The position numbers and the translations under genes were made by a program. 64,000 bases of DNA from Branchiostoma floridae (Eukaryota > Chordata > Leptocardii > Amphioxiformes > Branchiostomatidae), in the NCBI RefSeq assembly GCF_000003815.2, contig NC_049984.1, forward strand, positions 2,931,897-2,995,896. Reading direction: 5' to 3'. A model generated the notes under the pieces. That model ran no database searches. It saw only the letters and a list, made by a program, of their open reading frames with translations, and was not told the DNA's origin. The number at the start of each line of letters is the position of its first letter. Position 1 is the first letter of the stretch. This document shows positions 1 to 64,000 of the stretch, piece by piece.

Positions 1-1742
1 TGCAATAAATGCATTTACCAACTGTAAATAGAAACAACGTGTTGTCGACTGTTTTTATTATTCGCTACTTCACATGACACGAAAACCAGTTACTGAGTAA
101 TTTGGCAACGTCGCCATGATGGGCAGCTCCTCAGTATTAACGCCAATTACAGGCACTACAGTGTGACGTGGAAATCATTGAATGTGTTCACTCGCTGATT
201 ATAGAATATCTATTTATATAGAATATCTGACAACAAATAAGAAATCGATACTGTATGAACGTCCGGACGTCGAAACTTTCAGGGTGTTCGATGAAATAAT
301 AACCTGATTTAATCGCGATTCTTAGGCCCTTCCTACATTGCCGCGGGGAGGAACCTACAAGCTCCGGATAGCGGAGTTTGCGTTACACAGACTAATGAAA
401 TAAATGTCGTCAAAATTACGTAAGTTGATGCTTTGTGCAAAACAATTTTTGTGTATGAAATCTAATCGCTTGCAGTGTGCGACAAAATTCCCAGGGTGCT
501 GTAGCCTTAGGCTCTTCAAGTGACCCTTTGACCTGCAAATATCACTTACATCCTTTCCGTGTTGGGCCTGGCGCTTCAGCAGTTGGTCGTGAATTTCCGG
601 ATGATAAATTGCATTGTTACAGATCCACTAAAAGGCTATGCTCTGAGAGATATAAAGCATATGCGATTAATGTTCAAGTAGAACCACAGAACGGGTTTCG
701 CTCGAGCAATCTCCCCTGGGCCGGGATCACGTGGATCGTGTTTACGTGCAGACAAAATGGCGTGAGGACCGGCCGGCGGTGTCGACTGTGAAATCTAGTT
801 GCGTTAACACCTTGATGTAAGTCTGTGCTGGCTGACAGTGAACATTTAAGGAGCCGTATACGTAGTTCTGTTGATAGAAATCATGGACAAGTATTAAATA
901 GCTGTTTGATACCTGGCCATAATGTTCTGGAAGAAATGTGTTTGAAATCCCCTTGTTTTATTTCATCTCTCCGCATTGGAGCAAGTCGTGCAATGTAAGA
1001 AAAAGTACATGTTTGCGACAGACAAACAGTATTGTGAACTTTTAGTCTAATTTTTTAGTACATGAAATAACTTCTTATACCCCGAAAAGGCTTAAAGGTT
1101 ATTATGTCGAACTTTGGACCCCCTTTTTGTGCTGGAACGTTCCACTAGAATGTAAGTCAAATACGTACGGTACGTTAAGTGCGCTCCCAAACCGCAGCGC
1201 GGATCATTATCATTAAATGAAACCTGTATCCATGTAGCTTTAATCACGGTTATACGACTACCAATCGATTAAAATTTAGTTCTGATGGGTAGCGGGTCAG
1301 ATGTACAATAAAAAATGCATGTACACAACACGTAGAACACATGTCGAAGTATGGCCCCCTCCCGTTAGTAAATGAGTGAGTGTTCATCAATGAATCATAC
1401 ATTTGGGAATGGTTTTGATTTGTTTGTCTGCCATGTCGGTTTTGTATCCCAGAAGGCCAAAAAAGAAATCACACATTTGCAGTGATGATCTCCAAACCAA
1501 CATTCTTTCAAAATGTCTTCAGAGTTAGCTTGATGTTACAGAAGAAAGGAGAGAGAGGAGATAAGTTTTGTTCATTCTGTGTCAGCAAAGGTAGCATGTT
1601 ACAAAAAAAGGTAAGAATAATTGTCAACCAAGAAGTGAATGAATAAATGAATGAATGAATGAATAAATGAATGAATGCATGAATGAACAAGTGGATACAG
1701 ATGAAGACACACAAGCGCTTGATAAAACACGGGTAAACTCAC
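1..1742. other. Intronic sequence downstream of the last visible CLC exon
   Basis: No CLC exon could be found here on the minus strand, so this is probably intron 7, continuing past the window edge. An AATG-type tetranucleotide run lies near 1636-1686. The reading frame on the plus strand at about 477-790 has no recognisable domain. Confidence 0.4.
1636..1686. repeat. Tetranucleotide microsatellite (AATG/AATA)n
   Basis: Visible run of GAATGAATAAATG-type units in the CLC intron. It creates long spurious reading frames rich in F-I-H-S on the minus strand. Confidence 0.9.
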
Positions 1743-4700
1743 CTCCTCCATAGCAAACAGCAGACCACCGACCGGAGCGCCGAACGCAGAGGCCACGCCA
1801 GCCCCGGCACCTGCCTGGATAAAGTTCCTCCTGCAAGTCAACGGGAAACAGAACATGAACACCTCAACCTGGTCTTAGCTTTGCTTACCTTCGTTTCCTA
1901 TTGAAATCCAAAATTGTCTTCACCTTCCCTTTTTTTAACTAGTTTCCTATTGGAAATTCTAAATTGTCTTCAGCTCTTTTACAGTCATAGTTTCTAGTAG
2001 GGTATAAAAACCAGTTTCTTTCAGACCTCTTTGGTGTCACTGACAAAAGATAGAGGATACTATCTGAAATGTCTGACCGTTTCCAAAATCATATCCAGTT
2101 GCTTGAGTAACAGTTTTTTGGCGCATCTTACTACCTGATTGTCAAACCTGCAACAACGTAACTTGAACACTTCTTTCGAATGACATAAGTCAGGAACAAC
2201 TGTTAAGTGACTAGTGTGACAACACAACCAACAGGTGCACCAGTCTCACCTGTCCTCAGAGTTCCTGAACCTCTCAAAGAACGGCAGGGCAAACCCGAGG
2301 GTTCCCGATCGGAACTGGCTCAAACCGGCTCCGATCAGTCCGCTGGGAAGGCAAGAAAATTGGTTAACACAGGGTTTATAAAGTTATACATTTTGTATAA
2401 TGAGGTCTGGCATCCAGAACATTGTCGGTTCAAATCAAGGCAGTCTCCTAGACCCGTCCCCCTGTCCATGGATGGAAATGGTTTACTGGGAAGGAAAAAT
2501 TATCTGTCCAATCCGTGCCAAAAATTTGAATGTCATGACATTAAAAATAGGAACATGACTTAAAAATATTAGTTAAATGTAAAGTGTTTGTTTATTTTGG
2601 TTTTAATCTATTTATGCTCCCGTGACCCCCTCATACTGGACCTCTGGGGAGAGCAGCTGAGGCCGGCTGGGCCATCCATTTAAGAAAAAGGTTGTGTATG
2701 TATGGAAAAGTTTTTTACAGGTAGTCTGACTTACCCCATGTGGATCATGGGTCCCTCTGGTCCCACAGGCAGCCCGCTGGCCACGGCACAGGCGCACGAG
2801 AGAAACTTCACCACGAACGTCTTCACGTTAAAGATGTGCCGCACGACCGTTCCGTTCAGGAACCCGATCAGCTCGGGCATGCCAGAGCCCCCTGCTGACG
2901 GCCGTAGGTACTGCAGGGAAGGGAATCCAAATGTCACAGCTATGAGCTAAGGAAAGTTTGATCTTATAATAGTTGTCAATACAGGTCAACTGAAAATTGT
3001 AAAGCCATCTCTCAAATTTTCAACCTAATTTGCTAAAATACCTTGGTATTTAAGAGTTTCATATGTCATTTGAAAAATTATAATGATATAGAAATCTTCA
3101 TATTTCTGTATGACATGTTCAATGTTATGCATAATACATTAGAATTTTCAAAACCATATTTCCCACAAAAAATCGCCTGTATCACTTAGGCCACATTGCT
3201 TACTGTCGATGTAACTTTATATGGGAGTATGTATCATAACACTGTATATTCCTCTCTGTCATTTAGTACTGAGTCATTCATGATACTAAAAGTTATAAAA
3301 GACAATGTCCTCACCACGACCAGCCCAGACCCCACTATAACCAGCAGCAGACTGATGCCCAGCACCCAGATATAGGCCACAGCAATGTCTCCCTCCTGTG
3401 TGGATAAGGGATAATAAGGAATCCATAACATGTCTTTGTAGGTTAGACATTCAGGTAATAAGATAAAAAGCAGTCATTTTAAGATAAAAAGCAGCAACTA
3501 AATGATATTTGGGAAATGGTCAGGCGTTTCAGATAACATCCGTTATCTTTCGTCACACTGTAGAGATCTCATTGGAGAGCATGTTTAGCATCGTAAGGAT
3601 AAACGTGCTCTCCAACTAACTCTCTTTTTAGCCATTCTGTATTATTCACAGCGAGCATATAAAAACTGCTCTCCAACAGATCTCTCCAGTATAACTGAGG
3701 AAAGATAATAGATGATCGTCTGATCGGTTACAAATCATATCCAGTTGCTTGAGTGACTGCTTTTTGGCATAATGAATCTATACGCTAAAGCAGAGCTTAT
3801 GTTAAATCAAGAATGCGAGGAATCAAACCTGAGATCTTTCGATCGCGTGTCCCTAGCTAGTCTAGACACTCTGCCCTTCTACGGCACAAAAAAAAGAAGT
3901 GACGAACCTTGATGAAGTCCTCTGCCTTGTCCCACTTGTACTCGGAGATGATCTCAATAATCTGGTGAAGCAGGAACCCCAGAAACCCCACAGAGAACCC
4001 GATCAGCCCCATCATCACCCAGCGGTCCCAGTCCAGCCTATGGGAGAGCAGTATAACAGCACTGAGGCCTTCATGGGGTTTTTGTAAATACATAATACAA
4101 CAAAACAACTACAAGGGTCAGGCTGTGATATACATATACATTTACATGTAAATATCATATGATGTCAATGATGAACTCAACGTTATGTATATATTTTAGT
4201 TAGGGTTTGGGAACACACTGTAAATATTGCAGAAAACAATCACTGTATACATGTGAATAATGTTTGTGACTGCATCTGTAAACAGTGACACCTATAGTTG
4301 CAGTACAATGTGAACCAGCCAGAATTGCCCTGAGGAAGGTAAAAAAGGTTACCAAAACGTCAGTGGAAATAATGCAAGGGTCGTGAAGAAAGAGTCTCTA
4401 TATAAAGGTTGGCCTGCTAACTGCACTTCCATGAAAAGTTGCCAGGTGGCGTTATTCTATGGTGCACCACCGTTCCCTGCACGTACCTGCTGGGCTGCCT
4501 CTTGATCCAGTTCTTGTAGGCAAAGCTGTGGGAGGGCAGGTAGTCCAGACTGTCGAACTTTGACAGTTCCTCACGCTCCTGCGCCGTGTAGCGGTGGTTC
4601 ACGTACACGCTCTCGAACTCACGTCCGCGGGCGAAGAAACCCTCTGTCGGGAGAGAGAGAGATGTAACGTTAGTTCAACTTTATTCGCGGGGTAACCTAT

Positions 4701-4974
4701 AATATACGTTGTTTTAAAAGCAGCGTATTTAGGGCTATCATGCCGACAACCTGTGACTTCAAACTGCTAAATTTTAAAAATATTGCAATTTAAAACAACC
4801 GTCAGACGACTTGAAATCCCTAAATGTGCTTTTCTGAAAAACAACGGATAAAGGTTACCCCATGGATAAAGGTGAACTAGCGTTAAAGGTGTAGTCATGA
4901 CAAGATTTCAACAGTTATGATGTACATTGTGCATGTCAACATTGGAATGTGTACATTGGGATGCCCACACACAT

Positions 4975-5007
<33 letters not shown>

Positions 5008-8000
5008 CAGGCAAATACACACAAGCGCATACAGACACACAGACACACGTACACAAATACACACAGGTGCGCGCACACACACACACACAAACATGCACAA
5101 AGAGACACACACACACTTGTGCAGTTGAAGGGTCAGATACAGTACCGACTACGTTTATGGTCCGGTCCCACGCGGTTTACACGCGATTTAATCTCGATTA
5201 AAAGTCGTGCAAATCGCGATTAAAAGTCGTGCAAGTCGCGATTTGAACGCGATTGAATCGCGTGCGCTAATGAGCTGTAGCTATCTAATTAAAAATCTCG
5301 TGTCGTTTGTAAACGCGTTTACTCCCGGCACCCCGCCGACTCAAAACAAAAGGCTTTGTTCCGACTGCCCCGCCCCTTGGTCGGGCATTTCACCGACGAA
5401 ATATTTTGTTCGTTAATGAGCAGTGTTTACTTTTGTAAATTTGCATGATACTTGTAAGTCGTCAATTTCACGTATTTGTTGATAATTGGTGAATGATACA
5501 GGGGCTGGACAGCGCCGCGGGTGTCGGCAATATTGTCCGAGGACCGCTGACGCTTTTTAGCTAAGATCGTAAAAGAAGTTCACAGTCAGCAAATTAATAT
5601 ATCGACATTCTCTCCTGGTACCGATTGCTCAGACTGAGTTGAATTTCTATACTATATCTTGATTAGTAACTTTTCATTTTGCTGGTGTTGTGTTGTTGCT
5701 TTTTTATTTATCACGAAATGTGCATTTCTCGATAAATTTGAACAGGCGTGTACACGTTACTGCTCGTCATCCAACACCGTCCAAAGGGTACGGATTTGCA
5801 AAACATCGGAGGAAAATTGCCAACAGCGATCATGTTCACAACGCTGGGTATGGAAATTGTGATAAGAAAACAGTCTCCCGATAGATATTTTCTGATATAA
5901 AATAAATGTCAATGATGAATCCAGAAAGCAACCCGAACTACGCAAAAGAAAATAGTCTTCACGGCTAAGCTTTTTCGTAAGCCTCAAAGGGAAGACGATG
6001 ATGTCAACCGTCGAAACAAGCGGGTTGTCGGCGAATATAGTCTCCTACTTACAGTTTTTGGCGGGTTATCTTCGTATAATTTTAGTGGAAGGCCAGCAAA
6101 AAGAGATACAAGTTCGATTCGCCACATTTCCCCGTAAAATACGGCGTTACATTCCACCGAAAATTATGTGTATAAGCTGTACTGTACGTCACGGCAGAGA
6201 GTTGGGAAGAACTAGACGCGCGTGGGAAATGCAACTGGACGTGCGGTTACCATGGCGACAGCTCCGGCGGTAGCCCTCTGAAGTAGCGCCTGCCTGATTA
6301 TGAGATAAATCCAATCAACTTCCCTCCAATCACAGCCAGAAGCGGCGCTGACAAAGTGGTAACAACAAGAAGAAGCGTAGAACTAACGCTTTGTTGTGTT
6401 TTTTTAAATCATTTATCACGAAATGTGCATTCTTTGATAAAATTTAACACGTTACTGCTCGGCCAGCGTCGTCCGCAAGGCATAGATAATTTTGCAAAAC
6501 ATCGGAGGGACTTTTCCGGCATCGATCATTCTCACATCGCTGAGTAAGAATTCTGTGAACAGTCTGTCGATAATCATTTCCAACTTGAAGAAGGTGGTAT
6601 TTTTTTTACGGCATACTACAAAAGTCGTAACGGCAACCGAGCGGGTTGCCGGCAAAAATTGTCTCCTATTTACATTTTTAGGCGGGCTACTTTCGTCTAA
6701 TTTTCGTGGAAGGTATATGATAAAATAATACAAGTTCGAATCTTTTGGACCCACAAAGGACTGACAGCATAAACACGATCGTCATCTAATATAAACGGAA
6801 TTGCTGGGTTGAAGACTATACACTGACATGAATGGACTACTAGTATTTATACGCATAAATTGACCGTTTTGCATGTATTTAAATATGAATAAAGGATATT
6901 GTGTTTGGTCATAACTTAATATTTCTAGGAACGTTGATACTCCTTGGTTAGTAGGATTCAGGTTTCCATCCGCCTGCTGATCGTCATGGTTACAAACTCG
7001 ACAAACAAGACTTACCTGTTCCTGACGGAGCTCTTGGGTCGGAACACAGCCATCGTACGATCCTGGTCGTCGAGCAGTCGACCGACGCAACCATACTCCA
7101 GGGCATACATTCTACTTTATGTGTTTTTTAAATCTTTTTGTTAATCTTGTTTTGTCTGCGTATCTGTTCAAACAAACATGTACCTGTTCTAACAATGTTG
7201 TGTTGGTGTAACTAACATAACTTCTACTATGTAGTTAGATATCGGTAGCTAATTTTCTAGGCTAGGAAAGTAGGATTCGGATTTCTATCCGCCGGTTTCC
7301 TGGACATACAGCTGATCGTCATGGTTGCAACTCGACCAACAAGACCTACCTGTTATGTTCCTGACCGCCTCGGACGTTCCTGGTCGTCGGGCAGTGGACC
7401 CACGCAACCATATTCAAGGGGCATACGTCTTGGTTCGACACAGACAATTGTTATTTTGCCGAAAATTTCTTCATCAGTTATTGGTTTTCTTGTTGAGTAT
7501 GTGATCAAGTTTTTCTAACCTGTCATTGATTCAGTTAAAAGTTGCGTTAGCGTTACTAACATTACTTCTACTTCTAGTATTTTACGTTTCTAAAATGAAC
7601 ATGTTTTTAGTCAGTTTATCTACAACTGTTATGCGCTGTTCAAAGAGGTTCACTCTTTTACTAAAAGGGCCTATACGTTTACGGTTGTTTTTCAGCAACA
7701 TATAGATGTATAAATTTAGCTGGTCGGGATACTACGAAGAGGGATTTGACCAATGAAATAGGTAAACACGATATATCATTGCCTTTGGAACATGAAAGGT
7801 AAGTTTACTACCGATGTTATCGATCATCATTCGGCAGCTTCTACACCAGTCGGATCGTCATCATCTGTTCCGAATGTTGGAAAAACGGTAGGTTGTCCGT
7901 GAATATGAATATGTCCGTGTACAAACTTTAATTAATAAAGAAATTTTATACACTTAAACATTTAAAAACATTCTTAATTCATTGGTCGTGGCTCCTTTAA

Positions 8001-10389
8001 TATGAACCAGTTGGGAAATGAATTATAAAATTTGGAATACAGAATTTATAGATCATCCACCCCTGCGACATTGCCACAAAGTTCACATATGACGTACGCT
8101 ACCGCTGCGTGTGCAGTCTACGAAGTATTTTAATTAGTCTAGGTTTCTTTAACCTCCTTGATAATACAAATAAAACAAAGTTAGATAAATCAAGTAGGTT
8201 GATAAAACCCCCTTGGATAAACCAAGAAAAAATAACCACATATTAAACACGGGGCTAGATCGGAGTAGAAAATAAACGCAGAATATTGCAACAGTCAACG
8301 TGGCCTTCTTCTGTGGGAACATACTTTCAAAGAAGCCGCTCCTTACCGTGCATGTGTCAATCAAATTGAGCAGCACGTGAGACCAGACCAGACCAAATTC
8401 TGGAGGTTTACAATGTAATTTTTCTACAAGTTTACCAGCACCGTAACAGTTACGTCAATCGTGTACTTACACACACTAAACAATCAAAACAGCTGTTGAT
8501 TTTATCGCAACGATATAAGTTTCATATTTGCGCTCAAATAACCCAATCTTCCACAACCTGTCCCACGTTCTGGACCCCACACAAACCGTGTACACGTCTA
8601 AATGTAATATGATATGCTAGTAGTCGCGCCGTGGCGAACTTTAGGAAGGTTGGAATATTTATAAACAGGTCACGTTCCACCGGAGGCGGGGCGGCGCTTG
8701 AAGTTCGGATGTAGATACTTACATGTAGTATCTGCCGGTCGAAGCCTGTTTACTTGGTAGTGAGACCGCCAGGATTTTGTACGACTACACTGGTCGCACT
8801 GGACATTCCTTGTTGTTCATTCTGAAACTGAAAGACTAGTGTACTTACCTATCAGTTCGGAACATGATTAACTTGTCTTCACTTTCATCGATAGATAAGA
8901 AATGCAAACACAGACTATTGTAGCTATTTACAGTGGCAAGTATCGTGTAGTGTGGGCGAATTTGATATCGCTACACCAGCGTACAAATAATGCAACAACA
9001 GAAATAGGACACAAATAATTCAACATAGAGTCGGTAGGTTTTTTTTCGGGTGGTCCTGACACTGGCCGCGGTAGCGGGCCGTCCTCGTCACGCATGGTCA
9101 GACAGAAGCAGAATTTACTCCATGTTTTCTGATTTAGAAAAACACATCTTGCCATTCTTGGGAAAAAAACAATTTATTTGATGTTTTCTTGTCATGTACG
9201 TATAAGATTCAAACTTGCACTACACAGTCGGTTCCTCAAAATTGTAGCAAATCTTCCGAGAAAGAACGTGCTAGGTTAGGTAGCGGCGCGGGTGCGAGGT
9301 CGCACCATACATTTTGTATCTTCGGAAGGATTTTTTCCGGTACGTGACCCTGGCGCTAGCCACGGCAGTGCCGAAAGATCGGGGTCCAGTAAAAGCATAC
9401 TTTGCCATATATTCTGCTTAAGAAAAAGACACCTTTGTGGAAATTTATTTCTTATTCTTTAATTTTCACGTATCAAATTTAAACATGTGCGGAACAGTCG
9501 GTTTCTCAAAATTGTAGCAAATGATCTTCGGAATGATTTGTTCCGGTACGTGACCCTGGCGCTAGCCACGGCAGTGCCGAAAGATCGGGGTTCAGTAAAA
9601 GCATACTTTGCCATATTCTGCTTAAGAAAAACACACTTTTGTGGAAATTTATTTGTTTTTCTTTAATTTTCACGTATCAGATTTAAACATGTGCGGAACA
9701 GTCGGTTCCTCAAAATTGCAGCAAATCTTCTAGAAATATCGTGGTTGGGAGCGGCGCGGGTGCGTTCTAGACTGCGAGGTTATGCGTTAGTTCAGAAACA
9801 AATTGGGAAATTGGGCGTGATACGTTCTCCGCCCTCCGCGCGGGGGTCTGCATATGAAAAGAAGCCGATTTCTGCCAAACCCCGAACTTTGGACGGCACG
9901 GGCGTGTCTAGAAAATGTTTATGAAAAGAAGAGGCGTGTCTGAAATCTATTCATTGATCGTCTAAACGCGGTTAGACGTGATTTCATGCATATCAGACGC
10001 GGGTACACACATATCTAATCGCGTTTTACCCGAGAATTGCACGAGTTTTAATCGCGATTTACACGAGATGTAATCGCGACTTGCACGACTTTTGCACGCG
10101 ATTAAATCGCGTTCAGACCGGACCATAAACGTAGTCGGTACTGTATATTAGGTAACAAGTTGCACAAGGGGAGGGGCAACAGTGCAGGGTGTGGTTGGAT
10201 CTCACGTTTTTGGTTTGCTGAAACTATGAACTGGCACAACAACAGCCTGTAACTGTAAAGGTGATCGTTAGAGCACAAACTCAGCCTCTCACCTGACGTG
10301 TCGGCCTGCGCCAGGTGCACGTCGTCTACGGAGTGCACCTGGGACACGCTGTAGGTGTGCTTCTTCCTGCGGGACCGCACTTCCGCCAT
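1743..10389 (-). CDS. CLC-family H+/Cl- exchanger, 5' seven exons (partial gene)
   Basis: Seen: exons at 10389-10293, 4643-4487, 4037-3908, 3395-3315, 2910-2735, 2342-2250 and 1830-1743, all with GT-AG borders and matching phase, giving 274 codons from an ATG at 10389. The protein has a hydrophilic cytosolic N terminus, membrane helices ([36 protein letters not shown]), the anion-selectivity motif GSGMPE, the gating-glutamate motif GPEGP, and [20 protein letters not shown] followed by MEE. Family knowledge: the Glu in G-x-EGP is the external gate and the Glu after the GG-LF stretch relays protons in CLC exchangers; both are present, so Cl-/H+ exchange in an endosomal or lysosomal membrane is likely. 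Odd: the usual K/R before the gating Glu is Pro, and Met replaces Ile in GSGIP. The remaining membrane helices and CBS domains are not visible and should lie left of base 1. Intron 1 (4644-10292) is mostly a DNA element. The family call is firm; the subfamily (ClC-6/7-like) is less certain, and exon 1 is the weakest exon. Confidence 0.85.
3540..3880. repeat. Dispersed repeat fragments in CLC intron 3
   Basis: Words such as AATCATATCCAGTTGC and GAGTGACTGCTTTTTGG recur near 2090-2130, with a weaker match near 25385. Related GAGAGCA/TGCTCTCC arms occur at 3577-3690. This looks like a decayed interspersed repeat; I cannot name its class. Confidence 0.45.
4975..5115. repeat. CA/TG-rich microsatellite
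   Basis: Long imperfect (CA)n tract with interruptions, in CLC intron 1 just left of the 5-kb inverted-repeat element. Confidence 0.9.
5140..10143. mobile_element. 5.0-kb non-autonomous DNA element with terminal inverted repeats
   Basis: Seen: the left end (CAGTACCGACTACGTTTATG, then GTCCGGTC) is matched in inverse orientation at the right end (10143 downward), each flanked by TA (5138-5139 and 10144-10145). Both ends continue into subterminal arrays of GTCGTGCAA, TCGCGATT and ACGCGATT words for over 100 bp. The interior is built of duplicated blocks: about 5690-5830 repeats at 6390-6520; about 6945-7110 at 7268-7425; and about 9230-9470 repeats twice up to 9720. TA duplication and a CAG start fit a Tc1/mariner-superfamily mobilised element (inference). 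No transposase frame is recognisable, so it is presumably moved in trans. It occupies most of CLC intron 1. Confidence 0.8.
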
Positions 10390-10616
10390 CTCCACTTCTC
10401 CAGTTTCTGCCGTCTTGGAGACAATAACACCGAGTCTTTACCTCCTTAAGGTGCTAACAAGGTTCTTAAAGACGTAGTCTACGACTCTAAGGGTCATGTG
10501 GGAATGAAAAGTGGCGGAATTTTTGGAGATTCGAGTATGAAACAATCAGAAAAGTTTTCTGTGTCAACTAGTCGCCATGATGGATTTTGTACCGCCTTTT
10601 CAAAGTGCAAAGTCTT

Positions 10617-10669
10617 GCAAATCCGCTAGAGGCGCTTTAATGACGAAAGCGCCTCTAGCGGGTTTGTAA
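10617..10669. repeat. Hairpin palindrome
   Basis: Arms around TCCGCTAGAGGCGCTTT and AAAGCGCCTCTAGCGGG are complementary over about 20 bp with a seven-base loop (AATGACG). Confidence 0.85.
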
Positions 10670-10797
10670 ATTAGATCGAAAAGACAGATCTAGATTGGAG
10701 ATTTTTAAACAGACCAAAACGTTATGAAGATTCAAATCTTCACCAAAACGTGTTAATCTGTCTCTTAAGCATTGCAACATCAAGTGGACAAACCTAT

Positions 10798-11690
10798 TAA
10801 CATGCATTGGCATAATACCGGTCATAAGCCTTATACCGGTCGATTAAAAATAGTGGAACGTGAAGAGATCTACACATGCAACAATAGTTATTTCTGAGGT
10901 ATGCACACTTCAGACATCTAGGTGTCCAATACATAATTTACAAAGCATCGATAACAATGCATTCGAAGACAACAAGGCCAAAAGTTTTCAGGTCATTTTC
11001 GGGGCAGGCGAGCTCGTCGTGGGACAAACACACTGTCACGTTCATCGCCAGATTTGTAGATAATAATCACATGTGCTCACGGCACAAGACGAGCATGATT
11101 CAACAGCAATCTTGAATTTCTTTTGGTGACCTACAACTCGTGTAAAAGTGTGAGGAACCGTTGCATTATCGCCCGGATCTACGGCTGAATGGGTCAAATT
11201 GAACGTACGCCGCCATTTTCCCGCCATTTTTAATGCTACGGCCGGCAGTAAAGTTTTACGTCATAGCGGTTGTGACGGACCAAAATTAAATGAAAATTCT
11301 TGTCAGTATACGCCCATTTTCTCATGACTTTTTGTATGCTCATGCAGATTTTTGTTTTGTGCAACTACTAACAGGAAAGAAAGGAACAACAGAGGATGAA
11401 TAAAGGTACATAGCGGCAGTTAATTGTGCCGTGTTTCGTTCGACCGGTATATTGCACCCCCTTCCAACCACGCGCCCGTTCTCCGTGCAATTCCGCGGTG
11501 TGTTCCAATTACGATATTATGTTTTTTAATAGCAGGACCAGAGAGACAAAATAATTTACACAGAAGAAGTGGCAAAAGTAAGCTGTAACAGCAACATGTA
11601 ACTGGAGAAAATGATGCGTTGATCATTTGCCAAATTAGCATTGCTTGAGAAATTGCAGTAAACCGACCGGTATTATGCCAATGGATGTTA
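10798..11690. mobile_element. Segment bounded by 26-bp inverted repeats, possible non-autonomous element
   Basis: The left arm at 10798-10823 (TAACATGCATTGGCATAA then TACCGGTC) matches the right arm at 11665-11690 in inverse orientation at 25 of 26 positions. The ACCGGT word also occurs inside both ends. No clear target duplication is seen, and the right arm overlaps the end of a reverse-transcriptase fragment, so element status is tentative. Confidence 0.4.
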
Positions 11691-11763
11691 CTGGGATCCC
11701 GTAGGCCTTGAGGATGTTCATCATTTTACCTCTATGTATACTGTCAAAGGCCTTACTTAAATG
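11635..11763 (-). pseudogene. Fragment of non-LTR retrotransposon reverse transcriptase
   Basis: The minus strand reads HLSKAFDSIHRGKMM followed by NILKAYGIP, which is the conserved block around the first catalytic aspartate (F-D) of LINE-type reverse transcriptases. The frame stops shortly afterwards, and no further reverse-transcriptase motif is found nearby. It is a dead fragment. Confidence 0.75.
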
Positions 11764-12990
11764 TAAGCAATATTATTACTAACGTTAGTATTTACACTGA
11801 ACTGTTATTTCTTTACAGTTGTATGGCTAAAAGTAATCGGGCATATGATGCAAACTAACGATTATTTTATTTAAATGCTGTAAGTATGGTAAATAATTTT
11901 CTGTTTTGAAATGATGTTATATATACTCCGGGAGATGTAACGGATATTACGGACTGTTCATGAACATGTAATGTTGATCTAATTTTCCATTAAATTATTT
12001 GAAGACATATGAATTGGTGGACTCCTATTTCATAAGACTAAATGGACGTGATCGTATGCAAAGAAAATCTGAGTTAAGTGACGACGAAGGTTTTAAGAAT
12101 AGTTAAACTCCTACCGACCTATTCCCTTTTAAAAATTGTCATTCTAAATTTCACATGTATTGCATTTAAACAAGTCGAAGCCGCCTCAAAATTCAAACCC
12201 TTTTATCAATAGCGTGCATTTCGTGAGTTCGGCATTCCCAAAATTCGACAACTTGACGGGCCGTTTTTTGGTGCCCTTTTTTAGAAGCGGTTGGGAGCGG
12301 TACTGCATGGTAGGCTGTGATAGGGTACGTATGTCCTGCTTTATGATAAAATTTGAAAACGCAAAAACCGAACTAAAATTGTCAGAATCCATCTTGTTGA
12401 AATATAATGATGTTCATAAACAAACAAACAAACACACACCTGCAGTGTTGTAATATTATAAGTTACACATGGGGTGCAGTCTTCACTACAAACATAAGGT
12501 GTTAGAAGTAGCCTTAGATGCCAGCCTTTTTGCTTCTTAGTTTTTGGCAATGCGCTCTTACTCTCACATCATAAGTGGCATCGTTACCGATCCCCTTTAC
12601 TTTCCTTCTCCTTTTGTATGTTCTTCGAAATGTTAAAAAAAAAGGAAAATGGTGAAAAACCTTCTTGTCCCTCCTGTCTACTTTTCTTTTTTTTTTTTGG
12701 ACTTAGTTAAACCCCAATTAAAAACGGGCCATAAACTAACAAGTAAGAAGCCCCATAAACTAACAAGTAAGGATGACATCCAGACTCATGTTTGAAGTCC
12801 CGCCAGTTAATGTTTAACATCAAAGGTCACCGAAAGTTCAAATCACGATCGGGGGTTGCCCGGAAGTTGACCGGCACTCAAGACACACAAGACCTCAGGT
12901 GTCAGTGCCGTATTTTACTTCACTTCTGTCCTTGTTCCTGACCTGTTTGACCAAGAAGGTCTAAAGAATTTGGTTTGACAACATCTTAGA

Positions 12991-17968
<4,978 letters not shown>

Positions 17969-18005
17969 TCAATGCCTCGAGATGGGAGTTCATCTATGTT
18001 GTTAC

Positions 18006-18011
18006 AATAAA
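18006..18011 (+). terminator. Polyadenylation signal of LysA-type gene
   Basis: AATAAA lies 38 bases past the TGA stop. It is the first canonical signal after the gene. Confidence 0.65.
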
Positions 18012-20023
18012 CTAAATATTACCTAACCAACACAGGTGGGGCTTACCCCTACGTTCGTCAAATTTTCGGCCGACTCTGTGAGACTTGTTCACGGAATAGA
18101 TCTGTGTACTGCATCTTATGGGATGTGATATTTGAGAGAAGTGACTCCCATCAAAGGGTTGTCATCATCACCATCATCATCAGTACCATAGTTTTTTGGT
18201 TGTCGGTGCCAGATAACCAATGCCAGTGCGGCACTGCGGGGTTCGATCATTGCTGTTTTATTGTTCGATCACTGTTGTTTTATTTTTCCCCATTTTTTTT
18301 TATAATGTAGATATTGCAAAATACATAAAAGGATGACTTAGAATATCTTTATCTCTGAAATTTGTTAAGTAATCTTTCGAACCCTGCAGTATCCCGAGAT
18401 ACTACCTTATGATATAACTCACTTGTTTATGCACAGCAAGAGAAAGACAAGAGACCATCTGCACTATTTTACAAGCACTTTAATTGACACTTGTAGACCT
18501 GTATACACGTAGTAGTAACCAGTCTAAAAGTGAACAAGACAAAAAACCCATTGCCTTAATAATGTGGGGCCTTTTTTTTTACTGCCATACTGTACAGGTT
18601 GCTGCAAGCACAACCAACCGAACTGTCAAATCATGTTAATCAAAAGGTCCTCAGATCTACAGCTACGTTCGTTGTACATACGTCGTCACCAAGACAAGCC
18701 TTAAAACGTTCGGACGATACAATAAGGACTAATAAAAAGGGAAGAACGACGAGATAGAGGCAACTCTCTAGCTCATCATGTGACAGTTTATACACATTCA
18801 TTAAATAAGGAATCCAGCAACAAAACTTTACTAGCTTTAGGACACTTTTCGTCACGTTTTTTTTCTTTTTCTTTTTCAACTCAACGGTAAATTGTTTACC
18901 CATTTCTGCTACACAGGCGTAACAGGAACTCGCAACCAGTCACATCCCTTTCTACGTGTGATTTCTTTCTTCCAGCTTCAGAAACAGTCAGTGTTGCGAA
19001 GATAGTAAGACAACTTGAAATCGGTTGTTCATGCGATAGTAAAGATTGTTCCTCTTCCAAACAATCAGGAAATGTGCTTTAACTCCCTTTTTTTTCCCTC
19101 CTTCCTATAGCCTCTTTCAGTATTTCTCTCCCACTAGTACAGAAAACAGTACACCAATCAATCCACACTGCTCCTTATAATTACTACCAGATATCTGCCT
19201 CCAAGAACATCTTCCCTCAGTTCCTCGCGTACCCCTCACACTTGCTATTGCATACAAGGTAGACTGAGTTAGTTTTTGGATGTGACAACATACGAAAAAC
19301 ATCCAAGGTAACACTTCGTGACATGGACTAATTATTTAAACCACAGAAATTTTTTACCCTTTTTTCATTTGTTTGAACGAAAGTTGCCAACATTTCAACG
19401 TTTATAGCGACACTTGTGGCAACACAGACGGAGTTGTGTTTTTTTGGATGAATATCAAGTTCGACACACCATACCCTGAAAACATCCCGCATATACATAC
19501 TTCCAAGCCGAAGGAAAGCAACTGCCTATAGCCTAGACAGCAAACAGTGTTGATTAGCAACAAAGATTCATTTGGGGGGAGAGAAAAGAGAGGCAAAAGG
19601 CCCAACGGAACAATTTTCTTCTTACAAGCAAGGGCAAAGGAGTGCCGCGGCGGTTTGATAATCTGCAGAGCAAGACTTTATACACAAACGAAGCGGATTG
19701 CTATCATTTATAGGACTCTGTTTGATTCTACATACACCTGCCCTTGCTTGGTAAAAAGAATCGTATATATACCTTTCGATTTATGAGTGGTAAACTTTCT
19801 TTTTTCTTTTTTTCGAAGTTTTGTTTTTTAGGGTGGAGCGTGTCACGTCATCCCCTGCCCGAGTTGTGCACTAACAGTTCTGCACAAACCCGGCCGTCAC
19901 AAACCTGCAAACCTTTCTTCTGCCTTTTTTTTGTTGTTAAACCTTTTTTTTAATTATTTATTCATATTCCCTATGATCCCACTTCTCCTCTATATGCTGA
20001 TACACAACCCAACGGTGACGTTT
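18012..20023. other. Convergent spacer and probable VAP 3' UTR
   Basis: The LysA-type and VAP genes end towards each other here. The VAP stop is at 20024, and a minus-strand AATAAA lies at 19957-19962, about 60 bases downstream of it; T-rich tracts further left suggest a longer alternative 3' UTR. No coding region is seen. Confidence 0.5.
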
Positions 20024-23000
20024 CTACAGGATGAACTTGCCAATAATAAAGCCGAGAATAAGAGCAGCGAGTAGATAGAGAACAGGAGGGATGGCGCTGC
20101 GCTGCTCTACTGGTGCGAACTCTGTCGTGAAGGTCTGGGTGTTGTCTGACGGCGTGGCCTTGCGCTGGCGCAATCCGTCGTCCTGGCAGCAAAACAAACA
20201 AACAAAGATGATTCATAAATAACTTCATCAGGTTGGCAATTATTTAAATAGTAAGGTTCCTTAGGCACAACCAGGGAGTACTTACTTCGAACATTTCGAT
20301 GTCTATCAGACACTATTATCAGGGTAGAATGACTGTAAACTACGAGGGGGGGAGAATAACTGTAAACTACGAGGGGGGGATACAAGCTGAGCCACGTTTG
20401 GGACTGCATTCTTGCTGCTGCAGCGCCACCTAAATCGGCTATAAGTAGCAGCAAGAAGTAGTTCCCTGGTCATTCTACCCTGATGATGGTGTCACCCTGA
20501 TGATGTTGGAAGTAAGTACTCCCTGGTTGTGCTTAAAGAAACTTACAAACAAACATGATGTCAATAACATGAAAATGTTGCACCATGATAAATACTTCCT
20601 AAAATGTTGACAGGTAATGCCACACCAATTTAATTTGTCAATTCTCGGATTTTGACAAATATTGCTGAATATGGGTATCAACATTAATCTGTCGTCCTGG
20701 CAGCAAAACAACAAACAAACAGATGTCAATATTGATATTATGGAGATGTTACACCATAAATGCTTCTCAAATGTTGACAGCTAATAGCCTGTAATCCAGC
20801 CGTAATATAGCTCCCGAGGCTCTTCTCTCCTCTTCAAGAGACTCGGGAGCTATATCACGGCTGGATACCTGGCTAGACAGCTAAGGCTAAACCAATTTAA
20901 TTTTTGGGTTTTCGGATTTTGGAAAATATTGAATATGAATACTGTTTGGTACAAAGAGTTTTAGGGACTGAACATAAATTAGAGTTTTCGTCCTAGCTCT
21001 ATGAGTTTAATCTTTTCACATCTTGTCCGCTTGTTTTTTTTAATTTTTTTATTCACATTTATTTAACGAGGATTTGACAAAAAGCAAAGTTGCTTATCTG
21101 AGTCTTCTCCTCTTACGCATGACAAAAATAAGGACACACATACAAAATAACGAACACTGAATAACATAGTCAAAAGATAATGATAACGATGTGAAAATAA
21201 ACAAGGAATCAAGTAACAGAGTGAACGTGCAGCTGGTTTACAAACTTAGGAATAATCAAATAAGGCTATATAATCAACTAAAACTAAAAACGCTTGTTGA
21301 AATTTTTCTCAAAAATATCTGGGAATCAACGAAGTAAATGAGTGTGGCGTAACAAATATTAGAAGAATAAGGTACATGATGGGGGGGGTTACATGTTAGT
21401 GTTTCTATAATTACAGACATACATCATTACACACAAGACACTGATGATTTTAGGAGAAAGCTGAAAGATTTGATTGGGATTACAACATGAAAAGAAGAGA
21501 AACTCAGAGATAAAAGTACACATATATTCGATATGGTGTAATTTCTAAACCAAGGTATGGTTGCAAAACGTTTATGAAAAAAAACTAACCTATAGTACAT
21601 AACACAACCTCTAAAAAAACTAGAACTAGAACAAATAAACAAACCTATAAAAAGTTATTCAATACTTCAGACTTTGCTAAAGCTAAGTAAAAGTAAAAGG
21701 ATAAGTTCTAAACTTTTAGTTCTACCTGTACCAGAATAATACATTTCCTTGATTTAGAAAATTGGAAAGTAAAAATTTATCAAAGGGTGAAAAGGAGGGC
21801 AGAGTGCTTGGAGTGAAACTTAAATCTGACCATTTTCATTCCCCGAAACTGCAGGTATACTAAAGGTAATTTCCTTCTCTTAATGCTGAGCTTACAGTTT
21901 AATTCAACATGATTTTTTAACTTAAGAACGAAAGAAAAATTTGAGTGAACTGAGAGCTGACAAATTCCTGACACCAAAGTAAATACGTAATAAGTTATGA
22001 CCATACACAGAGGTGGTATAAGACAAGAACTTAAGGCGAAGGGAGGGGGGCGACAATCAGCATGGACGTGAAGAGCTGACGGGTAAAATAAACGCACCGA
22101 AACAAACGAGGGAAGGTGGCAAGGAGACAACAACAAATGATGATGATGATGAAATGACAAAGAGACTATCCAGAGCACCAGCGAAAACTAAACGGACATT
22201 TAACAAGGGGGATGGGATAAACGAAGGTGCGAGACTCAAAAGAAAGAATGATGCCAGTGCTCGAAATACCAACTTGCAAATGCAACCACATTTTGCCTGG
22301 CGCAATTTCACTTCCATTTTGCCTGGCGCAATTTCACTTCAAACCCAGCTAGCGCAGTGCACAACCTGAAATTTTTCCCCCCACCTACATTTTTGCATAA
22401 GCTTTAATTTGTATTCATTTCTTGATAAGATAAAAAGATGTTACGTAGTTACATGTAACTGGAAGAAAAGAGCAATAACTTGGAGGTGGGGCAACCTGAA
22501 ATGTTGATGGCGCAACCTGGCTTTTGAATCAGGTTGCCGCCTGGGCTGGGCAACCTAGCTGAGAGAAGTATTTCGAGCACTGAATGCGGAAACCGTAGCC
22601 GGCCGTAGACGTGAGGGACACACCTTGATTTGTGCATTCTCGGCCTGAAGTTTGGACACCTCGGCCTGGAGTCGCCGGCACTCATCCAACACTTTCTTCA
22701 TGTCACTATCGCTCGCGGACGAGCCCACATTTACCGCTTTCACTGCCACCGTCGCCTCCTGGGGCGGCAACAAGCAACAAGCTCAGCCGTATGTTCTTAA
22801 GTCATCAAATACTCTCCTCAAGAGACAATTCACTCTTTAAGGGCACTTTCCTCATGACTTACACCAAGATTGCTCCAGGGTACACATGAAAAGTTATACT
22901 TACACTCACAGCTTTGGACTGAAATCGCCATATACACATATGGTTTAAACTCTAGACGCAATACATCAGAAATATGACTATAAAGTCTTTACGATTGAAT

Positions 23001-26000
23001 AGAGCAACAAGTTCAGCAGTATGCTCTTTAAGTTAGTCTTACCAAGTCATCAAATACTCAACTCACTCAAGAGACAAGTCATTCTTTAAGGGCACTTTCT
23101 TATTTTACACAAATCTTTATCCATTTCATGTTATATCAAAATCAAACGAAATGTCCTTCCCAGAAACAACAAACAAAACCAAAAACAGACCACTGAGCTG
23201 CTGGGGTCCATCTACAGCAAAGTTATCCCAGGTTTTCTGACCTGAAATACTTTAAGCAGCCAATTACAATTACCTCCATACTACAACAAAATAATAACTA
23301 TAACACAAGTCACTGAACTATTTACTACACAAGTCAAGCCCTGAAAACCCTTGCCACCATTTTCATGACACTTTCCACAGAACTATGAACAAGCTGTACC
23401 AGCCAGACTGCCTGAACCTTTGCCAGAACCCAAACCCTGACCTTTAAGTTTTTACCAACATACTGACATTATACATTAGTGCAGAATCTGATGACGCATG
23501 CAATTATTATTTGTAATATTCAAAGATGGCTCAGTTACTGCAAATGACACTATTAAGCAGAAGAAATGGTAAAAATAAAAATGTACATAATCATTTATGC
23601 CTACATCTTAACTTGGCTTTCTTTTTAAAAGTGATTATAAAAACAAACAAACAAAAAAACAATAAAAAAACTCTGTACCCTCTTATGAGTCAAAATCAAA
23701 ACATAAAAAAATCCCTAACTCTAAATTATTGCATCCACCAACATTCTACTGTGGCCAAAAAGAGTGAAACTGACTACTAAATCCTGATACTCAGTACGTA
23801 CATTTTGTACGTTCTTGTGTCAACTGCCATCTTCACTATTACAATTTCTAACACTTTAGACAATACCTACACCATCGTTACCATATATTTGCTCCCATAA
23901 CACATATAGTAGCAAAAAGCACATAGCAAAACATACTTCACGTGTTAGACTGTTAAATGAGATCACATTTATCATTTTGAAATGTTGGATGACAGCCTTT
24001 CCGGAGGGCACAAGATCGGCAGCATGACAGGATTTGAACCCAGGACCTCTGGGTACTGAGCCAAACACCCTGCAGTTAAGCCACATGACCCCACACAGAT
24101 GTATATACTCCTTGATTGTGAACGGAGAACCTTGGTATCCAATGTAATTATTCATGGACGCAGATGAGATTTTGCCTGGGTACCATCCAGGTAGTAGTTC
24201 GCTCCTATGTTTGCTTCTGCTATCCATCTGGGGAACTGTATATTCAAACTGTTTGGTGATGACATCAGTTAATGAGTGAGTTCAGGAATGGCTTCTAGGG
24301 CACTCATTCCATGACAACAGGCCCTCCAGCAAACGGACAAAGGGAATTTTGGGTGTTGGAACACCTGTTCGAACGAGCGCTTGAACCCATTCCTTAATTC
24401 TCTCATGTGTGGAGACCAATCAGTGCTCTCGTCCAAAATTTGGACGATTCCACACCTTAGAGATGTCCAGGTTCACAGACAGTATAGCAGATATAAGCAA
24501 CTGTATACAGAGTATAATAAACGTCAGAGCGAACTACTATCCGGATGGTACCCAGGCTAGATGAGCTTTCCTTCCATGATTCTAACCCCATCCTTACATG
24601 TGGTACTGGCTGCTTGGGCTTTACTCCAATTAAGTGATTTGTCTGAGTTGAAGCAAATGTTCAAGAACTCTAGGGCTATGCTGTGATTTGGATCCCCAAT
24701 GCTGTGATTTGGGCCCCTACACTGTGTTCCAAACAGCTGCGTTTTGTGCAAATATTTAAAAAAAAATGTTCTCTTTATTTTACTAAATTTGGCCCTCAAA
24801 ATGTGGAAAGTAGTGTTTCTGAGGGTTATCACTTTAAAAATTTTCAGGGGGAGGATTTCCCCCAGACCCCATCAAAGCTTTTCTGCACTAAGATGCTGTA
24901 AAAAAATCCAGGTAAGAGCACTGCTATTTTTCTTCTAACAATGCCTGTAACCACGTCCTCACCTGTGGTACTGGCCTCTTGGCCTCTGGGGAAGGCTTGG
25001 GGATGTTGGGCTTGACGGGTGGTACTGCCGCCACCTCTTTTGCTTCCTTAGCAGCGTCCAAGTCATTCTGAAACAACACAGACTACTCCACTTAGAGACC
25101 ATTAACATCTACGAGCCCCTAGAAAATAATTTCATCAGGTTGCTAGAAGATAGGATTTGGAGATTTCTTTTGCAAAACCAGAATGCTTCTTACCTGCTGA
25201 CGTTTCAATGTCTGTCAGACATCTTCTACTTACATCGGCTACATATAGCGGCGAGAAGAAAAAATCCAGATAGAAGCTCCGAGGAAGATGTCTGACAGAC
25301 ATCCAGACGTCAGCAGGTAAGAGACATTCTAGTTGTGCAAAAGAAAAAACTACCCAAAATACTTAATGAACAGTGTCAACGCTTCCAAAATCTGTCCAGT
25401 TGCTAGAATAACTGTTAGCTTGAACATGTACAACACAGTTCAGTGTCAATCAGACTTTCAATGCTCTGGACTACATACAAACATTACCATGAATAACTTC
25501 ACAACAGAACAATACTTAAAATAAAGATTGTCTCGGGGGTTAGTTCTGGTTCTAGTTACTAGTAGTAAAATCTCTTGACAACACTTCCTGTAGAACACAA
25601 CTGTTACAGGGTAACAAACGTTGTTTAAGATCAGTCAATAATTCCATCACGTTGGTAAATGGCTGAATAACAACATTTTTCTTTCACAACCAGGGAGTGG
25701 CATTTAACAGCTGACATATTGATGACCTTGTCACTTTATGTTTGGGACTTCATCTGTAAGCAGCGCCACCTATAGCTGCAGTGCAATGTGAACCAGTCAG
25801 AATTGTCCTGAGAAAGGTAACAGTTGGTCACCAAAATACCAGCTATCATCTTACCGCCTGGTTGTGAAGAAAGAATGTTGCTATTCAACATTGGTTAATA
25901 CTTGTGTGTTTTTGTACTTCCAAGCATGTTTAACAGGGTGAAGAAATAAGACAAAGATGACCATGTCATGATTCACAAGGTGTGAACAATTCTGCATGCT

Positions 26001-29000
26001 TTTTGAACCAGCACAACTGCACATGAAACTTAGAAACGGTCAATAGTTAGGGTAAGACAGATTCCATGCCCACATAAACACACTGTCCACAACTGAGATT
26101 CTTCCAATGTTCGCAAAATCTGTGAATTAAACAAGGTTACACCTGGCATGCCTTGTCAGACACACGGAAATCACATTTTGTTAGTAACACATACAGGAGA
26201 GGCGAAATCTTACACAAGATGTGAAAAACGATTTCGTTTGTCTCACCTTGTATATACTCTTTACCTTTTGCATGCTGAGTTAATTTTTTGTGTTTAACAG
26301 CGTCCAACAAACTTTCTTTTGGCAAATATGAGAATTTCAGATCAGAAAATCAAAACTATTCAACTCCAAATCTACTTTTCCCATTCAACATCATTCATTT
26401 TTTCCTTGAGTTCAGATTTTTAAAAAGTCCTAGCCACATATTGGTAAGATTGGTCAACCTCTGCATGCTAAGAGTAACAAACAACACATGGCATTCACAA
26501 AACGCACAGCATTCAAAACATGATTTAGTAAAAGCATGTTGTACTTTTCCTGTGGCACAAAAGAGTGTTGCATTTGTCTTATACACATAAAAGGGTTTGA
26601 TACTTAGAAGTTGTTTTTTCAAAACCACAAATCTTTCAGGTTCTCTTTTTGCTCAAAATGTTCATTAGTTTTGACAGCCATGATTTCATACTTAAACATG
26701 AACTATCACATTTTTCATGGTTTTAGAGGGGAAGTAAGTCTTAGATTTGTCGTATCATTTCGTCATGATAAACAAGTCTGAATGAATCTTTTGTACAAAA
26801 ATTATTGCAATTTCTCTCAGACTGTCACGTCAAGAGAATTTCTGTTCGAAACATCACAATGCTTTGTAAGATCTTCATCACAGAACAGGTCCATATTTTT
26901 CCTACAAAAACAGTTTCATAAGAAAAGAAACAAAAACATTTACTTGAGGCTTGTATCTTGAAACTGCCTTAAATACTTTCGCTCTTTGGAAGACACTTTT
27001 GTACAGATAACAAAAGGGTAGTACATTGCACATTGACTACATGTACATGTACTTAAATATTCTATTCTTCTCCATGAAATAAAAAGAAATAGAGTAGCAT
27101 TTGGCAAGAACAGGCTTGTGACTCATGGAAGACAAATGCAACACTTTGAGAGTTTCTCAACAACAAGAAAAAGACGTTCTGGTTACGTTACAGTCAGTCC
27201 AAACCATTGGGGTTGCTCTAGGACGCCACCTGGACAGAAATATTTACTTTAATTGGTCTGGCGGGCACTCTTTTAACGATTGACGGCGCGGACACAGATT
27301 TGCGAGGCGGCGGGGTGCTGGTTTCCAACTTGAATACATTGGTCTTCCCCTTAGCCAGAGCCTAAGAAAAAAAAGGCAACACACACACACATAGACCAGA
27401 AGAAACTTAGTTACTGCCGTGTTGCAGTGGAAAGAAAAAATGAAGCAAAAAAATAAATATAAACAAAAGCAAAATCAAAACTTGGCAATGTAAGTAAGAC
27501 ATGGAGTCTTAAGAAAGAAAGTGGACAAAACAAAGAAACAACTTTCTTTCACATAGAGCACATTTTTACAGAACACTCATTCATACAAACTGTGTACATC
27601 ACCTTTATACATGTGCAAACTTTTGATGTTTGGTCAAAGTCATTTTAGATCTTAGCATGAAAGTGATTGATTTCGGAGATTGAAAATTTAGAGGGGTAAG
27701 TCCCTATAGTTTAATTCAGTGTTGGAAGTAAAGTGTTAGCAATTTTTCTATAGTCGTTTTAGATCATTTGAGGCATTCTTTTGCAATATTTTGAAACACT
27801 TTTGTGCTTGAAACATGTTTTTTGTGGACTAAAAGCACTGCAAATTGCCATCGTGTCCAAACTCAGTTATTTCTTGAAAAGAAAGTATTTACATAACAAT
27901 AAATTGACACTTGGAGATCTGTTGACATTGGGATCTTCCAAAACAAGCCTTTTAAACTTTTCTAGTTACAGCCACAGTTTGCAGTTACACAACAATAACA
28001 AAGACAAAACAGTGTGTTGAATGTCTGAATCATGAATTGGTAGAATCTCAGTTAGTGGACTTGTGTTGCCATGGAGGCATGTCGTCATGGTTACATCCCA
28101 AACTGGAATAAATTCTTTACAAACACAGTATCATCCACATACACAAAGCTACTCTGAATGAATGACACATCTGCCATTTTCTTTAAATTTGCACAAAAAA
28201 ACAGAAATACAAAATTTGTCCCAAGTACAAAATTGCTTCATTTGTCATGGCAATGATAACAAACTTTAAGTCACGACTGTTGTTAAACGCATCTGAACAC
28301 GTTAGTTTGCACTCTAGGACGCAGGGTTGGACAAGTCCACTAGCCCTATTGTCACAAGCAAGTGAAAGTGCTGATCGGGCAAGTGGACATGCGATTTTAT
28401 CTTGATTGAGTGAGATTTTGATACATTCGTTACTTTTCACAGCCATGGCATCAAGCATTGGTCAACACAGAAAAATGGAGCCAACGATAAAGAATTCCAT
28501 TGCTGGAACTGAAAATACACAGAGGAAAGTCATTTAAATTTCGGGCGAGTGAAAAGTTGGTTTGGGCAAGTAAATTTTAGAAAACATGTCCAACCCTTCT
28601 TGCTATGTTATTGCCTTGTTTGTTAATGACAGGTAAACATTATACTGACCTGTAGTGCCTCTGGAGGAAGCTCGAACACACACTTCAGCTTCGAGTCCAT
28701 CAGCTGGGTCTGGTCTGCATCTTTCCACTGCAACAACCAATCACACAACAGCATGTCTATCACATGATTTACAACAACCAATCACACAATAGCATGTCCA
28801 TCACATGATCTACAACAACCAATCACAAAACAGCAAGTCTAACACATGATCTACAACAACCAATCACACAGCAGCATATCTATCACATGATCTACAACAG
28901 CCAATCAGAGAAGAGTGGATCATTAAGATGGCTTTTTTTCAAACGAAATTGCATTAGAGTATACAAATATTGAGTAAAAGGTAGGGATTAGGAGGGAAGT

Positions 29001-32000
29001 GGTGCTTAAAAAAATCAGTCTGACGTCTTTTAAAAAGATATGATTGGACATGTTACTATTATTGAAGACTTAGTTACTAGTAGCTAGTTTATTGACATAT
29101 ATGTTTCTGTAGTATGGTCAAATGCAACCATATAAAGTGTAGTGAAGAACAAGCATTTGGGTTTTCATTGAAGGTATTGAATTGAAAAGCTATAGTTGGT
29201 GACAGGTTTGAATCCTGTGAAGGGTATTCTGGTTGGAGGGTTGGAGCTGTACCATAGTTCGGAAGGGACGCAAAATGGGGGTCCTGCAGACATAACAACA
29301 GCCTTATTTTACTCAGATGGGTATACCTACTGGCTGAAGTGATGCAACAAGGAGCATAAACTTATAATATATTAGAAGTCTGGCCGGCATGTGTCCACTA
29401 GCATGTACAGGGATTACTGTGGTGTGTAACAGATCAGACAGACAACATGCCTGATAGAGAAACCTGGGTGTGGCCTGGCCATATATGGCATCTGTCGGGA
29501 CGACCTCCCGTGACCCCTCCCTGTGCCACGTGAACTTGCCCATTTCTGGCATGCTCCTTGCCTCTTGTTTCAACATTCCGTAGTCACCGCGCTGCTACGT
29601 CATTCTGGCCAGGGCCACATTGAAGCTCCCAATATTGAAGCCTGGCCAACTTTGAGCTATATAACTTTGACCTGGGGCAGCCTTAGCCTGAATTATGTCA
29701 TCAATTGTCTTCTTGTAGCATTAAGAAAGTTGTGAAGAGAAATCCTAGGCTGACTTTGACTTGCTGAGCTACACATTCAACTTTGACCGGGGCTGCACAG
29801 GACGTGATTTCTGTTGGCAATTGTGTTAATGCCACAACGATTTTATTGTGGAAATTGTTTGATAGCCATACTGTATTTTTTTATATTTTTACGGTGGTCT
29901 TATGTTTGCAGGCAAGATGACAAAACAGGCACTGTGGTCTTAAGGTCACAGATGCCGCAGTTTGCAGTGAAGCTGTCACCACAAACCTAAAACCACAGGA
30001 AAAATACTAATGTGCTGTCTTCTACCTGCCAACCCCCCTCATTCAACCACAATTTACTTAACTTAAAGTTAAAACCATTGTGAATACTCTGTTTTCTCCC
30101 TACAACAAAATTTGATATCTATGTAGACTCTACAACAACACAACTGTGGCACATAAAACTAACATTAGCAGGACCTTGAGACCTTCAGGGGACAGCCCAT
30201 AAAATGGTGCCTCTGCTTTTAATAATACAGCCTGATTTACGTCCTTGTCAAGGTTCTGTTTGCGTGTGATACAACAATTTCCACATTCATTTGGTGATGT
30301 CGTAAATAATATGCCACCGTTTTTAAAACTTTGTAGGAACTCACATGCCTTTTTTGCTCTGCCTTTTATATCTGAGTTTTTCTGCCTTTTATATCTGAAT
30401 CTTTCTTCTACAAGGTCTTCCACGGTCCAACAAAAACTTCAAAAATACTTTCAGAAATGCCACCATGCAATCAGAAGAATACAGAGTATTGCATTCATCA
30501 CATTTTACAATATTTTGTCATGTCTCATATTTTTGCCTCTGATGCCTCGACAGTACTGGTCAGGGCTTGTCTTGGGACATAAATTTGCTTCTTGGCACAA
30601 ACAAAAATTTCACCCAAATTCATCCAAACTATAATAAACCTTGGGACAGGAAAATCCGTGAACTAACAAATCAAATTGGTGTGGCCAAGCAGATCATTGA
30701 GTCCTAAGATAGGTTTTAGCTTGGCACCATCACAAAATTTTCACCATCAATGGACTTTCACTTTCCACAACAGATCCCTAGCACCACTTATAACTATATC
30801 AGGATGTGTAGTGTTACACTTGGCAGCTTGTTATTGCTATTTAGAGCAATCACTCTGATTGAGTCTGAGTGAGTAGGTCTTATGTGACAGTCAGAGGAGG
30901 GATTTCAAGTTCAACTTCAAGTTCAGTCTGGAATTGATGGATTGTACTGGATCCCAAATACGTTGTAATCATTTTTAAATTTCACGGACTAAAAATTTTG
31001 CTTACATTTCAAGAACTTCATTATTGTATCAACAGTGCAATGTAAGGGCTGTTTCTATTCTCTTCTTCAGGTACCTTGGATTAGCCTTAATTTTCATTCT
31101 GCATTGCTATAATTGTAAAATTGGTAGCAATACAAAGAGCAGTAAATGTATGAAAAAATAATACACACATTACACAAACTTTTAACCTTAAGCCCACACC
31201 ACAGATTTGTATAGCTGTGTTAATCTCTAAGCAGATCTGGGAAGGAATGATTGTGATCATTGCAACTTTCTATACATGTTGAAAAGGTACTTGTTTTAAA
31301 ATGGTGAAAAAATATCATGATCTTTCCTCCCCATATCTCTTTATAGCCTCCATAGCAGACTCTCGGGCTTTTTTCCGTTTTTTTTTCCTCCACATGATAC
31401 ACTTTTGCTGGCCACTTCTTTTTGTACTGCCAACAGTATTTGTGACCCAGTGCAAAAAGAAATGGCCAGCAAAAGTATACAGTAGAAGCCAGTTAATTGC
31501 ACAACAGATTAACGCACACTTCTTGTGCACTTCTTAATTGCACAGAATCCCAAAGTCCCAAAGCAGTGCGATCTAGCTGGATAACTTTACATTATTGCAC
31601 CAGCCAGATAATTGCACGGAATAGGCTGGCAAATAGGATGTGCAATTATCTGACTTCTACTGTATTATGAGCCCCAAAAAAGGCCCAGGGAGCCTGCTTT
31701 GTAGGCTAATCTATCTGCTTAATATGTGATTGAGCTGCATGAGTCCCAAATATAACATGACTGTCCTCACCATTTTGTCACTTACCATATTGATCATGGT
31801 CTCGTTGTCGATGCCCCCCTCGGGCGCAAACATGGACTGGACCATGAACTTGTGCTTGTTCTTCTCCTGCGGGTCATAGTCAAACGGCTGGAGCATCACT
31901 GCACAAAACAAACAAACAAACAAACAAACAACCAGTTAGTTACATCAGAAGTTTCCCAATATAAACATATAGAATCACCTGGACATTCTTTGTTGAAATC

Positions 32001-35000
32001 CTGGACTTAGAACCAGACCTGAAACGCCCTCCATCCGCTTGCGGGAGGACCAGAGGGGCCTGTCGTCATCGAACGTGCGCTCTAGAACCATTCCTTGATT
32101 AGTTCATTAACTGACATTTCCACGGAAAGATTGGAATATACAGTTCCCCAGTCGGGAAGCAGAAATTTCTTTAGGAATAGGAGCGACTCCTAGCAGAGAA
32201 GGGAATATTGCAGTTACTTCAATATGCATATTTACTTCATTATGCATATGACACTGATTACACCCTTACAAAAAGAATAAGACGACATAGAATAATGAAT
32301 TAATTAAGGGTCATCATTATTCTTGTTATATTTGAAACCTACCCACTCTTTCATTAAAGGAAAGGTCTTTCTAATGAGATCATTACATGAATCAATTTTA
32401 GCACGAAGTCGATTTTGCTTATCGAAGTTGACCTGGAACCAATCATTGGAAAGCCATCCGACTACATCTCAGTTGAGCCTAGGAGAATTAACCGATACGA
32501 GATATTGTGCTTTTAACATCTCTCGCGGCAAAGGGATCGCAGGGCTCGAAATACCACCTGCATATGCAGGTTAGTGCAGGTAAAATTGGAGCTGTGCAGG
32601 CATTTCTGGTGTCTACCTGCACCTAACCTGCACTGGTCCATGAACTCGGTTTTATACAATGAATGTCATATGGTTTAGGTGTATGTGGATTGTTATTAGC
32701 TGCATTGACTGTTACCACCTATAAAGTATATAAGAAAAAAATAGCATGCAAACTTTCCTGAACAATTTTAGTATGATCCATACTTCCTAAATTCAGAGTG
32801 GTGCAGGTAAAATTTGTCTGGTGCAGGTAATTTTCAATGTTACCTGCACCAGCGCAGGTATGCAGAAAAAAGTATTTCGAGCCCTGTAATGACTTGTGAT
32901 CCAATTTCGAGCCTAGGAGAATTAACCGATACGAGATATTGTGCTTTTAACATCTCTCGCAGCAGAGGAATCGACTGCTGTGTTATTGAGCAGGCTTTGT
33001 TTGACATTACCGCGGAGAGAAAAGTGATGAGGTGGGTATAGATTTTTAATCACCCGGCGAGTAGACCGCAATTCACGCTGTGTTGTACCGTAAATGCCTT
33101 TTAAGTTTGAGGTGATTTAATCCTGGGGTAAGAGGAAAGTGGAGCATTCGCGGTGGTTTTAAGTCGGTGATAGTCACATATTGTAGAGTTAGTAAAGTGG
33201 TGGTCAATGCAAAACAACAACAACATAAAACCACAGCACAAATTTGAAGAATTACAGTATAGTGTGAGGTCGGAGGCTGCCAACATTTAATACAGCATTG
33301 GCAGTAAATTATGCAATCAACTGTAAACAGTGTGGACATCTTTGAAGAGGTTGTTCTAAAGGCATTTGATTGGCTAGTGGCACAGCTTTTAAAAAAATAT
33401 GACCAATCAGAGATGGGGATCCTAATGTCACATGACAAGCATGTTGGTTCATTTTACCTTTAGGGCCAATCAGAAAGAACCAAATACATGATGTACTTTC
33501 CTTTATCTATGAAATCAATCTGTCAGTAGATGCTTCAAAATTTGTGCACAATTCAAGGACAATACCTGCCACATTAAACCAGAATTATTTCTTTCCTTAC
33601 TTCCTTACTGACGTCATCTTAACTAATCCACACTCAATCAGCAACAACCACTGTGTCAAGCTCAGTACTGTAATAGCATACAATGATTTACATGCTAGAG
33701 GCATGTAATGATGTATGTGTGCAGAAGTCTAAAACAGATCTTCATAGAATGGTAGGATTTAGACCATGGTAATGCATCAGCAGCTACAGAGCCAGAGGAC
33801 AATTTGGTATTAGAAAACTGCCTCATATTATTGAGTCAACCAATCCAAACCAGAAAATTAAAGAAATGTGAGAGTAGAGTTTGTTGGACAGAAATTTCAC
33901 CCCATCCTTTAAAAAAATCAGAGCTTCATGGCATAAAACTGATAAAAATGAACGTTTATCATAGGAAGCAAACAATGAGTGGGACAGAAAAAGAATTAAA
34001 GCCCTAGACTAAAGTGTGGCTAAATGAAAAACAACTAGAAAACTGAGAAGCTGACATTTGCTTGTGAGCAAATATACCACATTTCAATCCATGTCCACCC
34101 CAATGCAAAAATGTACTGTTCCATGTACTGTTATCAACCCTTTTGCAGAAACAGACCTATCTTAAAATATCATCCCAATCCAAAATGTGAAGAAGACAAA
34201 AAACAATATAATAATTTTCGCATGCTTGTCCTTGCCCCTTCTTGCTGTACAAACGCTGTGCTACACCTTTCGACCTTGGCTTAAGTACACCTGAGGGTTT
34301 CCTCAACATGCATCAGGACCTGTGGAAGATGGATCGACTCTCACACAGACTGGCCATTCCAACTAACCAGGCTTCATTTACGAGGTGTCCGCATGCTTTT
34401 CCCTGCTCTAGCAAGAGGGTTCTCTATTGATTGTGTTTCTGTGACGGATATTGCACTCTGGCAATGTTTTTATCTGCGGTACACGGGTAGCCGCTTAGGG
34501 CTCGAAATACCACCTGCATATGCAGGTTAGTGCAGGTAAAATTGGAGCTGTGCAGGTGTTTCTGGTGTCTACCTGCACCTAACCTGCACTGGTCCAGGTA
34601 CTGGGTACATACAGGTTAGTGCAGGTAAAATTAGAGCTGTGCAGGTATTTCTGGTGTCTACCTGCACCTAACCTGCACTGGTCCAGGTACTGGGTACATA
34701 CAGGTTAGTGCAGGTAAAATTAGAGCTGTGCAGGTATTTCTGGTGTCTACCTGCACCTAACCTGCACTGGTCCATGTACTGGGTACATACAGGTTAGTGC
34801 AGGTAAAATTGGAGCTGTGCAGGTATTTCTGGAGTCTACCTGCACCTAACCTGCACTGGTCCATGTACTGGGTTTTATACATACAAGTACCGATGATGTA
34901 ATACGTGTATATGGATTATCATTAGCTGCATTAGCTATTACCACCTATTAAGTACGGAAATTTCTTCTCCCGGCCGGTCAAAACCGAAAAATGCACCAAA

Positions 35001-38000
35001 TTCAACGAGGTAGATCTGGTACTTATTGCTCAAAAATCACTTATATTTTTGCACCAGTAGTTGGAGAAGGTTCTAAGCACAATATCTGTGTTAAAAAAAT
35101 GGTTAGGCCACACCAATTTAATTTCTTGGTTCACGGATTTTTTCATAAAAAATATGGAGCGAAAGGGCGAAATAAAAATAAAAATAAAAATTGTAAAATG
35201 TTTGGGGTAAAGGTAACGGCTAATGCAAAACATTAAGAAAAAAAGTTTTCAGCTTGAAAAAAGTACAAAAACACTATTATTGTACAGTAACAGCACCTGT
35301 ACCCACACTTTAAGGAGCTTATAATATAAAGGCCAATTTGCTACACCAGAAAGTTGGTGAATGGTTTCATTAATGGTGAAAATTTGCAGAGTAGTAATTT
35401 TTATTTTTATTTTTTTTCCCAAAAAATAGGAGCGAGCGAATCCGTGAACCAAGAAATTAAATCGGTGTGGCCTTACCAAACAATTTTAGCATGATCCATA
35501 CTTCCTAAATTCAGAGTGGTGCAGGTAAAATTTGTCTGGTGCAGGTAATTTTCAATGTTACCTGCACCAGTGCAGGTTTGCAGAAAAAAGGATTTCGAGC
35601 CCTGCCGATCTATTTTCACTGGCTAAAACTGTGCACAATGACTTTTGCAATTTATTTTATTGCACCTCAATGACAAAAAATGATGACAGGGTGTCCAATT
35701 TCATCCATCTATTGGTCATAGACAAGTAGATTTTTATCGATGGCAAATGATTTTCTGATCTATCTCACATGTTTTCTACTGTTTATGAATGTTTTACTTA
35801 TTCCAAATAGAGAAAAATAACCTCTCAATCTTATAGACATTTACTGAACAGAAAATGTTTAAGTACAATTAACTGTCTAGGATGAATAAAAATGTGAAGG
35901 TTTTGGCAACATCTGAGCTTCTTTGCAGTATCATGGCTAAGTGTCCATTCCAAACGATTGGCAAAATACATTTTGTAAACACGGTAGCATAAGATAGTAT
36001 CAAAAGCTGGCAGAGGAGTGAAGCTGACTCAGGAGTGAGTTTCGCTACTGGGGATCTGCTGGAAAGTTACCACCAAACTACCCTGGCAGGGCTCGAATTA
36101 ACCACTTGCGCACCCCTGCCGCGCAAGTAGTTTTCTCTGTGCGCAAGTTGTTCAGAAAGTCAGGTTGCGCAACTAGATTTTTTGGGTAAACAAAACGATC
36201 CTTAAGTTACAGGCCCTTTAGTAAAAAAATATCAGAAAATCTCTTTTTGGGATGTATGCCTTTGGTAAGCCCTAATTTTCCGCCAGAAACTTCGCTCAAA
36301 GTTCAAAATTTGCAGATTTCGGCCTCCATGGAGCCGCTATTTCAATTCTCGCGCAATCTCGCACTAACTCACATCTCGCGAATCGCGAGAGTCATACTCC
36401 ATTGGCCATTTCGGCGTGACGTAACGCGCCTGGGCGCTGCTATTGGTAGAATATCTGATGTCCCAACGCTGTCTTCGAGGGGAAAATCACGCAGCAAAGC
36501 GTGAAACTTTGACAATGTTTAAGAAAACTCATCGACTGCCTAACGTCCTTGCAGTACTTGTATAGGCTTATTTTGGAGCTTTTTTTTTTCTTGTTTGGGA
36601 CAATACTGTTGGTGGAATGCGGGAAAAACAACAGCTAGTGTGGCGATGACTATACTGGGGAGGGGCGCACGGTCGGCACTGTTCAACGGAGGTCGCTATT
36701 TTTTCACGGTTCATTAAGATATTATTTTTGTTGCAGTCTTTATTTTCAAAGGATCGATAAATGGATGTTGTTTATTGAGAAAAGTGCGCTTAATTTGCCC
36801 TGCATCTTTTTTTTGCTATATTTCTTCAGCTGAAATGAACTGTTTTTACAGATAATGGATATTTAGTAGCTAAATCGGAGAAAGTAACAACTTGGAACTT
36901 CATGGAAGTGGCGCAACCTGAAATGCTGATGGTGCAAGTTGGTTTTTGATTCAGGTTGCCGCCTGCGCAACCTGGCTGAAAAAAGTATTTCGAGGCCTGC
37001 CTGGTTACCAAACCGCAGCCCGATCTCAAGTATCTATCCCAACACGAAAGATATCTGAGGTTGGGGCATGGTATCCAGGCTAGCACCAAACAGGAAGGAG
37101 GGCAATTAGCACCCACACTGCAAGCACAGTTTGATTGGGAAACAATTGGATGTTGATAGCCTTTGTTCTAGCCGACTGGGGGCAGATTCTACAAGGCAAA
37201 TGTACACCTCTTGGCTGACTACACTCCTTGGCCAGTTTGGTATTATTTATGCCATAGTAGGATCTGCTTGGAGACTAGCACACAGGTCTAACAGAGTACA
37301 TAGGTTTCTTCCTGCAGCAAAATTCTTGCCTGACAGAAAGGGGCCAGACAACAATTTCTTCTGTCACTCCAATCAACCTCCTTTCACTGAGCACGTCCCT
37401 ATTAATGCACTCAGCACACGTTACTGCACGTGCCAAGGTGTTCTCAACACTGGGCGGCATTCGGACAAGTCAACACCTTTTGGTTGAACACTGGTCAAGA
37501 ATGTGTACCAGAGGACTGGCAGTGTGAGACTCATTGTTTAGTTGGGTACTCATAATATGATGAGCGACATCATAGAAAATATTTGACGAATTGCTCTGTG
37601 ACTTTATATACACATTTATTTTAGAACAGTTTCTTTCTAATTGCAAGCATTTTGTTGGCTTTAGATGTTCTCATCATAAAAAGTGAAAAAGAATGCTTAA
37701 ATGTAAAATGATAATCATATCTTCTTAAACTTGGTATTTTATTGGTAATGACCAACACGTCTATTCACTCAATCTCGTTGATTCAATAGACTGTTTACCC
37801 TAGTCAAAGGACAATCTATAACTCTGTTATGCTGTTTTGTTTATGTCTCTGTTTATCATTAAATCTCCACATTTTGATGATTAATGACGACTCGTTAAGT
37901 GGTTTTCCTTGTCGTTAGCAGACCTGACACGAGCGTCCGCGAGAATTAGCCATTAAAGTGCTGGGGTTTGTCACGATGAAAGCAAACTATGTGCGTTACC

Positions 38001-41000
38001 CAAAAACTGACAGGGCCGATAGCATTCCCAGCTTGTAGCTGTTGACATAGATATCAGAAACCATCGCTAGAAATGACAATGACTCTCTTCTAGAAGATAC
38101 CCAGAAGATACCCAGGGATATTGTATCATCACTCTAACTTCAAATACAAATCGGTCTACAAAAGTATTTCAATCAAACCATTAAAAGACTTGCATTGTAT
38201 ATCGTCACGCGCTTTTATGTCGTAAAATGTTTCCGCGGAACATAAACGAGAGCATCACTTCGAGCCTGAGCTAAATTCTTGGACAGTGTCCGGCATTCCC
38301 CCCATAGCTGCCACGAATAGCCCAGAGGCGTTCTTAGGGCCTGGGTATCTGTCACTAGGCATAGGGAAAAATATGTTGTGTTTCCTGTTTCCCAACCTAC
38401 TCTAGAAAAACCTGCCAACCCTAGGCTTTTTTGGGGGTGGGCAGTGGAGTCACATAGCTTCCAGTTAGGATTTTTATTCAGCCTGCTTTCTTAAACACTG
38501 CATGTCCTATCTAATGAAGGATGGAGGCATTCTTATGGCCAGGTATCTGTCACTAGGCATAGGGAAAATATGTTGTGTTTCCTGTTTCCCCACCGACCCT
38601 AGAAAAACCCGCCGACCCTAGACTTTTTTGGGGGTGGGCAGTGGAACCACATAGTTTCCAGTTATGATTTTTATTCAGCCCGCTTCTTATTTAAGTAAAA
38701 AAACTGCTTGTCCTATCTAATGAAGGATAAATGTATCTATTATGCACAACATGCAAGACACTTAAATGAAGGATAAATGCGTCCATAGATAAGCAACCAT
38801 TACGCACAAAATTGACGTTTGATATTGAAAATATATGTGTCCTCATGCATGTATCACTAGACTCGTAGAGTTTTGGCCAAAGTCTTGAAAAAAAGATTTA
38901 AAAAAAAAAAAGAAATTTTTTTAAGGACTGAAACAGCAAACACAACATTATTTTCCCTAGGCCCTACTGTGTAGCGCCTGCTTCTGTTTTTAACCCTGAT
39001 GTAATGTTTGGGTAAATCCCGGGCGAGCGGACGCCAGAAAAAAAGATCTCATGTCTGCTCTCTCTCATTCTCTTTTCACCCTGGTACAATACTTGTGGGT
39101 GCCAAGCCATGGGGCTCAATGCCTGTTATTTGCTGTAGGCTATCTCACAAGGATGGATTAACATAGCCACCTGCAGGCTGCAATTTACAGCTTAAACTGG
39201 AATTCTCTTTTTGCCCAGCTGTACAATACTCAGTAGGAAAGGTAACTAGATTTAGTAACCTTTCTTCAGCCAATCAGAGTGCGCCATTTCCATGACCCCA
39301 ATATTTGACCCCAAATCAAGATGGCCGCCAAAACCAGGAAGATCCAGGAACTTTGAGGAAGTGGTTGACACATGATGAAATCTGTTTGCTTTTTGTCTTT
39401 TGGTACATTACCGTTTCATATTGTTACTTCCATTTTTTTTTGGTGTCTGTGTGTCTATCTGAGTGTGTGTTTAAGTTTCCGAATATTTCTGGTTAGGATA
39501 ACTTTAGAACCTCTGGATAGAATGTTAATACTAGATGGGAGAGGTGCCCTACTATCAATATTGTAGTATTTACTTCATTAGTAATAGACGTATTACATGT
39601 AATAGACTTTATATTAAATACATCAAACAATGTTTATTTTTGACACTCATGTTGTTAACATCAATAAAAACATTTATGTACATCGGAATTTTAAACTTAT
39701 TACACTCCTCATCTTGTAGTCCTTGTTCTGTTATGCATACTACATGTACTAGTATATGTTGAGACTTTCACACAAAACTTGGACCATATAGTCATATAAA
39801 TATAAATTTAATTATTTAATTTAGTATAATAATTTAATATATCAAAAAACAGGTAGTGTGCGAAGGTCACATAGCACTGTCTTAGAGTCTCTATTGATTA
39901 AACATCCTCACACAACATCCATGTATCAACATTAACTTTTGCCTTTTTGGTGGCATAACATTGTGGAACATAGTCATACAAATATAAATGATGTACAAAA
40001 CAGATACCACAGGGTACTGGTAACTTCATTTAGTCCTAACACAACATATCCACATAAACTTTTGCCTCTTATGGTGATATAACACTGAGGACCGTAGTCA
40101 TACAAATATAAACCAATAAAATTAGGGAACTTTATATGGCCCCTACACAACTTACGGTATCTTCATTAACGTTTGCCTCTTTGACAGCACAACACTGAGG
40201 TGATTCTTATATCTAACATTACATAAACAAAGGTAATTTGTGACAGACTAATTAGGTTGGCAGATGGATCAATCCTAACGAGGTTCAGAAACTGCTCCAT
40301 ATGATGTACCACATCATTGGTAAGTGTTGTTGTCACTTCCACATAGTCTGAATCTTCTTTTCAGTTGGTAGCAGTGGTCCATTTTGTCACCTATGGGTAA
40401 GCACAATATTTCAGAATTGACATACAAACCCTGCCACAGTAGTCCTACCATCACATATTATTATACATGTCAATGTCTAGTCATGTCTGCAGAATATTTA
40501 CTAACACACAAATCTACCTACAAATTACAACAGACTAAGTCCAGCAAAATAGACATTAAAGTACAGCATTTTTACAAATACTAGTAAAAGGAACAACCAA
40601 ACTCCATACATGCGTGAACCCATCCCCAAAATAATGAAGACTAAAATGTCCTTCAAAAAATCAATTTTGTCGCCACAATGATCTCAGAAGTCACACATAT
40701 TTCATGACTGTGTCAAAATGATATGCAATTGAAAATTACAGATAAAAAATGGCAGGACTCATGCCCATAGCGATCTCCGCAGAACAACGCCCCCCTCCCC
40801 ACCTTTAGCCATTATCGCTCAAATTGCGGCTTATACCCGTTCAAAAAAGGAGGAAATTTTCTAGAACACCATCAGCCCCAAACCAACAATGTAGAAGCAT
40901 GGTGGAGACTTTGATTCATTCAAGAAAATTTTTAGATTTGGTTTAACCCACCGCGAAAGGCAAATAAAATCATTTTTTCTTCGAAGAAACAACCCGCAAG

Positions 41001-44000
41001 TGTGCAAATGTCCGTGCACTAACAATACGGCTGGCTGTCCCCGAGCAAGCAACTGGTCAACTTCAAAAACTCAAAAATTCTTTGCATCGCAAGACAAACA
41101 AAGACAAAATGGCGGAATCGACTCAGGACACCCCAAACAATCACGGAAAAACAACAAAAACTACGACAAATTCCATGAAAATAACAAGTTAGACCAGTCA
41201 AATCACATGAAAAAATGAAGAAATGGACCGCTTACCCGACGATTTGGCCGCCATTCCGGCCAGAAATTGTTGATTCTCGTGGTTTTTCGCCGATCAAAAT
41301 TGGCTTCAGCGCTTTCCCCTTGTTTCCACAAGGGTTCTACAAGACGGATATGACGTATTTTGACCTTTGAACTGTTCTCCAAGCAGATATAGAGCCAAAA
41401 TTCGCATTGAAAATGAACGGAGAGATAGCTTGGCATGGAAGGATCGGGTCCGCGGAAAAATGACGTCATGGCCCGGAGCGCACGCTGATTGGCTGAAATT
41501 GGCTGAAGAAAGGTTACTAAATCTAGTTACCTTTCCTACTGATACTTGTGGGTGCCAAGCCACAGGGCTCAATGCTTGTACGTTATTTACTGTAGGCTAT
41601 CTCTGAAGGATGGATTAACATTACCACCTGCAAGCTGCAATTTACAGCTAAAAACTGGAATTCTCTTTTTGCCCTAGTACAATACTTGTGGGTTGCAAGC
41701 CACAGAGCTCAATGCGTGATATTTGCTGTAGGCTATCTCTGAAGGATGGATTAACATAGCCACCTGCAAGCTACAATTTACAGCTATAACTGGAATTCTC
41801 TTTTTGCCTGGTACAATACTTGTGGGTGCCAAGCCATGGGGCTCAATGCTTGTTATTTGCTGTAGGCTATCTTTCAAGGATGGATTAACATAACCACCTG
41901 CAAGCTTTACAGCAATCAAGATTTACAGCTAAAAACTGGAATTCTCTTTTTGCCTGGTACAATACTTGTGGGTGCCAAGCCACAGAGCTCTATGCTTGTT
42001 ATTTGCTGTAGGCTATCTCTCAAGGATGGATTAACATAACCACCTGCAATTTACAGTTAAAAACTGTGATTTGGTTCCAGTTTTTGCCTGCAAATTGTAG
42101 GCTGCTGGTGAGCATTTTAATCTGTCCTTGCTGGACCACACCAATTTATTTTTTCTCCTCTTGGATTTTAAGAAATAATACTGAATATGAATATCACTTA
42201 TGTGAAAACAGAATCTAAGGAGAAAGTCTTGACTAAGATTTGGGATTGAATAAAGCTTACCTCCAAGCTCTATATCTTTGCATCTATCCCCTTGCTTAAT
42301 TTTTGGGAAAAAGAAAAATACACTGTGCAGTTTTAATGCACGTGCTGTTTTTCTCAGAAAAGTTGACATGGAAAATAGAAGGCAGGATGCACCCCAAGCA
42401 AGGACGCAGAATTTTCTTGGAACCACGTTTACAAGATTGTTATCACCTCGGATATCGTTAAGCCGGCCCACCCAGCAAAATTACTTTGGCCTGTGGGCTT
42501 CTTCGTGCAAAAGCTGGCTCGAGCACATCAATTACAGAATATCTTTTAATCTTTCTCATTTAAACGCTGCTTAATTTCCGTTCGCAAATTATATGCATGA
42601 GACTTTAAGGGCTATGGTAACGCAGTTATAGGGCCTGACGACCACCTATAACTGTCGTGTTAAGGCTTCAAATTCATTTCTGGGAATTTAAAGAAAACAA
42701 TTTCAAGAAAAATTTTGGTTGCAATAAAATTAGATGTCAGCAAAACCTAATTACAAACAATGCTGTTTCTCTTAAGAACCTGAAATTCTATAGCTTACTT
42801 CAAACTTTAATCAAGTAATAGAATAAAGTCAAAGGTTTAATGTTCCAGAACACTTCCAGAACTGTGTACAATAAAAAACAAAAACTTATCATATATAAAC
42901 CCTACACAAAATATCAAGGTGCATCAGTATTGCACCCAGTCAAAAATTAGGTGTACAGCTTAGGTTAGACTCTGGCTAGTAATTGATGTCTTTTAAGACG
43001 TTAAGATTTCTATTCTGTCCTGAAGCCAAAGAAAAATGGAAGTCAGACAAAAATGCCTACAGAAGTGTAAATAAATAACCGACCAGAGCCTAACCTCTGC
43101 TTGAAGAGCTGCACAAGTATTTTGACCCCTGATAAGGTCTTATTCACTAGAACCACGCCCCATTGTCTGACGGAAAACCGGATAGAAGATACTATCTCCC
43201 TCTGAATGGTGTTATACTGTAATTACCAGCACAGGACATTGGACTTGCCCAAATTTTACCCCAGTCCTTCCATTGCTTCTGTGATGTCATGTCATGGAGA
43301 TAGGGCATGTGACTTGGTGAGCAGTGGATCATAAGTTGTCATGTGTGATATCTACATAACAGGATGTCAAAGAAGCTGTTGATTGTCAGTCCAATGTCCA
43401 TTCGTTGATTGAATGAATGAATGAATTGATCAGTCGAAAATCTGGGTGAGTCCAATTTTTGTGTGCTGGTAATTTACAGTTTAACTTCCTTCAGAATGAC
43501 TTCAACCAACACAGATGAACTTTCAATCTATGATATGAATTATGACACCTCCTTACCTGATACATTTATGGAAGATGAAGGCTCGACTACCCCACTGTTG
43601 GGCCGGACACAGTATCTCCGGGGAGCTGTGGTCTTGACTTTGAAACATACCCGCTTGTCTGTGGGGTTGTTCAACTTCAAATTTGATGTTACTACTTCAG
43701 TGAAAGGTCCTGGAATAAGAGAGGAAAAAGGTTAAGAAACGTTATAAATGGCATTCAAACTGTTAATTTATCTATTGGTTTGGTCGAGACACAGAAACCT
43801 GTACAACCAAAGTTGTCAAACTAGCAGGCTATCTCCAAGCAGATCCACGGTGGCATAATATAGTATCAAACCTCCGGTGCCCGTTTGACTCCCTTTGGCC
43901 GGCTATACTCCTTTTTCCAGCTTTGATACTATCTTATGGCACCGTAGGATCTGCTTGGAGATTAACTAGCAGGAAGCTATTGTCAAGGGCCAACATTGGG

Positions 44001-47000
44001 ATAAAAAAACAATGGCTACACAATAAATTTACTTTGACTGCTCAATGTTGTTTTTTCAAATGCCCTTAAGGTCAACAAGTTTTCTAATATTTACTTGTCC
44101 TATAGGGCAAGCACACCAAAAATATACTTGTCAATTTCATATCCAGCTATGGAATTCTTACTATTGCCTCTATTTTTCTATGTTGACCATTCCTTGATAT
44201 CATGACTGTAAAAAGTAACAAGTATATCAAAACCTCACTCAATGGAAAAAATTTTGCCCGATGGGACAAGTGAGGCAGGTCATGCACTTGCCCAATCAGC
44301 ACTTTCACTTGCGCTGGACAATAGGGCTAGGGCTAGTGGACTTGTCCAACCCTGGGACGATATGAAATATTTGTTTTTTTTTTTGGTCAGATTTTAAACT
44401 GTTATGGAAACCAAAACCAGAATACTGTCTTTAGAAATACAGAGACTACTTGTTCCAACACATGCAACTCAAAGATAAACATCAAACGGTAGTACTAATA
44501 GAATACTTGTTAGCACGCAATAGAGGCCATTTCTTTTACTCCATCAAGTTACCACAGATATTTATCGTTTTCACCCCATCTGGTAAATTCTGGCAAACAA
44601 ATATAAAACTACACAGGACTCAAAATTCCTTTTTGGGAATAGGTGTTCCGGTACACCTAAGCTAATAATTTAGCTGCGCAGAAAAAAATAGGTGCACAAC
44701 ACAAGATAAAGTACAAGCAAAACATAAGGAAAATCTATTACTTTTTAACTTCAAAATCTTAAAAAACAAGCTACACAACAAAGTACAGCACAGCTCTTAT
44801 TGCTTTTCCTGATGCTTAGATTTACTCGACAACTGAGAGTGAACTGACACAAATATCTAGGTGTACTGGCACATCCACATTCAAAAATTAGGTGCACAGC
44901 TCCAATATTGGGTCCACAAAGGTGCCCATGCACCCAATATTTTAAGCCCTGTTACACATAAGGGGAAATAATCTATATCTCCATACTAATTTACAGCATA
45001 GATTTTGTATAATATCTAACAATCCATTTTCCATACAGTTGAACCACTCCTTTTTTCAACATGAATAGAACAATCAACATAGCGTGACAAATTGTTATCG
45101 TTATAATGCATACTTGAACAGGTCAAGTGAAAGATACAGACAATGAGACACAATGTTGTATGTCAGTAACCTTAGGCCACACCAATTTAATTTCTTGGTT
45201 CACGGATTTTTTCATAAAAAATATGGAGCGAAAGGGCGAAATAAAAATAAAAATTGTAAAATGGTTGAGGTAAAGGTAACGTCTAATCCAAAACATAAAG
45301 AAAAAAAGTTTTCAGCTTGAAAAAAGTACAAAAACACTATTATTGTACAGTAACAGCACCTGTACCCACACTTTAAGGAGCTTATGATATAATGGCCAAT
45401 TTGCTACACCAGAAAGTTGGTGAATGGCTTCATTAATGGTAAAAATTTGCTGAGTGGTAATTTTTATTTTTATTTTTTTTTTCCAAAAAATAGGAGCAAG
45501 CGAATCCGTGAACCAAGAAATTAAATTGGTGTGGCCTTATTAATATTATGCAAAACCTGTTTTTAGATGGGCTAGACTAATAATTATAGGGCAGCCTACA
45601 TTTTGCTTTGAGCTTGGGTAACCAGTTTATAAATGCTACTCCATGGACAAAAATTGAATTGGCTGTTACTTTGCATACAATGTGTATACTAAGCAACTTG
45701 TCAAAGTACTAAATAAAACCAAAAAGTGTCAGAGCCTTTACATGATAGAGTCCATTTTGAGTCACCGAGAGGGATTTTAAATAATATTTGTAATAATTTT
45801 GAACATTTTTCATTAAAAGAATATTTCAGTCACTTAAGTTCTAAATTGTTTAAACAATTAGCAAATAAAACTTTGAACATATTAGAAAAAATCTCTATTT
45901 GTTGCAAAAATTTGGAAAGTAACAATACAATCATCTCTTTATTTAGAACAATCTGTGTGTTTTTGTCATTGTTGGAATATGTTCCAACAATTGCATCAAT
46001 TTGAGTCATAGTTATCAGAATATGTGAACAAATAATTGGTGACTTAGAATGCCTGTCAGTGACCTCACAATACCAGCAGGCCTTGGCTTGGGCACATTGT
46101 AAAAAAAACCTTGCCTGCTGAACCACATGTATAAACATTACCATGTTTGTGGCAGTGCAAGTACAAAAATGGCATGGGCTTTTCTGACATTGTTGTCCTA
46201 GCCATAACAAAACCTGGACAGTGTCATGTTATTTTGATGTGAGGGAGGGCAACTTGTAAAGGTTGTTTAAACCTGTTTTGCCCTCCCCATCACTTTGACA
46301 ATTTTGAATAAGCAAATGAATAAAAAATGAATGAATGAATGTATATATTTTTATCATTGGTTTAATTTTTCTCTAGCTGATGGTTTTGAAATTTTCTTAA
46401 ACAAACTTGATTTATGAATTTATGATTCTTCAACTTTTAGTTTATACTGTTAGTGTTACTACTTACCATTACATAAGGATAGAATGTTTCCTTTTATTTT
46501 CTGTCAAAACATTGTCATGCCGTCTCCCAAATGAATGATGCGTTCCGACCATATGCATGTCCCGTAAAACAATTTCCAGGGCATGTTCTTGCTATCAGTC
46601 ATATGAGAATGGGAAACAAATTGCATCAAAACCTCATTAGCAAGCGGCAGGCAGGCAGCCTCGTCAATATCGCTCGCCCTCATTACTTATTTAGCGAGCA
46701 GAACGTATACCCGCGTCATGCCAACCATGTCTCGTCTTTTTTGTAGCTAAACGAATCCTACTATTCATAGTACTCGTAAAGCCAAATATCATATTGAGAC
46801 AGATGCTATCATCGTGTATTTAGGTCCTTTGGGAGCATGTATGGGGCGTTCTAGGCCAAAATAACATAGGGAAGTGATATGGGAAGACAAAAAAGGGGGA
46901 GGGTAAAATGAACATGTTTAACAATTGGGATATTTGTGAATTAGATAAATATTAGGATGGGCTTGGTCTGAATTAGCTGGAGTGAATACTGATTTGATTA

Positions 47001-49012
47001 TAATGAAAATTTAACAATTTATTATAGGACTATTAATTTTGATTATGACAATGGGGGCAAGAAATTTTAAGTACCTGAAAAATATTTGTTGGCCTTTGAA
47101 CAGTTGGATACATCTTTGGAAATCATATGTATATGAATAGGTTGATGTCGCCATAATGATAATCAAACTAGCATATCTTCATTGCATTATTGTCAATTAT
47201 GTATAAAAAGACTTGAAGTATACCTGAAAGACAAACTACAAACTTTGTTTTTAGCTCCTACTCTGCAAGAATACAGAAATAGACAAACAGATACTACTGC
47301 CAAGTAAAGATACCATTCACAGATAGACAGATACAATGCAATGACTCTCACACTAGTCACAGCATTACAGTACCTATAAAAAATATAAATATATATTGCA
47401 AGGGCCACCCAAATCGACCTCAGTCAAATACCAGGATTCAGGTATGACCCTTATCCAGGCAATCCTAGTCTTTTGCACGGCCCTAAACTTAACACACCTT
47501 TGCCAGGCTGCTGTCTGCGGTAGTCAAACTTCCGGGCAATAAAAAATGTGTACGTGTACTCGCGTCTGTCCTGGAATTAGTGACCGTGCTATATGCTGTC
47601 TGAAGGTTAGTCGAGCACACTGACCTACGTGACCTTTGGCCTGAACAAGCTATGTTGTGGTGTAAGGTTTCTTCTGTAACACACTTAGCAAATCAAAATG
47701 GCTGGAAAATTGACATTACAAAAAGTACTGATTAGGTTAAGTGGATTTTCTTTCATACAAGTAATCTCTGATTAACTTGAAGAGTCACACGGGGGTCATT
47801 CTTAATAAAATACAAGGATTAGGGATTGTGATTTTTAAAAAACTGCGATAAAAAACCTAAACCTCCAATAGACTAACATTTTCTAATAAAATCTTGAGAC
47901 TTTGTATCTTGAAAAATCTTGTGATGTTCCTTGTGTACCTATTGCTTGGCTATTACTTCAAACTGACCTGTAAAAGATTAAAAGGGATTTAACAAACTAA
48001 AGCTACAATGGACAGCTAAATGTTCTGTTAATTATTATCCAAAGTAATCTGTACTTTGCTAATCTTGTCATCCATTTTGTTAAGATCAAGGATCAGTGAC
48101 ACCTTTGGTTTATCTTTATTCAGTTGCATAATTCTCTTGTTACAACTTTTTCTTTTCTTAAATTTCATTGTGTCCAAATAAACAATATCGATTGTTATAA
48201 CATAGTTCATAGCTATTGTGACATGTTTTAAAATGACTCAATTATGTAGTATGTGGGGGAGGGCAAAAAGGCACAGGTGACAGATGAATATTTTGTGACC
48301 TTGTGTATCATCATTGAGTGCTACATGCTCCTTTGGTACCTGATAATCAATACCAGAAAGGGCTGATTGTAATGATTATTTTTCATGATTTTGTTAAAAC
48401 AACAAAACTTGGCGTTCTTGAACAAAGGGGTGGAAGGCTGGCCACTTGTGACGCAATGCATGTACTGATGACGCGTCCATTTCGTGTTTACTACCTTTCC
48501 ACCTCACCTAAATCGGACAAAAGGGGACGTTTTTACGGCGATAACCGTCGTGAGAAGCCGGCCAGGTGGTGGTTGATGGGGCGGTGGTTATCCCTGTCCC
48601 GTTGGGAGCGTGTTTACGGCACGAACTTGAACCCTGGGATCACATTTCGTCACCGTTCCACGCGCTGACCGTTGCTGACGTTCCAGGCCCGCCGGGAGAA
48701 TTTCAGGTGACATGGGCGTTCCGTTTCGACCCCGAATATCCGATTTCCTGTCGGTTGAGCGGCTTCACGCCGCTCGGCCAGGTTTGATGGCAATCTCTGG
48801 GCAAATTTCGGGGAGTAATAAGGGCCCAACGCCGCCAGCATCTCAATCAGAAACCCTCCTGACACACTGGCCCATCCCACGATTGCTGACACCCAATATG
48901 GCGTTCAACATGCCCTTATTTTGGAACCTTCTAGATCATATAAGAAGAGCTTACCTTTGAATTTTAGCTCCCCGGAAGGTTCTAGGATTAACACTTGCTC
49001 CAGCTTCGACAT
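20024..49012 (-). CDS. VAP: VAMP-associated protein (VAPA/VAPB family), complete, 8 exons, 310 aa
   Basis: Exons (minus): 49012-48955, 43709-43557, 31898-31786, 28727-28650, 27361-27230, 25067-24963, 22758-22624, 20182-20024; all GT-AG and in phase. The protein is an ER tail-anchored receptor that binds FFAT motifs of lipid-transfer and contact-site proteins. Seen: MSP domain, residues about 1-108, with [36 protein letters not shown] (including the Pro equivalent to the ALS8 site) and [18 protein letters not shown]; then [18 protein letters not shown]; a Pro-rich linker; a coiled coil ([20 protein letters not shown]); and a C-terminal anchor [21 protein letters not shown] shortened here to [11 protein letters not shown], ending at the TAG. 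It is about 60 residues longer than human VAPs because of two linker exons (27230-27361, 24963-25067), which may be alternatively spliced. The introns are repeat-rich. Confidence 0.93.
20264..20531. repeat. Inverted-repeat element in VAP intron 7
   Basis: GCACAACCAGGGAGTACTTACTT at the left end is matched inversely by AAGTAAGTACTCCCTGG and TTGTGC at the right. A related element with CAGACATC and GACGTC words is at about 25165-25345, and diverged relatives lie at 25690-25870. Confidence 0.65.
20691..20790. repeat. Duplicate of VAP exon 8 acceptor region and a local tandem block
   Basis: GTCGTCCTGGCAGCAAAAC occurs at the real exon 8 acceptor (about 20178) and again at about 20693. The bases after it (ATGTCAATA to AATGTTGACAG) repeat a block at about 20559-20613. 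Only a few codons of exon 8 are copied. Confidence 0.7.
20794..20866. repeat. Long hairpin
   Basis: ATCCAGCCGTAATATAGC with CTCCCGAG is complementary to CTCGGGAGCTATATCACG with GCTGGAT across a 23-base loop (24 of 25 pairs). Confidence 0.85.
22256..22581. mobile_element. Element with AGTGCTCGAAATAC ends
   Basis: The terminal words AGTGCTCGAAATAC and GTATTTCGAGCACT are inverse. The interior has the repeated word TTGCCTGGCGCAATTTCACT and CAACCTG words. Related elements are at 32541-32885, 34497-35603 and 36088-36999. Confidence 0.7.
22780..23105. repeat. Tandem duplication in VAP intron 6
   Basis: Blocks GCAACAAGCTCAGCCGTA to TTTAAGGGCACTTTC occur at about 22770-22850 and again at 23008-23100, with some rearrangement. 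Confidence 0.7.
24000..24105 (-). mobile_element. tRNA-derived SINE-like sequence
   Basis: On the minus strand an A-box-like TGGCTTAACTGCAGGG is followed by a B-box-like GGTTCAAATCC at the usual spacing. The cloverleaf is incomplete, so this is read as SINE-derived and not as a tRNA gene. A related unit is at about 60195-60262. Confidence 0.5.
24170..24558. mobile_element. MITE with GCCTGGGTACC ends (copy 2)
   Basis: Same family as 17455-17767: ends TTTTGCCTGGGTACC and GGTACCCAGGCT, flanked by AGATGAGA (24162-24169) and AGATGAGC (24559-24566). It is in VAP intron 6, directly next to the SINE-like sequence. Confidence 0.75.
25165..25345. repeat. Inverted-repeat element with CAGACATC/GACGTC words
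   Basis: TTACCTGCTGACGTTTCAATG, shortened here to ACCTGCTGACGTTTCAA, and TGTCTGTCAGACATCTTC are mirrored at the right end by GAAGATGTCTGACAGACA and GACGTCAGCAGGTAA, flanked by TTTTGCAAAACCAG and TAGTTGTGCAAAAG. Confidence 0.75.
28323..28597. mobile_element. Element with AGGGTTGGACAAGT ends
   Basis: Ends AGGGTTGGACAAGT and ACATGTCCAACCCT are inverse; the interior has repeated CAAGTGGAC/GGGCAAGT words. A second, inverted and diverged copy ends at about 44353. Confidence 0.6.
28731..28910. repeat. 42-bp minisatellite, about four units
   Basis: Unit AACAACCAATCACACAAC followed by AGCATGTCTATCACATGATCTAC repeats head to tail right up to the acceptor of VAP exon 4. Each unit has a CCAAT word. Confidence 0.9.
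29040..31200. other. VAP intron 3, left part, no gene seen
   Basis: About 2 kb of intron without a recognisable coding region. It contains GTGGTCTTA/TAAAACCAC inverse words at about 29890-29995 resembling those at 33150-33230 and 56220-56360, and a decayed end of the GGCCACACCAATTTAAT family near 30655-30690. Confidence 0.5.
31397..31480. repeat. Hairpin next to MITE copy 2
   Basis: ACTTTTGCTGGCCACTTC arm (31397-31429) pairs with GAAATGGCCAGCAAAAGT arm (31448-31480), about 30 of 33 matches. The right arm ends at the MITE border. Confidence 0.8.
31480..31662. mobile_element. MITE with CAGTAGAAGCC ends (copy 2), TA duplication
   Basis: Same ends as 17085-17251, flanked by TA at 31478-31479 and 31663-31664, in VAP intron 3, about 120 bases from exon 3. 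Confidence 0.85.
31906..31935. repeat. (CAAA)n microsatellite at VAP exon 3 acceptor
   Basis: AAACAAACAAACAAACAAAC reads as a TTTG repeat on the minus strand and provides the pyrimidine-rich tract before GTGCAG. Confidence 0.8.
32475..32973. repeat. 65-bp direct repeats around an inverted-repeat element
   Basis: GAGCCTAGGAGAATTAACC to CATCTCTCGC and beyond occurs at 32475-32539 and again at 32909-32973. The element at 32541-32885 (AGGGCTCGAAATACC to TATTTCGAGCCCT) sits between them. Confidence 0.85.
32541..32885. mobile_element. Element with AGGGCTCGAAATAC ends (short form)
   Basis: Inverse ends; the interior carries GTGCAGGTAAAATTG and TACCTGCACCTAACCTGC words once each. It is the unexpanded relative of 34497-35603. 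Confidence 0.75.
34497..35603. mobile_element. Element with AGGGCTCGAAATAC ends, internally expanded
   Basis: Same ends as 32541-32885, but the CAGGTTAGTGCAGGTAAA to CTGGGTACATA block is repeated four times (starts 34522, 34612, 34701, 34790; period 89-90 bp), and a Harbinger-like MITE (35106-35472) is inserted in its right half. Confidence 0.8.
35106..35472. mobile_element. PIF/Harbinger-like MITE, copy A
   Basis: Ends GGCCACACCAATTTAATT and its inverse (A-to-C variants), flanked by TTA on both sides (35103-35105, 35473-35475). The three-base TTA target and GGC start fit PIF/Harbinger. It is nearly identical to copy B at 45175-45536. Confidence 0.85.
36088..36999. mobile_element. Element with AGGGCTCGAATTAACC ends
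   Basis: Left end AGGGCTCGAATTAACCAC and right end AAAGTATTTCGAGGCCT are partly inverse. The interior shares GCGCAACCTGAAATG and TTCAGGTTGCCGCCTG words with 22256-22581. Confidence 0.6.
38327..38720. repeat. Tandem duplication, about 196-bp period
   Basis: Two units sharing TATCTGTCACTAGGCATAGG, TTTTTTGGGGGTGGGCAGTGG and CCTATCTAATGAAGGAT (third word at each unit end), in VAP intron 2. Confidence 0.85.
39084..42067. repeat. Satellite of about 137-bp units, split by an inserted element
   Basis: Units begin with GTACAATACTTGTGGGTG at 39084, 39221, 41677, 41811 and 41957 and end with CTGCAATTTACAGCT and AACTGGAATTC. The second unit is interrupted after GTACAATACT by the element at 39231-41541. 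Confidence 0.88.
39231..41541. mobile_element. 2.3-kb DNA element with 45-bp inverted ends
   Basis: The left end CAGTAGGAAAGGTAACTAG, running on through ATTTAGTAACCTTTC and TTCAGCCAATCAG, is mirrored at the right end (to 41541). Each end is itself a short hairpin. ATACT is present on both sides (39226-39230, 41542-41546), matching duplication of the satellite target. Inside are about three copies of a block with GTCATACAAATATAAA and TTTTGCCTCTT. No transposase frame is recognisable. Confidence 0.8.
43830..43978. repeat. Inverted-repeat element with CTCCAAGCAGATCC ends
   Basis: GCTATCTCCAAGCAGATCC and GCATAATATAGTATCAAA are mirrored by TTTGATACTATCTTATG and GGATCTGCTTGGAGAT. Fragments of the same family are at 35980-36065 and 37250-37285. 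Confidence 0.75.
44614..44951. mobile_element. Element with CAGGACTCAAAATT ends
   Basis: Left CAGGACTCAAAATTCC and right AATATTTTAAGCCCTG are imperfect inverses; the interior repeats AGGTGCAC words. It appears to be a cousin of the AGGGCTCGAAAT family. Confidence 0.5.
45175..45536. mobile_element. PIF/Harbinger-like MITE, copy B
   Basis: Same ends as copy A, flanked by TTA (45172-45174, 45537-45539). It differs from copy A by few substitutions and one fewer AAAAATA unit, implying recent spread. Confidence 0.85.
45540..48954. other. VAP intron 1, left part, no gene seen
   Basis: AT-rich intron to about 48,400, then a GC- and CpG-richer stretch (about 48430-48930) that opens several frames without recognisable domains. 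The latter may be part of the VAP promoter-proximal CpG island. Confidence 0.45.
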
Positions 49013-49315
49013 GGCGAGGCTCTATTTTGTCCTAAAACCACTGTTTTTCGGTCAAAACGGGGTCAAAGGGTCCGTCTGCAGCTAAAAATGGCGAGTAAAA
49101 CGCGCGCATGCTCGGCATGTGAAAGCGAGGCTCGATTGTGACGTACTTCCGGTCACATTTTTCCGCATCATTTTTCTGCAAAATAAACACAAACAGAGAA
49201 AATAACGACAATCAAAAGATTTGTTATACCATTATAATTTTACTCTTGGTAACTATTCTCTACAATTGTCATATCGTAACCTGTGAACTGCAAACAAACT
49301 CCTCTTTTGTTGACA

Positions 49316-49336
49316 TGACGTCATGTTCTATAAATA
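49316..49336 (+). promoter_or_regulatory. CRE palindrome followed by TATA-like box in head-to-head spacer
   Basis: TGACGTCA (49316-49323) and TATAAATA (49329-49336) lie in the 861-bp gap between the VAP and RHIM/death-domain start codons. Consensus matches only; use as a promoter is inferred. The TATA orientation favours the plus-strand gene. Confidence 0.4.
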
Positions 49337-49873
49337 GCACTGACTTCCAGTTGGAGAGCAAGTCAACTTCCGGGTACAAGAAGGGGGAAAACCAGGAAAA
49401 GAACTCACTGTTATAATTTCTCAGTCACCGTCATCTTGTTATTTTACCCGCGGCAGCTGTTGGTAGATATTTTTCACGTGTACACTAGAAAATACCTGGG
49501 AACGAACCCGTGCAACAAGCTAGAGTAGGTTTCTTCGGCCAGAAAGGATCAAGCAAGCCACGAGTTTCGGGAGTATCGAAACTGATCTTCCTAGTGCCCC
49601 CCTCCCCCTGAACTGTTGGGTAGGGAAAAGTTGTTTTCACAGGATACAGAACTAAACCAGGACATCGTTGCAGTATAGACGTGTCTTCTTTGTACAGTGA
49701 CGTGTCCTTCAATATCAGTGTTGATTTGTATGAGAGTGGCTGATATTCCTACCAGGAAGTTTGCAGATTATGGACTAGAACTAGCCTAGAGCTGACATAC
49801 TGAGTGGCAGGTGTTGTATAGTCAGTTAGGACTCAGGTGTGGCAGTCTTGGACATGATCTTGGATTTTTCCTG

Positions 49874-52348
49874 ATGGAAGAAAGCCCAGCACCAGGATTT
49901 ACCAGTGACCTGAGGATGGATCCAGCGGAAGGTGAGAGCCTTGTGTGGAGATGCAAATTTTATTCATATAACGTTATTTATTTTGTAACAGTGGGCTTCA
50001 AGCACCACCAAACTGACCATACCAACCGTCTGACGCTTTGGCGTAGTGGCATTGGGTTTGTGAGCTGGCAGACCAGGTTCTCCACAGGTTTGAATACTGG
50101 GAGATAGGAGGCTGTTTCTATTTGCCTCTTGTGTTTGTGGTTTCCATGCCGACCCTGTGAGTAACAGGCTAAAGATTATGCCACACAGGGATATCACGTT
50201 CCGAGATTCGAGGACGGATCTTTAAAAGAAAGGGGGGATAGTGTAACAGTGGGGTTCAAGCGCTGCCAAACTGACCCATCATTTCTGTGACCTCTAGTAG
50301 GGATGATATAAAGTGCTACATGATTTGTTTGTCAGGTACACATTGTTAGCTAAACCCGCTTTTTACCAGACTGGCCAGTTTGTATGCTTACTTAATTCAA
50401 CCAAACAACATGTACATGTACATTTGTAGTAAATTTCCTTGCTTACAAAAGTTGCCAAAGTAAAACATCAAAATTTCCCCCATTTAAAGTCTGTATCAGC
50501 ATTGATTGATTTTATTGTTCTCTTGCAGATCTGAGTAAAAGTGGAGCAGCAGCCCCTACAGTTATTCACTACCACAACTATTACATTAACCAGGCAAAAA
50601 ATGTACAGATTGGTCATGACAATATCATCAACACAACTGGGTTTGAGGATGGGGATTTTGTGGATGGTGAGACTTTACTTTAGTATACACCTTTTAACAT
50701 GTAATTTGAAAATCTGTTTCCTTTGAAAGTTTCTATTTGTCTATCTTCTCTGTTGCGTATTTGATTCAGGTTTTAAGCAAGTAGTAGGTTACTAGTATTT
50801 TCCTTGGTTTTAAAGTAAAGTATCAGATTGTTTTGAAGATCACAAATTGACTTTTTCATTATTTAAGACAGATTGATACATATTATCCTTCACAGAGAGC
50901 TATAGCAGCATAGCTAATCATAAATGTATAGGCGGTTGTTAAAATTAAGAATGCATAGCACAGTGTATGAGCATCAATTTCAGTAGTGAAAATATTGAAT
51001 AAAACATGTACAGTTGTTTACTTCTTCTTGTCTCTTCTTCAGCACCACAACCTTTGGAAGCATCAAGGCTTGGCTCAAATGTTCAGCCTGGCTTTTCTCC
51101 TGAAATACAGCCGCAACTGCAGGTAGCAGACAGTACCTGTACTGTAACAGCGGCAGTCACAGACACCAACCCACCCCCAATTGCACAGAACATTACACCC
51201 AGTAACCCCCCATACAGCCCTCCCAACGGTGTTACACCAGCCACTACAGACAATGGGAGCTCTGGTAAACCCCAAGCCAGCCCTCCTAAGCTGGACCCCA
51301 GCCTTCATATAGGAAAAATGCCGTTCAGGGTTCGCCACCGGTTAACCAGCATGCTGAGTGTGAAAAAAACAGATGGTAAGTTCTGCTTGTAAATAATGTA
51401 CTTGTATCCTGTACTGTTGTAGGAACTGTCAAGGAACTATTAGATGAAGTGAAGTTAAGCCACACAAACTCCTTTCATCATTGGGTGTATTTTGCTCACA
51501 AATTGTCTCTGTCATAGCGTAAATGACCTGTAAATGATATATGAACTTCACCCGATAAGCACAATACATTTGTACTTGCAGTTTGTGTGGATCAAATCAT
51601 CCATTGTATTGTCAGGGTTAGAATTTTTATTACTCATTATGGATGACTGTTTTTTTTTAAATTGTACCTACGATGTATCACCACCCAAAATGACCATTCA
51701 GTACTGATATACGAGCGATCACAATTATGTCACGGTGACGCAGTGGTAGGCAAAAAGCAGGTGTTTGGCAAAAGATTGATTTACATATTAACCAGTAATT
51801 TTAGCCGCTAATTTGAATATCAATATTTGATCCAATCTACTGATGTCCTGGTAGGCAACAACCGTCGAATACCCCGGATAGAAACAACAACAGCGATCGC
51901 TCGTATACAGGTGGATGTGGAAATTTCTTGTGACCAGCCTCTCATTACTGCATCCTAGCAGCAATAGGAGGTACTGCAGAACCTTGCTGTGGGAAGTCTC
52001 CCATTACTGTAATATTTTGACTAGTAACAGTAGGTTTGTATCTTTCAACCTCAACAAAATTACTATTAATAGCAAATACATTTGGTACAAGAATCAGTTG
52101 TGTAATGAAGTTTTCCTATGCTCTGAGATAAAGCTCAGTCTGACTCTTTTCAAACAGGGAAGGACTGGAGGTTCCTTGTAGAGAAGTTGGGATTCGAGCC
52201 ACACTACGTTGCCTTGTGGGACCAGCGTCATGACAACCCGGCCGAGACACTGTTACAGTCCTGGGCAGTACAGCTGGAGGCAACAGTGGGCAGACTGCAT
52301 GCACTGCTACTAGAGTGTGACATGGGAGATATCGCAGAAATACTTTGA
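49874..52348 (+). CDS. RHIM plus death-domain adaptor, IMD-like, complete, 4 exons, 239 aa
   Basis: Exons 49874-49931, 50529-50666, 51043-51375, 52158-52348; all GT-AG, all introns in phase 1, stop TGA. Residues 20-65 carry a RHIM: HYHNYYINQAKNVQIGHDN with the VQIG core at 45-48, matching the [I/V]-Q-[I/V]-G signature of RIPK1, RIPK3, ZBP1 and TRIF. Residues about 66-150 are a Pro/Ser/Thr-rich, low-complexity linker. Residues about 151-239 form a death domain: FRVRHRLTSML (helix 1), GKDWRFLVEKLGF, DNPAETLLQSWAVQ and TVGRLHALLLECDM. No kinase, TIR or membrane segment is seen. RHIM followed by a C-terminal death domain is the order in insect IMD; a role as amyloid-forming adaptor in NF-kB or death signalling is inferred. 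A 5' non-coding exon is possible. A paralog lies 11 kb downstream. Confidence 0.87.
49985..50283 (+). mobile_element. tRNA-derived SINE-like insertion with flanking direct repeats
   Basis: An A-box-like TGGCGTAGTGGCATTGGG (50039-50056) and B-box-like GGTTTGAATACTGG (50087-50100) lie between two copies of GTAACAGTGGGCTTCAAGC (about 49985 and 50241, the second with G for C) in intron 1 of the RHIM gene. Confidence 0.5.
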
Positions 52349-55300
52349 CACTGAAATTCTCTCCATGAAAAGGATGGCCTAGGAGAAGAGGGTTTATAGT
52401 TGTTGGACCAACTTTGTTTTTAAAATGGGAAACATGTAACTCTCCAAGTGTTAAGATGTTTTTGTGTTGGACATTTATCAATCTCAAACATTCCAGACAT
52501 TTGCTGCTGATGCAACATGTGGGAGAGAATAATATTTGCTCACAGTCAAGTTAGCTGAAGACAAGTCTTGTTTTAATCTTATAGTAAAAGAAGAATTCTA
52601 ACTTCACTTGTATCTGGTTGTATTTGGTGATTCAGACCCTTACTGAGGGTCTGTATATGCTCCGTAAGGTGTAGGCAGCCTATTTTTATTTCCCGTAATT
52701 CATAGGGAAAGCGGTCTTATCTACGTAATTTGAAGAGAGGCGACCAAATTTAGCATAATTGCCTTCTTTGATTTAGCGAAGATTATGTAATGATTAAAAA
52801 CAGACAATTGATAACGAGTCGAGATAGTGTATTCTCAACTTGACAAGAAATTCAGGTATAACTCGGGACTCCCCATGCAGACCCTCCTTACTGAGTAGAA
52901 AATTATACAAAGAACTGCTGCTGAAAGTGACAAACTTTTCTTTCGCCTATTTTTTCTATCAGTCAATTAGTTGATAAGTAGCTTTTCAAGCAATATTTTT
53001 GAATACAAACACCCAGCCACAACATTGTTTGTACTTATGGGCCACAGTGTCTGAGAATGAACAATAAACAAACAAACAAACAACACTGACCCGATGCTAT
53101 GCTAGCTCCTTGCCTCACTTGAAATTGTCACACATGCCTGGATAAAGACCTGGGGTATAATCTCCTGGCAATTACATGTACTAGCTATTGAGTTTCTTTT
53201 GGGCAGTAAAAGGGGTTGTAAAACTTGAGAAGATTATGTAATGAATAAAAACAGACAATTGCCAACGAGACAGTGTATTCACAACTTGACAAGAAATTCA
53301 GGTATAACTCGGGAAAGGGTTGACGGATCTTCATGATATTTGTATTGTAGATAGCTTAAGAGTTGCCTTACATAACTAAATGCTAATCATGCAAATCGGG
53401 CTAATTTGCATAAGTAATGAGGACAGTTTATAAATACACTGCATTTTATGTTAGAATGCTAAAGAATATGCCATATCTAGATGTAACTCAAAGAGAGAGA
53501 AATGTTAGGCTTACTTAAGGATATATCCGATTGGCAAAAATTCCTGAAATGCCACAGCAATTCGAAGGGGTTAACGGATCATCGTGATTTTTGATTTGTA
53601 GATAACTTTGGAGATGCCTTCCATAGATAAGGGCTTAAATGCAAACCAGGGGCTGATGTGCATAATTAATTAGCACAGTATTTTATTGCTACTTAAGGAC
53701 ACTTAAACATGACATGTTACTAGGGCCACACCAATTTAATTTGTTGCTTCTCAAATTTCCCGATCAATTTTTTTCCGATTTGAAAAAAAAAAAAATTAGT
53801 GTCAAGAAAAATGATATAGGATTTGCTATTGCAGAACTGTAAAAAAAACATCCAGGGGCACATACTGCTGATAAACCAATCAGAGAGATTCTTTGTAGTC
53901 ACATGATAGAAAACAACCAATAAGCTTCTTGCATTTCTAAAACACACATAATTTCAGTATAAAAACAATTCCCTTTATTCAGAACAGTGGTATCTAATCA
54001 AAGGAAGAGATTCATTGGATAAATCATACCATGAAAAGATGAAAGCCTGACTACCAAGCTTGTTTTTTTTTGTGTTTTGGATAAGCCTCATATGTTCACC
54101 CCAGACTTTTTGCAATTTTTTGTTCGAATGGCCGCCCCAAGATTTTTTTTTTTGGAAAAAAATCCGAGAAGCAACAAATTAAATTAGTGTGGCCTAGAAA
54201 AGAGAGAAATATCGAGAGACAATTATGCAATTTGTTACCTAGTTTACATAATTAATGAGAAATTATTTAAGTATAATAGTGTTCAATGACGAAAATTCCA
54301 TTCTTGTGGCATTTGGTAGCAACATGTACTTTAAGTTGAACATGCGGAAGTAAGTCATGCAAATTAGGATCTCATTTACATAATTTATGAGAAAATGCTA
54401 CAATAGATTTCTTTGCCAGTAGAGTAGAGTAGTTCTTCGGTTGGGCAAGAAGGTTGAAACCTCCTTGGGTTGAGTATCCTGGAGGAGTTTATAGAAACCG
54501 CCCCTCCTCAACCTCTCCTTAGACTCATGATCAGCTGACTGTAGTACTCGGGGTAAAAATCCCGGGCACTACTAAATCCCCGGACCCAACATCTGCTTGG
54601 TTCTACAGCAGTACATGAGCATGGAATCAATCAAGGGGGTGTGGCGACAGACCGGCTCACGGAAACGAGGCTCGACTCATGGTTTTCGCTAAGGATGATG
54701 GGTACCCGGAAGTGGTACGCGCGGTATATTCAAACCGGGGAGTCCTTGGCTAGCGATAAACATGATATCCAACTAGATCTACTGATCTTCGGGGTGCAGG
54801 ATCGACATATAGTCGAAGTCAGACAAACTTTAAACGATACCAATAGGTTTGGAAGCTTTTATGTTATGGAAAACTTTGAAATATGATACTTCAACAAAAT
54901 GAAATACCATTAATTTATGACTCACAGATGACATAGATCTTCAAGGGGCTTTGCCATACAAAGGACAATTCAAAGTAGAGAAGAAGAAAAGCAATTTTTT
55001 TCAGAATTTATCAGAAGAAAACTTTGTATTTGTTAACTTTTTTGGTGAAAGTATATCTCTTTAAATTTAACTTTATTTGAATTGTAAGACAACACAGTAT
55101 GCTGCACCAGACAGCAAGATGCTGATGTATATTTCTCACCAATTCAAATTGTTATTTCCAAGAAATTATCAAGTAATCAACAACTTGGATTTGTTGTACT
55201 TTACTACAAAAGACACAGCTGCAATTGTTGAACATTAATTCATGTACAAAAATAAAAGTCAAACAGAAATACAGGCCAAATGTTCCTTATTGGATTCCTT

Positions 55301-56599
55301 TATTGCTAGGTTAGGGTTAGGATTTGGCTAAGGTTTGTTTTAGCTGGGAAAATTTGGCTGTATCAACATTAACATGCATCTTCAAAGCATTTCTATTACT
55401 GTTGCATTACCATAATCAGTGCAAAACAGGATGCAAATCAGATACAGACTTTTGGTTCACTTTTTAATCTGCAATAAGAAAAACACATGGAAAAATTGCC
55501 AAAAGCTGGTTATTTCTTATTGGGCATACATGTAGCTGTGACAAGTTCACACAAGCACTATCATAGCAAAGTATCAACAGCTGTTGATGTGGAAAATATA
55601 TCTACATACTGTAGGGAAGGCTCATTTCATACATTCTATCCATGTTACACTACACCGTGTAAAGTTGGTCTATATTTCATACATAATCCAGCATTGTTTT
55701 ACTCAATGAAACAGCATTCTATTACAGAAAATGCTCATGAATAGAATTCCTATTGCCAAAGATACCATTACTGTTTCAGTATATCATTGTTAAAACCAAC
55801 AAACACAAAATATCAATGACTTTCAATTTGATAACTTTCAAAACACTGGCAAAGTAGTGCTTCATTGTACTATATATAAGAATAAATGAATAGCATTGAT
55901 TATGAATAAGTAACATCTTAGAGTTAGACTTTAGACTAGAGTGGTCACTTACTGTACTGTTTACCATTGTTTGTTCGTCATTTTTCTCACTTGTAATTAG
56001 CCCTCAGGCAATAATTTCCAAGAACTTTTGATACTTATCATTAGGACTATTATTATAAATCCTTCTTTTCCCTCAAGCATATAGGCAGTCAGTTATTTAT
56101 CATAGTCAACTCTAAAAAGGAAGCTAAACATAATTAAAAAGTTCTGAAATCATCAATTACAAAACTTGATAAGGGATTATTTTAAAACATGTACTACTGT
56201 GAAAGGGAGAAAATGGAGTGTTGGCAGTGGTTTTAAGTTCGCGGTTGAAACTTCCATGCAGGGTTTTACTATTAAAGGCCAAATATTTGCAATCACTTCA
56301 AGCCTTCAGTTAGTTTATCGCTGCAAAAAAACACATGAACATAAAACCACTGCAAACATTACCCATTTACAATTTGTAATAAGGACATATACACTGTATA
56401 CTCTTCTTCTTCTTCACTGTACATGAAACAACTTTACAAATCACTGCATTGAAAATCCAAAACTCTGTATAAAATACCATGATATTCTCAAAATACAATT
56501 AACTATAAATATGCTTATGGTTGCATTCAACTCCTTTGTTAGGAAGGTAGTTCAAGGTACATCATCATATGTCAGAACTAAAAGTCTTCAGTGTTCATT
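52349..56599. other. Spacer with repeats, no gene recognised
   Basis: Contains repeated AT-rich blocks with GACGGATC-TCATGAT and AATTTGCATAA words (52790-53700 and again 61990-62350) and a Harbinger-like MITE at 53724-54194. A CpG-containing stretch at 54500-54890 opens a frame without recognisable domains. Confidence 0.5.
53724..54194. mobile_element. PIF/Harbinger-like MITE, copy C
   Basis: Ends GGCCACACCAATTTAATT and AATTAAATTAGTGTGGCC, flanked by TAG (53721-53723, 54195-54197). It is more diverged internally than copies A and B; a decayed end of the same family lies near 62595-62700. Confidence 0.8.
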
Positions 56600-59173
56600 T
56601 TATTTCCACTGCTGAGCGGACACCATCTGAAAAAAAAGAAAACATTTCACAGTGGAAAGTTAACAAGGAATTCATTGAACTATCATACTCTTCAATTCTA
56701 CTAATAGAGTACTTTGATATGGTGTGGGTCACTTGAATAGCCAGATACATGTAATCTATGTGTGAGGGGGAGGGGGGCAGGGTATGCAGACAGCTGTTAT
56801 AAAATCAGAAATCTGCAAGTTATTAATTACTTAAGTGCTTAACAATATTTTGCTCCTTTAGCCTTATACTGTTATAGCAAAAAAATCAATCTGTAAGTAA
56901 AGCTACTTATGCACTCAAGTGAATATGCAGCACATAACAAATATGCTCAAGTTTCATGTACTGTCCCAGTGAGTAAGAATCAGAGTCTAAATTTCTTCAT
57001 TAAAAAAAAATGAGTTGATATTTATCTGAGTAAGTGTCTTTCTGCATACTATAGTGAAGATATGACCTACTAGTATACAATGTCATATTGTTTCCTTTCA
57101 GGATGACTTCCATATGTATGTTGGTTGACCAACTAAAATACATTAATTAACTTAAGTCTATATTTCTTGATCAAAAGCGCGTATTTCCTCAATCACCTCA
57201 AATATAATGAAGAAAAGGGAAATTCTAAATGTAATGACTTCTATTGCTTGAGGCAATCAAGTAGCATATAACACTCAGAAATGGAATACTGAAGTTACAA
57301 CTTTCAAATTAATACAGCCAGCATGTTTACTTGTACTTTCAAACTCTATACTTCTTAGTGAGAAGCAAGGATGCAATTAATATTCTCTCATAAGTTTCAG
57401 ACATACAAAATTACAAGTACTGTTGACTATTACTAGTTTTTGAAAAAAATCAAAGATGTTTTTCTGAGTACAGGGCATTTCTGAAAAGGCTCACTGTAAA
57501 CAAGAATACAACCAAAATTTGGGTCAACTTGCAATGAGTATATTGCTTAATCAAAAGCATGGGTTCACTTCATATTCCTACATATATTGGAAAGATATAT
57601 GTACTATTGATTATTACTAGTTTTTGAAAAATCAGACATGATTTTATATTTCCGGGGAATTTTGGAATGGACCTAGGTGTCAGTAATGTAACAGCTGACA
57701 CCAAAATTTGGGTCAACTTGCAATGAGTATATTGCTTAATCAAAAGCATGGGTTCACTTCATATTCCTACATATATTGGAAAGATATATGTACTATTGAT
57801 TATTACTAGTTTTTGAAAAATCAGACATGATTTTATATTTCCGGGGAATTTTGGAATGGACCTAGGTGTCAGTAATGTAACAGCTGAAATTCACCTCAAG
57901 TTCCAAAGGCTATATATTTTCATCAAACGCATGGATTCACTTGATATTCCCATATATGTTGGAGAAATATATGTACTATTGATTCTTACTAGTTTCCAGA
58001 AAATCAGACATGATCTTATATTTCCGGGGAATTTTGGAATGGACCTAGGTGTCAGTAATGTAACAGCTGAAATTTACATCAAGTTCCAAAGGCTATATTT
58101 TTTCATCAAAACCATGGATTGACTTGATATTCCAACATATGTTGGAGACATATACGTACTATTGATTCTTGCTATTTTTTTCGAAATCAGAGAAGTTTTT
58201 GTATTTCCGTCTATTTTCTGAAAGTGACTGGGTGTGAATGACAGAAGAGGTCAATTGAAGGTCAACTTTGGATGAGTATTTTTCTTCATCAGAAGTATGG
58301 ATGGACTTGATATTCCAATATATGTTGGAGGCATATACGTACTATTGATTATTGCTATTTTTTTCGCAATCAGACAAGTTTTTGTATTTCCGGGGATTTT
58401 TGGAATGTGGCTGGGTAAGAGTGACAGAAGAGGTCAAATATAGGTCAACTTTGGATGAGTATTTTTCTTCATCAAAAGTATGGATGGACTTGATATTCCA
58501 ATATATGTTGGAGACATATACGTACTATTGATTCTTGCTATTTTTTTGCAATCAAACAAGTTTTTTTTATTTCCGGGGAATTTTTTAATGTGGCTGGGTG
58601 TCAGTCATACAGAAGGTCAATTGAAGGTCAACTTCCAGTGTTTTTATTTCTTCATCAAAAGCATAGATTTGCTTCATATTCCGTCATATGCTGCACAAAT
58701 ATATCTACTAATGATACAAACTACCTTTGTAAGGTTTACATTAGATGATCACATCCCTGTGACATGTTGAAGTTACCACACTTCTGAATAGTGGGGAGGG
58801 GGGCAACTACACATGATGTCAACTTCAAAAATCATTTTCTCAAGATCGCCTTGGCCGATTGACTTCAAATTTTCTGTGTAAGTAGAGTCTATTGAGTTCT
58901 GACAAAGGATTATATTCAAAGATAGCTATATATTACCGTAACCATTTAGGACTTTCGAAATGGTAAAAAATGTAGTATATAGCTATAACCTAAAGATACA
59001 ACACGTGAAAGAAGAGCGATCGGCACTTAACACAGTACATATAGCATACCGAATGAAACACTGTTTTATCCCCTGTACATACGCACCTTCCATGTGTCGG
59101 CACACGGCTGAATAAACGCACAGTCCCCGGGGTTCTTCAGCACGTCATTGCTCCAAGTTCTGGCGGGCGCCAT
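56600..59173 (-). CDS. Candidate two-exon microprotein gene, 37 aa
   Basis: Exon 1 59173-59087 starts in a good context (AAAATGGCG), encodes MAPARTWSNDVLKNPGDC then AFIQPCADTWK, and ends at a GTGCGT donor. Exon 2 56626-56600 follows a strong pyrimidine tract and CAG, and adds MVSAQQWK before TAA; the phases agree. There is no signal peptide or membrane segment; two cysteines lie seven residues apart. I do not recognise the family. Other exons could lie in the 2.5-kb intron, which is mostly a 183-bp satellite, so the true protein may be longer. The gene is divergent from the second RHIM gene. Confidence 0.4.
57380..58770. repeat. 183-bp satellite, about seven units
   Basis: The TTTCCGGGGAATTTT-type word recurs at 57652, 57841, 58024, 58207, 58390 and 58573, i.e. 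spacing 189 then 183 four times, with a decayed unit at each edge. The first units are almost identical; later ones diverge. Two units are open on the plus strand (IPIYVGEIYVLLIL), which is a by-product of the repeat. Confidence 0.92.
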
Positions 59174-59709
59174 TTTGGTGAGGCACGCCTAATCCTTCCC
59201 ATCAGCCTTAGTAGCCACACCCCCTTGTTTGAACCCCATGACATGAGTCAGCGGTAACGGGCATGAGCATGGGGCTTGATCGTGTACTTCTCACTATGAT
59301 GGCATGAGTCAGAGGTAACGGTAAACAAGCAATCATAATGTGCGTCCCCGGATCAAAAGTAGTTCGGCTACAAAGTAGTACGTCACAGCTGTACTTGAAA
59401 AAGCCATAATCATCCTATTATACACAACAAAAACGGGTTCGCTTAAAAGGCTGGGCTGTCTACCAGGCCAGGCTGCCTGGCCTGTCTACCTGGCCTGGCT
59501 ATCACGTCAGGCTACTCAGATCCCCCCATTCATAACCCCATCATATGGCACTCAGCCAAAATAGCTGATTGACAGGCATAGTAATTGCTGATCTCCAACC
59601 CTGCTAGTGCCAGTGACCCAAGGTTGCCCTGTCCACCACTGGCTGGGCCCTTCTGGAATGTGTCTGGAAGGCCTTGCTTGCAGCATGTCAGGAACACAAG
59701 TACCAGCAC

Positions 59710-59750
59710 TGTGTTTGTGTATGTTTGTGGGTGTGTAAATGTGTGTGTGC

Positions 59751-59798
<48 letters not shown>
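59710..59798. repeat. GT microsatellite
   Basis: Long (GT)n tract inside the 1.1-kb inverted-repeat element. Confidence 0.9.
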
Positions 59799-59802
<4 letters not shown>

Positions 59803-59822
59803 ATGGGCTTGCCAGCTGCTGG

Positions 59823-59883
59823 CATTCAATGAAGAAACAAATTTCTGTTGCTGAGCAACAGAAATTTGTTTCTTCATTGAATG
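59823..59883. repeat. Perfect hairpin with 30-bp arms
   Basis: CATTCAATGAAGAAACAAAT and TTCTGTTGCT pair base for base with 59854-59883 around a single G. It can form a cruciform. Confidence 0.92.
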
Positions 59884-60189
59884 TCTATCTTCTAGAACAG
59901 AAACTATCTAAGCTTGTGCAACAAGAAGGGAGAGCATAAATCACTTGCTCACTGTAAACAAGCTAAACTTGTACTGACCAAGGGGGGTATAATTAAATGT
60001 ACCTCCTTGTTCTCTATACTAGTATGCCATGTTGACATATACAATCTTAGTAGTCACATAGCATTTTTGAGGCTGTGGATTTTTATCCACTCTACAATTT
60101 TTGTGTCCAGGACAGCCCAATCCTCTCCTTCCACTGCCAATAATCTCTCCAACCCCCTTGTACAAGTTGGAGTGGGGAAAGTACTGTTA

Positions 60190-60262
60190 ACAGCACAGAT
60201 TTCGTGACATGTCAAAGGATTTGAACCCAGGACCTCTGTTTTCTAGGTCTAACACCCTAAAG
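60190..60262 (-). mobile_element. SINE-like tRNA-derived fragment
   Basis: The minus strand has AGAGGTCCTGGGTTCAAATC, the same B-box region as at 24000-24105, preceded by TTAGGGTGTTAGACC. It is carried inside the 1.1-kb element. Confidence 0.45.
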
Positions 60263-60744
60263 CATTTACCGAACACAGTACTGGTACAGTACTTGAATGT
60301 GTTCCTGACACACTGCCCAGGCCTCCAGACACATTCCCGAAGGGTCCAGCCAGTGGACAGGCCAACCTCCGGTTACTGGCAGGGTTGAAAATTAGCAATT
60401 ACTATGCCTGTCAATCAGCTATTTTGGCTGAGTGCCACATGATGGGGCTATGAATGGGGGGATCTGAGCAGCCTGACGTGATAGCCAGGCCAGGTAGACA
60501 GGCCAGGTAGCCTGGCCTGGTAGACAGCCCAGCCTTTTAAGCGAACCCAACAAAAACTGTATTGAAGGGTTGAGGAGTACATCAATTATGAGACTAAAAC
60601 GTTACGTAAGTTGGATGACAATGTTTTTTCGTGCGGCGTGAATTTGCGCCTTGATACTGTTTATAGGGTACTGCCTGTGCGTCGGCTCCCGTCGTCCTGT
60701 GCGCTAATTTGGTGGCGAGTTTCAAATTCAGTCGAGGGCGTTCC

Positions 60745-63217
60745 ATGGAGGAAGACAGACGTGTTGAAGATTTCTCAGCCGGAGCTGTTATTCTTGGACG
60801 GATCGACGGAATCCCAGCACTAGAATTTGACAAGATGGATACAACAGTTGATGGAGGTGTGTTGAGATGCATTTTATTTGCCATATTACTTTATTTGTGA
60901 TAACGATAATATTTCTGTTGCCCCCCACCCCCCGCAATAGCCAACCTATATTTGGTAGTAGCCATCAAGACGTAACGTTAAACCGATGAAATGCACAATT
61001 TACTTTCACGTAGGTAAAACCTGTAACGTTCTGCGTGCCGTCGAAATAGTTAGCTGGCACGGAAAAAATATCGGCAAGGGGGAGGGGGGCGGTATACCGC
61101 TCAAAAGGAAAGGCGGTCTGGTGGCCGATTTGAGGTTCTCATGAATTAAAGCTTTAACAAATTGAACATAGGTTCAAACAGATAGCGACGGTGGGGGGTG
61201 ATACTGCCAAAATCACGGCAGAGGGGGGACTGCGGCAAAAATAACGGCAGAGCGTATTGGAGAGGGAATGGCGCCAAAAATAATGGCGCCAAAAATAATG
61301 GCGCCAAAAATAATGGCGCCAAAAATAATGGCGCCAAAAATAATGGCGCCAAAAATAATGGCGCCAAAAATAATGGCGCCAAAAATTGAATCACCAAATC
61401 TCACTTTTTCTCGCGTGGATTGCACTAACGCCCTCCTGTAATGCTAGGTGAAACTGCAGTTTCCTTTTCTCGCGTGGATTGCACTAACGCCCTCTAGTCA
61501 TGCTAGCTGAAACTGCAGTTTTCTTTTCTCGCGTGGATTGCACTAACGCCCTCTAGTCATGCTAGCTGAAACTGCAGTTTCACCAATGTGAAGTCAATAA
61601 TGATAGGCATCTAGCATCATGTTGCAGCCTTTATTTCATTTTTAGATGAAATTAAGTCATTTTGTTGATGTTGCTACATCAGGCATCCTTCTTATTTGTA
61701 ATATGCTGGAAAAATTTTCAACTTTTTTTTCAAAGTTGTGTTTTTCTCTGTTTTTCCTATTTCTCCAGTTTTTCTCTATAACTGAGCATTTGTGTTTACT
61801 CTACAGTCTGTGGCACTGACCACTTTTCCATGTGTATTTTTCAAATCGCATGTTAAGTCTATGCCAACATGCAATTTTGCACGCACTGTTGCAGTCATTG
61901 CCTTATATTTTCGGTAGCGTCTGTGTGTGTGTCAGGGGGGAGTTGGGGTGTGGGTCAGGATTTGGAAAGGAATAACTGAAGAAGGACTGGAGTTGACGGA
62001 TCGTCATGGTTTTTGGTATGCAGCTAGCTTCCGTGATGCTTCATATAGTTGAATATTGAATTTGCGAATCGGAATCTAATTTGCATTATCAATGAAGAAA
62101 TTGTCTAAACCTGCCCTGTTCCATTATAGGACTATTGCAACATGTGATATTTGTAATGGAGACAGAGAAGTATGTTTATAGATGAATATTATGCTAATAC
62201 AGATCTAATTTGCATAATTGATGAGAAAATTTTATAGTCCCACTGCGGTGAATGACCGGAATTTCTTGTGGCACTTGAAAGTTATGTGCAGGTAAACATT
62301 GAACATTGATTATGCAACTGAGGATTTCATTTGCATAACTTATCATAAACTGTGATTGAAGCCTTTCTGAGCATAGATTGTGTACGTCAGTTACATGGGG
62401 GGGGGTGATGATCAATAAATGTAATTTATGCAAACGAGGAACTTTTTTGCACAATTTGTAATGACAAACATAATCCCCCAGTTGTAAAGGTAAAATCCCT
62501 TAGCAAAGGCGTGGGACGTGTAACTGATGAAGTTTTTTTAGCACATCCACTGGGTTTTGGTCAGGACTTACTAAGCTGAACCTTTGGACCTGAATCCAGA
62601 CTTCTTGCAATTTTTCCCATTCGCCCTGTCAGTCCAATTTTTTTTTTTTGGGGGGGGGGGGGGGGGGTATCGGAGAACCAACAAATGGAATTGTTATGCC
62701 CTCTTGTCCTTAGCAACATTGATGATTTATTTCCTCTTGCAGATCTGAGTGAGAGTGGGGGAGCAGCACTTCCAGTTATTCACTACCATGTTTACAACAT
62801 CAGCCAGGTGGAAAATGTACAGATTGGTACAAATAATGTTATTGACAAAACTGGATATGACGACAGGGATTTTGTGGATGGTGAGACGGTACTTTTGCAC
62901 AAACCTTTGTACGTTTAATTACAAATTAAAATACAATCTAATAACTCTATTTTTACCTATTTGTTTCAAGTTTTAGTTAAGCACTTGTATTGATTAGGTG
63001 AACTAAACAATAAAACATATTTGTATAATCTTTCGACCTCAATAAAATAGCTACAGAAAATAAATTTGGTAAGAAAAATCAGTTCCACGTGAAGATTTAT
63101 TTATGCATCAACATAACCATCTGATTGCAGGAAAGGAATCAAGGCTACTTGTGGAGAAGTTGGAATACGAGCCACACCATGTTGACCCGTGGGACAATCG
63201 TAAAGACAATCCAGGAG
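60745..63217 (+). CDS. Second RHIM gene with partial death domain (paralog, 3' end not resolved)
   Basis: Exons 60745-60856, 62743-62880 and 63131-63217, GT-AG, all phase 1, as in the first RHIM gene. Start ATG at 60745 gives a new N terminus (MEEDRRVEDFSAGAV). Exon 2 is exactly as long as its counterpart (138 bp) and encodes IHYHVYNISQVENVQIGTNN, with VQIG at residues 63-66. Exon 3 encodes GKESRLLVEKLEYEPH and DPWDNRKDNPGG, similar to the start of the death-domain exon of gene 1, then a GTATAT donor. The Pro-rich linker and helix 1 exon is absent, and the second half of the death domain is not found before 64000. Inferred: a RHIM protein with altered or no death-domain function, or a decaying duplicate. 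The W of KDW is lost. Confidence 0.7.
61271..61385. repeat. 15-bp minisatellite GCGCCAAAAATAATG, 7.7 copies
   Basis: Perfect head-to-tail copies in intron 1 of the second RHIM gene. Each unit holds the palindrome GGCGCC and, on the minus strand, TTTGGCGC, which fits the E2F consensus TTTSSCGC. Confidence 0.95.
61404..61580. repeat. 59-bp tandem repeat, three units
   Basis: TCTCGCGTGGATTGCACTAA to GAAACTGCAGTTT recurs with starts at about 61411, 61470 and 61529, directly after the 15-bp array. Confidence 0.92.
62648..62667. repeat. Poly-G tract after poly-T
   Basis: About 19 consecutive G follow a T run, 75 bases before RHIM exon 2 of the second gene. A second G run of about 17 lies at 63481-63497. 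Either could form a G-quadruplex or reflect assembly slippage. Confidence 0.85.
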
Positions 63218-63545
63218 GTATATTTACATTCCACTCCACATATTGTAGGTATGAGAGTGAAAGATTGTTAACACATCATTAATTACCTTTTAATGTACCA
63301 TACTTGTAAATGTAAATTCATTTCGTTAATCCATTTTAAAATGATTAAGTTTTGTCCGGAATTAATCTGGAAGTCCCTGATTAACCTGGAGGGCGTTTGC
63401 CATATTTCACTCCACCATACCGTGGGTCTGGGAGTAAATATGTTGTTACAACTTATATTTCCTTCCCTATACCCTGTATTGGGGGGGGGGGGGGGGGTGT
63501 TTTTGCCGGTGTCTCCCCTTGGTCTACTTAAACAGGAGGTGCCCA

Positions 63546-63986
63546 CTACTCTTCCGGACTGAGGACCTTACTCTTTGATGGATGGAAGTATATCCCCCAA
63601 TGAAGCCTCAACTGATACACAGAGGAAATATCAAGCTCTAGTTGATCGCAATCATCGGAGTTGTGCATCTCTCTATACGAATTGTCTGCAAACAACGCTA
63701 CAGTGGAGTTCTTGGCAGTGTCAGGTAAATCATCGATATATCCTACGAATAACATTGGACCTAGAACGGAACCCTGCGGAACACCAGAGGCAACAGGGAG
63801 CCACTCTGAGCGACTGCCTTCAAATACCGCTCGCAGCTTTCGGTTAGTATGGGACGAGATTTGACAGTCCCTAGTAATGCTGTTGAGACTTTTGTATACA
63901 TGGAAGGGATTTTTATTCTTGCAATAAGAAATGATTGAATCTTTGTCAATGATTCTATTAAGTTGATCTTCTCCAGAAGCCAGCAT
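63546..63986 (-). pseudogene. Decayed non-LTR retrotransposon reverse transcriptase
   Basis: The minus frame contains SEWLPVASGVPQGSVLGPML then FVGYIDDLP and VALFADN, then HPSKSKVL: the RT motifs around the catalytic site of CR1/jockey-type LINEs. The usual F-A-D-D is F-A-D-N here, so the polymerase is inactive, and the part upstream of SGVPQGS seems frame-shifted. It lies in antisense within or just after the second RHIM gene. Confidence 0.85.
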
Positions 63987-64000
63987 GGAGAATAATGTCG

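Follow-up and report, generated by a model that had tools for sequence, protein, structure and literature searches.

RHIMs and death domains (DDs) are two routes to immune signalling assemblies, RHIMs forming amyloid and DDs building helical platforms, and the two meet in RIPK1 in vertebrates and in IMD in flies. The action of amphioxus RIP1 on NF-kB reportedly depends on the RHIM. Amphioxus RIP1 proteins (RIP1a and RIP1b; Li et al. 2011) act on NF-kB (cited in PMC7179693), and the RHIM of lancelet RIPK1 was described as conserved in a study in which RIPK1-CT constructs from diverse species were assayed for NF-kB activation (PMC12119088). Both Drosophila and Branchiostoma are said to have RHIM orthologues (PMC9444067). 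An excerpt of PMC9573974 states that, according to SMART, the RHIM occurs only in vertebrate RIPKs; this is hard to reconcile with PMC12119088 and with the lancelet genome, where a RHIM pattern lies next to a RIPK1-like DD. The amphioxus adaptor bbtTICAM was reported to act through RIP via the RHIM (PMC6043800); at odds with this, the available portion of PMC9440496 states that the RHIM was not found conserved in Leptocardii TICAM. A cryptic RHIM is defined by a missing conserved Gln for PGRP-LC and PGRP-LE, and the motif of IMD is called cryptic as well (excerpt of PMC9496462). As far as the retrieved text of the open-licence PubMed Central literature searched goes, a kinase-less RHIM-DD protein has not been described in amphioxus. 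The lancelet gene analyzed here, termed copy A, is IMD-like in its layout and probably distinct from RIPK1.

Copy A is located at 49874-52348 of the window, i.e., the whole stretch of 64,000 nucleotides under analysis (C6:2931897-2995896), and genome searches covered 513 Mb in 431 contigs. The gene model comprises the following features:

49874..49931, forward strand: exon 1, with start ATG, GT donor, and an open frame ending in phase 1
50529..50666, forward strand: exon 2, the RHIM exon, with AG/GT borders matching those of the homologous copies B and C
50603..50629, forward strand: RHIM core VQIGHDNII, found by pattern scans
51043..51375, forward strand: exon 3, with a Pro/Thr-rich linker and the start of the DD (MPFRVRHRLTSMLSVKKTDG), aligned with MyD88
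52158..52348, forward strand: exon 4, with the remaining DD and the stop codon; Pfam Death covers residues 176-239

All three introns are of the GT-AG type and in phase 1, and the frame is continuous over 239 aa, followed by TGA. An in-frame stop lies 5' of the start codon, with no further ATG in the interval, and a second in-frame ATG is found near the end of exon 1. Joining of exons 1-4 is supported at the sequence level by intron phase and by RHIM-exon borders common to all three copies. The rebuilt model reads through the same four exons as the first-pass annotation and confirms its length of 239 aa, its VQIG core near the N-terminus, its linker rich in Pro, and its C-terminal DD. A Pfam scan (24,736 models) revealed no kinase in the 239-aa model. 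Within the window, a tblastn query with a single kinase from this genome gave a best E-value of 0.27, far off at 24460-24642, and tblastn with the TIR of a MyD88-like gene gave a best E-value of 0.82. Among 85 TIR matches in the genome, the nearest on C6 was >1.3 Mb away from copy A, in a search that also overlooked the TIR of the MyD88-like gene, which is split. For the flanks of copy A, the Pfam scan took in ten ORFs of the window. The NCBIfam scan gave no match, nor did Rfam within the window; a protein search of plasmids, uninformative for copy A, also returned none. Elsewhere in the window, exons resembling ornithine decarboxylase were observed at 12979-17528 (Orn_Arg_deC_N and Orn_DAP_Arg_deC).

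The core VQIGHDNII conforms to the RHIM pattern [IV]Q[ILV]GxxNx[MLI] given in PMC9440496, as do VQIGTNNVI and VQIGHDNVM of two tandem paralogues, B and C, respectively (3/3 copies). Across six frames, the pattern occurs twice in the window (50603 and 62817), both times within homologous exons, and in none of 60 first-order Markov simulations. The Pfam RHIM model (PF12721) matched residues 38-51 of copy A with 8.5 bits, under the cut-off of 20 (E = 2.1 in the scan of 24,736 models), while paralogue C reached 13.9 bits, also under the cut-off, and B had no match. As a control, the RIPK1-like gene of the same genome likewise remained under the RHIM cut-off (12.8 vs. 20 bits). The profile check set by the first-pass annotation was thus borne out for Death, which scored above its Pfam cut-off, and not cleanly for RHIM. 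As the Pfam RHIM score was too weak alone, paralogues and profile comparison were brought in.

With the RHIM exon as a genome query, four matches were listed, i.e., copy A itself, paralogue B (E = 4.8e-12), paralogue C (E = 2.8e-12), and a fourth that contains a stop (E = 4.6). The exon borders are at identical positions in all three copies, and NVQIG, together with the Asn three positions further on, is among the parts that do not vary in their alignment. Across the RHIM exons, which are short sequences, dN/dS was 0.27 (A-B), 0.28 (A-C), and 0.33 (B-C) by NG86, 0.40, 0.39, and 0.31 for the same pairs by LWL85, and 0.42 for A-B by YN00; in a core of 24 codons picked by the analyst, NG86 gave 0.15-0.19 (B-C 0.19). 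Comparison by hhalign of the three-copy RHIM profile with six RHIMs of three other loci yielded a probability of 86% (E = 4.8e-6). A joint profile of these nine RHIMs retrieved from PDB only RIPK1 and RIPK3 chains at E-values up to 10 (best 0.0037), and the three-copy profile alone retrieved dynactin subunits and an adhesin (best E = 0.14) and no RHIM chain. Tandem paralogues and the profile match to three other loci support the assignment of a RHIM to copy A.

The three other loci (C135:205710, C148:162951, and C11:2599959; L030, L031, and L032, respectively) each carry two RHIM-like motifs in one exon. Single motifs scored 21.0 (C135), 20.2 (C148), and 18.7 bits (C11) against a Pfam RHIM cut-off of 20, and whole ORFs scored 25.4, 17.4, and 20.6 bits, respectively, so that we grade these predicted RHIMs as borderline to clear. 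Near the two-RHIM exons of L030, L031, and L032, we observed a weak TRADD-N exon (16.7, 12.2, and 21.3 bits; cut-off 23.7), and the loci possibly form a RHIM-RHIM-TRADD-N family; a TRADD-N survey (PMC8195603) makes no mention of RHIM in its main text. At the RIPK1-like locus, the RHIM core VQIGDKNVM (L060:833; C6:11044432) precedes the DD (L060:2553-2954; C6:11046296) by ~1.9 kb, and this DD is the best match to the human RIPK1 DD. Candidate RHIM partners of copy A, namely the RIPK1-like and two-RHIM loci, are probably present in the genome.

Paralogue B (C6:2994638) lies inside the window, from 62742, and comprises the following features, with a retroelement fragment beside it:

60745..60856, forward strand: probable exon 1 of paralogue B, read from the sequence; GT follows, phase 1 by count
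62743..62880, forward strand: RHIM exon of paralogue B (VQIGTNNVI), 63% identity to copy A, E = 4.8e-12, same borders
63131..63282, forward strand: truncated DD exon of paralogue B, the DD being cut short
63549..63998, reverse strand: reverse-transcriptase fragment just past the truncated DD of B (Pfam RVT_1, 34.8 bits)

Between the RHIM exon and the truncated DD exon of B, exon 3 was not found. A short tandem array with a unit of ~15 bases (ATAATGGCGCCAAAA) occupies, as read by eye, 61260-61390 of the window, downstream of exon 1 of B and upstream of its RHIM exon. Paralogue C (C6:3001129; L026:625-1590) lies beyond the window and consists of a RHIM exon with the core VQIGHDNVM and a linker that is shortened and runs into a stop; neither exon 1 nor a DD exon was found for it, and DNA resembling the 3' region of copy A occurs further along. 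With parts of the DD missing from B and C, the locus may be in decay, and both copies may be RHIM-only decoys or pseudogenes; if expressed, they could be inhibitors. An alternative reading of the whole locus is that it makes RHIM-capping inhibitors, with copy A as a modulator and B and C as RHIM-only decoys in a role analogous to that of Pirk. In its favour, B keeps its RHIM with a truncated DD, C keeps its RHIM and part of the linker before the stop, and the RHIM core remains under constraint when B is compared with C (NG86 0.19); in Drosophila, Pirk, itself with a cryptic RHIM, restrains IMD signalling (excerpt of PMC9496462). However, copy A has a full DD, and B and C may be pseudogenes (exon 1 of C was not found, and the retroelement fragment lies beside B), and we thus consider this alternative rather unlikely.

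The DD of copy A is secure by profile, with Pfam Death (PF00531) scoring 33.8 bits over residues 176-239 (cut-off 22.6; E = 3.7e-8). As a single sequence, it matched MyD88 (E = 2.1e-7), p75NTR (4.3e-5), UNC5B (0.002), and NRADD (1.4) in PDB, and neither RIPK1 nor FADD was found up to an E-value of 10. It belongs to a DD family of three loci, the others being C17:17558372 (59% identity in the exon) and C8:18352970 (39%), in which a phase-1 intron directly before the KDW/RDW motif is common to all three and the DD ends lie within a few residues of one another. The family profile retrieved MyD88 (E = 2.3e-9), UNC5B (1.5e-6), and p75NTR (5.1e-6) from PDB, with RIPK1 (2.1e-5), FADD (2.5e-5), and Pelle (4.7e-5) further down. 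Furthermore, we compared 22 DDs, a set without the DD of IMD, by BLASTP and in a tree. The best match outside the family was MyD88 for copy A (2.4e-6) and the C8 relative (1.2e-5), and UNC5B (1.4e-6), followed by the MyD88-like DD (2.0e-6), for the C17 relative. In the tree, the three family members group at 86/91, and an eight-member group with FADD and RIPK1 (97/98) excludes them. A MyD88-like gene on C16 has its DD in one unbroken exon (E = 8e-16) and two TIR exons (18.9 and 14.2-15 bits, both under their cut-offs); with this separate gene present, the candidate assignment of copy A as the MyD88 orthologue was dropped.

The first-pass annotation had named RIPK1 and FADD beforehand as groups against which the DD should be placed, and five AU tests were run after inspection of the tree. 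Holding the DD family with RIPK1 was disfavoured (p = 0.013, uncorrected, one of five tests), and holding it with FADD was not rejected (p = 0.079), nor was holding it with MyD88 (0.35), p75NTR (0.46), or UNC5B (0.46). On these sequence comparisons, the DD of copy A appears to lie outside the FADD/RIPK1 group. In genome queries with known DDs, the split of the copy A DD between exons lowers its chance of detection. The copy A locus was absent among the 150 matches listed for the human RIPK1 DD (216 candidates) and among the 150 listed for the human FADD DD (299 candidates), the latter including the C8 relative (E = 0.04). Likewise, the MyD88 DD gave 21 genome matches with the C17 (0.048) and C8 (0.28) relatives and without the copy A locus. 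These results bear on a second alternative, in which copy A is a RIPK1 paralogue that lost the kinase and kept RHIM and DD. The C-terminal half of RIPK1 is also ordered RHIM then DD, a RIPK1-like gene is found on the same contig as copy A, and an origin on the FADD/RIPK1 side as such is still allowed by the p-value for the FADD grouping. However, the AU result for the RIPK1 grouping and the absence of copy A among the RIPK1 DD matches listed speak against it, as does the fact that the RIPK1-like gene lies 8 Mb away with its own RHIM and DD, and we regard such descent as improbable.

A further alternative, that copy A is the lancelet orthologue of IMD, is suggested by an identical domain order without a kinase and by the report of a nemertean imd gene from its DD (excerpt of PMC9835746). 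Against this, the RHIM of IMD is called cryptic in PMC9496462, where this type is defined, for PGRP-LC and PGRP-LE, by a missing Gln, and the Gln is present in copy A. In addition, the strict RHIM pattern was not found in the flanks read of the two closest DD relatives (C17 and C8), the C17 flank being partly masked; a match to a loose pattern, LQVGITS, occurs within the DD intron of the C17 relative. Orthology to IMD is thus improbable. Next to the C8 relative, ~1.7 kb downstream on the same strand, we observed a protein kinase ORF (L028:2155-2766, minus strand; Pkinase 144 bits). The degenerate copies B and C might suggest that the copy A model represents a pseudogene or incorrectly joins exons that do not belong together, but this is very improbable in view of the continuous frame, the three canonical introns with matching phases, the RHIM-exon borders kept in all three copies, and the DD intron that copy A shares with the C17 and C8 loci.

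The exon structure, the RHIM pattern and DD, the tandem copies, and the DD family with its common intron are directly observed; the expression of copy A, its amyloid formation, partners, and pathway, and its lineage of origin are what we infer. On balance, we favour the explanation that copy A is a kinase-free RHIM-DD adaptor, its RHIM joining RHIM assemblies and its DD recruiting a partner, and that it was assembled independently. Its N-terminal RHIM would join or nucleate an amyloid-type assembly with other RHIM proteins, for which the RIPK1-like protein and the two-RHIM proteins are candidates, and its C-terminal DD would then recruit a DD partner, leading to NF-kB or cell-death signalling. 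The arrangement most likely originated in the lancelet lineage, where a RHIM exon would have been paired with a DD not belonging to the RIPK1/FADD group, possibly one on the side of MyD88, UNC5, or p75NTR. More speculatively, the lancelet may have evolved its own RHIM-DD bridge, with a canonical RHIM and a non-RIPK1 DD, and subsequently RHIM-only tandem inhibitors, giving a self-regulating locus convergent with IMD and Pirk; we put this forward only tentatively. A third, apparently independent meeting of RHIM and DD would suggest that this bridging was reached more than once. Copy A would also offer a compact protein for separating RHIM input from kinase activity, and with it one can test whether an IMD-like branch exists in amphioxus alongside the MyD88 and TICAM branches.

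Compared with known systems, copy A differs from TICAM/TRIF, which carries a TIR and no DD, in carrying a DD, and RHIM signalling was reported for bbtTICAM (excerpt of PMC6043800). MyD88 has the closest DD in PDB sequence searches; however, no TIR was found for copy A, and its DD is C-terminal and split by an intron, whereas that of the MyD88-like gene is in one exon. With the C-terminal half of RIPK1, copy A shares the order of RHIM then DD, but it lacks the kinase, and grouping of the DDs is disfavoured. Drosophila IMD likewise combines a RHIM-type motif with a C-terminal DD in the absence of a kinase, but in contrast to the cryptic RHIM reported for IMD (PMC9496462, partial text), copy A has a canonical VQIG, with the Gln present in all three copies. 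The earlier proposal of an IMD-like adaptor therefore holds for the kinase-less order of RHIM and DD, the motif itself differing from the cryptic type reported for IMD, and the other option raised then, an independent arrangement, fits better with the retained Gln and the disfavoured RIPK1 grouping.
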